The translations under genes and the position numbers were made by a program. Under the pieces are notes generated by a model. The model saw only the letters and a program-made list of their open reading frames with translations, made no database searches and had not been told where the DNA came from. Source: Paractinoplanes abujensis (lineage in GTDB: Bacteria > Actinomycetota > Actinomycetes > Mycobacteriales > Micromonosporaceae). Taken from it: 64,000 nt of DNA. Of the stretch, positions 1 through 64,000 are shown piece by piece; position 1 is the stretch's first letter; each line of letters starts with the position of its first letter. The stretch is from the NCBI RefSeq assembly GCF_014204895.1, contig NZ_JACHMF010000001.1:2170001-2234000 (forward strand). Reading direction: 5' to 3'.

Positions 1-2640
1 GAGACGATCGCCGAGCTGCGCGCCATTGCGTCGCAGAACACGGTGACGACCTCGATGATCGGCCTGGGCTACTACGGCACGCACACCCCGGCCGTGATCA
101 AGCGGAACGTGCTGGAGAACCCGGCCTGGTACACGGCGTACACCCCGTACCAGCCGGAGATCAGCCAGGGCCGCCTGGAGGCGCTGCTCAACTTCCAGAC
201 GATGGTGACCGACCTCACCGGGCTGACCACCGCCAACGCGTCGATGCTGGACGAGGGCACCGCGGTCGCCGAGGCCATGACGCTGGCCAAGCGCGCTTCC
301 AAGAGCAAGTCCCGGACGTACGTGGTGGACGCCGACACGCTGCCGCAGACGCTCGCCGTCCTGCGCACCCGGGCCGAGCCGCTCGGCATCCAGCTGCAGC
401 TGGTCGACCTGGAAGCTCCCGAGCTGCCCGATGAGTACTTCGGCCTGCACCTGCAATATCCGGGTGCCTCCGGTGCCGTACGGGATCACGCCTCGGTGAT
501 CGAGGCGGCGCACGCGCAGGGCGCTCTGGTGACGGTGGCCGCCGACCTGCTCGCGTTGACGCTGCTGCGCGCGCCGGGCGAGATCGGGGCGGACATCGCG
601 GCCGGCACCACCCAGCGCTTCGGGGTGCCGCTCGGCTTCGGCGGTCCGCACGCCGGTTACCTGGCTGTGCGGGCCGGTCTGGAGCGGTCGCTGCCGGGCC
701 GGCTCGTGGGCGTGTCCAAGGACGCGGACGGCGCCCCCGCGTACCGGCTCGCGCTGCAGACGCGTGAGCAGCACATCCGCCGGGAGAAGGCGACCAGCAA
801 CATCTGTACGGCTCAGGTCCTGCTCGCCGTCATGGCCAGCATGTACGCCGTCTATCACGGCCCGGCCGGCCTGCGCGACATCGCGAAGCGGGTCCACGAC
901 CACGCGCTGACCCTGGCCGGCAGCCTCACCGCGGGCGGCGTCGAGGTGGCGCACCACGCGTTCTTCGACACGGTCACCGCGGTCGTTCCGGGCCGGGCGG
1001 CCGACGTGGTGGCGGCCGCCGCGGCCGACGGCGTCGACCTGCGGTTCGTGGACGCCGACCGGGTGTCGATCGCCACCGACGAGACGACGACCGCCGCGCA
1101 TGTCTCCGCGGTCCTGCGAGCTTTCGGCGTACGGGAGGCCGCGCCCGCCGAATGCGGGGCGAAGCCGCTGGCGCGCACGACGCAGTACCTGACCCACCCG
1201 GTGTTCAGTTCGCACCACTCCGAGACGAGCATGCTGCGTTACCTGCGCAAACTCTCGGACCGTGACTACGCGCTGGACCGCGGCATGATCCCGCTGGGTT
1301 CGTGCACGATGAAGCTCAACGCGACCACCGAGATGGAGCCGGTCACCTGGCCCGAGTTCGCGAACATCCACCCTTACGCCCCGGCCGGCAACACGGCGGG
1401 CTACGAGAAGCTGGTGGCGACGCTGGAGGCGTGGCTGGCCGAGATCACCGGGTACGACGCGGTGAGCGTGCAGCCCAACGCGGGTTCGCAGGGTGAACTG
1501 GCCGGTCTGCTGGCCATCCGCGGCTATCACCGGTCGCGGGGGGAGGCCCACCGCGACGTGTGCCTGATCCCGTCGAGCGCGCACGGCACGAACGCGGCCA
1601 GCGCCGTGATGGCCGGCATGCGCGTGGTCGTGGTGGCCTGCGACGAGCTGGGCAACGTGGACATGACCGATCTGCACGCGAAGATCGAGAAGCACGCGGA
1701 CTCGCTCGCGGCGATCATGGTGACGTACCCGTCGACCCACGGCGTGTACGAGACGTCGATCGCCGATCTGTGCGCGGCCGTGCACGAGGCGGGCGGCCAG
1801 GTCTACGTCGACGGGGCCAACCTCAACGCGCTGGTCGGGTTCGCCCGGCCCGGCGCGTTCGGCGCCGACGTGTCGCACCTCAACCTGCACAAGACGTTCT
1901 GCATCCCGCACGGCGGCGGCGGCCCCGGCGTGGGCCCGGTCGCGGTGCGCGCGCACCTGGCCGAGTTCCTGCCGGGCGACCCCCTGGAGCCGGGCGAGCA
2001 CCACGCGGTGTCGGCGGCGGCGCACGGCTCGGCCGGCATCCTGCCCATCTCGTGGGCCTACTTGCGGATGATGGGCCCGGACGGGCTGGTCGCGGCGACC
2101 GGCACGGCCGTGCTGACGGCCAACTACGTGGCGGCCCGGCTGCGTGAGCACTACCCGGTGCTCTACGCGGGCAACAACGGCCTGGTCGCGCACGAGTGCA
2201 TCCTCGACCTGCGGCCGATCACCAAGGCCACCGGCGTCACGGTCGACGACGTGGCCAAGCGGCTCATCGACTACGGCTTCCACGCCCCGACGATGTCGTT
2301 CCCGGTGGCCGGCACGCTGATGGTCGAGCCCACCGAGAGCGAGGACCTGGCGGAACTGGACCGGTTCGTCGCCGCGATGATCGCCATCAAGGGCGAGATC
2401 GACCAGGTGGCGGCGGGGGTGTGGCCGGCCAGGGACAACCCGCTGGCCAACGCGCCGCACACCGCCTCGGCGGTCACGGCCGACGAGTGGGAGCACCCGT
2501 ACCCGCGGTCGGTGGCCGGGTTCCCCGAGGGCGTGGACCGTACGGCGAAGTACTGGCCGCCGGTGCGCCGCATCGACGGGGCGTACGGGGATCGGAACCT
2601 GGTCTGCTCCTGCCCCGCGCCGGAGGCGTTCGAGGACTGA
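1..2640 (+). CDS. gcvP: Glycine dehydrogenase (decarboxylating), GcvP, 5' end missing
   Basis: This is the P protein of the glycine cleavage system. It decarboxylates glycine with PLP and passes the aminomethyl group to the lipoyl H protein. The reading frame is open from base 1, so the gene enters from the left and 879 residues are visible of the roughly 950 usual; the GTG at 43 is internal. The first visible residues ([19 protein letters not shown]) are a classic conserved GcvP block. The PLP lysine is K631 of the visible protein, in [16 protein letters not shown]. Both halves of the fused alpha/beta P-protein are present. A hairpin follows ten bases after the stop. Confidence 0.97.
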
Positions 2641-2649
2641 GCGGGCCGA

Positions 2650-2674
2650 GGCGCGTCCGGTTTCCGGGCGCGCC
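2650..2674 (+). terminator. Hairpin terminator after gcvP
   Basis: An 11-bp stem (GGCGCGTCCGG pairing with CCGGGCGCGCC, one G-U pair) closes a TTT loop ten bases after the gcvP stop. There is no T-tract, as is common for actinobacterial terminators. Confidence 0.6.
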
Positions 2675-2787
2675 GCACCGTCCGCCGCGCGAATCGTCGT
2701 CGCTCACGCGGGCCGGGCCGGTTCGGATGGGGATCGTTCGATTACCCTGTGTAATGGGACCAAACGGGAGTGGACGCGCTCCCAACG

Positions 2788-2822
2788 GATCTTCAGCGGC
2801 TTTCCAGAAGCCGTTGAGGATC
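2788..2822. terminator. Convergent hairpin between gcvP and the DUF5999 gene
   Basis: A 15-bp stem at 2788-2802 and 2808-2822 with a five-base loop forms on either strand, with two G-U pairs. It overlaps the stop codon of the minus-strand DUF5999 gene, so it can serve both convergent transcripts. Confidence 0.55.
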
Positions 2823-3021
2823 AGGCCGCGAGGGCGTGGCGGGCGGGTCCCCGGTGTGGCTCGATCATGGTGCCGTCGGGCAGGATCTCGCCGGTGTCCT
2901 CGAAGACGATGACGCCGTTGCAGAGCAGGCTCCAGCCTTGCTCTCGGCACGTCGAAACGGTGCGGGCCGCCTCACGGTCGACGGCGTCTGCGCTGGGACA
3001 GGGGGTCTGGTGCTGGCACAT
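2821..3021 (-). CDS. DUF5999 small Cys-containing protein
   Basis: This 66-residue protein begins MCQHQTPCPSADAVDREAAR and matches a small actinobacterial family of unknown function recalled as DUF5999. I chose the ATG at 3021 because the N-terminal MCQHQ...CPSAD block is the family's conserved start; the open frame extends further upstream without similarity. Four cysteines are present, at residues 2, 8, 24 and 33, which would suit metal binding, but this is not proven. The middle carries WSLLCNGV and FEDTGEILPDG. It converges on gcvP and shares a hairpin with it. Confidence 0.8.
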   Translation of the reverse strand: MCQHQTPCPSADAVDREAARTVSTCREQGWSLLCNGVIVFEDTGEILPDGTMIEPHRGPARHALAA

Positions 3022-3110
3022 TGTGTGTTGCTCCGGTCGGGGGGTTGTGTGATGACTCACAACGACGGTGACGGACGTTACCTCAAATCGAACGAGAACG
3101 GCTCGAGCGG

Positions 3111-4340
3111 GTGACGGTGTCTCCATTGACAGAATCCTCGCTTCCGATGGTCCACGGAAGCCGGTCGATCGGCCACTATCCGACACCGCCTTCCGTCTTG
3201 CCTCCGGGCCGTCCGGCGTCCTGCCAGGGCCGTCACGTTGCGTCAACTTCGTTCCAGTGGTTCAGGAATGACGGCGGCGACCCCGCAGAGCTTGTCTCCG
3301 ACTACCTCGCCGGCAACGGACTGCGCGTGCGAAACATTGGCCGAACGGATGAGCAGGTCTGCCCGACCGGCGCTGGCTCGATCTGCGGGGCCGCACTGTA
3401 TGTGTCGGCCGATGCCGGATCCGTAATGTCCGGAGGAGCGCCCGGCGCCCGGACACCGGTGCCCGGCATTCCCGACGTGTACGCGGTCGTCTACGAACAC
3501 GGGGCTTCGGGGGATCTCGCGGCGGGCGACTTCGCGCTGGGGGAGTGGACCCCGTCCTGGACGCCGGCCGAGCACGCCGCCGCCGTGTCGTCGGTCCGCG
3601 AAGCCATCGGGCGCGGCGACGTCTATCAGGTCAACGTCGTCGGCCACACCAGCGCCCCGTACACGGGTTCGCCGCTGGCGGCCCTGCACCGGGTGGCCGC
3701 GCTGCCCGGCGCCCGCTACGGCGGCGTGCTCACCGGCCCCGGCTGGGCGCTGGCCACGGCCTCGCCCGAGACGCTGGTCGAGGTGCGCGGAGGCCGGGTG
3801 ATCACGCGGCCGATCAAGGGCACCCGCCCGGCCACCGCCGAGGGCCGCCGCGAGCTGCTGGCCTCCGTCAAGGAACGGTCCGAGCACGTGATGATCGTCG
3901 ACCTGTCCCGCAACGACCTGTCCCGCCTGCCCGGCGTGGGCCCGGTGACTGTCGACGAGCTTTTCGCCGTACGGCGGTGGTCGCACCTGTGGCAGGCCGA
4001 GTCGGTCGTCTCGGCCCCCGTGACGGGCCCGCTCGGCCTGCCCGACCTGCTGCGCGCCCTGGTGCCCGGCGGCTCGGTCACCGGCGCCCCCAAGCGGGCC
4101 GCGCTGGCCGAGATCGCCCGTCTGGAACCGGTCGGCCGCGGGGTGAGCATGGCCGCGGTCGGCTGGGTCGGCCCCGGCCACGTCGACCTGGGCCTGACCA
4201 TCCGCACGGTCGCCGCCGACGGTGAGCGCCTGCACGCCTGGGCCGGTGGCGGCATCGTCTGGGACAGCGACCCCGGGGCCGAGGTGGCCGAGGCCGCCGC
4301 CAAGCTGGCCCCGATCAAGGCGGCCCTGGCCGGGCGCTGA
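3111..4340 (+). CDS. pabB: Chorismate-binding enzyme, aminodeoxychorismate synthase component I type
   Basis: The C-terminal 250 residues form a chorismate-binding domain with the family signatures GDVYQVNVV, PETLVEV, RPIKGTRPA, VDLSRNDLSR, GGSVTGAPK and AGGGIVWDSDP. This predicts conversion of chorismate to aminodeoxychorismate for folate, or a related chorismate amination. The PIKGTRP motif with lysine favours PabB over anthranilate synthase TrpE. The start is uncertain. The frame is open from a GTG at 3111, but residues before WFRNDGGDPAELV (about 3264) look non-coding and no good start sits just before that block; a TTG at 3198 is another option. No glutamine amidotransferase partner is adjacent. 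An isochorismate synthase or a secondary-metabolism homologue is less likely. Confidence 0.8.
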   Translation: MTVSPLTESSLPMVHGSRSIGHYPTPPSVLPPGRPASCQGRHVASTSFQWFRNDGGDPAELVSDYLAGNGLRVRNIGRTDEQVCPTGAGSICGAALYVSADAGSVMSGGAPGARTPVPGIPDVYAVVYEHGASGDLAAGDFALGEWTPSWTPAEHAAAVSSVREAIGRGDVYQVNVVGHTSAPYTGSPLAALHRVAALPGARYGGVLTGPGWALATASPETLVEVRGGRVITRPIKGTRPATAEGRRELLASVKERSEHVMIVDLSRNDLSRLPGVGPVTVDELFAVRRWSHLWQAESVVSAPVTGPLGLPDLLRALVPGGSVTGAPKRAALAEIARLEPVGRGVSMAAVGWVGPGHVDLGLTIRTVAADGERLHAWAGGGIVWDSDPGAEVAEAAAKLAPIKAALAGR

Positions 4341-4463
4341 GTGGTCGAATCCGGGCGGACCGGGCACTATAGGTCACGCTTTGGCGTCGGGGGTTGTCGG
4401 TGGTCACGCAACGGGCGGGCCGACTCGTCTTTGCAGCAGATGGGTGCGGAAAGGGTTTCGTCT

Positions 4464-5297
4464 GTGACCGAGGACCTCCGGGCGTTGATGCGGGCCGAGC
4501 TGAACAGTGAGCGGCCGCCGCCGCTGGGTGACGTGGTGGGTGCGGCTGTGCGCGACGGGCGGCGGATCCGGCGGCGCCGGCGACGGCTGGGCACGGTCGG
4601 CGCGGGCGTGGCCGGGCTGGTGGCCGTCGTGCTGTTCGGGGGGATCGCCGCGCATTCCGAGCCGCGCCGGCCGGTGCTGGCCGAGCCGGCACTGCCCGCA
4701 GCGGCCCCCTCGCCGAGCGTGTCCGCGCCGGCGCGGGCGGCGCAGAAGTCTCCCGGATCTGTGCCAGTCACCCCAACGCCCCCCGCGACGATGGCCCCGG
4801 AGCGTAGTTTGGCGGTCCACAGCGGCATCGAACGCGCCGCCGGACCGCGGAAGAAAGCGACAACGGGGGCCATGCTTCACCTTTTGACCGAACTACTGCC
4901 GCCCGGACGGACGAGCCACGCCGCCGTGGCGGCCGACGAAGATCTGCACGTGCAGATCTACCTCGATCGCGGCGACGGGCCGGGCATGCTCCGGATGACC
5001 ATGGGTCAGCTGCCGGCCGGCGGCCCCCGCGGCGGCACCGCGACCGTCTCGATCATTCCGGTCCCCGACAACTGCGCGCAGAGCTACGTGGCGGTCTCCC
5101 GGTGGCCCGACGGCACGTCGGTGCAGCTCGACGTCGCCTCCTGCCTGGCCGGCGACACACCGGCCGGCCCCGAGGCGCTCACCCCCGACGAGGCCGTCGC
5201 GGTCGTGGCCGACCCCCGCTGGGGCCTGGACATGGACGCCGACCTGGTCGACCGGGGCAACGAGCGGTTCGGCAAGGTGCCGGTGTTCGCCTCATGA
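4464..5297 (+). CDS. Single-pass membrane protein coupled to a sigma factor (possible anti-sigma factor)
   Basis: This 277-residue protein starts at a GTG at 4464 with GGAAAGG about ten bases upstream. A cytoplasmic N-terminus (TEDLRALMRAELNSERPPP) runs into a basic stretch (RRIRRRRRR), then one transmembrane helix at about residues 44-62 (VGAGVAGLVAVVLFGGIAA), a Pro/Ala-rich linker and an extracytoplasmic domain of about 150 residues. This topology resembles membrane anti-sigma or sensor proteins, but no zinc-binding HXXXCXXC motif is visible, so the role is inferred from position. Its stop overlaps the start of the sigma factor gene (ATGA at 5294), so the two are translationally coupled. 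Confidence 0.7.
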   Translation: MTEDLRALMRAELNSERPPPLGDVVGAAVRDGRRIRRRRRRLGTVGAGVAGLVAVVLFGGIAAHSEPRRPVLAEPALPAAAPSPSVSAPARAAQKSPGSVPVTPTPPATMAPERSLAVHSGIERAAGPRKKATTGAMLHLLTELLPPGRTSHAAVAADEDLHVQIYLDRGDGPGMLRMTMGQLPAGGPRGGTATVSIIPVPDNCAQSYVAVSRWPDGTSVQLDVASCLAGDTPAGPEALTPDEAVAVVADPRWGLDMDADLVDRGNERFGKVPVFAS

Positions 5298-5785
5298 CCG
5301 ACGAAGAACAATTCGTCGAGTTCGCCAACGCGCACGCCGAGCGGTTGCGGACCACCGCGTTCATGCTGTGCCGCGACTGGCACCTCGCGCAGGACCTCAC
5401 CCAGAACGCGCTGACGAAGCTGTTCCTGTCGTGGCGGCGGGCCGCGCAGAGCGACAACCTGATGGCGTACGCGCAGAAGATCCTGCTCCGGGTCTTCCTC
5501 GACCACCGCCGGCGCCGCTCGTCGTCGGAGTCGGCCAGCGACGTGCTGCTCGAACCGGCGTACCGGGAAAGTCACGAACTGCGGCTGACGATGCTGGACG
5601 CGCTGGGATGCCTGCCCGAACGGGACCGGGCCATCGTGATCCTGCGCTACTTCGAGGACTACAGCGTGGACCGGGTCGCCGACGTGCTCGAACTGCCGGT
5701 CAGCGTGGTCAAGAGCCAGACCCGCCGGTCGCTGGCGAAACTGCGGGAACTGCTCGCGGAGGAACAACTGGCCCTGTTCGGCTGA
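5294..5785 (+). CDS. SigE-family (ECF-like) RNA polymerase sigma factor
   Basis: This 163-residue protein has sigma region 2 (FVEFANAHAERLRTTAFML, then CRDWHLAQDLTQNALTKLF) and sigma region 4 (LPERDRAIVILRYFEDYSV, then DRVADVLELPVSVVKSQTRR). It matches the actinobacterial SigE family of group 4 sigma factors in length and layout. Its ATG overlaps the stop of the upstream membrane protein. The usual order is sigma gene first and anti-sigma second; here the membrane protein comes first. Confidence 0.9.
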   Translation: MTDEEQFVEFANAHAERLRTTAFMLCRDWHLAQDLTQNALTKLFLSWRRAAQSDNLMAYAQKILLRVFLDHRRRRSSSESASDVLLEPAYRESHELRLTMLDALGCLPERDRAIVILRYFEDYSVDRVADVLELPVSVVKSQTRRSLAKLRELLAEEQLALFG

Positions 5786-5814
5786 CCGGGTAACGAGCCG
5801 ATAGCCTTTCGACC

Positions 5815-6303
5815 ATGACAGTCCGGCCCATCAGGATCATCGGTGACGCGGTGCTGCGCACCGAGTGCGACCCGGTAACGACCTTCGACGCGGAGTTGCG
5901 CGCGCTCATCGACGACCTGGAGGACACCGTCCGCGAACCCGGCCGCGCCGGGGTCGCCGCGCCGCAGATCGGCGTCAGCGCCCGCGTCTTCTCCTACAAC
6001 GTCGACGACGTGGTCGGCCACATGGTCAACCCGGTGCTGTCGGCGTTCGACGGCGAGCAGGACGACGACGAGGGCTGCCTGTCCATCCCCGGCCTGTACT
6101 TCCCGACCAAGCGCGCGCTGACCGTCACCGCCACCGGCTTCGACCGCCACGGCGAGCCGCTGGTCATCCACGGCACCGGTTTCCTGGCCCGCGCCCTGCA
6201 GCACGAGACCGACCACCTCAACGGCACGCTCTACATCGACACCCTCACCGGCGACGTGCGCCGCCAGGCCCTGCGCGAGGTGCGCCGCCTCCCGCGCGCC
6301 TAG
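5815..6303 (+). CDS. def: Peptide deformylase
   Basis: This 162-residue protein removes the formyl group from the N-terminal methionine of nascent proteins. All three deformylase motifs are intact: GVAAPQIG at residues 46-53, EGCLS with metal ligand C88, and QHETDHLNG with H130 and H134 as metal ligands and E131 as catalytic acid. It follows the sigma factor by 29 bases. No fmt gene is adjacent, so this may be one of several deformylases. The 3' end touches a decayed AsnC gene on the other strand. Confidence 0.95.
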   Translation: MTVRPIRIIGDAVLRTECDPVTTFDAELRALIDDLEDTVREPGRAGVAAPQIGVSARVFSYNVDDVVGHMVNPVLSAFDGEQDDDEGCLSIPGLYFPTKRALTVTATGFDRHGEPLVIHGTGFLARALQHETDHLNGTLYIDTLTGDVRRQALREVRRLPRA

Positions 6304-6588
6304 ATCCCCGGGGAGCGGGGCGGCGCGGGAGTGGCGACCACGAAGGAGCTGGTGGTCTGGCCGTGCGTCAGGCGGATCCGCACCCAAGCCGCCACGGGCA
6401 GCCCTCGAAGCGGCCGGGTCGATGTCCACGCGATACCCGCGGATCACACCGCTGCGCTCCAGCCGCGCCAACCTTTCCCGTACGGCCGGGGGTGACATCC
6501 CGGTCCGACGCGCCAGCTCGGCAATGCTCGCCCGCGGATCGTCCTGCAGCGTGGCCGGCAACCGTCGATTCGTGTCGTCGAACTCCGC
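6300..6588 (-). pseudogene. Broken Lrp/AsnC-family regulator
   Basis: The minus strand encodes FDDTNRRLPATLQDDPR, then SIAELARRTGMSPPAVRER and LARLERSGVIRGYRVDIDP, a typical AsnC/Lrp N-terminal HTH. Just after this the family sequence continues only in another frame (LPVAAWVRIRLTHGQT), so a one-base indel near 6406 breaks it. The frame then stops at 6300, losing most of the RAM ligand-binding domain. No start codon precedes EFDDTN; a GCG stands where a GTG would be expected. It lies divergent to an EamA remnant, a common pairing of a regulator with an amino-acid exporter. Confidence 0.75.
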
Positions 6589-6594
6589 CCGGGT

Positions 6595-7065
6595 TGCCGA
6601 ACCCGCATCGCCACCGCGGCCGTCGTGCTCGTCGCGTGGCGCCGCACCTGGCACGTGCCCGTCACCCGGACCCTGCTCGGCTGGGCGGCGCTGCCGGCCG
6701 CCAGGAACAGCGTCTTCGACCTGGCCGTCGACCAGTTGACGCTGGGCACGGTGGCCGCGATCGAGTTCCTGCCCGTCGTCGTGCTGGCCGCCTGCGCCGC
6801 CCGCACCCGGCGCACCCTGGCCGCCCTGATCGTGGCGGCAGGCGGGGTGTATCTGCTGACCGACGTCCGCTTGGTCGCCTCGCCGTGGCCGACGCGATTC
6901 TGTTCGCCCTCTCCATCGTCCTGAACCACCGCATGGCCGCCGCCGCCGGCATCGACGCGCAGGCCCTGGCCATGCTCATCGCCGCCGGGCCGGCCCTGCC
7001 GTTCGGGGTGGGGGTGTGTTCATCGGTCATTCCGTACGGTCGTGGGCGGCGGCGAAGCCGGGCAC
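6595..7065 (+). pseudogene. Broken EamA/RhtA-type amino-acid exporter
   Basis: The fragment LGWAALPAARNSVFDLA, GTVAAIEFLPVVVLAA and AGGVYLLTDVRL matches the middle of EamA-family exporters. It shifts frame near 6888 and continues as ADAILFALSIVLNHRMAAAA. It then jumps from ALPFGVG straight into VCSSVIPY, which in intact relatives is separated by about 25-30 residues. This suggests a deletion between two GVG-coding repeats. The N-terminal helices and the last helices are missing. The neighbour is a broken AsnC regulator, so exporter and regulator decayed together. Confidence 0.7.
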
Positions 7066-7993
7066 CACCGTTGCCATCAACCTACGCCCGGCGGCCCGTG
7101 CGCGACGCGGCGAACCAGCTCCCGCGCCTACATCACCCCGACGACCCGCCCGTACTGCGGCACATGCGAATTCGACTGCCACACCCCGCGGCTACGGCGG
7201 TCAGACAGGCGCCGCTACACCCCGCCTTTATGACACAGAATCCCGTGCCACCCTGGCATCTACGTCCGGCTCGGCGAGGAGACCTCCGCCCGCATCACCG
7301 CCGAGAACGACGAGCACCACCGGCGGCACCGACGCTGACCACGCGGCCCACGTACCGGGATCGGGGAAAACGGCGATCGGCCTACGGCAAACCGCCCGCT
7401 TCGAGGAAGTCGCCCCAGGTGACGCCCTAGATCAACTACTTACCGTTGTTTCTGGTCTGAAAGCTACGGGCGGCCCCTGATGGTGTCGCTGCTGCCCATG
7501 GTGACCGGCTCATGCTGGCCCAGTGGCCGTCCCTGGCCGAGGTGGCCCTGGTCGTGGCGGGCATCGCCGTCGCCGTCGCCGATGGCGATCGGTTCGGCCG
7601 AACCGGGCAGCCACGCCCGCGCGCCCAGCTGCTCGACCGCTACACGAACGTGCTCGGCGCCGATCGAACAGACGCCGAGTCGGCCGCGGCCTCCGGGGTC
7701 TGTCGAGCCGGCCCACGAAGCGAACAAGCTAGCATCCTAGGATGCTCTAGACGCAACTACCAGAGTCACAGCGGAGGACCGACCCTTCGGGCCGCTCCCG
7801 TTCTCCGCCGAGAGAACACCCCTGACGTCTGCACCGCTTCAGGCCGGCAAGGTGCGCGGACCGAGGCCGTTGCCGGTCGGCCGGGCGGGATGCGGGCGAG
7901 TCCGTGGCGGCGGGCCCGGTCCCGGATCGTCGCGCGGCGAAAATGTGCCCGGCCCCTCAAGGCGACTGCTTCGCGATGGTGACGCCTCTCGCT
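7066..7993. other. Gene-poor decayed stretch
   Basis: No convincing gene was found here. Open frames are short, change frame often and match nothing I recognise. A stretch at 7259-7339 could be the end of a lost gene: it reads IYVRLGEETSARITAENDEH in one frame before a stop and resembles a ribbon-helix-helix or antitoxin tail only vaguely. The only sharp signal is a palindrome at 7731-7746. Confidence 0.5.
7731..7746. promoter_or_regulatory. 16-bp perfect palindrome AGCATCCTAGGATGCT
   Basis: This is a perfect 16-bp inverted repeat in otherwise non-coding DNA. Its core CATCCTAGGATGC recurs at 16943-16955 just upstream of the NIS operon, which suggests a shared DNA-binding regulator. Which gene this copy would control is unclear; the nearest downstream gene is the TetR regulator at 8049. 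Confidence 0.5.
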
Positions 7994-8031
7994 AATTTTG
8001 GTTAGCACAAAAGTTTGGAGCAGCCAAAATT
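7994..8031. promoter_or_regulatory. Inverted repeat, probable TetR operator
   Basis: AATTTTGG at 7994-8001 is mirrored by CCAAAATT at 8024-8031, ending 17 bases before the start of the TetR gene. It is AT-rich in a GC-rich genome, and its position fits autoregulation. Confidence 0.5.
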
Positions 8032-8048
8032 CCTGCTACCTTCGGAGC

Positions 8049-8684
8049 ATGCGGCGAGAACAGGGTTTGCGGGACCGCAAGAAGGCGCAGACACGGGAGC
8101 GGATCGCTGACGTGGCTGCCGGCCTGTTTGCCGAGCGTGACTACGACGCGGTGTCCGTCATGGATGTGGCGCGCGCGGCGAACGTGTCGGATCAGACCGT
8201 GTACAACTATTTCCCCGCCAAGCAGGACCTCGTGCTCGACCGGGTCGATGAGTTCCTCGAGCTGTATCGGCACGCCGTGCTCGAACGGGCCGAAGGGGTG
8301 AGTCCCGCAGCTGCCCTGCGCCCGCTCGTCGAGGCTGACATCGACCGCTACCGTCACGCCGACCCGCGGCTGGCGCGCGGCGAGTTCCCAGCACAATGCG
8401 TCGAGAGCCCTGTATTGCGGCGTTTCGCCCTGGAATTTCGGGAGCGGCAGGTCGACACGGTGGCGGCATCGATCCTCAGTACCTGCCCAGCCCTGGAACC
8501 TATAGTCGCCCGGGCCCACGCGGCCGCACTCATCAGTGTCGTCCAGACAATCACCGACCAGATCGGCGCCAGCCTTCTGAACTCAGGTCCCACGGACGCC
8601 CTGGCAGCCGACATGACACAGGCCGCGGCTACGGCGTTCGATGATCTCGACCGGACCTTCCGCACCATGACGAACGGCTCCTGA
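8049..8684 (+). CDS. TetR-family transcriptional regulator
   Basis: This 211-residue protein has an N-terminal TetR HTH at about residues 18-60 (RERIADVAAGLFAERDYDAV, then SVMDVARAANVSDQTVYNYF) and a divergent helical ligand domain. I chose the ATG at 8049 (MRREQGLRDRKKAQTRERI), which begins at the usual distance from the HTH. It is in the same orientation as the FAD monooxygenase 165 bases downstream and probably controls it. An inverted repeat just upstream suggests self-repression. The ligand is unknown, but a TetR paired with a flavin hydroxylase usually senses an aromatic or antibiotic compound. Confidence 0.9.
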   Translation: MRREQGLRDRKKAQTRERIADVAAGLFAERDYDAVSVMDVARAANVSDQTVYNYFPAKQDLVLDRVDEFLELYRHAVLERAEGVSPAAALRPLVEADIDRYRHADPRLARGEFPAQCVESPVLRRFALEFRERQVDTVAASILSTCPALEPIVARAHAAALISVVQTITDQIGASLLNSGPTDALAADMTQAAATAFDDLDRTFRTMTNGS

Positions 8685-8848
8685 CGAGCCCTTCCCCAGA
8701 AACGTCCCCAGTCCTCATCGCATCTCCTCCGCCGGCATCGCCGGACTTGCCGGGCCGGACGGAAGTTCGGCCTGACTCGCAGCGGATCTGGGTGCGTCGT
8801 CGAGCTGAGCCCAGGCCACTTTCCCCTTACTCGAGCAAGGGAACCATC

Positions 8849-9958
8849 GTGAGCAAGAACGTCCTCGTTTCAGGAGCCGGCTTCGCCGGCCTCACCACCG
8901 CTTACTGGCTGAACAGAAACGGATACCGGGTCACCCTGGTGGAAGTCGCCGAAGGGCTGAAGAAGGGCGGCACGCCGGTCGACATCGTCGGCAAGACGGT
9001 CGACATCGTGAAGCGTATGAACCTCTTCGACGAGGTGCGGGCGCACGCCTTGCCGCCCCGGTCAACGGTGTTCAAGCGGGTCGACGACACCGTCGAGGCG
9101 CGTATGGAGGCGGACCCCCTCGATGACGACGGCGATCAGGGCCGGTACGAGGTCCCCCGCGACGACCTGCTCCGGATTCTCTTCGACACCATCAAGGACG
9201 ACGTCGAAGTGATCTTCGGTGATTCCATCACCACGCTCACCGATGTGCCCGGCGGTGTGCGGGCAACGTTTCGTGTCGGTCCGGACCGAGACTTCGCCAT
9301 GGTGTTCGGATGCGACGGCAACCACTCTCTCGTCCGGAAGCTCCGCTTCGGATCCGAGTCTGAGTTCAGCCACTTCCTCGGCGCCTACTTCGCGATCTCG
9401 ATCGTGGACAAGGGCGTCATCGAGCCAAACACCACCGAGATCAATTCCGTCCCCGGCAGGACGGTCATGCTGAACTCGTACGAGAACAAGACGGACATCT
9501 GCTTCCTCTTCCGCTCCGAGACCGAGATCTCCTACCACTACAGAAACCAGGACGAGCAGCGGCAGATCCTCATCGATCGCTTCAAAGACCACGGATGGCG
9601 GTCGGCGGCCCTGCTCGAAGATCTGGCGTCGGCGGACAATTTCTACTTCGACAAGCTGTGCCAGGTCAGAATGCCCCGATGGTCGGACGGGCGGACCGCT
9701 TTGGTCGGCGACGCCGCCTACTGCGCCTCTCCTGCGGCCGGCATGGGTGGGTCCCTCGCCATCATCGGCGCCACAGCACTGGGCGACGCACTCGAACAGC
9801 ACGGGACGGACATCGACGCTGCCTTCAAGGAGTACGACCGAAGTCTGCGTCCGTTCGTTGAGGACGTTCAGGCGGACGTTGTCAGCTTCGGGCTGGCAAC
9901 TTTCTTCCCGGCCACCGAGGACGAGATTCAGAAACGTAACGAATTTCTTCTGCGATGA
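8849..9958 (+). CDS. FAD-dependent aromatic monooxygenase (TetX/PHBH-like)
   Basis: This 369-residue protein is a class A flavoprotein hydroxylase that uses FAD, NAD(P)H and oxygen. The N-terminal dinucleotide fold is VSGAGFAGLTTAYWLNRNGY, the DG motif is FGCDGNHSLVRK, and the second FAD motif is RTALVGDAAYCASPAAGMGG. The GTG at 8849 has AAGGG seven bases upstream. Relatives inactivate tetracyclines or rifamycins or tailor aromatic polyketides; the substrate here cannot be read from the sequence. The stop overlaps the start of the next small gene (ATGA), so they are probably co-expressed. Confidence 0.9.
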   Translation: MSKNVLVSGAGFAGLTTAYWLNRNGYRVTLVEVAEGLKKGGTPVDIVGKTVDIVKRMNLFDEVRAHALPPRSTVFKRVDDTVEARMEADPLDDDGDQGRYEVPRDDLLRILFDTIKDDVEVIFGDSITTLTDVPGGVRATFRVGPDRDFAMVFGCDGNHSLVRKLRFGSESEFSHFLGAYFAISIVDKGVIEPNTTEINSVPGRTVMLNSYENKTDICFLFRSETEISYHYRNQDEQRQILIDRFKDHGWRSAALLEDLASADNFYFDKLCQVRMPRWSDGRTALVGDAAYCASPAAGMGGSLAIIGATALGDALEQHGTDIDAAFKEYDRSLRPFVEDVQADVVSFGLATFFPATEDEIQKRNEFLLR

Positions 9959-10347
9959 GCCGTGCTGAGGCGCGGATATTCCGGCCGCGGCCGTCCAGCG
10001 GAAAGCGCTACCGCGCCTCGGGCCGGCCCGATCCTGGGCAGGACAAGGAAACGATGAACGACGGGAGATCTCCGATAATGGCAATCGGGGCCCAGGACAA
10101 TCACGGTGATGGCTGCTGCCAGGTCCACGTCCGGCTGTACTTGCGGGCACCCTTTCTGGCGGACGAGGCCCGCCGCATCAACGGCGGCCAGTACGAAGGT
10201 CATTACACCTTCGACATCACCACTCCGGGAGTGCCCCTCTCTTTGCAGCAGGCACTTCAGGAGTGGGTCGTCGACGAATCGACCCCCGACGAAGACATCG
10301 CCGAGTTCATCGGCTGGACCGTCGAGCGCGTCCGCGAACACCGTTGA
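9955..10347 (+). CDS. Small protein of unknown function coupled to the monooxygenase
   Basis: The frame opens with an ATG overlapping the monooxygenase stop and gives 130 residues. The first 33 are low-complexity and basic, so the ATG at 10054 (MNDGRSPIMAIG) or 10078 may be the true start. The remaining part is acidic and well structured in composition (VRLYLRAPFLADEARRING, YTFDITTPGVPLSL, DEDIAEFIGWTVERVREH). I do not recognise a family. The position suggests a partner or accessory protein of the hydroxylase. Confidence 0.6.
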   Translation: MSRAEARIFRPRPSSGKRYRASGRPDPGQDKETMNDGRSPIMAIGAQDNHGDGCCQVHVRLYLRAPFLADEARRINGGQYEGHYTFDITTPGVPLSLQQALQEWVVDESTPDEDIAEFIGWTVERVREHR

Positions 10348-10452
10348 AGCGCCCCTGGCCGCGCCGACACGGATAGATCGCCAGTAGCGCTGCGCGAAGT
10401 GTGATCCGGGGACAAGCTGCGTTTCTGGGTGCCGACCGGTTAGCGTGCCGCG

Positions 10453-11095
10453 ATGGACGATCTCATCGCCGTGCCGCGCAGTTTTCTGGACATGCCGCGA
10501 TGGTGGGGCGGCGGGTCGGAGTGGCTGGCGGGGCTGCCCCGGCTTGTTCAGCACTACGGCCGGCGGTGGGGCCTGGCCGTGGACGGTGCCGTGATGCACG
10601 GCTCCAACGCCCTGGTCGTGCCGGTCGTGCGGGCCGGGGAGCCGTTCGTGCTGCGGTTGACGCCGCCGGGGGCGGATGTGGGGGAGCAGGTGGCGGCGTT
10701 GCGGTTCTGGGACGGGCGGGGCACGGTGCGGCTGGTCGGCGCGAGCCGGGGGCCGGCTGGCGCGGGCCGAGCCGGGGCTGGCGGTCGACGCGGACCTGCA
10801 TTCGGGTCAGGTGCTGCGGGGTGGGCGGGAGCCGTGGCTGGCCGTCGACCCGGTGCTGATGCGCGGTGACCCGGCGTACGACCTGGCCCGGGTTTTGTGG
10901 ACGCGGGTCGACGAGATGGGCGACGACGACATCCTGCGGCATTTCGGGGCGGTGGTGCAGGCGGCCGGCGTCGGGCGTGACCACGGCCGGGACTGGGTGG
11001 TGTACCGCACGGTCGACTACTGGTTGTGGGGGCTGTCGGCCGGGTTGACGGAGGATCCCGTGCGGTGCGGGCGGCTGCTCGCGCCGTTCCTGTAG
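10453..11095 (+). pseudogene. Aminoglycoside-phosphotransferase-fold kinase, internally deleted and frameshifted
   Basis: The first frame (10453 to about 10750) reads MDDLIAVPRSFLDMPRWWGG with FVLRLTPPGADVGEQVAALR and WDGRGTVRLVGA, the N-lobe of an APH/streptomycin 6-kinase-like protein. The second frame continues with ADLHSGQVLRGGREPWLAVD and DPAYDLARVLW, equivalent to the catalytic HGDLH and D-P-D region. About 100 residues between the two parts are missing and the frame changes, so the gene is dead. Its 3' end overlaps the convergent uridine-kinase-like gene by 79 bases. Confidence 0.75.
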
Positions 11096-11661
11096 GTCCA
11101 GGCCGGGTGCCGGGGGTCGTCGTTGTGCACGACGATGTGGGCGCGCTCGGTGGGGGCGTCGCGGGTGAAGTACAGCCGTTGGGCCGGGAGGTAGCGTTCG
11201 CGCCAGCGCCGTTCGACGTCGGCCCGGGTGGAGGTGGGGCTCTCCCGTACGACGGCCCGTTCCACAGTCCGGTCGAGGCCGACCGATACGAAGATGCTCA
11301 GGTCCCACCGGTCGACCAGTTCGGGGCGCAGGAGGAAGACCCCGTCGACGATGAGGACGCCGTCGCCCGGCCGCAGCGGGTCGAGCACCTCCCGGGACAG
11401 CCGGCGGTGGTCGTGGGTGTCGAAGTAGCAGCTCTCCGCGGTGAACTCACCGCGCGCGTAGCGCCGGGCCGGCGGGTGCAGGTAGTCGTCGATCGTCGCG
11501 CGGACGACGGGGTGGCCCCGGCCGCGCAGCAGGGCGGCCAGTTCGTCGGCGAGGGTGGTCTTCCCCGCGGCCGGGGGCCCGTCGACGGCGACGCGGGCCG
11601 GGTGGGTGAGGGATTGCACGGCGTGGACGAGGTGGGTGAGCAGCGCGTCGCGGGTGGTCAT
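11017..11661 (-). CDS. Uridine-kinase-like P-loop phosphotransferase
   Basis: This 214-residue protein has a Walker A motif GPPAAGKTT at residues 28-36, IDDYLHP, the conserved YFDTHDHRRL block and IVDGVFLLRPEL, all features of the uridine kinase/phosphoribulokinase-like family. It should phosphorylate a nucleoside or another small alcohol with ATP. It is the last gene of the six-gene NIS operon, and its ATG overlaps the Nudix stop (ATGA). The final 25 residues are Ser/Pro/His-rich and overlap an antisense pseudogene, so the C-terminus may be extended relative to relatives. Its place in this operon suggests that it activates a pathway intermediate. Confidence 0.8.
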   Translation of the reverse strand: MTTRDALLTHLVHAVQSLTHPARVAVDGPPAAGKTTLADELAALLRGRGHPVVRATIDDYLHPPARRYARGEFTAESCYFDTHDHRRLSREVLDPLRPGDGVLIVDGVFLLRPELVDRWDLSIFVSVGLDRTVERAVVRESPTSTRADVERRWRERYLPAQRLYFTRDAPTERAHIVVHNDDPRHPAWTYRNGASSRPHRTGSSVNPADSPHNQ

Positions 11662-12134
11662 CGGTGCAGTCCGATCGGTTCGGGGGGCGGGCCGTCGGTG
11701 CGCAGGGCGGCCGTTCGGCTGGGCAGGTCGTGGGGGCCGAAGAGGTCGGGTCCGGCGTACGTGCGGAGGTCGTCCGGGGGCCACCAGCGGGCGCCGTACG
11801 TGTTCTCGGCGGCCAGTTGCTCGTCGGTGAGGCTGCCGCGGGGGTCGAAGGCGGGGGTGCGTACGAGGTAGTAGTCGTTGACGGCCACGTCGTAGCCGGG
11901 CAGGTAGGGCGGGGCGGGCACTTCGCGGTGCCAGACGTGCGGCGGGGTGCCGTGCAGGGTGAGGCCGACTTCCTCGGCGAGTTCGCGGCGCAGGGCCGCC
12001 AGTGGGGTCTCGCCGGGTTCGATCCGGCCGCCGGGTGGGGCCCAGACGGTGGTGTCGTGCAGCCGGTGGCGTACGAGAAGGAGGCGGTCGGTCTCGTCGA
12101 GGATGAGCGCGCGGACGGCGTGGCGGACGTTCAC
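11658..12134 (-). CDS. Nudix hydrolase
   Basis: This 158-residue protein has a perfect Nudix box GX5EX7REUXEEXGU (GRIEPGETPLAALRRELAEE followed by VGL, about residues 35-57). Such enzymes hydrolyse nucleoside diphosphates linked to another moiety. The GTG start at 12134 overlaps the stop of the deaminase gene (GTGA) and the stop overlaps the kinase start, so it is embedded in the operon. The Trp/Pro-rich C-terminal part (ARWWPPDDLRTY) is typical of Nudix proteins acting on nucleotide-like substrates. Confidence 0.85.
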   Translation of the reverse strand: MNVRHAVRALILDETDRLLLVRHRLHDTTVWAPPGGRIEPGETPLAALRRELAEEVGLTLHGTPPHVWHREVPAPPYLPGYDVAVNDYYLVRTPAFDPRGSLTDEQLAAENTYGARWWPPDDLRTYAGPDLFGPHDLPSRTAALRTDGPPPEPIGLHR

Positions 12135-12628
12135 GCGGCCGCCATGGTGCGGGCCCAGCGGCGGAAGCTGTTGTCGGGGCCGGCGTCGGCGTAGCGGCGG
12201 AACTGGTCGCGGGTTTCGTCGCGGCGCAGGCCGCCGGTGATGGCGGGTGGGCGGTACCAGGGCAGGGCGGGGTCGACGGGCCGGCCGGTGACCGCGGCGG
12301 TGCCGCCGTCGGCGGGGCTTTCCAGGCCGTAGTAGACGTCGGCGACGACCAGGGCCATGGCGGCGCCCATGCACATCAGGCACGGTTCGAGGTTGACGGC
12401 CAGACGCAGCGGGCCGGGGCGTTTCCGCCAGCCCAGCGCCTCGTCGGCGGCGGTCATGGCCAGCAGGTCGGCGTGCACGAGGCGGCGGCCCAGGCCGGTG
12501 TCGCGGGTGTGGGCCCGGGCGATGATCTCGCCGTTCAGTTCGACCACGGCGCCGATCGGCATCTCGCCGTGGGCCAGGCCGTCCTCGGCCACGTCGAGCG
12601 CGGCCCGGATCAATTCGTCGGGGGTCAT
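12131..12628 (-). CDS. Cytidine/adenosine-deaminase-fold protein with H-A-D in place of H-A-E
   Basis: This 165-residue protein has the zinc deaminase fold of the TadA/guanine deaminase group. PCLMC (C83 and C86) gives two zinc ligands and H52 the third. The catalytic glutamate expected in HAE is aspartate here (VHADLLAM, D54), a rare change that may alter or abolish proton shuttling. GEMPIGAVVELNGEIIA is the typical N-terminal block. It starts five bases after the decarboxylase stop. The C-terminal extension of about 60 residues is longer than in TadA. The family deaminates nucleobases or nucleosides; the substrate here is unknown. Confidence 0.85.
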   Translation of the reverse strand: MTPDELIRAALDVAEDGLAHGEMPIGAVVELNGEIIARAHTRDTGLGRRLVHADLLAMTAADEALGWRKRPGPLRLAVNLEPCLMCMGAAMALVVADVYYGLESPADGGTAAVTGRPVDPALPWYRPPAITGGLRRDETRDQFRRYADAGPDNSFRRWARTMAAA

Positions 12629-12633
12629 GCCGC

Positions 12634-13749
12634 TCAGAGAATCACGAATTCCGGTGGCGGGTGGCGCAGGAAGTCGTGGTGGGAGATGTCCCAGCCGTAG
12701 GCGCCCGTACGCCCGAAGACGAGCAGGTCGCCGGCGCGCACGCGGGTGACGTGCCGGCCGCGGCTGAGGACGTCGCGCGGGGTGCACAGTTCCCCGACGG
12801 CGTCGATCTCGCCGTCGGTGTGGACCGGCCGGGCGTACGGGTGGGGCCAGTCGTCGACGTCGATGACGGTGAACGGGTGGGAGTAGCCCCAGGCGGCGGG
12901 CAGGCGGAAGTGGTGGGTGCCGCCGCGCAGGACGGCGAAGGTGCGGCCGTGGGTGGTTTTCACGTCGATCACTTCGGTGGCGTACCAGCCGGCGTCGGCG
13001 GCCAGCAGCCGTCCGGGCTCGAAGACCAGGTCGACACCGGGCGGCACGTCGATGCCGCGCAGCGGGGTCAGGTCGATGTGGGTGTCGCTGAGGTAGTCGA
13101 CGCCGAAGCCGCCGCCCACGTTGACCACGCGTGGGTGGATGCCGGTGGCCAGGGCCCAGTCGAGCGCGGACCGGACGAACGCGGCGTGGGCGTGGCCGTC
13201 GAGGTTGTTCGACACGGCGTGCAGGTGGAACCCGATGATCTGGACGCCGGGGACCGCGAGGGCTTGACCCAGCTGCGTTTCGTCGACGCCGAACGGGGTG
13301 GGGGTGCCGGTCATGGTGTGGCTGCCGGTCAGTGCGGGGCCGGCCCGGTTGACGCGCAGCACGACTTCGGCGCCGGGGCGCAGGGCGGCGATGCGGTGCA
13401 GTTCGTGGATGCTTTCCGCGTTGATCTGGGCGCCCGCGTCGAGGGCGGCCGTGAGCTCGGCGTCGGTCTTGGCCGGGCCGCCGAACACGATGCGCCGGGC
13501 GCCGGCCTGGCGGGCCCGGTCGAGTTCGCCGCCGGAGGCGACTTCGAGGCCGTCGCACTCGGCGGCCAGGGTGGTGAGCACCGACGGGTGACCGTTGGCT
13601 TTCACCGCGTACAGCAGGGAAGCCTTGGCCGGCAGGTGCCGGCGGACCGTCGTGGCCCGGCTGCGCAGCGCGGCGGTGTCGTAGACGTAGGCGCAGACCG
13701 GGCGCTCGAGCGTGCGCAGGGCCTGGACGACGTGGTCAGGCGGGTGCAT
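12634..13749 (-). CDS. PLP-dependent decarboxylase, alanine-racemase fold (PvsE/SbnH-like)
   Basis: This 371-residue type III PLP enzyme belongs to the ornithine/DAP/arginine decarboxylase group. The PLP lysine is K50 in LLYAVKANGH, the phosphate-binding loop is VNVGGGFGVDY (G212-G214), EPGR lies at 244-247 and the substrate-side cysteine is C322 in GELCTPRDV. Members next to NIS synthetases (PvsE in vibrioferrin, AcsE in achromobactin, SbnH in staphyloferrin B) decarboxylate a citryl-amino acid intermediate. The same role is inferred here. Its start overlaps the upstream NIS gene by 14 bases. Confidence 0.88.
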   Translation of the reverse strand: MHPPDHVVQALRTLERPVCAYVYDTAALRSRATTVRRHLPAKASLLYAVKANGHPSVLTTLAAECDGLEVASGGELDRARQAGARRIVFGGPAKTDAELTAALDAGAQINAESIHELHRIAALRPGAEVVLRVNRAGPALTGSHTMTGTPTPFGVDETQLGQALAVPGVQIIGFHLHAVSNNLDGHAHAAFVRSALDWALATGIHPRVVNVGGGFGVDYLSDTHIDLTPLRGIDVPPGVDLVFEPGRLLAADAGWYATEVIDVKTTHGRTFAVLRGGTHHFRLPAAWGYSHPFTVIDVDDWPHPYARPVHTDGEIDAVGELCTPRDVLSRGRHVTRVRAGDLLVFGRTGAYGWDISHHDFLRHPPPEFVIL

Positions 13750-15217
13750 GCAGCGGATTGTGCACGGGCACGTAGAGGTCGCCGTGGCCGGCCAGCCGCA
13801 TCCGGACGAGGGCTTTGTGCGGCACCTGAGGGGCGGTGAAGGCGGCGTGGTCCTCGCCGGTGACGTGCTCGTCGACGATGCGGCGGATGATGCGCCACGC
13901 GTCGGCCTCGTCCATGGGCAGGCGCAGCACGAGTTCGCCCAGGTGGGCCTGGAACAACGTGTATCCGATCTTGGCGCGGAACACGTCGAGGTCGTCGGTG
14001 CCGACCACCGAGCCCGGCCACAGGTCGACGGTGTGCCCGGCCGCGGCCAGGCGGGGCCGGTGCAGGCGTAGCCCGGCGAAGTCGCGCAGGGCCAGCCGGT
14101 GGGGGCGGCCGCCGACGAAGGTGGGCAGGCAGTTCTGCAGGTGGGCCTCGAGCGCGACGCCCTGGGCGGTGAGCCTCATCAGTGGGGGGACGACCAGTTC
14201 CCCGTACGCCCGGAGCCAGTCGGCGGGATCCCCGGTGACCAGTTCGCCGAGCAGCAGGGGCAGCGCGCCGCCGGGGATCGCGCGTTCGCCGGGCTGCAGG
14301 CGGGGGCCGAGCCCGTCGCGGCGGATGGCCGACAGGTCACGGCCGGAACCGGCGGGGACGGCGGCGCCCGCGGTCTCGGCCATGAGCAGCAGCCGGTCGT
14401 CGTCGACGAGGTCGTGCAGCAGTTTCGACACGGCGGGCCCGTTGCGGGTGCTGGCGACGCTGATGCTGCGCCGGGTCGAGGTGACCTGGATGTCCAGTGA
14501 CACCTTCAGGTAGTCTCCGGTGCCGGGCAGCAGCAGGGTGCGCAGCGCCGCGGTGGGCACGGCCTCCCGTTCGTCGTCCAGGACGACCAGGGCTTTCGTG
14601 CGCAGCAGGTCGGCGTAGCGGACGGGCAGGACGTTGTCGCGTTGCCACGCGTGCACGGGCTGCACCGCGTACCCGGACGGTTTGCCGATCTCGGGGTAGA
14701 CGTCGTCGCCGATGTGCAGGTCGGCCCGCACGGCCACGAAACCGATCCGGGTGCGGCCGGCTTCCAGGTCGTGGGCCAGCACGTCACCGGTGTCCCAGCC
14801 CAGCCGGGTGCGGCCGCACGGGTGCAGGTTGTGCCCGGCCACGGCCAGGCGTTCCAGCGCGATGATCTGCTCGTCGGGGTGGTCGCCGGGCACGGGGTGG
14901 GGGCGGGCCAGGGCGATCGCGAGGTTCATGACGGCGTTGCGGATCTCGGCGGCGAAGCCGGGGGCGTCCAGGCCGTCGAGCATGTCGAGGGGGTCGTCGA
15001 CACCGGCGGTGGCGTATTCGACGCGCCCGAAGCCGTGCCGGGTCCCGGGCCCCATGTCTTTGAGGCCTTCCCGTACGAGGGCGCCGCGCAGCCGCCGCCC
15101 CACCGTGTCGGCCGCCTCGGGCAGCGCGGCCAGGAAACCGGGGACCAGGTCGGGGGCGTGCACGGCCAGGGCGGCCTCGGTGTGCGCGATCCGTTCCGGG
15201 CGCAAGGTCTTGTTCAT
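13736..15217 (-). CDS. IucA/IucC-family NIS synthetase, second copy
   Basis: This 493-residue protein joins a carboxylic acid such as citrate to an amine or alcohol through an acyl-adenylate. It shows the family motifs: GHNLHPCGRTRLGW in the N-terminal half, KVSLDIQVTSTRRSI, and ALEAHLQNCLP followed by LRDFAGLR in the C-terminal half. The ATG at 15217 overlaps the stop of the first synthetase gene (ATGA). At about 490 residues it is shorter than typical IucA/IucC proteins (about 580-600), missing part of the N-terminal region. It probably acts in sequence with the first copy. Confidence 0.92.
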   Translation of the reverse strand: MNKTLRPERIAHTEAALAVHAPDLVPGFLAALPEAADTVGRRLRGALVREGLKDMGPGTRHGFGRVEYATAGVDDPLDMLDGLDAPGFAAEIRNAVMNLAIALARPHPVPGDHPDEQIIALERLAVAGHNLHPCGRTRLGWDTGDVLAHDLEAGRTRIGFVAVRADLHIGDDVYPEIGKPSGYAVQPVHAWQRDNVLPVRYADLLRTKALVVLDDEREAVPTAALRTLLLPGTGDYLKVSLDIQVTSTRRSISVASTRNGPAVSKLLHDLVDDDRLLLMAETAGAAVPAGSGRDLSAIRRDGLGPRLQPGERAIPGGALPLLLGELVTGDPADWLRAYGELVVPPLMRLTAQGVALEAHLQNCLPTFVGGRPHRLALRDFAGLRLHRPRLAAAGHTVDLWPGSVVGTDDLDVFRAKIGYTLFQAHLGELVLRLPMDEADAWRIIRRIVDEHVTGEDHAAFTAPQVPHKALVRMRLAGHGDLYVPVHNPLHAPA

Positions 15218-16899
15218 GCGTGTCCCGTCATCGGGTTGTCGATCAGGGCCCACTGGTCGTGGAGCGGGTCGGTGGCGAGCCGCATCGCGGTGGTGGCCTT
15301 GACGGGCAGGGGTTCCTTGAGCAGGGAGGGGACGTCCTCGGTGCCGGTGGCGCGCACGGCGCGGGCCACGATCGCCCACAGCCGGTCGGGGTCGGCGCCG
15401 CGGGTGCGGGTGAGCGTGGCGACCACTTCGGCGGCGACGGTGCCGAACGCGGCGGCGGCCAGTTTGGTGCGCAGCTCGCCCGGGTCGTCGCTGGTCAGGT
15501 CACCGCGCAGGGGCGGGGGTTCGACGCAGGCGTTGCGCAGCCGGCGGGGGCTGACCCGCACACCGCCGAGGTCGCGGTAGAGGATGCGGCGGGGGCGGCC
15601 GTCGCGCAGCACGACCAGGGTGTTCTGGCCGTGTGCCTCCAGGGCCACGCCGCGGGCCAGCACGCAGGTGACGGGGGCGAAGAACACGTCGGCGAGGGCG
15701 GTCATCCACTCGTACGGGTCGTCGACGTCGACGGTGCCGATGGCGGCGAGGGGTACGGCGAGCTCACCCGGGTGCAGCTGGGGGGCTTCGCGGATGACGT
15801 GGGCCAGGTGACGCTGGGGGTGCCCGTCGACGATGACGGCGCCCGCGGCGATCTCGGCCAGGATGTCGATGGGCTGATCGGCGACGAGGCGGCGCAGCAG
15901 CGCGGACAGGACCGGGCCGTTGTGGACGGCGGCCGGGGAGACGGTGCGTACGGCGCTGGTCATCTGCACGTCGACGGCGGTTTTGATGTGCGGGCCGCCG
16001 TTGACGGGCGCGACGGTGCGCAGCGACATCAGGGGACGTACGGGTTCGGTCTGCCCGTCGGGCCGCAGCCACGGATGCCGGTCGAGCAGGCGGCGGGCCT
16101 GCCACGGGTGGGCGTAGAGGATCGGGGCGGCGGAGCCGTACCAGCGGCCGTCGGGCACGCGGAGCCGTTGGAGGCGGATGACGGGGGAGTGTTCCGGCCC
16201 GTACGCGAGGACGTCGGCCACGGTCATGCCGCCGCGGGTGCGGCAGCACGGGTGCAGCGGATGGCCGTCGGTGACGAGCTGCTCGATGCGGCCCAGGGCG
16301 TCCGGGTCGCCCGGTTCGGGCCGGCCGGTGGTGGGGCGGTCGGCGCGGGCCAGGGCCAGGTTGGCGACGCTGTTGTCGATCTCGGCCGCAAGGGGGACGT
16401 CGCCCCACAGCAGGCGGACGAGCTCGGCGGGGTCGGTGATCGAGGCCGGTCCGGCGGTGACGCTCAGGCCGTCTCCGGGTCGCGCGAAGGGGAGCGCGGC
16501 GTCGGTGGGGTAACGAAGTGTCACCGGCGCGGGGTCCTGCGGCCGGCTGACGGTTTCACTCGTGACAGTGACGGCCGGTCGGCCGGTTGCCGGGTCCTCG
16601 TCGCGGTACTCCCCGGCTGGGTCCGCGTCGTCCGAGCGGGCCTGTTGCCGGCCCGCGGCGAACGTGGCCGAGCCCGGTTGCCGGGAGAGCAGCCCGGGGA
16701 GGCGTTCCCTGGCCACGGCGCCCAGCAGTCGGGACAGGACAGCGGCCCGTGCCCCGGGCAGCTCGGCGTCGAAACCCGCGACCAGATCGGGACGCAGGGA
16801 CGCCAGTTCGGCCCGCGTCCGAAGGGGACCGGCGGTGTGGGCGGTTCCGGGAGATCGCGGCACGAACCTCATTCTCCGCACAGCCCCCACAAGATCCAC
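15214..16899 (-). CDS. IucA/IucC-family NIS synthetase, first copy
   Basis: This 561-residue protein carries the NIS signatures: GHPLHPCCRTRGG at 212-224, KTAVDVQMTSAVRTV, EAHGQN at 421-426 and RDLGG at 442-446. It activates a carboxylate with ATP and condenses it with an amine or alcohol, as in siderophore assembly. The start is the GTG at 16899 or the ATG at 16872 (MRFVPRSPG). It is the promoter-proximal gene of a six-gene operon and has the palindrome CATCCTAGGATG 44 bases upstream. No siderophore transporter, receptor or exporter is in the operon. Confidence 0.92.
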   Translation of the reverse strand: MDLVGAVRRMRFVPRSPGTAHTAGPLRTRAELASLRPDLVAGFDAELPGARAAVLSRLLGAVARERLPGLLSRQPGSATFAAGRQQARSDDADPAGEYRDEDPATGRPAVTVTSETVSRPQDPAPVTLRYPTDAALPFARPGDGLSVTAGPASITDPAELVRLLWGDVPLAAEIDNSVANLALARADRPTTGRPEPGDPDALGRIEQLVTDGHPLHPCCRTRGGMTVADVLAYGPEHSPVIRLQRLRVPDGRWYGSAAPILYAHPWQARRLLDRHPWLRPDGQTEPVRPLMSLRTVAPVNGGPHIKTAVDVQMTSAVRTVSPAAVHNGPVLSALLRRLVADQPIDILAEIAAGAVIVDGHPQRHLAHVIREAPQLHPGELAVPLAAIGTVDVDDPYEWMTALADVFFAPVTCVLARGVALEAHGQNTLVVLRDGRPRRILYRDLGGVRVSPRRLRNACVEPPPLRGDLTSDDPGELRTKLAAAAFGTVAAEVVATLTRTRGADPDRLWAIVARAVRATGTEDVPSLLKEPLPVKATTAMRLATDPLHDQWALIDNPMTGHA

Positions 16900-16942
16900 G
16901 CGGGGCGGTCCAGGGTGAGCGAGAACGCAGTAACCAAACCAC

Positions 16943-16954
16943 CATCCTAGGATG
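16943..16954. promoter_or_regulatory. Palindrome CATCCTAGGATG in the NIS operon promoter
   Basis: This perfect 12-bp palindrome lies 44 bases before the first NIS gene, reading toward the minus strand. Just upstream on that strand is TATTCT, a plausible -10 box, so the palindrome would overlap the transcription start, a repressor position. It is not an IdeR/DmdR iron box, and I see none in this promoter. The same core occurs at 7733-7745. Confidence 0.6.
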
Positions 16955-17257
16955 CATTACAGAATATGCGCCCAGGAACAGGCGCACCGAACCCCAAACC
17001 AAAAGGAATCAACGGCATCCCCGAAAAAACTTGGCCGGCCCAGGCGCCGGGAGGGTCCTGCCTGCGGGCCGATGGGCGCGCGAGGGTCTGCGCGGGGCGG
17101 TCGACCGGTCGAGCCGACGAACTCGGCGGGATCGGCGGGATCGCACGCATCAGCCTCAGCTTGCCGATAGCGGGCGGCCCCAGCTGTGGCCCTTCGAGGC
17201 GACTGTGGCCAGCCCGCGCCTGCTGCGCCCCGCGTCGGCGCAGCACACAGGGTCGGT

Positions 17258-17332
17258 GTGAGCGCGTGGGCGCAGCTCTTCAGCCGGTGAGCACGCCGGC
17301 GAAGCAGGCGGATCCGTGTGAGCACGTCGGCG
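17258..17332. repeat. Three degenerate 15-bp repeats GTGAGCRCGYSGGCG
   Basis: Copies lie at 17258-17272, 17287-17301 and 17318-17332, spaced about 30 bases apart, with a weaker fourth near 17390. The regular spacing of about three helical turns could place a multimeric DNA-binding protein on one face. Confidence 0.45.
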
Positions 17333-17351
17333 CGGTCGCGGAAGCCCACGT

Positions 17352-17382
17352 GGTGTCGGCCTGACGGCGAGGGGCCGACACC
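17352..17382. terminator. GC-rich hairpin
   Basis: A perfect 10-bp stem (GGTGTCGGCC at 17352-17361 and GGCCGACACC at 17373-17382) encloses an 11-base loop. It may be a terminator without a T-tract. No gene clearly ends just before it. Confidence 0.35.
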
Positions 17383-17466
17383 GACGGGCGTGAGCAGGCG
17401 GGCTGTGCCGGCTCCAGGTCCCGGCCGCCTCCGGAGGCGTGTGACGGCGTTCGGGGGCGGCGTGAC

Positions 17467-17793
17467 GTGATGTGGTTCAGTGAACACGTGCTGACCTGGG
17501 GACGGATCGCGGCTGGGCTCGGTCTGGTGCTGCTCGCGTCCGGGTGCGGCGGCCAGGAACCGGTCACTCCGGAACGCACCGTCGAGGTGTGCACCGCGGC
17601 CGGCGACGCGCAGGCCAAGGTCGAGTTCCGTCGCGCCGGCACGGTGGTCGCGAGCGGTTCGGTTGCGGCGGGTGGCAGTTTCGCCGCCTCGGTGGCCGTT
17701 GCCGATTCGGTGGACGCCTACGTCGACGGGATGCTGCTCGGCACCGTCGAGGCGGGCTCCGCAGACGTACGGCTCGGTTGTCCGGCTGGTTGA
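17467..17793 (+). CDS. Small putative lipoprotein
   Basis: This 108-residue protein has a hydrophobic N-terminus (RIAAGLGLVLLASGCGG) ending in a lipobox-like ASGC with C near residue 26. That predicts export and lipid anchoring to the outer face of the membrane. The rest is about 80 residues rich in Val, Ala and Gly with two further cysteines (VEVCTAAGD and RLGCPAG) that could form a disulfide. The start may be the GTG at 17467 or the ATG at 17470. I do not recognise a family. Confidence 0.6.
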   Translation: MMWFSEHVLTWGRIAAGLGLVLLASGCGGQEPVTPERTVEVCTAAGDAQAKVEFRRAGTVVASGSVAAGGSFAASVAVADSVDAYVDGMLLGTVEAGSADVRLGCPAG

Positions 17794-17991
17794 GACCCCG
17801 GTGATCGCTGAGCCCGTTGGTGGGGCGGCGTAAATCGGTTGCGCCGGTGGCCGGTGCGGGGCAGAGTGGCCCGCGGACCTGGTGCCGGAAGTGAGGAGTG
17901 CCTTTCTCCATGTGAGAGCGACCCGACCTGTGTGAGTGCGCCCCCGTGTGCGGGGTGGTGTCCTGTCGGTGTGCCCCTTGGAGTGTGGCCC

Positions 17992-19575
17992 TTGTTGAAG
18001 TGTGTCAATCTCAGCTGTTCCTATGACGGGGACCCGTTGTTCGCCGGGTTTGATCTGGTGCTCCACGACGGGGATCGGGTCGGGATCGTGGGCCCTAACG
18101 GGGCCGGTAAGTCGACGTTGCTGCGGGTGCTGGCGGGCGAGTTGCGGCCGGAGACGGGCGCGGTCACGTGCGGGCCGGCCACGCGGGTGGGTTATGTGGC
18201 GCAGCAGATGCCGGATCCGGAGGGCACGGTCGGGGCGTTTCTGGCCGGTGGGCTGGGGGAGCTGGCCGGGGTGACGGCTGAGTTGCGGGAGCTGGAGCGG
18301 CGGCTCGAGGGTCACGAGGATGTGCTGGCCGAGTTCGCGGCGGTGCAGGAGCGGTGGACTGCCCTTCAGGGGTGGAACGCGGAGAACCGGCTGGCGGAGA
18401 TCCGGCAGCGGCTTGACATCGCGCATCTGCCGGACGGGTTGGCGTTGGGTGCGGTCAGTGGTGGCGAGCAGGCGCGGTTGTTGCTGGCGCGGGCGTTGCT
18501 GGACGAGCCGGACGTGTTGTTGCTGGATGAGCCGACCAATCACTTGGACGCCGAGGGTGTGGGGTGGTTGCAGGGCTGGCTGACCTCGTACGGGGGCGCG
18601 GTTCTGACGGTCAGTCACGATCGGGCGTTTTTGGATGCGGTGGTGTCGCGGGTGTTGGAGCTCGACGGCATCGACACCGAGGTGCAGGACTATCCGGGTG
18701 GTGGTTACACGGCGTTCCGGGCGGAGAAGCAGCGGCGGTGGGAGCGGTTGTTGCTGGATTTCGAGGCGCAGGAGAAGGACCGCCGGCGGTGGGAGGCTGA
18801 CATCGAGCGGACGAAGCAGTTTTCGCTCGGGGTGGAGAACGCGAAGGGGCTGGGGGTGGCCGGTCCGCATTTGCGGCGGGTGGCGCGGCTGGTGGCGCGT
18901 AAGGCGAAGGTCCGGGAGCGGCGGCTGCGGCGGCAGATGGAGTCGGTTCGGTGGATCGCGCAGCCGCGGACGCGTCCGCCGTTGACGTTGGCGTTTCCGG
19001 CGGATCAGGCCGATCCGGGTGAGGTGGTGCTCGAGGCGCGGGATCTGACGGTGGCGGCGGGGCCGAAGGTGCTGCTGGAGCACGTCGATCTGGAGGTGCG
19101 TCGCGGGGATCGGGTGTTGGTCACGGGGCGGAACGGGGCGGGGAAGACGTCGTTGTTGAACGCTTTGGCGTCCGATGACACGGCGGTGTTGCCGCAGACG
19201 ACTGATGGGTTGCGGACGAAGCAGTCGGTGATGGAGTTCTTCCGGTCGCGGGTGCCGGTGTATCTCGATGATGCGGAGAGGTTGTTGCTCGGGCATCAGT
19301 TCGGCCCGGATCAGTGGGATGTGTCGTTGCGGAGTTTGTCGGCCGGGGAGTTGCGGCGGTTGCTGCTGGCGGTGCTGGTGAACAGTCCGGCGCGGGTGTT
19401 GCTGCTTGATGAGCCGACGAACTTCCTGGATCTGGACGCGCTGGATGTGGTCGAGGAGGCGTTGCGCCGGTACCGGGGGACGTTGCTGGTGGTGACGCAT
19501 GACCGGTATTTCGCGGAGAAGATCGGGTTCGGGCGGCGTTGGCATGTCGTGGACGGTGTGGTGATCGAGAGCTGA
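17992..19575 (+). CDS. ABC-F family ATPase (ribosome protection or translation factor)
   Basis: This 527-residue protein has two ABC ATPase domains and no membrane segment. Domain 1 has Walker A GPNGAGKST, signature SGGEQ and Walker B LLLDEPTNHLD; domain 2 has GRNGAGKTS, LSAGE and LLLDEPTNFLD. A charged linker of about 80 residues joins them, as in ABC-F proteins that act in the ribosomal E site. The TTG at 17992 is chosen because GGAG lies eight bases upstream and the protein then begins LLKCVNLSCSYDG; open frame continues upstream to 17839 without similarity. The domain 2 signature is degenerate (AGE for GGE). It may confer antibiotic resistance. Confidence 0.9.
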   Translation: MLKCVNLSCSYDGDPLFAGFDLVLHDGDRVGIVGPNGAGKSTLLRVLAGELRPETGAVTCGPATRVGYVAQQMPDPEGTVGAFLAGGLGELAGVTAELRELERRLEGHEDVLAEFAAVQERWTALQGWNAENRLAEIRQRLDIAHLPDGLALGAVSGGEQARLLLARALLDEPDVLLLDEPTNHLDAEGVGWLQGWLTSYGGAVLTVSHDRAFLDAVVSRVLELDGIDTEVQDYPGGGYTAFRAEKQRRWERLLLDFEAQEKDRRRWEADIERTKQFSLGVENAKGLGVAGPHLRRVARLVARKAKVRERRLRRQMESVRWIAQPRTRPPLTLAFPADQADPGEVVLEARDLTVAAGPKVLLEHVDLEVRRGDRVLVTGRNGAGKTSLLNALASDDTAVLPQTTDGLRTKQSVMEFFRSRVPVYLDDAERLLLGHQFGPDQWDVSLRSLSAGELRRLLLAVLVNSPARVLLLDEPTNFLDLDALDVVEEALRRYRGTLLVVTHDRYFAEKIGFGRRWHVVDGVVIES

Positions 19576-19587
19576 CACGATGGTGTC

Positions 19588-20520
19588 ATGCAGCTGGTGC
19601 CGAGGCAGGGTGGCGGGGAGCTCGCCGAGGTGGGGGCGGCCGAGCAGGTCACGGAGGTGTGGCTGGCGAACCGTCGGTTGTCGGAGCACACCCGGGCGGC
19701 GTATCGGCGTGATGTTCATGCGTGGCTGCGGTGGTGCGCGTCGTGGGAGAAGGATCCGCTGAAGGCGTCGTTCTTGGATGTGAACGCGTATGCGCGCGGG
19801 TTGGAGGATCAGCGGCTGGCCCCGTCGACCGTGGCCCGTAAGCTGTCCGGGTTGTCCAGTTGGTACGACTTCCTCATCAAGATCCGGGCGATTGATGCGA
19901 ACCCGGTGGCCGGCGCGGACCGGCCGAACGTTTCCCGCGATCATTCGGCCACTGTCGGTCTGACCCCGCAGGAGGTCGACGCGCTTCTGGGGCGGGCCGC
20001 GGAGAGCGGGCGCCGGCATCACGCGGTGATGACGTTGCTGGCTGACCTGGGTCTTCGGGTCGGTGAGCTGGTGAGTCTGAACCTGGACGACGTCGGGTGG
20101 GAGCGGGGCCACCGTACGGTCCGGTTCGTGGGCAAGGGCAACAAGGCCCGCCGGCGTGCCCTTACCCCGGCCGCGGCGGAGGCTTTGGACGCCTATCTGG
20201 AGTTGCGGGGTGCTGATGAGGGTCCGTTGTTCCAGACGTCGACGGGGGCGCGGCTGGATCGGCATGCGATTTTCCGGTTGATCCGGCGGCTGGCCGCGGA
20301 GGCCGGGATCGCGGCCGCGGACCGGTTGTCGCCGCACTCGTTGCGGCATGCGTTCGCGACGGCGGCGCGGGCCGAGGGGGTGCCGTTGGAGGATGTGCAG
20401 GACGCGATGGGGCACGCGGACCCGCGGACGACGCGGCGCTACGACCGGGATCGGCACAACTTGGATCGTGATCCTTCCTACACCCTGGCCGCGGCGCGCG
20501 CCCGCCGCGCCCAGCAGTGA
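19588..20520 (+). CDS. Tyrosine recombinase (XerC/D-like integrase)
   Basis: This 310-residue protein has a SAM-like N-terminal DNA-binding domain (WLANRRLSEHTRAAYRRDVH) and a catalytic domain with R (LGLRVGEL), K (GKGNKARRR), HSLRHAFATAA, GHADPRTTRRYDR and the tyrosine nucleophile Y in RRYDR. The catalytic set appears complete. It begins twelve bases after the ABC-F gene. It might be a chromosomal Xer-type protein or a phage or genomic-island integrase; no dif or att site was recognised beside it. Confidence 0.9.
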   Translation: MQLVPRQGGGELAEVGAAEQVTEVWLANRRLSEHTRAAYRRDVHAWLRWCASWEKDPLKASFLDVNAYARGLEDQRLAPSTVARKLSGLSSWYDFLIKIRAIDANPVAGADRPNVSRDHSATVGLTPQEVDALLGRAAESGRRHHAVMTLLADLGLRVGELVSLNLDDVGWERGHRTVRFVGKGNKARRRALTPAAAEALDAYLELRGADEGPLFQTSTGARLDRHAIFRLIRRLAAEAGIAAADRLSPHSLRHAFATAARAEGVPLEDVQDAMGHADPRTTRRYDRDRHNLDRDPSYTLAAARARRAQQ

Positions 20521-20574
20521 CGGCGCCCCCTATGCTCGTCCGCGGTAAAAAGCGGATCAAAAAGGCGGTCGGGT

Positions 20575-21411
20575 TTGAACATCTTCGAAGCGGTGCTGCT
20601 GGGCGCGGTTGAGGGCTTTACCGAGTTCCTGCCCGTGTCGAGCACCGGCCACCTGACGATCCTGGAGAAGTTGCTGGGCTATCGGATCGACGATCCGGAC
20701 ATCACCGCGTTCACGGTGATCATTCAGTCGGGTGCGGTGCTGGCCACGATCATCTTTTTGTGGAAGGACATCGCCCGGGTGGTGCCGGCGTTTGTGGCCG
20801 GGTTGTTCAGCCGGGCCAAGCGGGACAACGCGGATTACCGGTTCGGGTGGGCGGTGCTGATCGGTGCGATTCCCATCGTGATCGTGGCGTTGCTGTTCAA
20901 GGATCAGGTGGAGACGACGTTGCGCAGCCTGTGGTTCGTGGCGGGCGCGCTGATCCTGTGGTCGGGGGTGATGGCGTTCGCGGATCACGCGGCCACGCAG
21001 ATCAAGCACGAGGACGACGTCACCTGGAAGGATTCGCTGATCATCGGTTTGGTGCAGTGTCTGGCGCTGATCCCGGGTGTGTCGCGGTCGGGGGCGACGA
21101 TGTCGGCGGGTCTGCTGCGGGACTTCGATCGGGTGACGGTGACGAAGTTGTCGTTCTTCCTGTCGATCCCGGCGCTGCTGGGCGCGTCGGTGCTGCAGGG
21201 TTATCAGGAGGCGGGCAACATCGCCGACGGGGTGGGCTGGGTGAACACCTTGGTCGCGACGGTGGTCAGTTTCGTGGTGGCGTATTTCAGTGTGACGTGG
21301 CTGCTGAAGTTCGTGTCGCGGCATTCGTACAGCGTCTTCATCTATTACCGGGTGGCGCTGGGTGTCGTGTTGATGCTGCTGCTGAGTTTCAACGTGATCG
21401 AGCCGAAGTGA
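20575..21411 (+). CDS. uppP: Undecaprenyl-diphosphatase UppP/BacA
   Basis: This 278-residue integral membrane enzyme dephosphorylates undecaprenyl diphosphate to recycle the cell-wall lipid carrier and gives basal bacitracin resistance. Both family motifs are present: EGFTEFLPVSSTGHL near the N-terminus and PGVSRSGAT in the second half. About eight membrane segments can be seen. The start is the TTG at 20575 (LNIFEAVLLGAVEG). The stop overlaps the GTG of the next gene (GTGA). Confidence 0.96.
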   Translation: MNIFEAVLLGAVEGFTEFLPVSSTGHLTILEKLLGYRIDDPDITAFTVIIQSGAVLATIIFLWKDIARVVPAFVAGLFSRAKRDNADYRFGWAVLIGAIPIVIVALLFKDQVETTLRSLWFVAGALILWSGVMAFADHAATQIKHEDDVTWKDSLIIGLVQCLALIPGVSRSGATMSAGLLRDFDRVTVTKLSFFLSIPALLGASVLQGYQEAGNIADGVGWVNTLVATVVSFVVAYFSVTWLLKFVSRHSYSVFIYYRVALGVVLMLLLSFNVIEPK

Positions 21412-22349
21412 GTGTGCGGGCCGAGCGGGCTTTGGCGTACGTGCGGGAGTTGTTTCCCGGTGCCGGGCCGGTTGCGGTCACCGCGCCGATCACGGTCAAT
21501 TTTCATCCGGACCGGTTGCTGGCTGACGGGTTGACGGTGGCGGAGCATCTGGCGGCGGACGGGGTGTACCGCAGCCAGTTCGAGACCCGGATTTCCAACG
21601 GTGGGTTGACCGCGTACGCCGGGGGTGAGCGCGACCGGTGGGAGCAGCGGATGTTCCCCGGGGTGTATGCGGGCGCGGCGGGCCGGCCGATCTACGGCGG
21701 GCTGAACCTGGCCGGGTTTGCGGACGGGGCGTCTCCGCGGTTCGGGTCGTGTCATCTGGTGCTGGGTGCGTCGGTGCTGGCGCGGGCCACGTTCAGTCAC
21801 GGGGACAGTTTCACCGAGCCGACGGTGTTCGGTACGGCGGCCACGTTCGGTGCGGTGTGGCAGGCGTTGCTGGACGAGGTGGCCCGTACGGGGTCGGCTC
21901 TGAACCTGTCGGCGGTCTCACCGGATGCGTGGGTGGCCGCGCTGGCTGAGCCGCGTACGGGTCCGGGGCGGGCTCTGGACCATTACGTGGAAGCTCAGGT
22001 TCATGGCGGGCTGACGCTGAGCGAGGATGTCACGGCGGTCGTGGCGGACCCTTCTTTCCGTGGTACGCCGGTGGAGGCACTGCTGCGGGGGCTGGCCCCG
22101 CAGGTGCGGTGGTCGCCGGGGTTCGTGCTGCCCGCGGACGAGGTCCCGGCGGATCTGAAGGGCCCGCAGGTGCCGGTGCTGGCCCGGGCCGTGGCCGATC
22201 ATTACGGTGTGGACGTGCTGGATGCGGCGGTGCTCGGGCGGGCCACGCACGAACCGGCGCGCTGGTCGTCGTTCGGCGGCCCGGTTGAGGTGCTGCAGTT
22301 GCTGAAGTACGTGTGGCACATTCTTGTGCTGCGGGGTGTCACGCCGTGA
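21408..22349 (+). CDS. DUF3626-family protein
   Basis: This 313-residue protein resembles the uncharacterised DUF3626 family, with blocks TVNFHPDRLL, YRSQFETRISNGGL, RPIYGGLNLA, ASPRFGSCHLVL and ATFSHGDSF. No catalytic motif is known to me, though the conserved His, Asp and Glu residues suggest an enzyme. The GTG at 21408 overlaps the uppP stop, so the two are translationally coupled. The family assignment is from memory and moderately sure. Confidence 0.7.
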   Translation: MSVRAERALAYVRELFPGAGPVAVTAPITVNFHPDRLLADGLTVAEHLAADGVYRSQFETRISNGGLTAYAGGERDRWEQRMFPGVYAGAAGRPIYGGLNLAGFADGASPRFGSCHLVLGASVLARATFSHGDSFTEPTVFGTAATFGAVWQALLDEVARTGSALNLSAVSPDAWVAALAEPRTGPGRALDHYVEAQVHGGLTLSEDVTAVVADPSFRGTPVEALLRGLAPQVRWSPGFVLPADEVPADLKGPQVPVLARAVADHYGVDVLDAAVLGRATHEPARWSSFGGPVEVLQLLKYVWHILVLRGVTP

Positions 22350-22371
22350 CCGGGTGATTCGTCCTGCCGGT

Positions 22372-22710
22372 ATGGACATCATCGTCACGATCGTCGCTGC
22401 TGTGTTCACCGGTGCGGCCGCCGTCACCTACTTGGTCGGGCACGAGTATCCCCGGGCGCAGGCCGACATGAAGCGGATCCCGCGTTCGTGGGTGCCGGTG
22501 CTGGGGTCGCTGCTGGCTTCGGGTGCGCTCGGGCTGCCGGCCGGGCTCGTCGTGCCGGTCGTGGGTGTGCTGGCGGCGGGTGGGCTGGTGCTTTACTTCA
22601 GCGGGGCGTTGGTGGCGCATCTGCGGGTCGGTTCGCGGAACCTGGCCGGCTGGGCGGTTTTCTTCGTCACCGAGGTCGCGGCGCTGGTGGTGAGCGTCAT
22701 GCGGCTGTGA
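22372..22710 (+). CDS. DoxX-like small membrane protein
   Basis: This 112-residue protein has four predicted transmembrane helices (VTIVAAVFTGAAAVTYLVG, then VLGSLLASGALGLPAG, VVGVLAAGGLVLYFSGALVA and WAVFFVTEVAALVVSV) and fits the DoxX-like family. The ATG at 22372 gives the usual length. DoxX proteins are loosely linked to redox homeostasis, with no defined reaction. It converges on the TetR gene with a 14-base overlap of coding ends. Confidence 0.7.
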   Translation: MDIIVTIVAAVFTGAAAVTYLVGHEYPRAQADMKRIPRSWVPVLGSLLASGALGLPAGLVVPVVGVLAAGGLVLYFSGALVAHLRVGSRNLAGWAVFFVTEVAALVVSVMRL

Positions 22711-23263
22711 CGCGCAGGCCGGCGATCAGCACGTCGACCATTTGGCGGGCGTTGTAGCTGTCGTCGGTCTCGGCGCCGATGCACAGGTTGCCGACGCCGC
22801 GCATCAGGGTGAGCGCTTGCACGTCGGCGCGGATCTGGCCGTGGCCGGCGGCGGCGTGCAGCAGGTCGGCACAGACGGGCAGGAGCCGTTCGATGAAGTA
22901 GCCGTGCAGGGTCTCGAAGCCGGCTTGGTCGCTGCGCAGGGCGGCGGCCAGGCCGTGTTTGGTGACGAGGAAGTCGACGAACTGGCCGATCCAGCGGGCC
23001 AGAGCTTCGTGCGGGGTGGGGCAGGTGCCCAGCAGGGCGGGCCCGGCGGCGGCCAGGGCTTCCACCTGGTGCCGGTAGACGGCGATGATCAGGTCGGCGC
23101 GGGTGGGGAAGTGGCGGTAGATGGTGCCCATGCCCACACCGGCCTTGGCGGCGATGTCGCGGACGGGGGCCTCCACGCCGGCCGCGACGAACACGGCGGC
23201 GGCCGCGTCGAGCAGCGTCTCCTCGTTACGCCGCGCGTCCGCCCGTTTGACCTTCTCGTTCAC
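22697..23263 (-). CDS. TetR-family repressor of the adjacent hydrolase
   Basis: This 188-residue TetR protein has an HTH at about residues 18-58 (EETLLDAAAAVFVAAGVEAP, VRDIAAKAGVGMGTIYRHF) and a C-terminal domain of the kind shared by many actinobacterial TetR proteins. It is divergent from an alpha/beta hydrolase with a 99-base spacer that holds two identical 15-bp operator-like repeats, so it almost certainly regulates that gene and itself. Confidence 0.92.
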   Translation of the reverse strand: MNEKVKRADARRNEETLLDAAAAVFVAAGVEAPVRDIAAKAGVGMGTIYRHFPTRADLIIAVYRHQVEALAAAGPALLGTCPTPHEALARWIGQFVDFLVTKHGLAAALRSDQAGFETLHGYFIERLLPVCADLLHAAAGHGQIRADVQALTLMRGVGNLCIGAETDDSYNARQMVDVLIAGLRVTAA

Positions 23264-23289
23264 CGGTCCAGCATGACAGGGTTGTCAAA

Positions 23290-23331
23290 CGGAACAACGC
23301 TCCGTATCTTTGCTTCCGGAACAACGCTCCG
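23290..23331. promoter_or_regulatory. Two direct copies of CGGAACAACGCTCCG, likely TetR operators
   Basis: Identical 15-mers lie at 23290-23304 and 23317-23331, 27 bases apart start to start. Each is partly palindromic with CGGA/TCCG arms. They fill the divergent promoter region between the TetR gene and the hydrolase. Confidence 0.75.
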
Positions 23332-23362
23332 CTTCCTGGCGGGGCCAACCGGGAGGTAAGTC

Positions 23363-24187
23363 ATGATCATGTCCGTCAAGCCGGTCGACCTCGACGGCCT
23401 GCACGTCCGCGTCACCGCGCCGGCTGCCGCCGCCGAGCACCCGGTGATCGTCTTCTCGCACGGGTACGGGCAGTCCCTCGACGGCTACGCGCCACTGGCC
23501 GAGCACTGGGCCGGGCAGGGCTTCGCCGTCGTGCAGCCCACCCACCTCGACTCGCGCAGCATCGGCCTGGCTCCCGACGACCCCCGTACGCCGGAGATCT
23601 GGCGGCTGCGGGTCAAGGACGTCATCCGCGTGCTGGACTCGCTCGGCACCCTGCAGAACGTCGTGCCCGGCACCTTCGACCGTTCCCGGATCGCGGTGGC
23701 CGGCCACTCGTACGGGGCCCAGACCGCCGGCATGCTGCTGGGCGCCCGGGTCGCCGGGCTCGACGACAACTACCGCGACCCGCGCATCACGGCCGGGGTG
23801 CTGCTGGCGGCGACCGGGCGCGGCGGGGACAACCTGTCGGAGTTCGCGGCCACCCATTTCCCGTTCATGAGCCCCGACTTCAGCTCCCTGGACGTGCCCA
23901 CCCTGGTCGTGGCGGGCGACGCCGACCAGTCCGCCCTGACGGCGACGCGCGGGCCGGACTGGTTCACCGACGCCTACTACGACAGCCCGGGGGCGCGGGC
24001 CCTGCTCACCCTGCGCGGCGCGGAGCACTCGCTCGGCGGGATCACCGGGTACGGGGTGACCGAGACCACCGACGAGAACCCGGCCCTGGTGGCGGTGATC
24101 CAGCAGGTCAGCACCGCTTTCCTGAAGGGCGGGGCGCTGCCGGAGGTCGCGCAGGCGCTGGGCAGCCTGACGGTGAAGCAGCCATGA
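23363..24187 (+). CDS. Alpha/beta hydrolase (dienelactone hydrolase/chlorophyllase-like)
   Basis: This 274-residue cytoplasmic protein has an oxyanion-type FSHGYGQSLDGY near the N-terminus, the nucleophile elbow GHSYGAQT (serine at about residue 117), a likely acid in VVAGDADQSA, and a C-terminal histidine in GAEHSLGG. The substrate is unknown. It is divergent from the TetR gene and carries paired operators in its promoter, so it is probably induced by its substrate or a related compound. Confidence 0.88.
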   Translation: MIMSVKPVDLDGLHVRVTAPAAAAEHPVIVFSHGYGQSLDGYAPLAEHWAGQGFAVVQPTHLDSRSIGLAPDDPRTPEIWRLRVKDVIRVLDSLGTLQNVVPGTFDRSRIAVAGHSYGAQTAGMLLGARVAGLDDNYRDPRITAGVLLAATGRGGDNLSEFAATHFPFMSPDFSSLDVPTLVVAGDADQSALTATRGPDWFTDAYYDSPGARALLTLRGAEHSLGGITGYGVTETTDENPALVAVIQQVSTAFLKGGALPEVAQALGSLTVKQP

Positions 24188-24274
24188 GAAAGACAACGAT
24201 TCGGCCCGGCCCGGCCGCATAGTTGCTGCTGGGCAACCAACCGGTGGATACTGGCCGCCGCTGGGGGTGAAAGG

Positions 24275-25834
24275 TTGTCGGACGTCGACGCGTGGTGGGC
24301 CAAGGCTCTGCACCGCCTGTGGAGCGCCGCCGTCGCCATCGTTTCGCGGGAGCAGCTGGCCGAGCTGGTGCTGCCACCGCTGCAGGAACTGCCCGGCGTG
24401 CACGCCGTGTGGGGGCTGCGGCACGCCGAGACCGGCGACGCCGTGCTGGCCTACCGGTGGACGGGTGTTCCCCTCGCCGGCGAGCTGCAGGAACTGGCCG
24501 CCGGGCTCGCCCCGCAACAGGCCGGGCCCGTGCAGGTCGTCCGGGTCGACCTGTACCCGATCACGACGATGGTGATCGCCCGGTTCGACCAGCCCGGCCA
24601 GGCCGCGGGCACGATCATGGTGGGGGTCGACGACAGCGCCGACACCGGGTTCGTGGGCGGCTGCCTGCTGCAGGTGGTCGAGGTCACCCGGGAGGCCGTG
24701 CGGCGGCTGGCCACCATCCGCGACGAGCAGCAGGCCCTGATGCGCGACGCGTTGCTGGCCGAGGCGTCGCTGCAGATGGACGCGGTGCTCGACACCACCC
24801 AGACGATGTACCGGGTGCCGCGGATGGCCGTGCCCGCGGTCGCCGAGGGCTGCCTGGTGTTCGTGTACGAGGACGGCAAACCGGTGCTGCGCAGCGCCGT
24901 GCACGTGGACATGCGCCGGCTCGACGCGATGCTGCGTGAACCCGGCGCGGTGCAACGGCTGGCCACCCCGGGCGAGCATGCGCAGGTGCTGCGGGCCCGG
25001 GGCCGGGTCATCGGGCTGCTGGTGTTCCTGTTCGACCGGGCCCCCGACCGGATCCCGCCCGTCTCGTTCCTGCGTGACCTGGCCGTGCGGGCCGCCCTGG
25101 CGATCGACAACGGCACCCTGTACGAGCAGCGCCGGCAGGAGGTCGTGCGGATGCAGCAGCATCTGCTGCCGACCCGGCTGCCGCACGCCGACGGCTTCGA
25201 GCTGGCCGCCTCCTACACGGTGGGTGATCGGGTGCTGGAGGTCGGCGGGGACTTCTACGACGTCGTGGTGCGCGGCCACGGTGAGCTGGCGGCGGTCATC
25301 GGGGACGTGTGCGGGCGCGGGGTCGACGCGGCTGCGCTGACCGGCATGGCCCGGCACACCCTGGCCGCGCTGCTGCACGAGGGTCTGTCCCCGGCCCGGG
25401 CCCTGACCCGGCTCAACGCCCGGCTGCGGCTGGACGGGTCGTGGCGGTTCATCACCGCCGCGGTGGCCCTGATCAGCCCGGACGGCAGCGTCGAGTGGAC
25501 GTCGGCCGGGCACCCGGCACCGGTGGTGCTGCCGGCCGGTGAGCAGGCGCGGCGCGGGACCGGCGGCGGGGTGCCGCTGGGGGTCCTGGACACCCCGCGG
25601 CTGGCGCAGAGCCGGTTCGAGCTGGGCCGCGGCGACGCGTTGCTGATGTTCACCGACGGGCTGACCGAGAGCCGCGACGCCGACGGGCGCATGTTCGAGG
25701 AGCAGGCCCTGGCCGCCGCCCTCGACCGGCTGCGTGAGGCACCCCCGCAACGTCTTGTCGACGAACTCAGCAACGCCGCCGAGGCCACCGACGACATCGC
25801 CCTGCTGGCCGTGAAGCGGAGAACGCATGAGTGA
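24275..25834 (+). CDS. PP2C/SpoIIE-type serine phosphatase with GAF-like sensor region
   Basis: This 519-residue protein has an N-terminal region of about 280 residues with GAF-like character, a linker (YEQRRQEVVRMQQHLLPTRL) typical of RsbU/RsbP-like phosphatases, and a C-terminal SpoIIE domain with metal-binding motifs GGDFYD (about residue 325), GDVCGRGVDAA and FTDGLTESRDADG. Such enzymes dephosphorylate anti-sigma-factor antagonists. The start is probably the TTG at 24275. Its 3' end overlaps the response regulator gene by eight bases, so phosphatase and regulator are co-expressed, next to a phytochrome. Confidence 0.88.
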   Translation: MSDVDAWWAKALHRLWSAAVAIVSREQLAELVLPPLQELPGVHAVWGLRHAETGDAVLAYRWTGVPLAGELQELAAGLAPQQAGPVQVVRVDLYPITTMVIARFDQPGQAAGTIMVGVDDSADTGFVGGCLLQVVEVTREAVRRLATIRDEQQALMRDALLAEASLQMDAVLDTTQTMYRVPRMAVPAVAEGCLVFVYEDGKPVLRSAVHVDMRRLDAMLREPGAVQRLATPGEHAQVLRARGRVIGLLVFLFDRAPDRIPPVSFLRDLAVRAALAIDNGTLYEQRRQEVVRMQQHLLPTRLPHADGFELAASYTVGDRVLEVGGDFYDVVVRGHGELAAVIGDVCGRGVDAAALTGMARHTLAALLHEGLSPARALTRLNARLRLDGSWRFITAAVALISPDGSVEWTSAGHPAPVVLPAGEQARRGTGGGVPLGVLDTPRLAQSRFELGRGDALLMFTDGLTESRDADGRMFEEQALAAALDRLREAPPQRLVDELSNAAEATDDIALLAVKRRTHE

Positions 25835-26276
25835 TCTGGTGCTGGTCGTCGAGGACTCCGACGAGGACATCGAGGCGATCGACCGGGCCATCGGCCGTTC
25901 CCACCCCGACGTGCGGCTGGAGTTCCTGCGCTCCGGGTCGGGGGTGCTGCCCCGGCTGACCGGCGCCGCGGAACGGCCCCGGATCGTGCTGCTCGACCTG
26001 AACATGCCCGGCGAGGGCGGCCTCGACGTGATCCGGCAGGTCCGCGCGCGTGGCGAGTTCGACGGGCTGCGGCTGGTGGTGTTCACCTCCTCGGAGAACC
26101 AGGCCGAGGCCGAGGCCTGCTACGCCGCCGGGGCCGACAGCTACATCTACAAGCCGATCAACTTCGCCCTGTTCCGCGGCGTGCTCAGCCAGACCCTTGA
26201 CTACTGGCGGTCGCGGGAGCCGAACGTGACCCAGACGGTGGTGCCGCCGCCGGGGGACTCACCGGCCCAGGCCTGA
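25827..26276 (+). CDS. Single-domain response regulator (Rcp1/phytochrome-partner type)
   Basis: This 149-residue protein is only a receiver domain: acidic pocket EDSDED, phosphoacceptor aspartate in VLLDLNMPG, FTSSEN and the conserved lysine in YKPINF. Loners of this type, with LEFLRSG and YIYKPINFALF blocks, are the cognate partners of bacteriophytochrome kinases. It overlaps the phosphatase gene and runs head-on into the phytochrome gene, sharing 76 bases on opposite strands. The last 20 residues (NVTQTVVPPPGDSPAQA) are the part encoded in the overlap. Confidence 0.93.
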   Translation: MSDLVLVVEDSDEDIEAIDRAIGRSHPDVRLEFLRSGSGVLPRLTGAAERPRIVLLDLNMPGEGGLDVIRQVRARGEFDGLRLVVFTSSENQAEAEACYAAGADSYIYKPINFALFRGVLSQTLDYWRSREPNVTQTVVPPPGDSPAQA

Positions 26277-28363
26277 CCGCCGTGCCGTTCGGCGATGCGC
26301 CGGACGATCGCCAGGCCCGCGCCGGAGCCGTCCCGTCCGGCCTCGGGGTGCAGCCGCCGGAACAGCTGGAACGCCTGTTCGCGCAGGTGGGCCGGCATCC
26401 CGATCCCGTCGTCGCGCACGAACAGGGCGTCGCCGGACAGACCGACGGTGACCGTGCCTCCGCCCGGCCGGGCGTATTTGCCCGCGTTGACCAGTAAGTT
26501 CACCAGCACCTGTTCCAGCAGCACCGGGTCCGCGGTCAGCGAAACCGACGTGTCGGCGATGTCGACGGTGACAGCGGCTTCGGACAGGCGCGGCCCGGCC
26601 ACTTCCAGGGCCCGCGCGACGGCGTCGGAGAGCAGAACCGGCGAGCGGTCCAGCTCCGTACGCCCCAGGCGGGAGTAGTCGAGCAACGCGTTGAGCAACT
26701 CGTCCATGCGCGTGGCCAGCCGCTGGATGGATTCCAGGCGGCGCAGCGTGACCGGGTCCATGCCGTCGGCGGCGTCCTCGATGATGAACGTCGACGTGTT
26801 CGCGATGCCCCGCAACGGCTCCTTCAGGTCGTGCGCGGCCGCGTGGGCGAACGAGTCGAGGTCGACGTTGAGCAGGGCCAGCTGCCGGGCCTGGGCCACC
26901 GCCACCCCCATGACCGCGCGGCCCAGCTCGACCGCCATGACCAGGTCGGTGGTGGTCCAGCCGGCGCTGCGCCCCCGTACGGAGGCCAGGAACACCGCCG
27001 TGGACCCGCGCGGGGTCAGCCGCTGCCCGTGCGGGCCCAGCACCACCGGCGTGCTCGGGTCGGCCGCCCACCGGCGGGTCACCGTCCGTTCGCGGCGCAG
27101 CCACACGATGCAGTCACCGTCGGCGCCGAACGGCAGCACCAGCGCGCCGGGGAACGGCCCGTCCACGGTGTCGCTGTGCCACACCTCGCCCGGCGCGGGC
27201 ACACTCAACCCGGCCAGCACCCGGCCGGCCTGCTCGGCGTCGACACCGTGCGGGGACACCACGCCGTCGATGCGCACCACCACGGCGTCGCAGCCGATCA
27301 CCTGGTCCAGCCCGGCCGGGTTCTGCGACCAGCGCGCCGGCAGGTCGGTCGAGTACCGTTCCAGCAGCCGCGCGATCACCTCGCGGGACCTGTCGCGGGC
27401 GGCCGCCTCGTCACGTTCGCGCAGCGCGGCCAGGTGCAGCGACAACGCCACCCCGAAGAACTCGCACGCGGCCCGGGTCTGCGGGCTCAGCGCCTTGGGG
27501 GCACGGCCGTGGCAGGCGATCAGCCCCCACAACCGGCCGCCGTCGAGCAGCGACACCGACATCGACGCGGTGACGCCGATGTTGCGCAGGTATTCCAGGT
27601 GGAACGGCGACACGGTGCGCAGCACCGACAACGACAGGTCCAGCGGTTCACCCGTGCCGGGCAGCACCGCCGGGACGAGCCGGGCGGTGGTGTCATCGAC
27701 GTCGGCGATCACCCGGATCCAGTTCTGTTCGTACAGGCGGCGGGCCTGCGGCGGGATGTCGGTGGCGGGGAACCACAACCCCAGCCACGGCTCCCAGTCG
27801 TCCACGACCTCCTCCGCGATCACCTCGCCGGGCCCGTCGGCCGACTCGAACCGGTACGCCACCACCCGGTCGTAGCCGGTGATCTCGCGGATCTCCCGTA
27901 CGGCGGCCCGGCACGCGTCACCGACGGTGCCCGCGCGTTGCAGCCGGGTCAGGGCCCGGCGGACCGGCGCGTACATGGTCACGACCTCGGGCGAACCGGG
28001 GGTGGGCTCGAACTCGAGCACCACATGACCGTCGGCCAGGTGCACCGTGACATCGAAGCGCCGGTCGTGCAGCTGGACCGGCATCGTCGCGGTCTGCCCG
28101 GTGTCCGCGTCGACCAGGGACCACAGCATGGCCCACTGCTCGCCGGTCAGGAACGAGTCGTCGGGCGGAAGGTCGAAACCCAGCACCGCCGCCGCGTTCT
28201 CGCTGGCCACCGTGATCCGCCCGGCCTTCACGGCGATCAGGGCCCCGTACGACTGGACGCCGCCGAGCCGGTGGATCGGCTCACGCACGCACGCCGTCAG
28301 GTCGAACGGGGTGCCGGCCTCCCGTTCGGCGGCGGCGAGGTGTTCCGGCAGCCACTCGGTCAT
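26201..28363 (-). CDS. Bacteriophytochrome histidine kinase
   Basis: This 720-residue red/far-red light sensor has PAS, GAF and PHY domains followed by HisKA and HATPase domains. The biliverdin-attachment cysteine is C25 (LTACVREPIHRLGG). The GAF motif is PATDIP at 199-204, with serine of the usual PASDIP replaced by threonine. The H-box is HDLKEPLRGI with H511, and the ATP lid has RDDGIGM and DGSGAGLAI. A PHY tongue-like WLRRE lies at 421-425. No haem oxygenase gene is in the window to supply biliverdin. The response regulator converges on it and overlaps by 76 bases. Confidence 0.93.
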   Translation of the reverse strand: MTEWLPEHLAAAEREAGTPFDLTACVREPIHRLGGVQSYGALIAVKAGRITVASENAAAVLGFDLPPDDSFLTGEQWAMLWSLVDADTGQTATMPVQLHDRRFDVTVHLADGHVVLEFEPTPGSPEVVTMYAPVRRALTRLQRAGTVGDACRAAVREIREITGYDRVVAYRFESADGPGEVIAEEVVDDWEPWLGLWFPATDIPPQARRLYEQNWIRVIADVDDTTARLVPAVLPGTGEPLDLSLSVLRTVSPFHLEYLRNIGVTASMSVSLLDGGRLWGLIACHGRAPKALSPQTRAACEFFGVALSLHLAALRERDEAAARDRSREVIARLLERYSTDLPARWSQNPAGLDQVIGCDAVVVRIDGVVSPHGVDAEQAGRVLAGLSVPAPGEVWHSDTVDGPFPGALVLPFGADGDCIVWLRRERTVTRRWAADPSTPVVLGPHGQRLTPRGSTAVFLASVRGRSAGWTTTDLVMAVELGRAVMGVAVAQARQLALLNVDLDSFAHAAAHDLKEPLRGIANTSTFIIEDAADGMDPVTLRRLESIQRLATRMDELLNALLDYSRLGRTELDRSPVLLSDAVARALEVAGPRLSEAAVTVDIADTSVSLTADPVLLEQVLVNLLVNAGKYARPGGGTVTVGLSGDALFVRDDGIGMPAHLREQAFQLFRRLHPEAGRDGSGAGLAIVRRIAERHGGQAWAGESPGGGTTVWVTFGSRDRQ

Positions 28364-28373
28364 GATCCCGACC

Positions 28374-29051
28374 CTATCCGCCCGGCAACTGGTCGCCCGG
28401 GCTGACCAGCCCGCTCTGGTAGGCCAGCACCACCAGCTGGGCCCGGTCGCGCACCTCCAGCTTGGCCATGGCCCGGTTGACGTGGGTCTTCGCGGTCAGC
28501 GGGGACAGGAACAGCCGGGCCGCGATCTCGTCGTTGCTCAGCCCGTGCGCCACCAGCGTCAGCACTTCGCGTTCCCGGTCGGTGAGCACCTTGAGCGCCC
28601 CGGTGGTGGCCGGCGGGCGCAGATTTTGCAGGAACCGGCCGATCAGGCCGCGGGTGGCGGCCGGTGACAGCAGCGCCTCCCCGGTGGCGACCACGCGGAT
28701 GGCCTGCAGCAGGTCGGCCGGGGCGACGTTCTTGCCGACGAAGCCGCTCGCCCCCGCCTGCAGGGCCAGCAGCACGTTGTCGTCGTCCTCGAACGTGGTG
28801 ACGATCAGGACCCGTACGCCGGCCAGGTTGTCGTCGGCCGAGAGGCGCCGGGTGGCCTCCAAGCCGTCCATGACCGGCATGCGGATGTCCATCAGCACCA
28901 CGTCGGCGCGCTGGGTGCGGGCCCGTTCCAGAGCCTCCCGGCCGTCGGAGGCCTCGGCCACCACCTGCATGCCCGGCTCCGCATCGATGATCATTTTGAA
29001 GCCGGCGCGGATCAGTGCCTGATCGTCGGCGAGCAGGACCCTTGTCGTCAC
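28374..29051 (-). CDS. NarL/FixJ-family response regulator
   Basis: This 225-residue protein has a receiver domain with phosphoacceptor D in VLMDIRMPV and a C-terminal LuxR HTH (LTDREREVLTLVAHGLSNDE, then IAARLFLSPLTAKTHVNRAM). The GTG at 29051 overlaps the stop of the sensor kinase gene (GTGA), so the two form a two-component system. The kinase is divergent from an MmpL exporter that it may control. Confidence 0.94.
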   Translation of the reverse strand: MTTRVLLADDQALIRAGFKMIIDAEPGMQVVAEASDGREALERARTQRADVVLMDIRMPVMDGLEATRRLSADDNLAGVRVLIVTTFEDDDNVLLALQAGASGFVGKNVAPADLLQAIRVVATGEALLSPAATRGLIGRFLQNLRPPATTGALKVLTDREREVLTLVAHGLSNDEIAARLFLSPLTAKTHVNRAMAKLEVRDRAQLVVLAYQSGLVSPGDQLPGG

Positions 29052-30163
29052 GAGCTGGTCTCCAGGGCGTAGCTGGGGGCGGGCAGGCCGGCGTGCACAC
29101 GGAACTCGTGGCCGGCGGGCCCGGCGGTGACGCTACCGCCCGCCGCGGCCGCCCGTTCCCGCATCCCGATCAGCCCGAACCCGGTGCCGTCGCCGTGCCC
29201 GGCGATCCGGTTGGTCACCTCGATCGTCACGTCGTTCTCGGCGTACGTGATGACGAGCGTGGCCGAAGTGTCGCCGTAACGGTGCGCGTTGGTCAAAGCC
29301 TCCTGCACGATCCGGTACGCGGCCAGGTCGGCGATGGCGGGCAGCTCCCGCGGCTGCCCGATCTGCGTGAACGCCACGTCGAAACCGACGAGCCCGTCGA
29401 GCAGGGCCGGCACCCGGGACAGGCCGGGGCTGGGTTCGGTCGAGCCCGCCTCGGCCGGGTCCCGCAGCACCCCGATCACCGATTTGATCTCCTGCAGGAC
29501 GCTGTCGGAGGACTGCCGGATCACCTCCAGCGCCGGACCGGCCTGCTCGGGGTGCTGCTTGACGACGTGCGCGGCCGCGCCGGCCTGCACGTTGATCACC
29601 GCGATGTGGTGGGCCACCACGTCGTGCAGCTCCCGGGCGATGCGTAACCGCTCGTCCATGACCCGGCGGTGGGCCTGCTGCTCGCTGAACTGCTCGGCCT
29701 GGCGGACCCGCTCGGTCAGCTCGGCCAGGTACGCGCGCCGGTTGCGCACCGCCTCACCGACCGCGCCGCCACCACCGATCCAGGCATACAGGCCCAGCGA
29801 GTTCAGCGACCACCACTGGGCCGGGTCGGCGATCATCCCGACGGCGAACACCACCGTGGCCGCGCCCAGCGAGCACAGCCACGGCCGGCGCAGCGACGTC
29901 CGCAGGGTGAACGCGTACATGAGGAAACCCAGCAACAGCAGCAGCGACTGGGCGGGCGCGTGCAGCACGATGCTGACGATCAGTCCGCCGCCTGCCAGCA
30001 CCAGGGCCGCCACCGGCCACCGGTGCCGGGCCAGCACCGCCACGACACCGCACACGATGACCACAGCCGGGCGGGTCGCCCCCGACCGGATCTCGTCGCT
30101 GATCACGGTGGCCACGAACAGCGCGATCACGACCAGGTCGGCCAGCCACCTCTTCTTGAACAC
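29048..30163 (-). CDS. DesK-type (HPK7) sensor histidine kinase
   Basis: This protein of about 371 residues has four or five N-terminal membrane helices, a HisKA_3 dimerisation domain with phosphoacceptor H in RIARELHDVVAHH, and an HATPase domain with GFGLIGMRER. The GTG at 30163 (VFKKRWLADLV) begins just before the first helix; the frame stays open to 30307, but that part is Arg/Thr-rich and not conserved. It is co-transcribed with its response regulator and divergent from an MmpL transporter. Confidence 0.88.
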   Translation of the reverse strand: MFKKRWLADLVVIALFVATVISDEIRSGATRPAVVIVCGVVAVLARHRWPVAALVLAGGGLIVSIVLHAPAQSLLLLLGFLMYAFTLRTSLRRPWLCSLGAATVVFAVGMIADPAQWWSLNSLGLYAWIGGGGAVGEAVRNRRAYLAELTERVRQAEQFSEQQAHRRVMDERLRIARELHDVVAHHIAVINVQAGAAAHVVKQHPEQAGPALEVIRQSSDSVLQEIKSVIGVLRDPAEAGSTEPSPGLSRVPALLDGLVGFDVAFTQIGQPRELPAIADLAAYRIVQEALTNAHRYGDTSATLVITYAENDVTIEVTNRIAGHGDGTGFGLIGMRERAAAAGGSVTAGPAGHEFRVHAGLPAPSYALETSS

Positions 30164-30305
30164 CCCCCGACCGTATGCGGTGCCGGCCCGGTACGCCGTC
30201 GTCCGGTCGCAGTAGTGCCCGCGGGTCAGAAGTACCGCGGACGCAGTAGCCGCCGACCGCGGCTGGACGACGCCCCGGACGATCATCGCCGCGACCGTGG
30301 TGGGC

Positions 30306-32414
30306 ATGGCTACGTTCCTCTACCGGCTGGGCCGGTTCTCGTTCCGCCGCCGCTGGACGGTGGCGCTCGCGTGGGTGGCGGTGCTGATCGCCGCGGTGGC
30401 CGGGATGGCGCTGCTGCAGAAACCGACGACGGCGGCGTTCAGCATCCCCGGCACCCCCGCGCAGCAGACGATCGACCTGCTCTCGGAACGCTTCCCCCAG
30501 GCCGCCGGCACCACCGCGTCGGCCCGCGTCGTGTTCGCCGGCGACACTCAGCTCGACCGGGCCGCCGTGGACCGCACCCTGGCCGCGCTGCGCGGCGCCC
30601 CGCAGGTCGCCGCGGTCGGTGAGCTCACCTCCAACGCCGGCGGCACCATCGCCTACACCCAGGTCACCTACCGGGTGCCGGCCACCGACCTGAGCCCGGC
30701 CGACCAGGACGCCCTGGTCGCCGCGGCCCAGGTGGGCCGCGACGCCGGGCTGACCGTGGAGATCGGCGGGGACGCGCTGACCCCCGGCGGGCACACCCCG
30801 ATCGCCGAGGTGATCGGCATCGTCGTGGCCGCCGTGGTCCTGCTGATCACGTTCGGGTCGCTGGTGGCGGCCGGGCTGCCGCTGCTGACCGCGCTGATCG
30901 GAGTGGGTATCGGGGCCGCGGGGATCGGCATCGCCACCCGCTTCACCGACCTGTCCGCGTCCACGTCGACCCTGGCCATGATGCTGGGGCTGGCCGTGGC
31001 CATCGACTACGCGCTGTTCATCGTGTCGCGCTACCGGCACGAACTGGGCGCCGGGCACCCCCGCGCCGAGGCGGCCGGGCGGGCGGCGGGCACGGCCGGG
31101 TCCGCCGTGGTGTTCGCCGGCCTCACCGTGATCATCGCGCTGGCCGGGCTGGCCGTGGCCGGCATCCCGTTCCTCACGCAGATGGGGGTGGCCGCCGCGG
31201 GCACCGTGGCCGTGTCCGTGCTGATCGCGCTCACCCTGCTGCCGGCCCTGCTGGCGATCTCCGGCGGCCGGATCAAACCTTCCCCCGTACGGGATCAAGC
31301 CGCCCGGCCCGCGCTCGGGATCCGCTGGGCCCGCACCGTCGCCCGCCGCCCCGTGGTGTTCCTGCTGGCCGCCGTGGTCGGGTTGGGCGTGGTCGCGCTG
31401 CCCGCCGCGTCGCTGCGGCTGGGCCTGCCCACCGAGGGCAGCTCCGCCCCCGACACCACCCAGCGCAAGGCCTACGACCTGCTGGCCGCCGGCTTCGGGC
31501 CCGGCTTCAACGGCCCCCTCACGGTGGTGACCGACGCCCCGGACGCGACCCGGGTGTCGCAGCAGATCACCGGGCTCGGCGACGTCGCACTGGTCAGCCC
31601 GCCGGTCACCAACCAGGCCGGCGACACCGCGATCCTCAGCGTGATCCCCGCCGGTGCCCCCGACAACGCCGGCACCGAGGACCTGGTCCACGCCATCCGC
31701 GACGTCGACGGCACCCTCGGCGTCACCGGCACCACCGCCGTCAACCTCGACATCAGCGAGAAACTGTCCGACGCCCTGCTGCCGTACCTGGCGCTGGTCG
31801 TGGGGCTGGCGTTCGTGCTGCTGGCCCTGGTGTTCCGGTCGGTGCTCGTGCCGTTGAAGGCGACCCTGGGGTTCCTGCTGTCGGTGACGGCCACGTTCGG
31901 GGCGCTGGTCGCGGTGTTCCAGTGGGGCTGGCTGGCCGACATGTTCGGGGTCTCGCAGACCGGCCCGATCATCAGTTTCCTGCCGATCCTGCTCATCGGC
32001 ATCGTCTTCGGCCTGGCCATGGACTACCAGGTGTTCCTGGTGACCCGGATGCGTGAGGACTACGTGCACGGCGCGGACGCCCGCGCGGCCGTGGTCAGCG
32101 GGTTCGGGCACGGCGCCCGGGTGGTCACCGCGGCCGCGCTGATCATGATGAGTGTGTTCTTCGGGTTCATGCTCGGCCCCGAAGCCATCATCAAGTCCGT
32201 CGGGTTCGGGCTGGGCGTGGCCATCCTGTTCGACGCCGTCGTGGTCCGGATGATCCTGGTGCCCGCGGTGATGACCCTGCTCGGCCGCTCCGCCTGGTGG
32301 CTGCCCCGCTGGCTCGACCGGATCCTGCCCGACGTCGACGTGGAAGGCGAGAAACTGACTCGCCACCTGGCCGCCGCCGGAACCGGCGAACCCAAGGAAC
32401 TGGCCCTGCGCTAA
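30306..32414 (+). CDS. MMPL/RND-family transporter, copy 1
   Basis: This 702-residue membrane protein has the duplicated RND layout: helix 1, an extracytoplasmic domain, helices 2-6 (GLAVAIDYALFIVSRYR), then a second half (IVFGLAMDYQVFLVTRMRED). Both halves carry the conserved D-Y pair used for proton coupling. MmpL proteins export lipids or small molecules. The ATG at 30306 matches the start of the second copy at 38891. It is divergent from the two-component pair. Long stretches are identical at DNA level with copy 2. Confidence 0.93.
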   Translation: MATFLYRLGRFSFRRRWTVALAWVAVLIAAVAGMALLQKPTTAAFSIPGTPAQQTIDLLSERFPQAAGTTASARVVFAGDTQLDRAAVDRTLAALRGAPQVAAVGELTSNAGGTIAYTQVTYRVPATDLSPADQDALVAAAQVGRDAGLTVEIGGDALTPGGHTPIAEVIGIVVAAVVLLITFGSLVAAGLPLLTALIGVGIGAAGIGIATRFTDLSASTSTLAMMLGLAVAIDYALFIVSRYRHELGAGHPRAEAAGRAAGTAGSAVVFAGLTVIIALAGLAVAGIPFLTQMGVAAAGTVAVSVLIALTLLPALLAISGGRIKPSPVRDQAARPALGIRWARTVARRPVVFLLAAVVGLGVVALPAASLRLGLPTEGSSAPDTTQRKAYDLLAAGFGPGFNGPLTVVTDAPDATRVSQQITGLGDVALVSPPVTNQAGDTAILSVIPAGAPDNAGTEDLVHAIRDVDGTLGVTGTTAVNLDISEKLSDALLPYLALVVGLAFVLLALVFRSVLVPLKATLGFLLSVTATFGALVAVFQWGWLADMFGVSQTGPIISFLPILLIGIVFGLAMDYQVFLVTRMREDYVHGADARAAVVSGFGHGARVVTAAALIMMSVFFGFMLGPEAIIKSVGFGLGVAILFDAVVVRMILVPAVMTLLGRSAWWLPRWLDRILPDVDVEGEKLTRHLAAAGTGEPKELALR

Positions 32415-32935
32415 CCCAGGGCGAACTCGTGCCGGGTCGACCAGGACGGGCCCGGCTCGGGCCGGCCGGTGATCAGCCGCAACGAGGTGACGCGGGCGTG
32501 GATCGGCAGCTGCGGGCCGACCGCGTCCGCGGCCGCCTGCAGCTGGGCCCGCGGATGGTCGTGGCCGATCGTGAGGTGCGGGACGACCTCGTCGAACGCT
32601 CCCTCGTAGGGCCGTACGGAAGGGAACCGGGACGTCACCGCGGCGGTCAGCGCCACGAACGGGCCGGCCGGCTGCGGGGCCAGCCACACCACCCGATCGC
32701 CGAACCAGCCGACCGTGGCCAACGTGCACCAGAACGCGGGCACGCTCGCGGCGGCCTGCCCCACCCGGGCCAGCACGTGCTCGTCCAGATCGGCCGGGGG
32801 CAGAAAAGGGAACAGCACCGTGATGTGTGCGGGCACCCCCCACGCCGCGGCCCGGTCGAACCGGTCACGGTGGGCCGCCACGACCGGCTCGGCCTCGGCC
32901 ACCGCCACGATCAGCGCGCTGTGAGTCGGTTCCAT
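32411..32935 (-). CDS. 2'-5' RNA ligase/LigT-like 2H phosphoesterase
   Basis: This 174-residue protein has the two HXT motifs of the 2H phosphoesterase superfamily: HITVLFPF near residue 38 and HLTIGHD near residue 121. Members hydrolyse or ligate 2',5'- or cyclic-phosphodiester bonds in RNA or nucleotides. The ATG at 32935 (MEPTHSALIVAV) gives the usual length. Its 3' end overlaps the MmpL stop by four bases on the opposite strand. Confidence 0.88.
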   Translation of the reverse strand: MEPTHSALIVAVAEAEPVVAAHRDRFDRAAAWGVPAHITVLFPFLPPADLDEHVLARVGQAAASVPAFWCTLATVGWFGDRVVWLAPQPAGPFVALTAAVTSRFPSVRPYEGAFDEVVPHLTIGHDHPRAQLQAAADAVGPQLPIHARVTSLRLITGRPEPGPSWSTRHEFALG

Positions 32936-33023
32936 CCGAGGATTATGGCCCCTGACGAATGTCATGGCCGCCTCGTGACGCGTGACAGCAGAGCGACGCC
33001 GGGACCGGGCCCACGATGAACGC

Positions 33024-33961
<938 letters not shown>

Positions 33962-33965
<4 letters not shown>

Positions 33966-34744
33966 CCACCGCTGTCCTGCCGAAGAGGAACCTGCCCCGG
34001 TTCGGCGGCTTCAGCCCCGGCATGATCCGGCTCGAGCTGCGCCGCATGGTCCGCAACAAACGCACCGTCGTCTTCACCCTCGTCATGCCGGCCGTGTTCT
34101 TCCTGCTGTTCGGCACCGGCGGTGACTACAAGACCGAACGGGCCGGCGGCGGCAACGTCACCGGCTACATCCTGGTCAGCATGGCCGTGTACGGCGCGAT
34201 GCTGGCCACCACCAGCGGCGGTGCGATGGTCTCGATCGAACGCGCCGCCGGGTGGAGCCGGCAGCTGCGGCTGACCCCGCTGCGCCCGGCCGCCTACATC
34301 GCCGTGAAACTGGTCCTCGCCATGATCATCGGTGCGGTGTCGGTGGCCGTCGCGTTCGTGGTCGGCGCGTTCGCGGGGGCGCAGCTGCCGGCGTCCGCCT
34401 GGATCCTGTGCGGCTTGCTGGCCTGGGTGTGCGCGCTCGTGTTCGCCGCGTTCGGCCTGTTCATGGGCTACCTGCTGCCCAGCGAGAACGTCATGCAGAT
34501 CCTCGGCCCGGTGCTGGCCGTGCTGTCGTTCGCCGGGGGGCTGTTCGTGCCGCTGGACGAGCTCGGGTCCACCTTCTCCACGATCGCCACGTTCACCCCC
34601 GTGTACGGGGTGGGGGAGATCGCCCGGTACCCGCTGACCCACGACGGCGCCCTGTGGCCGGCCGTGCTCAACGTGATCGTGTGGACCGGCCTGTTCGCGG
34701 CGGGCGCGATGTGGCGGTTCCGCCGCGACACCGCCCGCGTATGA
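33962..34744 (+). CDS. ABC-2 type permease
   Basis: This 260-residue protein has six predicted membrane helices of the ABC-2 type (VVFTLVMPAVFFLLFG, VSMAVYGAMLATT, AMIIGAVSVAVAFVVG and others) and is the membrane half of the exporter with the upstream ATPase. The ATG at 33962 overlaps the ATPase stop, and its stop overlaps the sensor kinase start. Confidence 0.92.
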
Positions 34745-35859
34745 GCCGTAGGTTCAACACCATGACGACAGCGGCGGGCGGCCCCCCACGATACGGGTGG
34801 CTGTTCGCCGGGCTGTGGCTGTTCTACCTCGGCGGTAACGTCCAAGCCCTGCTCGATCAGCCCAACCTGTACTGGCGGGTGGCCGGGCTGGCCGCGGTGG
34901 CCGGGTTCGCCGCCGGCTACCTGTACCTGGTGGCCCGGGCCCGGCACCTGCGCCGCGGCCACCGCCCGGCCCGGCCCGTGCTGCGGACCTGGCTCGGCAT
35001 CGCGGCGCTGCTGGCCCTGTTCGGGCTGCAGGTGCCCGGCGCCGGTGATCAGGCCCTGACCTGCCTGGTCTTCATCGCCGCGCTCGCCATGGTGAGCCTG
35101 CCCCTGGCCCAGGCCGCGCCCCTGGCGCTGGTCCTGTTCGGCACCGCCGAAGCCCTGCCGCCGCTGGTCGACGGGTGGGCCGACGGCGGCTACGGGCTCG
35201 CCGTGCTGCTGGGCTCCCTGGCCTCGTACGGGTTCCGGGCCGCCTCCGAACGCCAGGCCCGCCTGGTCATCGCCCAGAAAGAACTCAGTGACCGCGCCGT
35301 GGCCGACGAACGCGCCCGCATCGCCGCCGACCTGCACGACATCCTGGGCCACTCGCTCACCGTCGTCACCGTCAAAGCCGAACTCGCCCAGCGGCTGCTC
35401 GACGTCGACCTCGACCGGGCCCGCACAGAACTCCACGACCTCGAAAGCCTGGCCCGTGACGCGCTGGCCGACGTCCGGGCCACCGCCATGGGCGTCCGGG
35501 GGATCTCGCTGCCCGGTGAGATCGCCGCCGCCCGGGAAGCCCTGACCGCGGCCGACGTCGAAGCCGACCTGCCCGGCGCGGCCGACGACGTGCCCAGCCG
35601 CAACCGGGAACTGTTCGCCTGGACCATCCGCGAAGCCGTCACCAACGTCGTGCGGCACAGCGGCGCCCGCCACGTCCGGGTGTCACTGACCCCCGGCAGC
35701 GTCGAAATCGTCGACGACGGCGCCGGCCCCGCCACCCCCACGACCGGGCAAGGCCTGGCCGGGTTACGCCGCCGCGCCGAAGCCGCCGGCGGCCTGTTCA
35801 CCGCGGGCACCCGCACCGACCAGCCCGGCTTCCGGGTCCGCGTGGAGGTACCGACATGA
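34741..35859 (+). CDS. DesK-type sensor histidine kinase of the ABC operon
   Basis: This 372-residue protein has five or six N-terminal helices, HisKA_3 with phosphoacceptor H in RIAADLHDILGHSL, and HATPase with REAVTNVVRHSGA and GQGLAGLRRR. The ATG at 34741 overlaps the permease stop; an ATG at 34762 is a possible alternative. It probably senses the transporter's substrate or the membrane state and signals to the regulator encoded next. Confidence 0.92.
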   Translation: MSRRFNTMTTAAGGPPRYGWLFAGLWLFYLGGNVQALLDQPNLYWRVAGLAAVAGFAAGYLYLVARARHLRRGHRPARPVLRTWLGIAALLALFGLQVPGAGDQALTCLVFIAALAMVSLPLAQAAPLALVLFGTAEALPPLVDGWADGGYGLAVLLGSLASYGFRAASERQARLVIAQKELSDRAVADERARIAADLHDILGHSLTVVTVKAELAQRLLDVDLDRARTELHDLESLARDALADVRATAMGVRGISLPGEIAAAREALTAADVEADLPGAADDVPSRNRELFAWTIREAVTNVVRHSGARHVRVSLTPGSVEIVDDGAGPATPTTGQGLAGLRRRAEAAGGLFTAGTRTDQPGFRVRVEVPT

Positions 35860-36467
35860 TCAAACTGCTGCTCGCCGACGACCAGGCCCTGGTCCGCGGA
35901 GCCATGGCCGCCCTGCTCGACATGGAACCCGACCTCACAGTAGTGGCCGAAGTGGGCCGCGGCGACGAGGTCGTGCCCGCCGCGCTGGCCACCCGACCCG
36001 ACGTCGCCCTGCTCGACGTGGAAATGCCCGGCCTGGACGGGGTCGCCGCCGCCCGCGCCCTGCTCACCACCCAGCCCGCCGTCCGCGTCCTGATGGTCAC
36101 CACGTTCGGCCGCGCCGGCTACCTGCGCCAGGCCATGGCCGCCGGCGCCGCCGGTTTCGTCGTCAAGGACACCCCCGCCCGCCAGCTCGCCGACGCCGTC
36201 CGCCGCGTCCACGACGGCCTGCGCGTGGTCGACCCCGCCCTGGCCGCCCAGTCCCTGGCCCAAGGCGACTCCCCCCTGACGGACCGCGAAACTGGTGTCC
36301 TGCGCGCCGCCCGCGACGGCGGCACAGTCGCCGACATAGCCCGCGAACTGCACCTCTCCGAAGGCACGGTCCGCAACCACTTGTCGGCAGCCATCGGCAA
36401 AACCGGCGCCCGCACCCGCGCCGAAGCCGTCCGCCTGGCCGTCGAGAACGGCTGGCTGCTGGCCTGA
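35856..36467 (+). CDS. NarL/FixJ-family response regulator of the ABC operon
   Basis: This 203-residue protein has a receiver domain with phosphoacceptor D in VALLDVEMPG and a LuxR HTH (LTDRETGVLRAARDGGTVAD, then IARELHLSEGTVRNHLSAAI). Its ATG overlaps the kinase stop. It closes the four-gene cassette and probably autoregulates the operon. Confidence 0.93.
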   Translation: MIKLLLADDQALVRGAMAALLDMEPDLTVVAEVGRGDEVVPAALATRPDVALLDVEMPGLDGVAAARALLTTQPAVRVLMVTTFGRAGYLRQAMAAGAAGFVVKDTPARQLADAVRRVHDGLRVVDPALAAQSLAQGDSPLTDRETGVLRAARDGGTVADIARELHLSEGTVRNHLSAAIGKTGARTRAEAVRLAVENGWLLA

Positions 36468-36832
36468 GCACAGTCCACCCTGGCTCAGCCCGTCCTCCTC
36501 GCCTGCAGCAGGCCGGCCGGAAACCCGGCGACCCGGTCCGGCCGCCGAGTGCGCCCATGACAGTGGGGGCGAGTATGCGGTCGGGGGCCGCGACGGGCTC
36601 CGGGTGGAGACCGTCAGTGCCCCGGATCCGTCGCTCTGACCGATCAGCTCGTCATCACTGAGCGAGTCGGCCCCAGAACCGCTCACGTCCCCTAGCGCGC
36701 CACGACCTGCCCGATCACTGCCCGACAACACCGACCGGCTGCACATGCGCCGCCTACTCAGCTCCGCACCCGCCTGTGTTAATTATTGGATTACCAATAA
36801 CAGCAATCCAGTAATGCGGAGATTGATCGAGA
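36468..36832. other. Gene-free spacer with an AT-rich end
   Basis: No gene is supported. The first part is GC-rich and carries short coding-like debris. The end, from about 36776, is strikingly AT-rich for this genome and holds the inverted repeat TTATTGG/CCAATAA at 36783-36800. It runs into a strong hairpin beside the HNH gene. Confidence 0.5.
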
Positions 36833-36870
36833 CGCGGTTACACCATAATCACTGCTATGGTGTAACCGCG
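36833..36870 (-). terminator. 15-bp perfect inverted repeat after the HNH gene
   Basis: A perfect 15-bp stem (36833-36847 with 36856-36870, arms CGCGGTTACACCATA and TATGGTGTAACCGCG) encloses an eight-base loop, 24 bases past the HNH stop on the minus strand. It could be a terminator without a T-tract or a protein-binding site. Its low GC is unusual here. Confidence 0.5.
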
Positions 36871-36893
36871 CTTCTGCTGAGCCGGATGGCCGG

Positions 36894-37538
36894 TTACAGC
36901 AACCGGAAAACTCCGGTGGCGGAGACCACCGTTCTCGCGGAACCTTCCGGCAGATGGAGCTCGTAGCCATCGATGAGGACGGTGACGGCACCGCGGAACT
37001 GGAAGGTCTGTGCGGGCCGGCCCGGTTCTTGCGCGTCGAGAATGTGTAGACGGGTCAGTGCCATCCGGGTGACCGGGGACGCTGCCAGGGCGCGGCTGAC
37101 GTACTCGGCCGCGGCGTGCATGACCTGCGGGGAGTCGCGTGCGTGGCCGATCAGCGAGTTGCAGGCGCCGCACAGCAGGCCGCGGATCCGGCCGGTGGCA
37201 TGACAGTGGTCGACCACCAGGCGGAACGCCGCCGTGGCGGGGCTGCCGTCGGCGCGGGGACGACCCACGGCGACCACTTTGAGCTCGCTCTCGTGGACAC
37301 GGCAGACGGCACACCGATAGTCCTGCTCAGCCCGCAGGGCGTCGTACTCCGCCGGTGTCAGGCCGTACTTCTGGCGCAGGTTGTCGGCCCGCCGCCCCTC
37401 GGCTCCCAGGCTGTCACGGCGCCGGCGGTTCGTCAGGCGGCTGCGCTCGCGGCACACCCCGCATGATCGGGTGGCCCGCCCGGCGGTGGACAGGAATTGC
37501 TCGGGTGGTCTGTCCTGTCGGCAGCGGGGGCATCTCAT
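36894..37538 (-). CDS. Endonuclease VII-like HNH protein with N-terminal zinc ribbon
   Basis: This 214-residue protein has an N-terminal zinc ribbon (C3, C6, C26, C29) and a recombination endonuclease VII domain: zinc cysteines C76/C79 and C123/C126 flank the catalytic VDHCHATGRIRG (D110 to H113). In phage T4 this fold resolves branched DNA. The C-terminal 70 residues are unmatched. Chromosomal relatives are common in actinobacteria and of unknown role. A decayed relative lies at 47587. Confidence 0.85.
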   Translation of the reverse strand: MRCPRCRQDRPPEQFLSTAGRATRSCGVCRERSRLTNRRRRDSLGAEGRRADNLRQKYGLTPAEYDALRAEQDYRCAVCRVHESELKVVAVGRPRADGSPATAAFRLVVDHCHATGRIRGLLCGACNSLIGHARDSPQVMHAAAEYVSRALAASPVTRMALTRLHILDAQEPGRPAQTFQFRGAVTVLIDGYELHLPEGSARTVVSATGVFRLL

Positions 37539-37613
37539 CGGGTGAGGTTAGTCAGCCCTGCCGACAGTTTCCGGGGGCAGCGACCGTCCGTAGTGGACTG
37601 GTAGCGTCCGGGC

Positions 37614-38720
37614 ATGCGTCGTCGTGGGGTGCTGGTGCTGGCTGCTGGGTTGCCGTTTGCGGCTGCGGGGGTGGGGGCCGCGCCGGCGAGGGCGGCGGCA
37701 GGGCCGCCGCGGGGGCGGGTGGCCGGGTTGCTCGCGCGGGAGGATCATCTGGTGCGGCCGGCCAACCGTAAGCGGTTGCGGGGGCTGGTGCTGCGGCTGG
37801 ACTGGAAGGACGTGCAGCCCACCCCGGACGTGGCGTTCAGCGCCGCGGCCCTCGATCTGGTCAAGGCGGCGGAAGCGGCCGCGGACTACCCGTTCCTAAA
37901 GGTGCGTCTGGTGGCCGGCAAGGAGTCGCCGGATTGGGCGCTGCGGCTGGGCGACGGGCCGTTGGAGCAGTGGGTGGATCCGGAGGACGGCAAGAAGTAC
38001 ACCGTCCCGCAGTGGTGGAAAGGCGAGTTCCTCACCGCGTACGAGGGTCTGCTGACCGGGGTGGCCGGCGTCCTGCGGGACCGGCCGCGGTGGGCCGAGG
38101 TGACGGTGTCGGCGACGTGCACGTTGTTCGCGGAGCCGTGCGTCAAGCAGCTCGGGGTGAAGGACAACCGGGACAAGGCGATCGCCGCCGGGTACACCGA
38201 CGCCAAGGATCAGGCTGCCCTCATGTGGGCGATGGCCGCGCACGACAGGCATTTCACGCCGCTGGGGATCACGTCGTCGGTGGCGTACAACCCGTGGCAG
38301 ACCCTCGATGACGCCGGCGCGGTGAAGGTGTGCCCGGACACGACCGTCGCGCTCATGGAGCATCAGAGAACCACCATGGGCCGGTACGGGGTGTGGGCCA
38401 ACAATTCGCTCAGTGCGCGCTGGGTGGGCGGGGAGCCGGTGCAGAACCGGCCCGACTACCAGCCGATGTACGACCACATGAGCACGGCGGCCGCGGCGGG
38501 GCATCCGGTGCAGTTCCAGACCGCCACCCTCCCCAAGATCCAGGAGGGGTTCGAGGGTGTGCCCGGGTCGGTGTTCGCCACGGCGTCGTGGGCGGCCCGC
38601 CACCACGGCGTGTCGGTGGAGTTGCCGCGGCTGTGGGAGCAGGACGCCGACGTGATCGATCAGGACCGCGCCGACGCCCTCAACACCCGGTTCGCGGCCA
38701 ACGCCGCCGCCACCCTTTGA
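37614..38720 (+). CDS. Secreted protein of unknown function, possibly a TIM-barrel hydrolase
   Basis: This 368-residue protein begins with a signal peptide (MRRRGVLVLAAGLPFAAAGV, AxA-type site near ARA at residues 24-28); the leading arginines allow Tat export but no full twin-arginine motif is seen. The mature part has LRLDWKDVQP, FLKVRLVAGKESPDWAL, a tryptophan-rich QWWKGEF and alternating strand-helix character suggesting a glycoside-hydrolase-like barrel. That fold is inference. Two cysteines in CTLFAEPC could pair. No family was recognised. Confidence 0.65.
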   Translation: MRRRGVLVLAAGLPFAAAGVGAAPARAAAGPPRGRVAGLLAREDHLVRPANRKRLRGLVLRLDWKDVQPTPDVAFSAAALDLVKAAEAAADYPFLKVRLVAGKESPDWALRLGDGPLEQWVDPEDGKKYTVPQWWKGEFLTAYEGLLTGVAGVLRDRPRWAEVTVSATCTLFAEPCVKQLGVKDNRDKAIAAGYTDAKDQAALMWAMAAHDRHFTPLGITSSVAYNPWQTLDDAGAVKVCPDTTVALMEHQRTTMGRYGVWANNSLSARWVGGEPVQNRPDYQPMYDHMSTAAAAGHPVQFQTATLPKIQEGFEGVPGSVFATASWAARHHGVSVELPRLWEQDADVIDQDRADALNTRFAANAAATL

Positions 38721-38890
38721 CGGCTCCGAAGACGCGGGGCACGGCGGCGCGAAGCACCACCACCGGCTGGGTGCAGCGGAACTGCTGTTCGCCCGCATGA
38801 CCGGCGCCGGCACCACACCGTCCGGCCGCGGGCGGCACCGAAACCGGCGAAAACGACGTGAGCGGCGGCAAACCCGAGGAACGTGAGGGC

Positions 38891-41053
38891 ATGGCTACGT
38901 TCCTCTACCGGGTGGGCCGGTTCTGTTTTCGTCGCCGCTGGGCGGTGCTGCTGGCCTGGGCCGGGGTGCTGGTGGCCGCCATGACCTCGATGGTGCTGCT
39001 GCAGAAGCCGACCACCGCCTCGTTCAGCATCCCGGGCACCCCCGCGCAGCAGACGATCGACCTGCTGCGCGAGCGGTTCCCGCAGATGGGCGGTCCGGGC
39101 GGGGCGTCCGCGCGGGTCGTGTTCTCCCAGCCCGGCAACAACAAGCTGAACCAGGACGCCGTGCAGCGGGCGGTCAACGCGCTCAAGGCCGTCCCGCTGG
39201 TGGCCGCGGTCAGCGACCTGGCCCCCAACGCCGACGGCACGGTCGCCTACGTGCAGGTCACCTACAGCGTGCCCGCGGGTGACCTGACCGGCGCGGCCCG
39301 CCAGGGCATGGACGACGTGATCATGTTCGCCCGCGCGGACGGGCTGATCGCCGAGGTGGGCGGGGACGCGGTGCAGGCCTCCGGGCACGCCCCGGTCGGT
39401 GAGGTCGTCGGCCTGATCGTGGCCGCCCTGGTCCTGATCGTCACGTTCCGTTCCCCCGCCGCGGCCGGGCTGCCGCTGCTGACCGCGATCGCCGGGGTGG
39501 CGCTGGGCTACGCCGGGATCGGCATCGCCACCCACTTCACCGAGCTGTCCGGCACCACGAGCTCGCTGGCGATGATGCTGGGCCTGGCCGTGGCCATCGA
39601 CTACGCCCTGTTCATCGTGTCGCGCTACCGCATCGAGCTGGCGCTGGGCCGCGACCGGCTGGACGCGGCCGGGCGGGCGGCCGGCACCGCGGGCAACGCC
39701 GTGGTGTTCGCCGGCCTCACCGTGATCATCGCGCTGGCCGGGCTGGCCGTGGCCGGGATCCCGTTCCTGACCCAGATGGGGGTGGCCGCCGCGGGAACCG
39801 TGGCCGTGGCCGTGCTGATCGCGCTGACTCTGCTGCCGGCGCTGCTCGCCGTGGCCGGCACGAGGATCAACCCGGCGCCCGTACGGGATCGGTTCGGCAA
39901 GCCGGCGTTCGGGGTGTGGTGGGTGCGGCTGATCGCCCGCCGCCCCGTCGTGGCCCTGCTGGCCGTGGTGATCGGTCTCGGCGTGGTCGCCATCCCCGCG
40001 TACGACCTGCGCCTGGGCCTGCCCACCGACGGCAGCGCGGCCGCCGACACCAGCCCCCGCCGCGCGTACGACCTGCTCTCCGACGGTTTCGGGCCGGGTT
40101 TCAACGGGCCCCTGACCGTCGTGGCCACCCCCGGCACCTCCGTCGAAGGCCAGGCCGGGGTGGCCATGGTGATCCCGTCGGCCACCAACGAGGCCGGCGA
40201 CACCACGATCCTGACCGTCATCCCCACCACCGGGCCCGAGGACCGCGCCACCGAGGACCTCGTGCACCGGCTGCGCCAGGCGTACGGGGTCCTCGGGGTG
40301 ACCGGCGCAACCGCGATCAACGTCGACGTGAGCGAGAAACTGTCCGACGCCCTGCTGCCGTATCTGGCGCTGGTCGTGGGGCTGGCGTTCGTGCTGCTGG
40401 CCCTGGTGTTCCGATCGGTGCTCGTGCCGCTCAAGGCCACCCTCGGGTTCCTGCTGTCGGTCGCGGCCACCTTCGGCGCGCTGGTCGCGGTGTTCCAGTG
40501 GGGGTGGCAGGCGTTCCTGCTCGGCATCACCCAGACCGGCCCGATCATCAGTTTCCTGCCGATCCTGCTCATCGGCATCGTCTTCGGCCTCGCCATGGAC
40601 TACCAGGTGTTCCTGGTGACCCGCATGCGTGAGGACTACGTGCACGGCGCCCCGGCCCGCCAGGCGGTCGTCTCCGGCTTCGGTCACGGCGCCCGCGTCG
40701 TCACCGCCGCCGCGCTGATCATGATGAGTGTGTTCTTCGGGTTCATGCTCGGCCCCGAAGCCATCATCAAGTCCGTCGGGTTCGGGCTGGGCGTGGCCAT
40801 CCTGTTCGACGCCGTCGTGGTCCGCATGATCGGTGTCCCGGCGGTGATGCTGCTGATCGGGCGGGCCGCGTGGTGGCTGCCCCGCTGGCTCGACCGGATC
40901 CTGCCCGACGTCGACGTGGAAGGCGAGAAACTGGCCCGCCACCTCGACGAGCATCCGCCGCCGGTGCCGCACGACCACGCCGAGCCCGTCGACACCACCC
41001 AGACCGGTGAGGCTCCGGAAACCATCGAGTCGGCCGGCAGCCGCCCCACCTGA
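38891..41053 (+). CDS. MMPL/RND-family transporter, copy 2
   Basis: This 720-residue protein has the same RND architecture as the gene at 30306 and begins with the same MATFLYR sequence. A 116-base segment (40709-40824) is identical to 32133-32248. The C-terminus has an extra acidic/His tail (HPPPVPHDHAEPV). No two-component pair accompanies this copy; a small membrane protein follows. The high similarity points to duplication with later gene conversion. Confidence 0.93.
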   Translation: MATFLYRVGRFCFRRRWAVLLAWAGVLVAAMTSMVLLQKPTTASFSIPGTPAQQTIDLLRERFPQMGGPGGASARVVFSQPGNNKLNQDAVQRAVNALKAVPLVAAVSDLAPNADGTVAYVQVTYSVPAGDLTGAARQGMDDVIMFARADGLIAEVGGDAVQASGHAPVGEVVGLIVAALVLIVTFRSPAAAGLPLLTAIAGVALGYAGIGIATHFTELSGTTSSLAMMLGLAVAIDYALFIVSRYRIELALGRDRLDAAGRAAGTAGNAVVFAGLTVIIALAGLAVAGIPFLTQMGVAAAGTVAVAVLIALTLLPALLAVAGTRINPAPVRDRFGKPAFGVWWVRLIARRPVVALLAVVIGLGVVAIPAYDLRLGLPTDGSAAADTSPRRAYDLLSDGFGPGFNGPLTVVATPGTSVEGQAGVAMVIPSATNEAGDTTILTVIPTTGPEDRATEDLVHRLRQAYGVLGVTGATAINVDVSEKLSDALLPYLALVVGLAFVLLALVFRSVLVPLKATLGFLLSVAATFGALVAVFQWGWQAFLLGITQTGPIISFLPILLIGIVFGLAMDYQVFLVTRMREDYVHGAPARQAVVSGFGHGARVVTAAALIMMSVFFGFMLGPEAIIKSVGFGLGVAILFDAVVVRMIGVPAVMLLIGRAAWWLPRWLDRILPDVDVEGEKLARHLDEHPPPVPHDHAEPVDTTQTGEAPETIESAGSRPT

Positions 41054-41112
41054 GCACCGGTCCGCCGGCGCGTTACCCGCAGGTCCGGGCCCCAGGTGCC
41101 GATAGGCAGGGC

Positions 41113-41868
41113 GTGACGATGCCCGCGCCGGCCCGCCGCCGTGCAAGGCGGCTGACGTTGTTCGCCGTGGCCGCCCTCGCCGTCGGGGCCGTCGTAGTCG
41201 CCCGGCGCCGGCGGAGCCGGGTGCGGGGGACGCCGGCGCCGGTGACAGGACCGGTCCGGCCCGCGGCGTCCGGGCCCGAGCGGCATCTCCGGCGGATGGC
41301 GGTGGGCGGGGCGCTCGCCGTCGTCCTGTCGATCCTCGTCGTCGTGCTCACCCGGCCCGGCACCGACGGCGGCGGCCGCGTCGCCGCGCCGCGGCTGGTG
41401 AGCACCCCCAGCCCCGGCCCGGACGGCACCTACCGGATCGTCACCGTCCCCGGCCCTGCCGCCCGGGACCAGACCGTCGCCCTGACCGGCGTGGACGGCA
41501 CCCGCCTGCACCTCGCCGTCAAGGACATCACCGACCCGCTCACCGGCTACCAGCAGCTCGGGGAGCAACGACACGTCATGGTCACCGTTCACCTGCACAA
41601 CACCGGCCGGGGCCAGGTGGGCAGCCGCCTCGACGCCGACGCGTGGGTGATGGACGAGCACGGCGTCACCCACCGGGCCAACGGCATGCTGTCACTGTCC
41701 GCCGGGGACGCCCCCAGCGGCAGCGCCGACCCCGTCGTGAATCCCGCCTGGCGGCTCGACCCGGACTGGCAGGTCGACCGGCCGATCGTGTTCACCGTGC
41801 CGGCCCAGGCCCGGCTCACCCGCCTGCACATCACCGTGCCGCAGGGCAGCGCCGAATGGAACCTGTGA
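41113..41868 (+). CDS. Two-helix membrane protein with a DUF4352-like extracytoplasmic domain
   Basis: This 251-residue protein has an N-terminal helix (LTLFAVAALAVGAVVVA), an Arg/Pro-rich cytoplasmic loop, a second helix (MAVGGALAVVLSILVVVL) and an outer domain of about 150 residues with an immunoglobulin-like pattern (VTVHLHNTGRGQVG, DADAWVMDEHGVTHR). That pattern resembles DUF4352. The start is the GTG at 41113. It follows the second MmpL by 59 bases and may be co-transcribed. Confidence 0.6.
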   Translation: MTMPAPARRRARRLTLFAVAALAVGAVVVARRRRSRVRGTPAPVTGPVRPAASGPERHLRRMAVGGALAVVLSILVVVLTRPGTDGGGRVAAPRLVSTPSPGPDGTYRIVTVPGPAARDQTVALTGVDGTRLHLAVKDITDPLTGYQQLGEQRHVMVTVHLHNTGRGQVGSRLDADAWVMDEHGVTHRANGMLSLSAGDAPSGSADPVVNPAWRLDPDWQVDRPIVFTVPAQARLTRLHITVPQGSAEWNL

Positions 41869-42594
41869 TCAGGCCCGCAGGAAGTCCAGCAGCAGCTCGT
41901 TGACCACCGGCGGGTCCTCCAGGCTGGGCAGATGCCCGGCCCACTCCAGCTCCACGTGCCGGGCCCCGGGCAGCCGGCCGGCCAGGTCGGCGGCCACCGT
42001 ACGGAACTCCGGCAGGTCGTAGGCGCCCGACACCAGCAGCGCCGGGGCGGTGATCGTGTCCAGCGACCAGTCCGTCTCGAGCTCCTCGGCGTCGCCCGCG
42101 GCCAGTTGCACCTCGAACGCGTGCCGCTGCATCTCGAAGACCAGGTCCCGTACGGCGCCGGAAGCCCGCGGACCCACCCAGGTGCGCACGTTCAACGCCG
42201 TCGCGCCCTCGACGTCACCCGCCTGCAGCAGCGCGTTCTCCTCGTCCCAGACGGCCCGCAGCCGTGCCGTGGGCTGCAGCGCCGGCGCCGCCGTGCACAG
42301 CAGGGCCAGCGACGTCACCCGGCCCGGCCACCGCGCGGCGATCTCCAGCGCCACCATCCCGCCGCCCGACGACCCGACCAGCGCGACCGGCCCGTCGCCG
42401 GCCGGCTCGAGTACCTGCGCCGCCACATCGGCCGGGGACGACGCGACGGGGGAGTCGCCGTACCCGGGAAGGTCGACCCGCACGACGCGACGACCGGGGA
42501 AGGTCAACGGGTCCCACATGCGGCGGTCACACACCGTCGAATGCAGCAGCAGAATCGTCGGGCCGGAACCGTGGGAATCATGCGATAGCGTCAT
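41869..42594 (-). CDS. Alpha/beta hydrolase
   Basis: This 241-residue protein has LLLHSTVCDRRMW, the strand-loop VDLPGYGDS, nucleophile elbow GSSGGGMVA (serine at about residue 94), an acid in VSGAYDLPEF and the histidine in WAGHLPS. This is a complete triad of the lyase/esterase type (BioH- or 3-oxoadipate-enol-lactonase-like). The substrate is unknown. Its 3' end abuts the preceding plus-strand gene with no gap. Confidence 0.9.
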   Translation of the reverse strand: MTLSHDSHGSGPTILLLHSTVCDRRMWDPLTFPGRRVVRVDLPGYGDSPVASSPADVAAQVLEPAGDGPVALVGSSGGGMVALEIAARWPGRVTSLALLCTAAPALQPTARLRAVWDEENALLQAGDVEGATALNVRTWVGPRASGAVRDLVFEMQRHAFEVQLAAGDAEELETDWSLDTITAPALLVSGAYDLPEFRTVAADLAGRLPGARHVELEWAGHLPSLEDPPVVNELLLDFLRA

Positions 42595-42639
42595 CGACGC
42601 GCACGCTACGCGGCCACGGCAACGAGGGGAAACACTTAA

Positions 42640-42734
42640 CGGCCGGCGCCACCGGCCGGGCCGCCCTGCTCACCGGGGTGATCCTCTCCGGGGGCAACGT
42701 CGGCGCGGCCCGCCGGGCCGAGCTACTCGCCTAA
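42640..42734 (+). pseudogene. C-terminal remnant of a threonine/serine dehydratase
   Basis: Only about 30 codons remain, reading GRAALLTGVILSGGNVGAAR then RAELLA and a stop. The VILSGGNV block is the conserved C-terminal motif of PLP threonine dehydratases. Everything upstream is gone, replaced by the promoter of the divergent hydrolase. It overlaps the 3' end of the epimerase gene. Confidence 0.6.
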
Positions 42735-43682
42735 CACCCGCGCCTCCACCGCCGGGTCCAACCCCACCCGCGGCCGGTCGGCCCGCTGCGGCACCGCACC
42801 GGGCAGCCCCCGCATCCACGCCCACGTGTCCGCGACCGTCTCCCGCACCGGCCGGCACACCAGACCCTGCCCGTACGCCTTGGACACGTCACCCTCGTGC
42901 AGGAACGTGTGCAGCTCACCGGGCGGCAGGTAGATCGGCAGCTGCGACCACGGCTCGATCCCGGCCGCCGCGATCACCGCCGGCTCCACCCACCGCAACC
43001 GCGCCCGCCCACCGGTGACCTCGTTCGCCGTGTCCAGCAACTCACCCATGGTGGTGTGCCCGGGCACGCTGACCAGATCGAACGCGCCCGCGGTCCGGCT
43101 CAGCGCCGCGTCGAGCAGGAAAACCGCCAGGTCGCGGACGTCGATGTACTGCAACCCCAGCTCCCGCGGCCCCGGCGCCAGCGTCGGACCGCCCCGCGCC
43201 AGCCGGTTGAGCCACCACGGCAACCGGCCGATGTCCTCGTACGGGCCCAGGATCAGCCCGGCCCGCCCCAGCAGCACCGGACCGTCGAACGCGGCCGCCC
43301 CCAGCTCCCCGCGCAGCTTGTCCCCGGCATACCCCTCGTCCTCGACGCCGACCAGGGGAGCGTCCTCAGCCCTGGCCGGCTCGGTGCCCGCGTACACCGA
43401 GCGGCTCGACACGTACGCGTAATGCCCGGCCCGGCCGCTGAGCAGCTGCGCCGTGCGCCGCACCGCCTCACCCTGCGCCGACCACGTGTCCACCACCGCG
43501 TCCCACGTGCCCGGCTCCAGCGCGCTCAGATCCCCCAGCCGGTCCCCGGTCAGCGCGCTCACCCCGGCCGGGGCGGCCCGGCGGCCCCGGTTGAACACGG
43601 TCACGTCGTAGCCGCGGCGCACAGCCTCGTCAGCCACCGAACGGCCCACGAAACCGGACCCGCCCAGGATCAGCACTCTCAT
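42723..43682 (-). CDS. NAD-dependent epimerase/dehydratase family protein
   Basis: This 319-residue extended SDR protein has the N-terminal Rossmann motif GGSGFVG and VFNRGRR. The catalytic region is YVSSRSVYAG, but the YXXXK motif is atypical: GYAGDKLRGE supplies Y and K. A related group is annotated as chloroplast stem-loop-binding or reductase-like proteins. The product is unknown. It is followed on the same strand by nothing obvious. Confidence 0.85.
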   Translation of the reverse strand: MRVLILGGSGFVGRSVADEAVRRGYDVTVFNRGRRAAPAGVSALTGDRLGDLSALEPGTWDAVVDTWSAQGEAVRRTAQLLSGRAGHYAYVSSRSVYAGTEPARAEDAPLVGVEDEGYAGDKLRGELGAAAFDGPVLLGRAGLILGPYEDIGRLPWWLNRLARGGPTLAPGPRELGLQYIDVRDLAVFLLDAALSRTAGAFDLVSVPGHTTMGELLDTANEVTGGRARLRWVEPAVIAAAGIEPWSQLPIYLPPGELHTFLHEGDVSKAYGQGLVCRPVRETVADTWAWMRGLPGAVPQRADRPRVGLDPAVEARVLGE

Positions 43683-43728
43683 GCCGCGACACTGCCCCGG
43701 CCCGTACGGGGAGGGAAAGGTTTTCTCG

Positions 43729-44190
43729 CTACGAGCGAAACGCCCGCAACGCCTCCACGACCAGCGCGTGATCCTCGGCCTGCGGCAGCCCCGACACCGT
43801 CACCACCCCCACCACCCCGACATCACGGATCCGGACGGGAAACGCCCCGCCGTGCGCGGCATAGTCGGCCGGGTCCACACCCATGCCCGCGTCCAGCTGC
43901 TGACCCTTCGCGGCCAGCCGGCGGCCCACCAGGAACGACGACGCCCCGTAACGCTCCACCACGCGCACCTTGCGCTCGATCCACCGGTCGTTGTCGGCCA
44001 CACTGCCCGCCAGCGCGGCGTGGAACAGCTGCTGCGCCCCCCGCCGGATGTCGATCGCCACCGGCAGCGACCGCTGCCCCGCCAGCTCCACCAGCAGGCT
44101 GCCCAGCCGCCACGCGTCCGCGTTGTCGAAACGGGTCAGCTCGAGCTCGGCCTCCTGAGCCTCCAGCTCGGCGATCAGCTCTTCAGTCAT
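43729..44190 (-). CDS. UPF0303/haem-degrading-domain protein
   Basis: This 153-residue protein matches the UPF0303 (GlcG/HbpS-related) group: FDNADAWRLGSLLVELA, VAIDIRRGAQQLFHAAL and GGAFPVRIRDVGVVGVVTVS. Related proteins bind haem or small ligands, but the reaction is not established. The ATG at 44190 is chosen. A 29-codon frame follows upstream on the same strand. Confidence 0.85.
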   Translation of the reverse strand: MTEELIAELEAQEAELELTRFDNADAWRLGSLLVELAGQRSLPVAIDIRRGAQQLFHAALAGSVADNDRWIERKVRVVERYGASSFLVGRRLAAKGQQLDAGMGVDPADYAAHGGAFPVRIRDVGVVGVVTVSGLPQAEDHALVVEALRAFRS

Positions 44191-44203
44191 GACGGCATTA
44201 TGG

Positions 44204-44293
44204 TCACTTGCCGCGGCGGCGCTGCAGCCAGATACCCAACGAGGCCACCGCAACGAAGATCAGCACCGAGCAGCACAGCATCTTGATGAACAT
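44204..44293 (-). CDS. Possible 29-residue single-helix membrane peptide
   Basis: The frame reads MFIKMLCCSVLIFVAVASL then GIWLQRRRGK and stops. One hydrophobic helix is followed by a basic anchor, the positive-inside pattern of a tiny inner-membrane protein. GGGGGG lies about five bases before the ATG. It sits just before the UPF0303 gene on the same strand. The supporting evidence is its composition and ribosome-binding site only. Confidence 0.45.
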   Translation of the reverse strand: MFIKMLCCSVLIFVAVASLGIWLQRRRGK

Positions 44294-44325
44294 CGCCGCC
44301 CCCAACTTGGCTAAGGTCGTATCTC

Positions 44326-45099
44326 GTGCGCCTGGCCACCTTCAACCTGCTGCACGGACGATCACTGTCCGACGGCACGGTACACGCCGACCGGGTCGCT
44401 GCGGCGATCGCCGACCTCGACGCCGACGTCCTCGGCCTGCAGGAGGTCGACAAGGCCCAGCCCCGCAGCGGCCTGCTCGACCTCACCGCCATCGCCGCCG
44501 ACGCCCTCGGCGCCCAGGTCCACCGGTTCGCCGCCGCCGTCGTCGGCACACCGGGCGAGACCTGGCAGCCCTGGCGCAGCGACGACGACAACCAGCACCC
44601 CCTGTACGGCATCGCCCTGGTCAGCCGCTACCCGGTGACCCGCTGGCAGATCACCACCCTGCCCGGCGCCCCCATGCGCTCACCCATCTACGACCCCGAC
44701 AACGGGCTGCGGCTGCTCAAGGACGAACCCCGCGTGCTGCTGGCCGCCGTCCTGGACACCCCGCGCGGCCCGCTCACCGTGGCCACCACCCACCTGTCCT
44801 TCGTGCCCGGCTGGAACCTGCGGCAACTGCGCCACGCCGTACGGGCCCTGCGGGGGTTGCCCGCGCCCCGGGTGCTGCTCGGCGACCTCAACATGCCGGC
44901 CCGGCCCGTACGAGCCGTCACCGGCTGGCGTCCCCTCGGCCGTGCGGCGACCTTCCCCAGCCCCATGCCCCGCGCGCAACTCGACCACATCCTGGCCGAC
45001 CCCCGCGGCATCGACCAGCTCGGCCGCGTCGTGCAGGTCGCCACCGCCCGGCCCCCGGTCTCCGACCACCTGCCCCTGCTCGTCCAGCTCGACCGTTAA
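44326..45099 (+). CDS. Endonuclease/exonuclease/phosphatase-family hydrolase
   Basis: This 257-residue protein has the metal-dependent EEP motifs: ATFNLLHG, LQEVD, TTHLSFVPGWN, LGDLNMP, LDHILAD and SDHLPL. It may be a phosphodiesterase acting on nucleic acid, phosphoinositide-like or lipid substrates. No signal peptide is seen. The start is the GTG at 44326. The stop overlaps that of the convergent GNAT gene by four bases. Confidence 0.9.
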   Translation: MRLATFNLLHGRSLSDGTVHADRVAAAIADLDADVLGLQEVDKAQPRSGLLDLTAIAADALGAQVHRFAAAVVGTPGETWQPWRSDDDNQHPLYGIALVSRYPVTRWQITTLPGAPMRSPIYDPDNGLRLLKDEPRVLLAAVLDTPRGPLTVATTHLSFVPGWNLRQLRHAVRALRGLPAPRVLLGDLNMPARPVRAVTGWRPLGRAATFPSPMPRAQLDHILADPRGIDQLGRVVQVATARPPVSDHLPLLVQLDR

Positions 45100-45605
45100 C
45101 GCTGTTTCTTGCGGCGCAGGAACACGTCCTCCAAACCGTCCTCGGGATCCCACTGCTCGCCGATCTTGCGGAACCCCAGCCCGGCGATCGTCGCCCGCGA
45201 CCCCACATTGTCGGGGCGGATACTCGCCCGTACGGCCGTCACCCGCGGATCGGCGTCGGCCCGCGCCAGCAGCGAACGCAGCATCGCCTTGGCGTAGCCG
45301 CGCCGCCGATGCGCCGGATCCACCGAGTAGGCGACCTCGACCACCCCGTCCGCATCGGGCGGCCCATGAAACCCTCCGTGACCGACAGTTACACCCTCCG
45401 GTTCGGCCACCGCGGCCCGCGCGATCCACTCCGCCGCCCGCGGATCGGCCTGCACCTCAGCCAGCCGGACCCGCCACAACCAGGCCTCATCCACCAGGTA
45501 CGGGCTCAACGGGGTGCCCGCGGCCGCACTCGCCGCGGCCAGATCACCAGCGATCAACGCCGCCAGCGCGACGGGGGAGAGCTGCACGAAACGGATATCC
45601 GGCAC
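45096..45605 (-). CDS. GNAT-family N-acetyltransferase
   Basis: This 169-residue protein has a GNAT core with the acetyl-CoA motif HRRRGYAKAMLRSLL near residue 104 and the C-terminal ATIAGLGFRKIGE. The GTG at 45605 starts VPDIRFVQLSPVAL; open frame continues to 45692 across the divergent ohrR promoter but is not conserved. The substrate is unknown. Confidence 0.88.
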   Translation of the reverse strand: MPDIRFVQLSPVALAALIAGDLAAASAAAGTPLSPYLVDEAWLWRVRLAEVQADPRAAEWIARAAVAEPEGVTVGHGGFHGPPDADGVVEVAYSVDPAHRRRGYAKAMLRSLLARADADPRVTAVRASIRPDNVGSRATIAGLGFRKIGEQWDPEDGLEDVFLRRKKQR

Positions 45606-45625
45606 GCGGCAAGGATCACACAGAG

Positions 45626-45666
45626 TTGCGAGCAATGCCACACATCGGTTGCGCACAACTAAATTG
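45626..45666. promoter_or_regulatory. Candidate OhrR operator region
   Basis: Between GNAT and ohrR lie TTGCGAGCAA (45626-45635) and CAACTAAATTG (45656-45666), both with inverted CAA/TTG arms typical of OhrR boxes. The second ends 18 bases before the ohrR ATG, where binding would block transcription. The match is by eye. Confidence 0.45.
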
Positions 45667-45684
45667 CCTACTACCGTTCTCGGC

Positions 45685-46110
45685 ATGGTCAACCCCAGCG
45701 CGCTCGACCAGATGGTCTGCTTCCAGCTCTACGCCGCCAGCCGCGCCATGACCGGCATCTACCGGCCCATCCTCGAACCCCACGGGCTGACCTACCCCCA
45801 ACTGCTCGTCCTGGTCGCCCTCTGGGACAACGGACCCACCACCGTCCGCGACCTCGGCCAGCACCTGCACCTCGACAGCGGCACCCTCTCACCCCTGCTC
45901 AAACGCCTCGAAACCGCAGGCCACGTCACCCGCACCCGAGGCAGCGCCGACGAACGCACCGTCCTGGTCACCCTCACCGACACCGGCCACGCACTGCGCG
46001 ACACCCTGTCCGACATCCCCACCCGCATCGCCTGCGCCGTCGACCTCACCGAAACCGAATTCCGCCAGCTCATCGACCTGCTCAGCCGCGTCCGCGGCGC
46101 CACCCACTAG
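45685..46110 (+). CDS. ohrR: Organic-peroxide-sensing MarR regulator OhrR
   Basis: This 141-residue MarR protein carries the peroxidatic cysteine of OhrR at C12 (LDQMVCFQLYAASRA) and a winged HTH (TVRDLGQHLHLDSGTLSPLL, then KRLETAGHVTRTR). Oxidation of the cysteine by organic hydroperoxides releases the DNA. It lies 22 bases before ohr in the same orientation, the classic arrangement. The ATG at 45685 is chosen since LDQMVCF sits at the usual place. Confidence 0.93.
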   Translation: MVNPSALDQMVCFQLYAASRAMTGIYRPILEPHGLTYPQLLVLVALWDNGPTTVRDLGQHLHLDSGTLSPLLKRLETAGHVTRTRGSADERTVLVTLTDTGHALRDTLSDIPTRIACAVDLTETEFRQLIDLLSRVRGATH

Positions 46111-46132
46111 CCCATCACGAAAGGACCACCAC

Positions 46133-46558
46133 ATGTCCGCGCTCTACACCGCCTCCGCCACCGCCAGCGGCGACGGCCGCAACGGCCACGTCCGCTCCAG
46201 CGACGGCGTCCTCGACTTCGACCTCGCCGTCCCCAAGGAAATGGGCGGCCCCGGCGGCGCCCACAGCAACCCCGAACAACTCTTCGCCGCCGGCTACGCC
46301 GCCTGCTTCCACAGCGCCCTCAAACTCGTCGCCCGCAACGAGAAAATCGACCTCACCGACACCGCCATCACCGTCGACGTCAGCATCAACCCCAAAACCG
46401 ACGGCACCCCCGGCTTCCAGCTCGCCGCCACCATCGAAGCCGAACTCGCCGGCGTCGACGACGACAAAGCCCTGCAGCTGCTCGAAGCCGCCCACCAAGT
46501 CTGCCCCTACAGCAACGCCACCCGCGGCAACATCGAGGTCAAACTCGCCGTCGCCTGA
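46133..46558 (+). CDS. ohr: Organic hydroperoxide resistance protein Ohr
   Basis: This 141-residue thiol peroxidase of the OsmC/Ohr family reduces organic hydroperoxides. The two active cysteines are C58 (FAAGYAACFHSAL) and C124 (AHQVCPYSNATRGN). GAHSNPEQLF is the family signature. AAAGGA lies about ten bases before the ATG. It is co-transcribed with ohrR and converges on a recombinase gene six bases away. Confidence 0.95.
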   Translation: MSALYTASATASGDGRNGHVRSSDGVLDFDLAVPKEMGGPGGAHSNPEQLFAAGYAACFHSALKLVARNEKIDLTDTAITVDVSINPKTDGTPGFQLAATIEAELAGVDDDKALQLLEAAHQVCPYSNATRGNIEVKLAVA

Positions 46559-46563
46559 CCCCC

Positions 46564-47520
46564 TCACGCAAGCTTGCCCAACGCGCGGTTCGTACGGTTC
46601 GCCCGTACAGCCGCGCGTTGCTGCTCCGCCGTCACCTCGATGTAGTTCTGCGACGTCGCCAAACTCGCATGCCCCAGCAACCGCATGATCTCGCTCGCAT
46701 TGGCCCCGTCCTCCGCCAACCGCGTCGCGAACGTGTGCCGCAACGCATGCAACTGCGCACCCTTCGGCACCCGATCATTGACACCGGCCCGCCGGAAACA
46801 CGAACTCACCAAATACTGCAGACCACCACGCTGCAGAGGAGCACCCCTGCGGTCCACCATCAACGCCTCATCCGGCCGCGCCCGCCCGAACCGCACCCGC
46901 CGGCTGTCCACATACCGCTCCACCACCGCATCCAGCTCCGGCTCGATCGGCACCGTCCGCGGACGACCACCCTTACCGGCCACCTCCACCCGGCGCTCAC
47001 CAGGACGACCCAGAAACGAACCGACCCGCAACGCCAGCAACTCCGACAACCGCAAACCCGCACACAAGGCCAGCGCCAGCACCGCGACGTCACGCTCCGG
47101 CCACGGGTCACGCTGCCGGTCATCCCGCTTGCTCACCGCCTCCAGCAACTGCTCCGGAGTGTCCTCACCCCGCAACGGCTTAGGGGAGTGGGACGCCAGC
47201 CGCGGCTTGTCGACAGCCGACATGGGATTGCCCGCCACCACCTGCTCGGTCACCAGAAACGTGAAGAACGCGTTCCAGCTCGTCCACGCCCGGGCCACCG
47301 ACGCGGGGGCGCGGGTGCTCGCAAAACGGGCAAAGGCCGAACGCAGCACCCTGGGGGAGAGGTCACTGAGGGTGACGGGACCGTCGCCGATCAGGCCCAC
47401 GACCAAGGTCAGATCCCGCTCGTACGCCTTCAAGGTGTGCACGGACGGCTTCCGCGTGGCCCGGGCGGCCAAAAAGTCCTCGATGAGGGCTTTAACCGGA
47501 AAATTCTGGTTCTCATGCAT
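46564..47520 (-). CDS. Tyrosine recombinase (XerC/D-like)
   Basis: This 318-residue protein has a SAM-like N-terminal domain (SVHTLKAYERDLTLVVG) and the catalytic residues R (CAGLRLSELLAL), K (GKGGRPRTVP), HALRHTFATRL, GHASLATSQNY and the tyrosine in QNYIEV. It is intact and not closely related in sequence to the recombinase at 19588. A decayed HNH gene begins 66 bases beyond its start. The combination suggests an old island boundary. No att repeat was identified. Confidence 0.92.
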   Translation of the reverse strand: MHENQNFPVKALIEDFLAARATRKPSVHTLKAYERDLTLVVGLIGDGPVTLSDLSPRVLRSAFARFASTRAPASVARAWTSWNAFFTFLVTEQVVAGNPMSAVDKPRLASHSPKPLRGEDTPEQLLEAVSKRDDRQRDPWPERDVAVLALALCAGLRLSELLALRVGSFLGRPGERRVEVAGKGGRPRTVPIEPELDAVVERYVDSRRVRFGRARPDEALMVDRRGAPLQRGGLQYLVSSCFRRAGVNDRVPKGAQLHALRHTFATRLAEDGANASEIMRLLGHASLATSQNYIEVTAEQQRAAVRANRTNRALGKLA

Positions 47521-47586
47521 ATGAGATAGTATGCAGCATTGGCAAACGTGGTTACGTAGGTACGTCGGTATGTTTCAAGATGGCGC

Positions 47587-47922
47587 ATGACCAGATACAA
47601 CTCGGTTGACGGGCCGCTGCCGAACATCGAGACACGGATCTGTCGCCAATGCGCCGTTTCGAAACCGAAACCCAGAGACGCGGCTTCCGTGCGGCGGATG
47701 AACCTGTGGCGCTCACGAGAGCGAAATCGACGTCTCCCGCAGCGGCCGGCCGCGCCGCGACGGCACGAGGGCAACTCCATTTGCGCTACAGGTCGATCAC
47801 TGTCATGTGACGGGACGAATTTGCGGGCTGCTGTGCTCTACGTGCAACCGAACGATCGGCACCGCGAGACCAGCCGGAGATTCTCGAAGGTGTGCCGCCT
47901 ACCTCCGCTCCCTTAGTTAGTT
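47587..47922 (+). pseudogene. Frameshifted endonuclease VII-like HNH gene
   Basis: One frame starts MTRYNSVDGPLPNIETRICR with a CRQC half zinc-ribbon. The catalytic block VDHCHVTGRICGLLCSTCNR appears only in another frame (from about 47780) and runs to the stop at 47922. The two parts together resemble a shortened version of the HNH protein at 36894. Base composition is lower in GC than the surroundings, so it may have been acquired. Confidence 0.7.
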
Positions 47923-47935
47923 GACAGAATGTAGA

Positions 47936-48434
47936 TTATCGACCTGATATTTTGTCGATGGGGCGTTCGAGCCAGACGTCGGCGGGCCATCCAGGGTGAT
48001 CGCTGGGGTCGCGCCTGATCTCGTGGAAGCCGTGCGCCGCGTAGAACCGGGCCGCGCGCTCGTTGCCGTCGGCGTACGCCAGCCGTACGGGCTTGTCGCC
48101 GGCCAGCGTGATCAGTTCCCGCAGCAGCGCCGAGCCCACGCCGGTTCCTTGGGCGCGTGGAATGACGTACAGCTTCCACACGACGGCTGCTTCGGCGCGG
48201 CGCAGGTCGATGTTGCCGACGCCCACCGGCCCGGTGTCGTCGTGCGCGATCAGCACCGATGTGGAATGCAGTATCCGTTCGGTGGCTTGCGGTGACCACC
48301 ATGAATGTGGTGAGTCCGTGCTGGATGAACTCCGGTCCCGCGAACGCGTACGTCGCCGGCCACGTCTCGTGCCCGATGTGGTTGATGGCCGGCACGTCGG
48401 CGGCGACGGCCTGTCGGATCTTCATGAGCGTCAT
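47936..48434 (-). pseudogene. GNAT acetyltransferase with a single frameshift
   Basis: The N-terminal part reads MTLMKIRQAVAADVPAINHI and ETWPATYAFAGPEFIQHGLT; the rest (LIAHDDTGPVGVGNIDLRR, IPRAQGTGVGSALL, AARFYAAHGFHEI) is in the next frame. The shift falls near 48285-48290, where one extra base separates HGLTT from WWSPQATERIL. Apart from that the gene looks intact, so a sequencing error or a recent mutation are both possible. Confidence 0.75.
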
Positions 48435-48497
48435 TATCGATGTGAGGCGCTCCACTCCCCCTTGTCCGCCCCCGGTGCGGCGGCGTTGAGTCGGTGG

Positions 48498-49229
48498 GTG
48501 GCTCTCATCGCGTACGACGATTCCGATGCGCGGTCGTTCGAGGCGACCCGGCATTTGCGTGACGGCGACTTGGCGGCGTGGCGGGCGGTGCTCGGCCGCC
48601 GGCTCGAGCCTTTCCCCGGCCTGCGGTTGCTGGATCTCGGTAGCGGCACGGGCAGTTGGGCGCGGGCGTTCCGTGCGTGGTGGCCGGAGGCTGAGATCGT
48701 GGCGGTCGAGCCGTCGGCGGCGATGCGCGAGCGGTCGGTTTTCCAGCCGGTGGTCCCCGGTTCGGCCGCTGAGATCCCTTTCGGGGATGCGAGTCTCGAC
48801 GGTGTCTGGTTGTCCACGGTCGTTCATCACATTCCTGACCTGGCCGCGGCGGCCCGTGAGATCCGCCGGGTGCTGCGGCCGGGTGCGCCGGTGCTGATTC
48901 GTTCCGCGTTCGCCGGCCGGCACGGTTCGATCAGTTTGTTCCGCTGGTTTCCGGAGGCTGTGGCTGTGCTGGACCGGTATCCGAGCGTTGCCGGCGTGGA
49001 GTCCGTGTTCGCTGCGGCCGGTTTTGTGTCGGCCGCTGTCGAGCCGGTGCCGCAGGTGACGGCGTTGTCGCTGGTGGAATTGGCGGCTGGGTTGCAGCGG
49101 GCGGCGCACACTCCCCTGCAGCTGATCAGTGATGAGGCGTACGCGGCCGGGGTGGCCCGGTTGGCGGAGGCGGCCGGGACACAGCGGGGTCCGGTGATCG
49201 ACGTGTTGGATCTGCTGGTGTTGCGGTAG
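48498..49229 (+). CDS. Class I SAM-dependent methyltransferase
   Basis: This protein of about 243 residues has motif I LLDLGSGTGSWARAF, the acidic end of strand 2 in IVAVEPSAAM, motif with AAEIPFGDASLDGVW, and VVHHIPDLAAAAREIRRVLR, all typical of UbiE-like small-molecule methyltransferases. The start is probably the GTG at 48498; a TTG at 48486 is an alternative. The substrate is unknown. Confidence 0.88.
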   Translation: MALIAYDDSDARSFEATRHLRDGDLAAWRAVLGRRLEPFPGLRLLDLGSGTGSWARAFRAWWPEAEIVAVEPSAAMRERSVFQPVVPGSAAEIPFGDASLDGVWLSTVVHHIPDLAAAAREIRRVLRPGAPVLIRSAFAGRHGSISLFRWFPEAVAVLDRYPSVAGVESVFAAAGFVSAAVEPVPQVTALSLVELAAGLQRAAHTPLQLISDEAYAAGVARLAEAAGTQRGPVIDVLDLLVLR

Positions 49230-49233
49230 GGGG

Positions 49234-49554
49234 TCAGTGGCTGCCGAGTTCGACGAGCAGGACGCCGGTGATGACGAGGACGATGCCGCCGCCCATCGTT
49301 TTGGTGAGGGGGTCGTTGAAGGCGGCGCGAGCGATGATGGCGGTGCCGGCGATGCCGATGGCTGACCAGATGCCGTAGGCGATGCCGATGGGCATGCCGT
49401 TTTGCAGGCTGAACGACAGCATGGTGAAGGACAGGATGTAGCCGGCCAGGATCGGGGCTGCCCATTTTTTGATGCGCAGGCCTTCGGAGACGCGCAGGGC
49501 CATGGTGGCACTGATCTCGAGGGTGATGGCGAGGGCCAGGAAGAGCCATTTCAC
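49234..49554 (-). CDS. SMR-family multidrug efflux subunit, second of a pair
   Basis: This 106-residue protein has four helices with the SMR glutamate in LALAITLEISATMAL (residue 13) and the block GIAYGIWSAIGIAGTA. The GTG at 49554 overlaps the stop of the upstream SMR gene. Paired, coupled SMR genes (as in EbrAB or YkkCD) usually form a heterodimeric exporter of quaternary cations. Confidence 0.92.
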   Translation of the reverse strand: MKWLFLALAITLEISATMALRVSEGLRIKKWAAPILAGYILSFTMLSFSLQNGMPIGIAYGIWSAIGIAGTAIIARAAFNDPLTKTMGGGIVLVITGVLLVELGSH

Positions 49555-49892
49555 GGTGTGGACTCCTGCCGGGAGCCGAGTTCGATCATGAGGACGCCGC
49601 CGATGATGGCGACGAAGCCGGCGCCCATCATCCAGGTGAGGGGGTCGTCGAAGAGGAGTGCGGCGAGCAGGGCGGTGAGGGCGACGCCGGTGGCGGCCCA
49701 GATGCCGTAGGCGACGCCGATGGGCATGCCGAGGCGCAGGACGACGGAGATGAGCACGAAGGACAGGCTGTAGCCGGCGACGACGAGGGTGTACCAGGCG
49801 GGGTGGTCGACGGCGGCGCGCAGGGCGAGGCTGGCGCTGACTTCGGAGCTGATCGCGGCGGCCAGGGCGGGCCATTTGAGGGCGGGGGGCAT
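49551..49892 (-). CDS. SMR-family multidrug efflux subunit, first of a pair
   Basis: This 113-residue protein has four helices, the essential glutamate in AAAISSEVSASLAL (residue 17) and GVAYGIWAATGVALTA. Its ATG is 45 bases from a divergent VOC gene. It overlaps the second SMR gene by four bases. The C-terminal QESTP tail is slightly longer than its partner's. Confidence 0.92.
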   Translation of the reverse strand: MPPALKWPALAAAISSEVSASLALRAAVDHPAWYTLVVAGYSLSFVLISVVLRLGMPIGVAYGIWAATGVALTALLAALLFDDPLTWMMGAGFVAIIGGVLMIELGSRQESTP

Positions 49893-49937
49893 GGTCTTAG
49901 CCTTCCCAACGGTGTCGTTTTCGCAAGGGAGCAGATC

Positions 49938-50657
49938 GTGAAGGTGCGGTGGATCACCGGGTTTCTGGATGCGCCGGGGCGCGATGCCGAGGGTTTCTGG
50001 TCGGCGGTGACGGGGTCGGTGTTGTCGCCGCGGCGGGGTGATTTCGCGACGTTGGTGCCGGTGGACGGTGATGCGTATTTGCGGGTGCAGGTCTTGCGGG
50101 GTTCTCCCCCTCGTACGCATGTGGATCTGCACGTCGGCGATGTGGGCGCGGCGGCGGTCGAGGCGGTCGAGCTGGGTGCGCGGGTGGTGTTGGCGCAGGG
50201 TGATGGTCTGGTGGTGCTGCGCTCCCCCGCCGGTGTGGTGTTCTGCCTGGTGTCTTGGCATGGGGAGGCGGTGCGGCCGCGGCCGGTGACGTGGCCGGGT
50301 GGGCACGTCAGTGCGGTTGATCAGCTGTGTGTGGACGTACGGGGGGACGTTTTTGATCGTGAGGTGGGGTTCTGGTCGGCGGTGACGGGGTGGCGGCGGG
50401 CGCCGTCGGATCTGCCGCAGTTCGAGCATCTGGTGCGTGGGGCGGGCCTGCCGTTGAAGCTGTTGGTGCAGCGTACGGAGTCGGGTGGGGCGGGGATGCA
50501 TGTGGATTTGGCCTGTACGGATGTGGCTGCCGAGGTGCGGCGGCATGTGGGGCTGGGGGCGGTTGTGGTGCGGCGGGTGCCCGGTGAGTGGACGACGTTG
50601 CGTGATCCTTCTGGCCGGGAGTATTGCGTCACTGGCCGGTCGCCGTGGGTTTGCTAG
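49938..50657 (+). CDS. Two-domain VOC (glyoxalase/bleomycin-resistance-fold) protein
   Basis: This 239-residue protein is a tandem duplication of a VOC half-barrel domain. ITGFLDAPGRDAEGFWSAVT and VDVRGDVFDREVGFWSAVTG are equivalent openings of the two halves. Such proteins serve as dioxygenases, isomerases or drug-binding resistance proteins; metal ligands could not be assigned surely. The GTG at 49938 follows AAGGGA at eight bases. It is divergent from an SMR efflux pair. Confidence 0.85.
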   Translation: MKVRWITGFLDAPGRDAEGFWSAVTGSVLSPRRGDFATLVPVDGDAYLRVQVLRGSPPRTHVDLHVGDVGAAAVEAVELGARVVLAQGDGLVVLRSPAGVVFCLVSWHGEAVRPRPVTWPGGHVSAVDQLCVDVRGDVFDREVGFWSAVTGWRRAPSDLPQFEHLVRGAGLPLKLLVQRTESGGAGMHVDLACTDVAAEVRRHVGLGAVVVRRVPGEWTTLRDPSGREYCVTGRSPWVC

Positions 50658-50687
50658 GGTCGGTGGTGGCGCCGCAGCCGCGGTTGT

Positions 50688-50731
50688 CCCGGACGAGGAC
50701 GTGTCGTACCCGGCAGGCAAAGACGACCGCG
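50688..50731 (+). promoter_or_regulatory. Guanidine-III (ykkC-III) riboswitch
   Basis: The leader of the gdx gene contains CCGGACGAGG, then a short variable loop, TACCCGG and CAGG-CAAAGACGAC, matching the order of conserved blocks in the guanidine-III class. Helix P1 is CCGG (50689-50692) with CCGG (50710-50713). A pseudoknot can form between GTCGT (50703-50707) and ACGAC (50723-50727). The Shine-Dalgarno GAAGGTGG follows directly at 50733, so ligand binding probably controls translation. Confidence 0.85.
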
Positions 50732-50749
50732 TGAAGGTGGTGCGTCGCC

Positions 50750-51064
50750 GTGGCCTGGGTTGTTCTTGTCGTTTCCGGTGTGCTGGAGTCCGTGTGGGCG
50801 ATCGCTTTGGGGCGTTCGCAGGGTTTCACTCGTCTGATCCCGAGTGTGGTTTTCGGGGTGGCGCTGGTGCTCAGCATGGTCGGGTTGGCTTACAGCTTGA
50901 AGAGCATTCCCGTCGGTACGGGTTACGCCGTGTGGGTGGGTATCGGCGCGGTCGGCACGGCCGTGGCCGGGATGGTGTTTCTCGGCGAGTCCGCCAGTGT
51001 GCTGCGGATCGTGTCGTTGCTGCTGGTGGTGGCCGGGGTGATCGGGCTCAAGGTGTTCCACTGA
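50750..51064 (+). CDS. gdx: Guanidinium exporter Gdx (SugE-type SMR)
   Basis: This 104-residue four-helix SMR protein is of the Gdx/SugE branch rather than the drug-efflux branch: VSGVLESVWAIALGRSQGFT with the key glutamate E13, then SLKSIPVGTGYAVWVGIGAV and AGMVFLGESASVLRI. These are the conserved blocks of guanidinium/proton antiporters. The GTG at 50750 follows a guanidine-III riboswitch, which strongly supports the assignment. Confidence 0.93.
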   Translation: MAWVVLVVSGVLESVWAIALGRSQGFTRLIPSVVFGVALVLSMVGLAYSLKSIPVGTGYAVWVGIGAVGTAVAGMVFLGESASVLRIVSLLLVVAGVIGLKVFH

Positions 51065-51797
51065 CCGTGTCGGGGATGATCCGGGCGGTTTCGGCGGGTT
51101 GTTCGAGGTGTACGTGGTGGCCGCTGTCGATGTCGATGGCGGCCACTGCGCATTGGTCGGCGTAGCCGGGCGGCACGGCTTGGCGGCGGCGGGCTTTGAC
51201 CAGGGTCGTCGGGGTGCCGGCGGGTGGGGGCGAGGGGTGGGCGCGACGGTGGCGGGGGCGCTGTATCGCCATCTCCAGGCCCCGTTTTCGCGTACGAGGT
51301 GGTCGCGGACTTCGTCGTCGATGAGGTCGTGGGCCTGGGCGGGCCATGGTGTGGCGCGGTCGTGGGCGGCTTGTTCGAGTGTGGCGTACGTGCGCGGCGG
51401 TGGCGAGGTGTTCGTCCAGGGCGGGTGGCAGGCCGTGGCCGGGATCGAGCAGGACGACGTGGTGGACCAGGTGCGGGGCGAGCCGGGTGACGTGGACGGC
51501 GACGGTGGCGCCGAAGGAGTGGCCGACGAGCACGACGGGGGCGTCGAGGGTTTCGATGACGTCGTGGGCGTGTTGTTCGAGGGTCCAGGGCGGGTGGGTG
51601 GTCGAGTGGCCGTGGCCGCGCAGGTCGGGGCGTGGATGTGCAGGCCGTGCTGGCGAGTCGGTGGAAGCGGCGGCCGTGGGCTGTGAGACCGTGCAGCGCC
51701 ACGATGGCGGGGCCGGTGCCGTAGTGGTGGGTGTGCAACAGGCCGTCAGGGTGGGCCCCGTGCGGGTTTTGTCGGGGCCACCTGGTAGAAGAGTCAT
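51048..51797 (-). pseudogene. Alpha/beta hydrolase with several frameshifts
   Basis: Hydrolase sequence is spread over three frames. HHYGTGPAIVALHGLTAHG is in one. DLRGHGHSTTHPPWTLEQH and VVLVGHSFGATVAVHVTRL (with the nucleophile serine) are in a second. DLIDDEVRDHLVRENGAWRW is in a third. The ending TTLVKARRRQAVPPGYAD and GHHVHLEQPAETARII, with the catalytic histidine, returns to the second. At least three indels are needed, so it is not functional as read. The 3' end overlaps gdx by 17 bases. Confidence 0.75.
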
Positions 51798-51832
51798 ACA
51801 AATGTTCGAAGGCGTGGGTGGAGGGGTGACCG

Positions 51833-52549
51833 ATGGCGGGGTTGAGCACCGACGAGCTCCAGGTGATCAAGGATGGGCTGGCCGCGGGGCGTAAGCCGCG
51901 GGTGCAGTTCACCGAGGCGGCGGGGCAGATGGCGGGGCAGATCGGGCAGGTGATCGCGTTGGGTGATCCGGCCGGGTCCGACGAGTGGGTGACGGTGCGG
52001 TTCGGGCGTGACGAGTTGCCCTTCTCCCCCGGTGATCTGCGGGTGGCGCCGCGGGGGGCCGTCGCGAAGAAGGTGGCTGCGCCGCCGCCGGTGCCCGAGC
52101 CGGTCGTCCCGGCGGGTCCCGCGTTCGTGCTCGATCAGCCGGCTCCGGCGAAGGCCGCCCGTAACGGTAAGCCCGTCGCGGCCGGCGAGGACAAGGTGGC
52201 TGCGCCGGCGCCGCGAAAGGGTGGGGATGACGTGACGGCGCCGCGGAAACCGGCGGCGCGCTCGGCCAAACCGAAGCCGTTGCCGGCGTTGACGGTGACG
52301 CTGGCCTACGGCGAGGGTGAGTGGACGGTGGCCGCGTCGCAGGGTTCCAAGGCTTTGGCCAAGCCGTACGTGATCCGTCCGGCCGAGGCGTTGCGGATGG
52401 TGGCGCTGGTCGACGTGCCGGGGGTGCACGAGGCCGTCGAGCAGATCATGGCGGCGGAACGGTCGGAGGCCGAGGAGCAGGCCCGTAAGCTGCGGGAGCA
52501 GTTGGCCGAGGTGGAGGCGCGGCTGGCCGAGCTGGGCGAGAAACCGTAG
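51833..52549 (+). CDS. Conserved actinobacterial protein of unknown function with coiled-coil C-terminus
   Basis: This 238-residue protein has a basic N-terminal domain (GRKPRVQFTEAAGQMAGQIG, EWVTVRFGRDELPFSPGDL), a Pro/Ala/Lys-rich linker at about residues 75-145, a small domain (TVTLAYGEGEWTVAASQGSK) and a charged C-terminal coiled coil (EEQARKLREQLAEVEARLAE). Recall of an actinobacterial DUF (possibly DUF6319) is uncertain. The charged, low-complexity linker suggests nucleic-acid or ribosome association, which is inference. Confidence 0.8.
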   Translation: MAGLSTDELQVIKDGLAAGRKPRVQFTEAAGQMAGQIGQVIALGDPAGSDEWVTVRFGRDELPFSPGDLRVAPRGAVAKKVAAPPPVPEPVVPAGPAFVLDQPAPAKAARNGKPVAAGEDKVAAPAPRKGGDDVTAPRKPAARSAKPKPLPALTVTLAYGEGEWTVAASQGSKALAKPYVIRPAEALRMVALVDVPGVHEAVEQIMAAERSEAEEQARKLREQLAEVEARLAELGEKP

Positions 52550-52563
52550 AGCGTCGCGGTGGT

Positions 52564-53349
52564 TTACCGGGTGGCGTGGTCGTCGGCGGGGCGGCGGGGC
52601 CGCACCCGGGTCATGTCGTGGGTGCGGGTGGTGTCGACGAACCGCGGGGTCTGCATCTCGCCGGTGCGCAGCGGCACCAGGGTGTCGTGGATGCCGTCCA
52701 TGATCAGGCGGGTGCTTTTCATGGCTTGGGCGCCTGCCGTGCCCGACAGGGAGGACAGGTCGACGGGGGTGCCGAACCGTACGTGCACGACCGGGCGGCG
52801 CACGAGCGCGCGCAGCAGCGAACGCAGCAGGTGTTTCGGGGTGGTGTAGGGCAGCACGGCGTGGGTGCCCCACTGGGCGACCGGCAGCACGGGCGCGCCC
52901 GACGCGGCGGCCATGCGGGCCACGCCGGTCTTGCCGCGTTCGGGCCACATCCACGGGTCGAGGCCGATGCGGCCCTCCGGGTAGACGAGCACGAGCGCGC
53001 CGTCCTTGAGGGCGCTGATCGCTTCGGGCAGGGCATCGGCGACCTGGGCGCTGCCCCGGCTGACCCGGATGTGCCCGGCGCGGCGCATGGCGGCCCCGAC
53101 GACGGGGGCGTCGAACAACCCGCCCGTGGCCATGATTCGCGGTGCGATGCGGGCTTTGTGGCAGGCGGCGGTCATCACGATCGGGTCGAACGGGCTGACA
53201 TGGTTGGCCGCCAGGATCAGCGGCCCGCGGCGCAGGCCGGCCGGGATGTCACCGGAGATCCGCAGCCGGCACAGCGGGAACACCACGATGCGGGCCAGCA
53301 CGAGCATGAACCGCCACATCCACGGTGCCGGCTGAGAAGGGCTTTCCAT
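52564..53349 (-). CDS. 1-acylglycerol-3-phosphate O-acyltransferase (PlsC-like)
   Basis: This 261-residue membrane-associated acyltransferase has block I NHVSPFD, block III VYPEGRIGLDPW and block IV VLPVAQWGTHAV, plus an N-terminal hydrophobic segment (MLVLARIVVFPL). It transfers acyl chains to lysophosphatidic acid or a similar lipid. The ATG at 53349 (MESPSQPAPWMWRF) is chosen; upstream residues are not conserved. Confidence 0.9.
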   Translation of the reverse strand: MESPSQPAPWMWRFMLVLARIVVFPLCRLRISGDIPAGLRRGPLILAANHVSPFDPIVMTAACHKARIAPRIMATGGLFDAPVVGAAMRRAGHIRVSRGSAQVADALPEAISALKDGALVLVYPEGRIGLDPWMWPERGKTGVARMAAASGAPVLPVAQWGTHAVLPYTTPKHLLRSLLRALVRRPVVHVRFGTPVDLSSLSGTAGAQAMKSTRLIMDGIHDTLVPLRTGEMQTPRFVDTTRTHDMTRVRPRRPADDHATR

Positions 53350-53487
53350 AAGGTCGCTAATGATCGCATGGCCGGGCCGGGACCACGGATCATCCGACCG
53401 GCCGGTCTCCGGCGGCACCCGTTCACCGCCGGGTGCCGCGTCGCGTCTACGGCATCCCCCTGGTCGCGGCCGGGGCGCGGCGGTGTG

Positions 53488-54129
53488 TCAGGGCCGGTTG
53501 AGGATGAGGTCCCGGCGGGCGCGGACGGCGGCCAGCACCGCGGGCGGCGCCGTGTCCGGTGAGCCGGCCCGGTACGGCGGCTGCGGGTCGTACTCGTGGG
53601 CGAGTTGCACGCATTGGGCGACCGTGTCCCCGGCGAGCCGGCCGGCCAGCGTGAAAGCCATGTCGAGTCCGGCCGACACCCCCGCCGCGGTGAGGTATTT
53701 GCCGTCGGTGACCACGCGTTCGGCCACGGGTACGGCGCCGAGCGGGGCGAGCTGGTCGTGGGCCAGCCAGTGGGTGGTGGCGCGGCGGCCGGTGAGCAGC
53801 CCCGCCGCGGCCAGCAGCAGCGAACCGGTGCACACCGACGTGGTCCACGCGCTGCCGGCGTCGGCGGTGCGCAGCCAGTCGAGGATCGGGCCGCCGTCCA
53901 TGTGCGCGCGTTGCCCCGGACCGCCGGGCACCACCACGATGTCGGGGTTGCTCACCTCGGCCAGGGTGGCGTCGGCGGTCAGGGCCAGGCTGCCGACCTC
54001 GGTACGCACGGGCCCGCGGCGTTCCCCGACGAACACGACGTCGGCGCCGGGCAGGTGAGCCAGCACCTCGTACGGTCCGACCGCGTCCAGGGCGGTGAGC
54101 CGCTCGAACAGCAGGACGGCGATCTGCAT
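53488..54129 (-). CDS. DJ-1/PfpI-family protein (isonitrile hydratase or AraC-partner-like)
   Basis: This 213-residue protein has the nucleophile elbow SVCTGSLLLAAAGLL with catalytic cysteine C99, an acidic residue near the N-terminus (LDAVGPYEVLAHLPG, E20), and RRATTHWLAHDQL. This fits the isonitrile-hydratase-like subgroup of DJ-1 proteins. The in vivo substrate is not known. Confidence 0.88.
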   Translation of the reverse strand: MQIAVLLFERLTALDAVGPYEVLAHLPGADVVFVGERRGPVRTEVGSLALTADATLAEVSNPDIVVVPGGPGQRAHMDGGPILDWLRTADAGSAWTTSVCTGSLLLAAAGLLTGRRATTHWLAHDQLAPLGAVPVAERVVTDGKYLTAAGVSAGLDMAFTLAGRLAGDTVAQCVQLAHEYDPQPPYRAGSPDTAPPAVLAAVRARRDLILNRP

Positions 54130-54203
54130 GAAAGCTCCTTCGTCGACGCGGGCTCGGGGTGCCGTTCAGCGAACCCCTGCTGGTTCTGAGCGGGAGTTGT
54201 GGG

Positions 54204-54734
54204 TTACCCAAGGTGGTCCGACCAGCCCGCTAGCACCAGAATCCTTTGCGCGGCATCGGCGGCGGCCCTGTCATTGGTGACGGTGAAATCCTCGATGTCG
54301 GTTGGTGTGCGCCTATCTCCGCTTGACGCCCTGAGATGCTGCTCGAGCCTGGGGCCGGTGTCCCGCTGCCGCAGGCGGCTGCGGACGATGTCGTCGTCAG
54401 CAGTCAACCTGACCAGACGGACTTCGCAATCCGCAAGGCTGTGCACGTAGGACTGCCGTAGCGTCAGGCTGTCGATGCCTGCGGAGACGACGACGAACTG
54501 CGCCCCGGCGGCCTTGAAGTTGGCCCACACCGCTGCCAGGTTGGCGCACTTGAGCTGGTCATAGAACCGCACGGGTCCGGGGTTCGGTTTCGGAGGCGGC
54601 CCGAACTGCGCCAGCATGTCCGTGTCGATGACGGCAGTGACGCACCCTCGGGCGGTCAGGACCTGCCCGAGCGCGTCCGCCACCGTCGACTTACCGACTC
54701 CGGCGGTCCCGGTGAGAAGCAGAGCTCGGTGCAC
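54204..54734 (-). CDS. P-loop nucleoside/shikimate-kinase-like protein
   Basis: This 176-residue protein begins with a Walker A motif GTAGVGKST at residues 9-17 and has IDTDMLAQFG, VVVSAGIDS and an LID-like arginine cluster (RSRLRQRDTGPRLEQHL). It is of the small-kinase type seen as AAA family ATPase in many actinobacteria. The substrate is unknown. A GNAT gene begins upstream on the same strand. Confidence 0.8.
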   Translation of the reverse strand: MHRALLLTGTAGVGKSTVADALGQVLTARGCVTAVIDTDMLAQFGPPPKPNPGPVRFYDQLKCANLAAVWANFKAAGAQFVVVSAGIDSLTLRQSYVHSLADCEVRLVRLTADDDIVRSRLRQRDTGPRLEQHLRASSGDRRTPTDIEDFTVTNDRAAADAAQRILVLAGWSDHLG

Positions 54735-54784
54735 ACGCGCTCCTGCGGTGTTCGGTGCCTGCCGGACGCAGGCGGGTGTCCGCT

Positions 54785-55201
54785 TTACCGATTCAACCGG
54801 AACCAGTAGTTGACCGTAGGTCCCTGTGTGGCCAAGCCGCCGCCCAGCGAGTCGTACAGTGCCCGGGCGGCGGTGTTCGCCTCACCCGTAGTCAGGAACA
54901 TTGTCGTTGCACCGGCCTGCGCGCCGGCTCGCATGAAAGCCACCAGGAGCGCCCGGCCGATGCCTTGCCGCCGGTGACTTTCCACCACCTCCAGTTGATG
55001 GAGGTAAAGCATCGAGAAACCATCTGGCCGAGGCAAGTGGTAACCCCAGCACCATCCGACGACCTCATGCCCGCGGTGGGAGACGAAAGCGGACGCGCCG
55101 GGGCTCCTCAGATATGCCAGGCCGCCACCGGATGTCCCCCGAAACCTGCGGACAGCTCGCTCGAAGAGCTCGGCGTCCTGCGGTAACACTCGATCGATCA
55201 C
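54785..55201 (-). CDS. GNAT acetyltransferase related to aminoglycoside 3-N-acetyltransferase I
   Basis: This 138-residue protein has GWCWGYHLPRPDGFSMLYLH, LEVVESHRRQGIGRALLVAF (acetyl-CoA loop RRQGIGRA) and NTAARALYDSLGG. The combination resembles the AAC(3)-I group. Drug acetylation is only a possibility. The start is the GTG at 55201. Confidence 0.85.
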   Translation of the reverse strand: MIDRVLPQDAELFERAVRRFRGTSGGGLAYLRSPGASAFVSHRGHEVVGWCWGYHLPRPDGFSMLYLHQLEVVESHRRQGIGRALLVAFMRAGAQAGATTMFLTTGEANTAARALYDSLGGGLATQGPTVNYWFRLNR

Positions 55202-55239
55202 ACGTTATTCTGCCACCATCCGGGCAAGGTCCTCCGGGA

Positions 55240-55805
55240 TCAGAGCGCGCACATCCGCCGCACGGTCCGTCTGCGAATCCTGCACCTTCTTCGGTCACCA
55301 CCATCGGGTGCCGGCCCACGCTGGAACGCCAGCGAGACGACGCGGCAGCGACGGGGCAAGCCGCCCGGGAGCAGATCTTCGACCGACTCCTGACCCGACG
55401 CGACGAACAGGCCAGCTGACCGGTCCTGACCACCGCGACGCCAGAATCCGGCGTCGTGGTGACGCCACCAGTACAGGACAGTTCGATCGTCAGGCCACGG
55501 CGCCTCATGCTCGTCAAGGGACTCGAAGTGGTCGCGCTCCGGGTCGATGGGACGCCAGTCCGGGTCCAGCGGCTCGTCATCACGAGGCGGCCGGACATGG
55601 GCCACGGACCGCTGCTCGCACGCCCCGAACTTCTTGACATTCGCCTGTGCCCCGATCAGTGACGGCCGGTTGGCGCCACCTGTGAAGTCAGGCCAGCGCA
55701 ACTGCACGAGGTCGTCCTCCCAGATGCACACCGGGCAGATCTCATACGAACCGGGAGACTCGGCCATGGTCAGTAGCCGCAGCACACGCACGTGAAGGTC
55801 GGCAT
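55240..55805 (-). pseudogene. CPCC-family cysteine-rich protein, frameshifted near the start
   Basis: An ATG at 55805 with a good ribosome-binding site reads MPTFTCVCCGY and then stops. The family sequence continues one frame over as LTMAESPGSYEICPVCIWED, then LRWPDFTGGANRPSLIGAQ and PLDPDWRPIDPERDHF. Thus the first CxCC zinc pair and the second CPVC pair are in different frames. An alternative is a shortened protein from the ATG at 55767. The C-terminal 60 residues after FWRRGG look unrelated. Confidence 0.7.
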
Positions 55806-55899
55806 CACGACGGCCCTTCCTGCTGGGGCATCCTCCTGCGACCGGTCTCGCGCCGGCCGCCGGTGGCGGCAACGCCGTCGTGCCGGTCGAGCAGAGCGG

Positions 55900-56751
55900 T
55901 CAGCGCAAGCCGGACTCGGCGACGGTGAGCCAGTGGTCGACGGTGGCGGTGTCGTGGTGGCGGATCGACCAGTCGACCATGCGCAGGCTCATGTGTGCCC
56001 AGTAGGCGTTGTATCGGTGGGCGGGCATCGTGGTCAGGCGTTCGTCGATCGGGCCGAGCAGGGCGGGGTGGCTGCCGGTGAGCACGAAACGCAGGGTGAC
56101 CAGGTCGAACAGGCGGTCGCCGCGGGTGGCGCCGTCCCAGTCGATCAGGCCGGTGATGCGGCCGTGGTCGTCGACGAGGACGTTGCCGGGGTGGAAGTCG
56201 TGGTGGACCAGGTCGTCGCCGGCCATGACGGTGCCGGCGGCGCCGATGTCGTGGATGCGGGTGAGCAGGGCGGCGGTGCGGGGGCTGTGGCCGGCCAGGG
56301 GCTGGTGCAGGCAGAACCCGGGGCCGTCGGTGGTCAGGTGCAGTTCGGCGGGTTGCGGGGCGGGTTCGTCGGCCAGCAGCCCGGCGAGCCGGTCGTTGAG
56401 GGCGATCATTTGCCGTACGAGGGGCAGGCCGGTGGTGCGCGGTGGCCGGCCGGGCAGGCGTTGCTGCACGATGACGCGGCGGCCGTCGACGTGGGCGGCC
56501 AGTTCGTGGCGGGCGGTGGGCACCCCGGCCCGGCGGGCCCGGTCGGCCAGGGGCCCGCTGCGGGAACGGCCTTCGGTGAGCACGGAGCGGCGGCCGTCGG
56601 GCCAGCGCACGTAGGCGGCGCCGGCCTCACCGCCGGGGGCGGGGCCTTCGAGCACCAGCCGGACCCCGGTGATCTCGGCGATGCGTTCGAGGATCAGCGC
56701 GGCGTCCAGGCGGGCCGGCCGTGGCCAGGCGCGGCGGACGGCTTCAGTCAC
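55900..56751 (-). CDS. Aminoglycoside-phosphotransferase-family kinase
   Basis: This 283-residue protein has the APH catalytic loop VHHDFHPGNVLVDD (catalytic D in HDFH) and the metal-binding LIDWDGATRGD. The N-lobe is degenerate. These kinases phosphorylate aminoglycosides, choline-like compounds or cell metabolites. The start could be the ATG at 56751 (MTEAVRRAWPRPARL). It is unrelated in position to the APH pseudogene at 10453. Confidence 0.88.
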   Translation of the reverse strand: MTEAVRRAWPRPARLDAALILERIAEITGVRLVLEGPAPGGEAGAAYVRWPDGRRSVLTEGRSRSGPLADRARRAGVPTARHELAAHVDGRRVIVQQRLPGRPPRTTGLPLVRQMIALNDRLAGLLADEPAPQPAELHLTTDGPGFCLHQPLAGHSPRTAALLTRIHDIGAAGTVMAGDDLVHHDFHPGNVLVDDHGRITGLIDWDGATRGDRLFDLVTLRFVLTGSHPALLGPIDERLTTMPAHRYNAYWAHMSLRMVDWSIRHHDTATVDHWLTVAESGLR

Positions 56752-56821
56752 TTCGGCCCCCGCCCGGTGACGGCATTCGCATAGCGCGCCGACCCTACCG
56801 CTTCCGGGTCATCCTGTGGTG

Positions 56822-57475
56822 TCAGCCATCCGTCAGCCCGAGCTGCCGGGCGACCCGGGTCAGCAGATCGGTTTCGGTCACGCCGAGGTCGACGGTGATC
56901 GACGGCAGGTGGTGTTCGCGGGTTTCGGCGCGCAGCCGCTCGGTGAACAGCCGGTCGCGTTCGAGGAGCCCGGCCAGGGCCCGCGGCGGGTCGCTCGTGC
57001 GGCCGGCGATCTGCCAGGTGGAGCCGCGCGTGTCGAACGCGGCCCGCCGGAACTCGGGTGTGGGCAGCAGCCAGACCGCGTTCGCGGGTTGCGGGACCAG
57101 GGTGGGCAGCAGCCGGAACCCTTCGGCCAGCACCGGTTTGGGGTGGGCGGCGAGGTCGTCGAGGATCAGGTCGAAGCCTTCGCCGCGGAACCAGTGGAAG
57201 GTTTCCAGCATGGTCGGAGGCGGTCGCAGCCACCGCTCGTCCATGCTCATGGTCAGGAAAGCCGCGAGGTAGGGGCACCGCCGCGGGTCGGCGCGCCGGG
57301 CGTGGTCGCTCATGACGGCGTCGGTGTCGTACAGGCCCAGCCCGTACCGGCCGGCCAGCGTCCGCGCGACGGTACTTTTACCCGCACCGCTGCCACCACC
57401 GATCCAGAACACCCCGTCGAGTCCCCTGCGGGCAACGTGCGCCGGATGTGACCGGCCGTCGGCGGTGGGTTGCAC
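56822..57475 (-). CDS. P-loop kinase-like protein
   Basis: This protein of about 217 residues has Walker A GGGSGAGKST, YDTDAVMSDHARRAD and a Lid-like ERDRLFTERLRAETREH. It looks like an uncharacterised nucleoside- or adenylate-kinase-like ATPase. The GTG at 57475 is chosen; the frame continues to 57544 but would overlap the start of the divergent VOC gene. Confidence 0.8.
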   Translation of the reverse strand: MQPTADGRSHPAHVARRGLDGVFWIGGGSGAGKSTVARTLAGRYGLGLYDTDAVMSDHARRADPRRCPYLAAFLTMSMDERWLRPPPTMLETFHWFRGEGFDLILDDLAAHPKPVLAEGFRLLPTLVPQPANAVWLLPTPEFRRAAFDTRGSTWQIAGRTSDPPRALAGLLERDRLFTERLRAETREHHLPSITVDLGVTETDLLTRVARQLGLTDG

Positions 57476-57533
57476 GTGACCGACGGTACGGGGCGCGGGA
57501 AAAGTGTCGTACCGCTGCGGCAGGATCACCGGC

Positions 57534-57971
57534 ATGACCGGCATCCCCGCGCGACTGACCGTCGTGACCCTCGGCGCCCGTGACCTTCCGAGCCTGCGGG
57601 CCTTCTACGCCCGGCTGGGCTGGCCCGAGCGGGCGGGTTCCAGCGACGAGTTCTCCTCGTTCGTGCTGGGCGGGGTGTTGCTGGCGCTCTACCCGCTCGG
57701 CGAGCTGGCCGCCGAGGCCGTGCCCGGCCCGCCGGGTGAGCCGGGCGTGTGGAACGGCATCACCCTGGCCTGCAACGTCGATTCCCGCGACGACGTCGAC
57801 CCCGCGTTCCGGGCCGCCGTCGACGCGGGCGCCACACCGGTGGCCGAGCCGGTCGACCGGGCGTGGGGTGGCCGCTCGGGCTATGTCGCCGACCCCGAGG
57901 GCAACCGGTGGGAGATCGCGTGGCAGGGCGCCGCCACCTTCGACGAGCGGGGTGCGCTGCTCACGTTCTAG
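57534..57971 (+). CDS. Single-domain VOC (glyoxalase-like) protein
   Basis: This 145-residue protein has LTVVTLGARDLPSLRAFYAR, WPERAGSSDEFSSFVLGG and a C-terminal YVADPEGNRWEIAW, standard VOC features with a possible metal-binding glutamate in WEIAW. The function is unknown. It converges on the next hydrolase with an 11-base overlap. Confidence 0.88.
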   Translation: MTGIPARLTVVTLGARDLPSLRAFYARLGWPERAGSSDEFSSFVLGGVLLALYPLGELAAEAVPGPPGEPGVWNGITLACNVDSRDDVDPAFRAAVDAGATPVAEPVDRAWGGRSGYVADPEGNRWEIAWQGAATFDERGALLTF

Positions 57972-58803
57972 CGGTGAGGAAGTCGTAGGCGTGGGCCCGC
58001 ATGGCCGGGGTGAACACGTGCCCACCGTCGTGGAGGGCGAGTTCGGCGCGTTCCCCGGCGACGTCACGGGCCCCGCGGCTCCACTTGTCGCCGGTGGTGG
58101 CCGAGATCAGCAGGGCCGTGGTGGCGGGGTAGGCGGCGATGACGTCTTCCAGGTCGTGGGCGGCGGCGAAGCCGGGCACCACCGTTTCGGCCTGCACCCC
58201 GGTGTCGTGGGTGCTCGACAGCCGGAACGGGATGCACCCGCAGTTCGACACCGACGCGACGATCCGCGGGTCGAAGGCGGGCGCCCACAGGGCCATCCGC
58301 CCGCCGTAGGAGTGGCCGATGAAGCCGATCCGGGCCGCGTCGACCTCGGGCCGGGTGACCAGGTAGTCCAGGGCCGTCACGATGTCGCGCAGGCAGGCCG
58401 CGAGCAGGGTCTGCCCGCGCACGAGCCGGGTCGACAGTTCCCACCAGGTCACGTTGGCTGCGCCGTCGGGGCTCCAGTTGCGTTCCTCGAACCCGATGGC
58501 GTCGGGTGCGATCGTGACGAACCCGCGCTGCGCCAGTTCCGCCGCGTACGCCTGGCCGGGGTGCCCGCGCAGCCCCACCACTTCGCTTTTGCCGAGGTCG
58601 AACTGCTGGGCGTGCTGGTGATGGCAGAACACCGCGGGCGCCGGCCCGGTCAGCCCTTTCGGCACGCACACGTAGGCCGGGATGCCCGCGTAGACGACTT
58701 TCTCCCGCCGGTACGGGCCGCAGTCCACGGTCTGCAGCACCCGCGGCTCGAGCGGCGGGCGGGGCGGCCACGGCCCGAGCAGGCGCTTCCAACGTGCGTC
58801 CAT
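57961..58803 (-). CDS. Dienelactone-hydrolase/acetylxylan-esterase-like alpha/beta hydrolase
   Basis: This 280-residue protein has VFCHHQHAQQFDLGKSE, an oxyanion-type loop, APDAIGFEERNW, nucleophile elbow GHSYGGRMALW (serine at about residue 166) and a terminal histidine in DGGHVFTPAM. The NxSPDG and WWELSTRLVRG blocks are typical of dienelactone-hydrolase-like esterases. No signal peptide is present. Confidence 0.88.
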   Translation of the reverse strand: MDARWKRLLGPWPPRPPLEPRVLQTVDCGPYRREKVVYAGIPAYVCVPKGLTGPAPAVFCHHQHAQQFDLGKSEVVGLRGHPGQAYAAELAQRGFVTIAPDAIGFEERNWSPDGAANVTWWELSTRLVRGQTLLAACLRDIVTALDYLVTRPEVDAARIGFIGHSYGGRMALWAPAFDPRIVASVSNCGCIPFRLSSTHDTGVQAETVVPGFAAAHDLEDVIAAYPATTALLISATTGDKWSRGARDVAGERAELALHDGGHVFTPAMRAHAYDFLTART

Positions 58804-58819
58804 AAGCGATCATGCTGGC

Positions 58820-59416
58820 ATGCGTCTGCCACCTCTGCCCGCCCCGGCGCCGCCGCTCACCGCTGAGCAGATGACGGCCCGCGTGGTCGGTGACCGGCCC
58901 GCCGAGGTCACCCAGCCGATCACGATCAGCCCGTACGATCCTCGCTGGCCCACCCGTTACGCGACCGCGGCGGCGGCGATCCGGGCCGCGCTCGGGGCCC
59001 GCGCGCTGGCCGTCGAGCACATCGGGTCGACCGCCGTGCCGGGGCTGCCCGCCAAGGACCGTGTCGACATCGACCTGATCGTGGCCGACCCCACCGACGA
59101 GGACGCTTACGTGCCCGCCCTGGCCGGGGCCGGGTTCACGCTGCGTACCCGGGAACCGCACTGGTACGAGCATCGGGGCCTGTGGGACGCCGGGCACCAC
59201 GTCACCCTGCACGTGTTCGGCCCCGGCTGCGACGAGCATCTGCGGCACCTGATCCTGCGGGACTGGCTGCGCACCCACCCCGCCGACCGTGACCGGTACG
59301 CGGCCGCCAAGCACGCCGCGGCGGCCGCCCATCCGATGTCGATGGCTCGGTACGTGCACGCCAAGAGCGCCGTCATCGTCGACATGCTCCGCCGGGCCGG
59401 CCTCACCGCTCGTTGA
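58820..59416 (+). CDS. GrpB-family (UPF0157) nucleotidyltransferase-fold protein
   Basis: This 198-residue protein has PITISPYDPRWPTRYATAAA, VEHIGSTAVPGLPAKDRVDI and HVTLHVFGPGCDEHLRHLIL, matching the GrpB/UPF0157 family. HIGSTAVPGL is the nucleotidyltransferase-like GS motif, with aspartates following (DIDLIV). The biological role is not established. The first 30 residues are Pro-rich and family-specific. Confidence 0.9.
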   Translation: MRLPPLPAPAPPLTAEQMTARVVGDRPAEVTQPITISPYDPRWPTRYATAAAAIRAALGARALAVEHIGSTAVPGLPAKDRVDIDLIVADPTDEDAYVPALAGAGFTLRTREPHWYEHRGLWDAGHHVTLHVFGPGCDEHLRHLILRDWLRTHPADRDRYAAAKHAAAAAHPMSMARYVHAKSAVIVDMLRRAGLTAR

Positions 59417-59418
59417 CG

Positions 59419-59499
59419 CCCGAAGAGCCGAGCAGCCCGCTGACCCCCGAGAAGCCCAGCGGCCCGCTTACTTCCGAGAAGCCGAACGGCTCGTCGGCG
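59419..59499. repeat. Three tandem 27-bp repeats
   Basis: Units at 59419-59445, 59446-59472 and 59473-59499 share CCGA-AGAGCC/GAGAAGCC and CAGCGGCCCGCT-like cores, beginning just after the GrpB stop. In one minus-strand frame they read a nine-residue pattern (FSGVSGLLG-like), but no gene with a start and ribosome-binding site supports translation. Confidence 0.6.
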
Positions 59500-59570
59500 T
59501 CCGGGAACGCGTGAGTCGCCGCCCCGCTCGTGCGGGCGCAACACCACGTCGAAGCCTGGGTGCTGCGGCA

Positions 59571-59624
59571 GCGACCGGTCGAAAGCAAGCGACCGGTTGA
59601 AAGCAAGCGACCGGTCGAAGGGCA
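59571..59624. repeat. Three tandem 18-bp repeats GCGACCGGTCGAAAGCAA
   Basis: Copies at 59571-59588, 59589-59606 and 59607-59624 differ at one to three bases each. They sit in the same gene-free stretch as the 27-bp repeats. CGACCGGTCG within each unit is itself palindromic, so the block could bind a dimeric protein. Confidence 0.65.
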
Positions 59625-59781
59625 GCGCCGAGCCGGCCCGGGGTCCGCGGCCGGCGATCAGATGGGCGCCGCGGGGAAGGGTGCGGCCCCGGCCGGGTCG
59701 GTCACCGGCGTGGCGTGCCGCGCGGGGATCAGCCGGACGGGCTCGGTGGCGGCCGAGCCGGACAGCCGGATCAGTGGGAGC

Positions 59782-60330
59782 TCAGTGGGAGCGGGGCGGG
59801 GCGCCGCGCTGACGCAGGTAGGCCAGGACGGCCTCCCGGGTGGTGCGCACCCCGAACAGGGCCCGCGCCTCGGCGATGCGCCGGTTCGCGGTGCGCAGGG
59901 ACAGGAATTCGGCCGCGGCGGCCGCGGCGATGGTGTCACCGGCGGCCAGCCGGTCGAGCAGGGCCCGCTGCTCGGGCACCAGGTCGGCCACGGCGTCACC
60001 GCCGTCGGGGGCCGGTTCGGCCGCGCCGTGCTGCACCGGGCCGAGCCGGGCCAGGTCGTCCAGCAGCGCCCGGCCCAGCGGCGACTCGACGTCGCACACG
60101 GCGACGATCCCGGCGCCGCGGGCCGCGGCCAGCACCGCCAGTTGCAGGGTGTCGGTGTCACCGATCCGGCCGTGCAGCACCAGGCGGCTGCCGGTGACGT
60201 CCCAGGCCGGGTCGGGCAGGGCGAAGCCGTCGCGGGCCACCCAGCCGTCGCGGGTGAGTCGGCGCAGCACGGTGTCGGCGTCGCCGGGACTGGCGACGAC
60301 GTGTCGGGGAGCGTCGGGCTGTCTGGTCAC
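59782..60330 (-). CDS. Small HTH protein coupled to the LAL regulator
   Basis: This 182-residue protein has a C-terminal region resembling a LuxR-type HTH (LVPEQRALLDRLAAGDTIAA, then EFLSLRTANRRIAEARALFG and VRTTREAVLAYL) and an N-terminal part without recognised domain. The GTG at 60330 overlaps the LAL stop (GTGA), so it is translationally coupled. It may be a partner or truncated regulator. Its own ligand or phosphorylation site is not apparent. Confidence 0.7.
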   Translation of the reverse strand: MTRQPDAPRHVVASPGDADTVLRRLTRDGWVARDGFALPDPAWDVTGSRLVLHGRIGDTDTLQLAVLAAARGAGIVAVCDVESPLGRALLDDLARLGPVQHGAAEPAPDGGDAVADLVPEQRALLDRLAAGDTIAAAAAAEFLSLRTANRRIAEARALFGVRTTREAVLAYLRQRGAPPRSH

Positions 60331-62849
60331 CGGCCATCCTTGAACGTGTCAGACATGTCATCGGGTGAGAGCTGGGTGAAGGCCAGGGCGGCGGCTTCCG
60401 TTCGGGTCCGGGCGCCGAGCTTGCGCATGCCGGCGCGGATGTGGGTGTCGACAGTCTCGGCGGAGATGCCGAGCTGCCCGGCGATCCGGCGGGTGGGTTC
60501 CCCCGCCGCGACCAGCCGCAGGACGTCGGTCTCGCGGCGGGTCAGGTGCTGCCCGGAGCGGGGACTGCGGGTGTCGCGGTGCACGTTGTGGCGGCGCAAC
60601 CCGCGGCGGGCCCGGCCGGCCAGCACGGTCAGCCCGGCCGCGTCGGCCAGTTGCTCGGCCGACAGCAGCGCCGCGACGGCCCGCGCCGCGTCGGTGTCGG
60701 TCACCCCGGCGGCGATCAGGCAGCGGATGCGCTCGCGCAGGGCGATCGTCTTCCAGCCCTCGGCGGCCGCGGTGAAGCCGGTGCCGGTGGCCCAGGCGGT
60801 CAGCGTACGCCGGGCGGCTGCGGGCAGCCCGCCCGGAATCGGCGGCGCCGACTGCTCACCCAGGTCGTGCGTGGCCCACCGGGCGGTGATGGCGTGCAAC
60901 CCGGCCAGCAGACCGTCGACGCCGGGCGTGGCGTCGCGGGCCCGGTCGGGTTGCCCGTCGAGCCATGCCGTCTCCTGCGCCACCCACGCCGCGGCCGGGT
61001 GTGCCGGCGCGGCGCCGAGGTGGGCGCGGGCGGCGGCGAGCAGCCCGGTGTCGGCCTCGATCAGCGCGGTCGCCGCGATCGCGTAGCCGCGGGCCTCGTC
61101 GGGCAGGGCCCGGTCGGCCAGGTTGGCGGCCCGGCGCACCACACCGTCGGCGCCCTCGGCTGAAGCAGCAGCTCCGGGCGGGGCGGGCGTCACCACGTCA
61201 CCGTCGATCGACCCGCGCAGAGCCAGAGCCCAGTCGGCCGCGGCGGTGAACCGGGTCTGCCACCCGTACGCGAGGGCCTGCGCGCTCTCCCGCGCCGCCG
61301 CCAGCGCCACGTCGGCCGATTCACCCAGCCGCCCGTCCGCGGCCAGCTGTTCCACCAGCAGCCACGCCGCCCACCGCCCGATCAGCGGGTCCGCCGACCG
61401 CGCAGCCTCGGCCAGCGCCGTGTCCCATCCCGGCGTACGTAACCGGGCCTGCACCGCGGCGAGCGCGGCCGCCACCCCGGGTGACGGCTGCGGGTGCCGC
61501 GCGGCGACTTTGCCCGCGAGGTCCTGCGCACCTGACGGATCCGCCGCCAGTTCGGCCAGCAGCAACACCCGGTCCCGCCCGGCCAGCACCGGCCCGGTCG
61601 CCGCGTCGGGCACCGCCCGTACGGCCGCGCGGGCCGCCGGGTAGTCACCGGCCTGCAGCAACGCCTCACCGCGCAGCACGTCAGCTTCGGGCCCCAGCGG
61701 TTCCGGCGCCACCAGCACCCGCGCCGCCGCCCCGGCCCGCCCCGCGCTCAGCAACGCGTCGGCCGCGGCCAGCCGCACCCGGGGGTCGACCGCCACGTCC
61801 AGTTCGCAGGCGAACAGCAGCAACGCCGCCCGGTCCCCGCCCGCGGTCTGATCCGCCGCCACCAGGGCCCGCCGGTGCGCCCCGGCCAGGTCACCGGCCG
61901 CGGCCAGGTGCCGGGCCGCCTCGGCGGGCGGGGTCAGCTCGGCCAGCCGGGTGTGCAGTTCGGTCCGCGCGGGCGCGTCGAGCAGCCCGGCTGCCGTCTC
62001 GGCCACATACGTCGACACCGGCACCAGCTCATCCCCGCCGGCCGCAGCGGCGGAGACACCGGCGCCGGCGGGAAGGACGGTGACCAGCCCGGCCGCCAGC
62101 AGATCGGCGGCGCCCGGCCCCAGCAGCGCTGCCGGGGCGGGCCGTCCCAGCAACCCGAGGGCGGCCAGCGCCGTACGGGCCGGTCGGGTCAGGTCGGCCA
62201 GGGCGGTGGCGATCGCGTACGCCACCTGGTCGATGCCCTGCCCCGCGGGCGGTTTGGCCGTGGCCGCCTGCCGGGCCAGCGCGGTGACCGCCAGCGGGTT
62301 GCCACCGGCCCGGTCCACCACCGCGTCCAGCACACCCTGGTCCAGGTGGCCGGCGCTGCGCCTAGCCAGGTCGAGCGCGGCCTGCCGGGTCAGCGGCGGC
62401 ACCTCCACCCAGGTGTTCGCCGCGGCCCGCACGGCGTCCTGCACGTCGCCGGGCAGCCGGTGCGGGGTGCGCAGCGCCACCATCACCCGGCAGTGGGCGG
62501 CCAGCAGCGGCAGCGCGGCCAGGGTGGCCGGGTCCGCGTACTGGATGTCGTCGAGGACCAGCAGCCCGGCCCGCACCCGCGAGCGCACCGCCTCGGCCAG
62601 CAGGTGCACGTCGTGGGCGGGCAGCCGGGCCCGCACGGCCCGCGACAACGCCAGCGCGGGCACGGTCTGCAGCATCGCCAGCCCGCCGCCGCTGTGCACC
62701 GGGCCGGGCACGGCCGCCGCGAGCTCGCGCAGCGCCGTGCTGCGCCCGCAGCCGGGCGGGCCGGTCAGCACGACAAGACCGGGACGGTGCAGCATGGCGG
62801 CGGCCTGATGCAGCGCTTCCGCCACCTGGTCCCCTTCCCCCGAGATCAC
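60327..62849 (-). CDS. Large ATP-binding LuxR-family regulator (LAL)
   Basis: This 840-residue regulator has an N-terminal AAA-like ATPase (Walker A GPPGCGRST at about 30-38, Walker B LLVLDDIQYAD), a long TPR-like helical middle, and a C-terminal LuxR HTH (LTRRETDVLRLVAAGEPTRR, IAGQLGISAETVDTHIRAG). LAL proteins often activate secondary metabolism or transport genes. The start is the GTG at 62849. It is divergent from the dynamin-like GTPase. Confidence 0.92.
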   Translation of the reverse strand: MISGEGDQVAEALHQAAAMLHRPGLVVLTGPPGCGRSTALRELAAAVPGPVHSGGGLAMLQTVPALALSRAVRARLPAHDVHLLAEAVRSRVRAGLLVLDDIQYADPATLAALPLLAAHCRVMVALRTPHRLPGDVQDAVRAAANTWVEVPPLTRQAALDLARRSAGHLDQGVLDAVVDRAGGNPLAVTALARQAATAKPPAGQGIDQVAYAIATALADLTRPARTALAALGLLGRPAPAALLGPGAADLLAAGLVTVLPAGAGVSAAAAGGDELVPVSTYVAETAAGLLDAPARTELHTRLAELTPPAEAARHLAAAGDLAGAHRRALVAADQTAGGDRAALLLFACELDVAVDPRVRLAAADALLSAGRAGAAARVLVAPEPLGPEADVLRGEALLQAGDYPAARAAVRAVPDAATGPVLAGRDRVLLLAELAADPSGAQDLAGKVAARHPQPSPGVAAALAAVQARLRTPGWDTALAEAARSADPLIGRWAAWLLVEQLAADGRLGESADVALAAARESAQALAYGWQTRFTAAADWALALRGSIDGDVVTPAPPGAAASAEGADGVVRRAANLADRALPDEARGYAIAATALIEADTGLLAAARAHLGAAPAHPAAAWVAQETAWLDGQPDRARDATPGVDGLLAGLHAITARWATHDLGEQSAPPIPGGLPAAARRTLTAWATGTGFTAAAEGWKTIALRERIRCLIAAGVTDTDAARAVAALLSAEQLADAAGLTVLAGRARRGLRRHNVHRDTRSPRSGQHLTRRETDVLRLVAAGEPTRRIAGQLGISAETVDTHIRAGMRKLGARTRTEAAALAFTQLSPDDMSDTFKDGR

Positions 62850-63016
62850 TTCGGTGTGCGTGGCACGAACACGGGATCCCCTGCTCGTGCGCTGTCCGTA
62901 GGCTGGACCCGCGGCGGGTGACCTTGAGGCCCGCCCCTTTTCACGATGGGGAGGGTCTCAGTGACACCGGCCGTGGTCAGCACATTCTCCCCGACAGTGT
63001 GCCCGGCTGACGAGTC

Positions 63017-64000
63017 ATGGTGAGCGGCCCGCTGAGCGCCAGCGTAGCGACGCTCTGTGACGAAATGGCCGCGCGTGTCGGTTCGGAGGCCGGTGGCCAG
63101 CTCATTCAGATCCGTGACCGTCTCGGCGAGCCGTTACGCGTAGCGATCGCCGGGCGGTTGAAAGCCGGAAAGTCGACACTCGTCAACGCGTTGATCGGGC
63201 GCCGGGTGGCCCCGACCGCGGTCGGGGAGTGCACCCGGGTGGTCACCCGCTTCCGCTACGGGCCGGCCGACCGGGTCGATGTGGTGTGCCGCGACGGCGA
63301 ACGCAGAAGCCTGCCGCTGGACGACGACGGGATGATCCCGCAGCGGCTCGGGGTGCCCGCGTCCCGGGTCGCGTACGTCGATGTCACCCTCACCAGTGAG
63401 AAACTGCGTGACCTGACCGTGGTCGACACGCCCGGCCTGGCCTCGACCGACGCGGTGGTCAGCGCCCGCGCCGAACAGGCCGTGGGCACCTCGACCGCCC
63501 CGTTCGACGCCGACATCGACGCCGACTCGGCCGGGGAGGTCGCCGCGGCCGAGGCCGTGGTCTACGTGTTCACCCAGGCCGTGCGGGCCGACGACGTACG
63601 GGCCCTGGAGGCTTTCCGTGACGCGTCGGCCCGGCTCGCGTCGACCCCGATCAACGCGCTCGGCGTGTTCGGCAAGGCCGACACGCTGGTGGGTGGGGCC
63701 GGTGACCCGTGGCCGGTGGCGGCTCCGCTGGCCGAGCAGCAGGCCGCGCTGCTGGCCCGGACGGTCTCCGACGTCGTACCGGTGGTGGGGTTGCTGGCCG
63801 AGACCGGCGAGTCGGGGCGGCTCACCGCGGCCGACCGTGACGCGTTGCAGCAGCTGGCCGGGCTGCCCGCCGCCCAGCTGCAGATCATGCTGGCCTCCGT
63901 CGACCTGTTCCGCAGCCGGCCCGCCCCCGTCGGCCCCGCCCACCGGGAGCGGCTGCTGCAACTGCTCGACCTGTACGGCATCGGCTTCGCCCTGGCCCAG
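63017..64000 (+). CDS. Dynamin-like GTPase, 3' end outside the window
   Basis: The frame from the ATG at 63017 stays open to the window edge (328 codons). It has the G1 motif GRLKAGKSTLVNAL, the switch block TAVGECTRVVTRFRYG, G3 VVDTPGLAST and a G4-like FGKAD. These are typical of bacterial dynamin-related proteins, which remodel membranes. In actinomycetes such genes often occur in pairs, so a second may follow outside the window. The substrate membrane is unknown. Confidence 0.88.
   Translation, partial: MVSGPLSASVATLCDEMAARVGSEAGGQLIQIRDRLGEPLRVAIAGRLKAGKSTLVNALIGRRVAPTAVGECTRVVTRFRYGPADRVDVVCRDGERRSLPLDDDGMIPQRLGVPASRVAYVDVTLTSEKLRDLTVVDTPGLASTDAVVSARAEQAVGTSTAPFDADIDADSAGEVAAAEAVVYVFTQAVRADDVRALEAFRDASARLASTPINALGVFGKADTLVGGAGDPWPVAAPLAEQQAALLARTVSDVVPVVGLLAETGESGRLTAADRDALQQLAGLPAAQLQIMLASVDLFRSRPAPVGPAHRERLLQLLDLYGIGFALAQ

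What the first reader, a model, noticed from the sequence alone, without database searches (positions are those of the whole stretch)
11017..16954. Six-gene NIS synthetase operon with deaminase, Nudix and kinase partners but no transporter
Two IucA/IucC synthetases and a PvsE/SbnH-like decarboxylase are the core of citryl-amine siderophore pathways such as vibrioferrin or staphyloferrin B. Here they are coupled by overlapping starts and stops to a deaminase-fold protein, a Nudix hydrolase and a uridine-kinase-like protein. No exporter, uptake system or iron box is seen. The set suggests a carboxylate conjugate joined to, or activated through, a nucleoside-like unit. The family assignments are seen in the sequence; the product is inference.
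Basis: partly seen in the sequence, partly recalled or inferred. Interest (0 to 1): 0.8.

Follow-up and report, generated by a model that had tools for sequence, protein, structure and literature searches.

The report
Three-gene citrate siderophore operon plus hitchhikers
A soil actinobacterium carries a conserved three-gene set that probably joins citrate to a small diamine to make an iron-binding molecule, while the deaminase, Nudix and kinase genes next to it look like chance neighbours rather than part of the pathway.

Summary
All six ORFs exist as described, but comparison splits them. The first three (two IucA/IucC synthetases A and B, and an SbnH-like decarboxylase C) are a conserved operon: B is found in 67 of 67 genomes of the genus and 18 of 24 genera of the family searched, and A-B-C order is kept in 63 of 69 fetched loci. 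The last three are not conserved: none of 65 fetched loci with C has a contiguous deaminase-Nudix-kinase run, and the deaminase is inverted in five. The lack of linked siderophore transporters holds across relatives. In trees A and B form a clade outside AcsD/PvsD, AcsA/PvsB and AcsC/SbnF, pairing with the N- and C-halves of a fused, CiuE-like synthetase. C keeps the SbnH-type Trp that PvsE/AcsE references replace by Gln. Best reading: a citryl-diamine (rhizoferrin-like) siderophore-type pathway in a combination I did not find described; substrates and product are unknown. No iron box here, though three homologous operons have one. Interest moderate.

The parts
15214..16872 (-). Gene A: IucA/IucC-type NIS synthetase (552 aa from ATG 16872), core of the operon
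   Evidence: clade placement; keeps 16 of the 20 columns that were at least 23/25 identical in reference NIS proteins in all 21 A sequences
13736..15217 (-). Gene B: second IucA/IucC-type NIS synthetase (493 aa), paralogue of A
   Evidence: clade placement; an otherwise invariant Ser is Ala in 19 of 21 B sequences
12634..13749 (-). Gene C: fold-III PLP decarboxylase of the SbnH/PvsE/AcsE (citryl-amino acid decarboxylase) type, 371 aa
12131..12628 (-). Gene D: TadA-like deaminase; local neighbour, not part of the conserved core
   Evidence: not conserved and inverted in 5 of 65 relatives
11658..12134 (-). Gene E: Nudix hydrolase; local neighbour, not part of the conserved core
11017..11661 (-). 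Gene F: P-loop kinase-like protein (uridine-kinase-like); local neighbour, not part of the conserved core
16943..16988 (-). Conserved promoter-region element: inverted repeat GGTGCGCC...GGGCGCA (16988-16967) and palindrome CATCCTAGGATG (16954-16943), 71 bases before the ATG of A
   Evidence: alignment of 20 close relatives; core in 36 of 63 upstream stretches

Best explanation
Genes A-B-C are a compact NIS siderophore-type (metallophore) pathway. One synthetase activates citrate with ATP and joins it to an amine of a diamino acid; the SbnH-type enzyme C then removes the alpha-carboxylate of the citryl-amino acid, giving a citryl-diamine; the other synthetase adds a second carboxylate, most simply another citrate, giving a rhizoferrin-like dicitryl-diamine. 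In logic it is the corynebactin/staphyloferrin A type of synthetase pair with a staphyloferrin B type of decarboxylase added. Export and uptake must be encoded elsewhere in the genome. D, E and F are local neighbours that happen to lie on the same strand. Shown here: gene families, conservation, placement in trees, active-site residues, absence of linked relatives of known siderophore transporters and of an iron box. Inferred: order of steps, carboxylate and amino acid, the product, and siderophore function itself.
For: B found in 67 of 67 genomes of the genus and 18 of 24 genera of the family. A-B-C in order on one strand in 63 of 69 fetched loci. A and B in one clade (99/94, 98/94) apart from the AcsD/PvsD, AcsA/PvsB and AcsC/SbnF clades, A with the N-half and B with the C-half of a fused NIS-NIS protein from L107, an architecture described for CiuE (PMC3326035 and PMC7857480, passages). 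NCBIfam's best match for both is the rhizoferrin synthetase FslA, 79 and 91 bits, far below its cut-off of 1000. JGI names 5 of the 80 listed relatives of the fused protein 'staphyloferrin A synthase'. C: best solved relatives 6knh/6knk at 285 and 283 bits (6knk is SbnH per PMC7857480), against 28.6 bits for the N-citrylornithine decarboxylase 7kh2; at the SbnH citryl contacts named in PMC7857480 the window has R282, A286, W287, R325, H357 for R304, S308, W309, K347, H379. Iron boxes upstream of 3 of 63 homologous operons (L092, L100, L101) at 4-5 mismatches, against 1 of 3780 simulated stretches.
Against: No iron box upstream of A in the window or in any same-genus stretch examined. No linked transporter. 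B has lost an invariant Ser of other NIS proteins (19 of 21), so its activity is not certain. The CiuE, SfaB, SfaD and rhizoferrin synthetase sequences themselves were not in the trees. The sister relation to AcsC/SbnF is weak (87/73, 89/69). An SbnB-type gene for Dap supply is not over the cut-off in the window genome, so the most SbnH-like substrate has no evident source. Outside the family the A-type synthetase is partnered differently.
Confidence: 0.62

Rival explanations
1. One reading: all six genes make a carboxylate conjugate joined to, or activated through, a nucleoside-like unit, with the deaminase, Nudix and kinase as tailoring enzymes.
For: Overlapping starts and stops through all six genes in the window; deaminase and Nudix follow C directly in two relatives as well (L042, L060).
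Against: No contiguous D-E-F run in any of 65 fetched loci with C; D inverted in 5 and not seen nearby in 57; F nearly absent. The core is genus-wide without them.
Confidence: 0.04
2. The core makes a citrate conjugate that stays in the cell or is released without a dedicated exporter, for a purpose other than iron scavenging (for example metal buffering or storage).
For: No relative of known siderophore transporters near the operon in 69 of 70 stretches; no iron box but a different conserved promoter element in the genus; very stable inheritance.
Against: Iron boxes in three homologous operons and before a second NIS gene in G087 (L108, 2 mismatches). An MFS gene follows NIS-NIS-decarboxylase in Streptomyces sp. 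BHT-5-2, though its second NIS is of the AcsD/PvsD type. FecCD/Peripla_BP_2 uptake genes and a siderophore-interacting protein lie near iron boxes elsewhere in the genome, so unlinked uptake is plausible.
Confidence: 0.15
3. The core makes a vibrioferrin- or staphyloferrin B-like mixed siderophore (citrate plus 2-oxoglutarate or another carboxylate) and not a dicitryl-diamine.
For: The decarboxylase type is shared with those pathways, and gene order NIS, NIS, decarboxylase resembles PvsB-PvsD-PvsE. The Ser-to-Ala change in B might go with another carboxylate (inference).
Against: Neither A nor B falls in the AcsD/PvsD or AcsA/PvsB clades. No ATP-grasp, SbnA, SbnB or citrate lyase-type gene stands beside A-B-C in the window. 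Position W309 is W, where PvsE/AcsE references have Q (3 of 3).
Confidence: 0.15

Closest known systems
Corynebactin synthetase CiuE (two fused NIS domains; two citrates on lysine) and staphyloferrin A synthetases SfaD/SfaB
   Same: Two paralogous NIS units; A and B pair with the two halves of a fused NIS-NIS protein of CiuE-like architecture.
   Different: Split genes; an SbnH-type decarboxylase is present, which those pathways lack according to PMC7857480 and PMC3326035 (passages; SfaC is a racemase); no linked transporter. CiuE, SfaB and SfaD themselves were not compared.
Staphyloferrin B pathway (SbnA-SbnI)
   Same: Decarboxylase closest to SbnH among solved structures, with the SbnH-type Trp.
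   Different: Two NIS genes instead of three, in another clade; no SbnA, SbnB, SbnG-like or MFS gene beside them.
Vibrioferrin pathway (PvsA-PvsE)
   Same: NIS, NIS, PLP decarboxylase in the same order.
   Different: Other NIS clades; no ATP-grasp or MFS gene; Trp in place of the Gln of PvsE in the decarboxylase.
Rhizoferrin by the citrylornithine route (FslA/FigA-FslC/FigC)
   Same: Synthetase plus citryl-amino acid decarboxylase logic; FslA is the best NCBIfam match of A and B.
   Different: Two synthetases instead of one; scores far below the FslA cut-off; C resembles SbnH and hardly FslC (27.9 bits).
A-type NIS of Streptomyces sp. BHT-5-2 and of other genera of the class
   Same: Nearest relatives of A outside the family in my trees.
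   Different: Partnered with an AcsD/PvsD-type NIS instead of a B-type one; decarboxylase and MFS present in BHT-5-2, no decarboxylase like C seen in the 15 loci mapped.

Membership tests
NIS siderophore biosynthesis (general) | IucA/IucC synthetases with NIS catalytic residues | tested here: met
   Pfam; conserved columns (A keeps Ser, Arg, Lys, Arg, Glu, His, Gln, Asn, Asp; B keeps all of these but the Ser)
NIS siderophore biosynthesis (general) | Iron-regulated expression | tested here: inconclusive
   No iron box in the window; box in 3 of 63 homologous operons
NIS siderophore biosynthesis (general) | Linked exporter or uptake genes | tested here: not met
   17 reference MFS, permease and binding proteins searched against 69 loci and window 1-30000: one weak hit (L086, 51 bits, 2.8 kb away); positive controls found
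Corynebactin / staphyloferrin A type | Pair of paralogous NIS units of the CiuE/Sfa kind | tested here: inconclusive
   A and B group with the halves of a fused NIS-NIS protein; genuine CiuE and Sfa sequences not in the tree
Corynebactin / staphyloferrin A type | Product: two citrates on an undecarboxylated diamino acid | not testable with these tools
   Needs chemistry; the presence of C argues against it
Staphyloferrin B | SbnC, SbnE and SbnF type synthetases plus SbnA/SbnB | tested here: not met
   A and B outside those clades; no SbnB over the cut-off in G000
Citryl-amino acid decarboxylase (SbnH/PvsE/AcsE) | Fold-III PLP decarboxylase with SbnH citryl-contact residues | tested here: met
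   R304, W309 and H379 kept, K347 as Arg, S308 as Ala; Ala is also found at S308 in 7 of 10 reference decarboxylases
Vibrioferrin | PvsA ATP-grasp plus PvsB and PvsD clades | tested here: not met

The most novel reading that the evidence does not exclude
A family-wide pathway that makes an undescribed short-bridged dicitryl-diamine siderophore (for example N,N'-dicitryl-1,2-diaminoethane) by combining a split CiuE-type synthetase pair with an SbnH-type decarboxylase, found in every genome of the genus searched, with no linked transporter and under a promoter element that is not an iron box.
Probability: 0.25. Interest if true: 0.6.

Novelty: new variant of a known kind. Interest (0 to 1): 0.42.

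Why it matters
It replaces a speculative six-gene nucleoside-conjugate pathway by a small testable one: three enzymes predicted to turn citrate and a diamino acid into a citryl-diamine, conserved through a genus known for natural products. It suggests that public names for gene C ('alanine racemase', 'diaminopimelate decarboxylase') are misleading. It also raises a question: why would a siderophore-type operon be inherited so stably with no linked transporter and no iron box, while the same genome keeps ordinary iron-box genes elsewhere?

Tried and rejected
Six-gene unit: rejected on neighbourhood comparison. Nucleoside conjugate: no support found. Anti-phage role for D-F: PADLOC gives one weak Nudix match (PDC-S07, 39.7 bits), a chance-level kinase match (14.6 bits) and none for the deaminase; not pursued. 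Membership in vibrioferrin, achromobactin or staphyloferrin B pathways: rejected on trees and missing genes. Dap as an obligate substrate: not supported (SbnB over the cut-off in 17 of 90 genomes, not in G000). A linked exporter: the nearest G000 relative of the Streptomyces BHT-5-2 MFS is unlinked at 6.42 Mb (42% identity). The palindrome as an iron operator: its 7 other exact genome sites outside this window lie near varied genes, so I treat it as a promoter or regulator element of unknown partner. A second fold-III decarboxylase beside a PALP gene at 7.007 Mb: no NIS gene near it, not taken further. Literature searches (abstracts and listings, with passages of five papers read) showed nothing that describes this three-gene operon; the Micromonospora lupini genome paper (PMC4182475, passages) lists IucA/IucC genes as aerobactin. 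SCO5799-SCO5801 of Streptomyces coelicolor was recalled as a possible counterpart; PMC6414726 and PMC3224560 (passages) call it only a siderophore set, and I did not show homology.

Weak points of my own work: genes in relatives were called with a simple codon-model script that missed genes, including inverted deaminases that tblastn found later and most genes of the lower-GC loci L106 and L107. Labels of reference rows (PvsB, AcsD, SbnH-type and so on) are mine, from gene order and annotation. In one search one control row (own_L173) turned out to be the PALP gene, so four own-genome controls count (L168, L169, L170, L172). L204 gave no A call. Long control branches make the root of the tree unsure. 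A first transporter search with BLAST's low-complexity filter gave no hit at all and had no positive control; one search repeated it without the filter and with controls. By eye one MFS-type gene lies about 3 kb upstream on the other strand in L093, another genus, and one search did not pick it up, so the search misses distant MFS proteins. I fetched 49 of the 66 other same-genus genomes' loci; 17 were not looked at for context.
Full report
What is there. The window lies in a 9.33 Mb genome whose nearest named relatives are Paractinoplanes and Actinoplanes. Six - strand ORFs run from 16872 to 11017 with short overlaps or a 5 bp gap. Family scans confirm two IucA/IucC-FhuF synthetases (A, B), a fold-III PLP decarboxylase (C), a TadA-like deaminase (D), a Nudix hydrolase (E) and a P-loop kinase-like protein (F). 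None of the six reaches a curated NCBIfam cut-off.

Which genes belong together. Protein B was searched in 150 genomes: 89 have a match at 1e-20, namely 67 of 67 of the genus (window genome included), 18 of 24 genera of the family by my count of the rows, and 5 genomes of two other families. I fetched up to 20 kb around 69 matches: 49 of the 66 other same-genus genomes, and 20 loci from other genera or families. A, B and C lie in that order on one strand in 63 of 69: 60 by a strict rule, and L056, L068 and L074, which miss only my 400-base gap limit. In L109 and L110, on short contigs, A could not be placed. L105, L106 and L107, from other families, and L108, a 5.8 kb contig with a second NIS gene of G087, lack C. 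Of the 65 loci with C, D follows on the same strand at 8-9 bp in 3 (L042, L043, L060), is inverted in 5 (L045, L046, L047, L049, L050) and is not seen downstream in 57. E is on the same strand in 4 (L042, L043, L044, L060), directly after D in 2 (L042, L060). F is downstream in 1 (L042, 1.8 kb after C) and 7 kb away on the other strand in 1 (L064). None has D-E-F contiguous. In 18 of the 19 closest loci (L042-L060) an ABC-F-like gene lies upstream, on the other strand. So D-F are local neighbours, not a conserved part of the pathway.

No linked transporter. I searched 17 transporter proteins (8 MFS, 4 permeases, 5 binding proteins) from the reference siderophore loci and from the window genome's own uptake loci against the 69 loci and window 1-30000. 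One weak hit came out (L086, MFS, 51 bits, 30% identity, 2.8 kb away), and the control loci were found. The search misses distant MFS proteins: L093 has one about 3 kb upstream on the other strand that it did not report. Seven of seven annotated reference loci do carry transporters: Pseudonocardia, Cupriavidus, Agrobacterium, Bacillus badius, Vibrio fortis, Sodalis and Methylocystis. Streptomyces sp. BHT-5-2 has NIS-NIS-decarboxylase followed by an MFS gene. In the window genome, FecCD and Peripla_BP_2 genes, a siderophore-interacting protein and a heme oxygenase lie near iron boxes elsewhere, and PF04183 occurs only at this locus.

What the synthetases are. Maximum-likelihood trees of 67 and 47 sequences place A and B in one clade (99/94 and 98/94), outside the AcsD/PvsD, AcsA/PvsB and AcsC/SbnF clades; the link to AcsC/SbnF as sister is weak (87/73, 89/69). 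Inside the clade, A groups with the N-half and B with the C-half of a fused 1070-aa NIS-NIS protein (L107), and likewise with the two synthetases of L106 and of L105. PMC3326035 (passages) describes CiuE as two homologous NIS regions needed for corynebactin, a dicitryl-lysine, and compares it with SfaD and SfaB; PMC7857480 (passages and section 11) agrees and suggests that an asymmetric backbone needs two enzymes. Genuine CiuE and Sfa sequences were not in my trees. NCBIfam's best match for A and B is FslA at 79 and 91 bits (cut-off 1000); an AcsC reference also scores 107 bits with FslA but 559 with SbnF, so the FslA score alone says little. A keeps the invariant catalytic-type columns; B has Ala for an otherwise invariant Ser in 19 of 21 sequences, L100 and L105 keeping Ser. 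I cannot explain that.

What the decarboxylase is. C's best solved relatives are 6knh/6kni and 6knk; PMC7857480 (passage) names 6knk as SbnH and gives its contacts to the citryl group as R304, S308, W309, K347 and H379. Read from the alignment, these are R282, A286, W287, R325 and H357 in C. In 66 family sequences the residues are R 66; A 65, S 1; W 65, Y 1; R 64, K 1, N 1; H 65, P 1. At W309, 4 of 4 Sbn-type references have Trp, 3 of 3 PvsE/AcsE references have Gln, and the three from Streptomyces, Nonomuraea and Embleya have Lys. At K347 all ten references have Lys, so the Arg of the family is a change. Four other decarboxylases of the window genome lack R304, W309, K347 and H379. C therefore looks like an enzyme for N-citryl rather than O-citryl substrates (inference). 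In a 30-sequence tree the family's C sequences form a group (90/82) beside the references (96/96). SbnB is over its cut-off in 17 of 90 genomes and not in the window genome, so the diamino acid is open.

Regulation. The best iron-box match upstream of A in the window has 9 mismatches of 19. Three operons of other genera have 4 or 5 (L092, L100, L101; 3 of 63 stretches), against 1 of 3780 stretches simulated from a first-order Markov model. The second NIS gene of G087 (L108) has a box with 2 mismatches. In the genus a conserved stretch with an inverted repeat and the palindrome CATCCTAGGATG lies about 70-150 bases before A; TCCTAGG or CCTAGGA occurs in 36 of 63 upstream stretches. The pattern TARNSCRTCCTAGGA has 9 exact sites in the genome (9 more with one mismatch; reversed-pattern control 3 in all), near varied genes.

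Wider spread. An alignment of A finds 24 of 394 genomes of the class, in 3 of 138 genera, window genome included. In 15 of 16 fetched loci from the two other genera the A-type synthetase stands beside a divergent AcsD/PvsD-type synthetase, and no C-like gene appears among the ten genes mapped around it (L204 gave no A call). The A-type enzyme thus occurs with different partners.

Verdict. The three-gene core is most likely a citryl-diamine siderophore-type pathway, in a combination that I did not find described in the searches. Substrates, product, activity of B and secretion are untested.

Noticed in passing
10453-11095 (+): An aminoglycoside/hydroxyurea phosphotransferase-like gene is broken: one ORF matches the first 65 positions of APH_6_hur and an overlapping ORF in another frame matches positions 164-247. 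It runs convergent with gene F and overlaps its 3' end; a related gene sits at the same place in L042. Described only.
   Followed up: partly
50666-50732 (+): Guanidine-III riboswitch match (37.5 bits, gathering 36) followed by a small SMR-type transporter ORF at 50750-51064 (label mine).
   Followed up: partly
7732-7745: The only other place in the whole genome with the exact pattern GYRTCCTAGGAYR is 9 kb from the NIS promoter, upstream of a TetR-like gene at 8049.
   Followed up: partly
30297-32414 and 38858-41053 (+): Two long, clearly similar RND/MMPL-type transporter ORFs a few kb apart (label mine).
   Followed up: no
L174:6911-9747 (genome about 7.007 Mb): A fold-III decarboxylase next to a PALP-rhodanese protein (SbnA-like by eye) and an aminotransferase-type gene: another possible small pathway.
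   Followed up: partly
13736-15217 (-), residue 224 of B: An otherwise invariant Ser of NIS synthetases (25 of 25 references, 21 of 21 A sequences) is Ala in 19 of 21 B sequences. Unexplained.
   Followed up: partly
L106:10351-12677 and L107:11929-15277: In two genomes of another family the CiuE-like NIS genes lie beside aspartate-semialdehyde dehydrogenase- and aspartokinase-like ORFs (labels mine), directly in L106 and one ORF away in L107; perhaps linked to a lysine-derived backbone, perhaps chance.
   Followed up: no
L205, L209, L215: In another genus of the class a VWA-type protein lies 3' of the A-type synthetase in 3 of the 4 loci printed; a binding protein-VWA fusion (family f37) follows C in several other genera of the window's family.
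   Followed up: no
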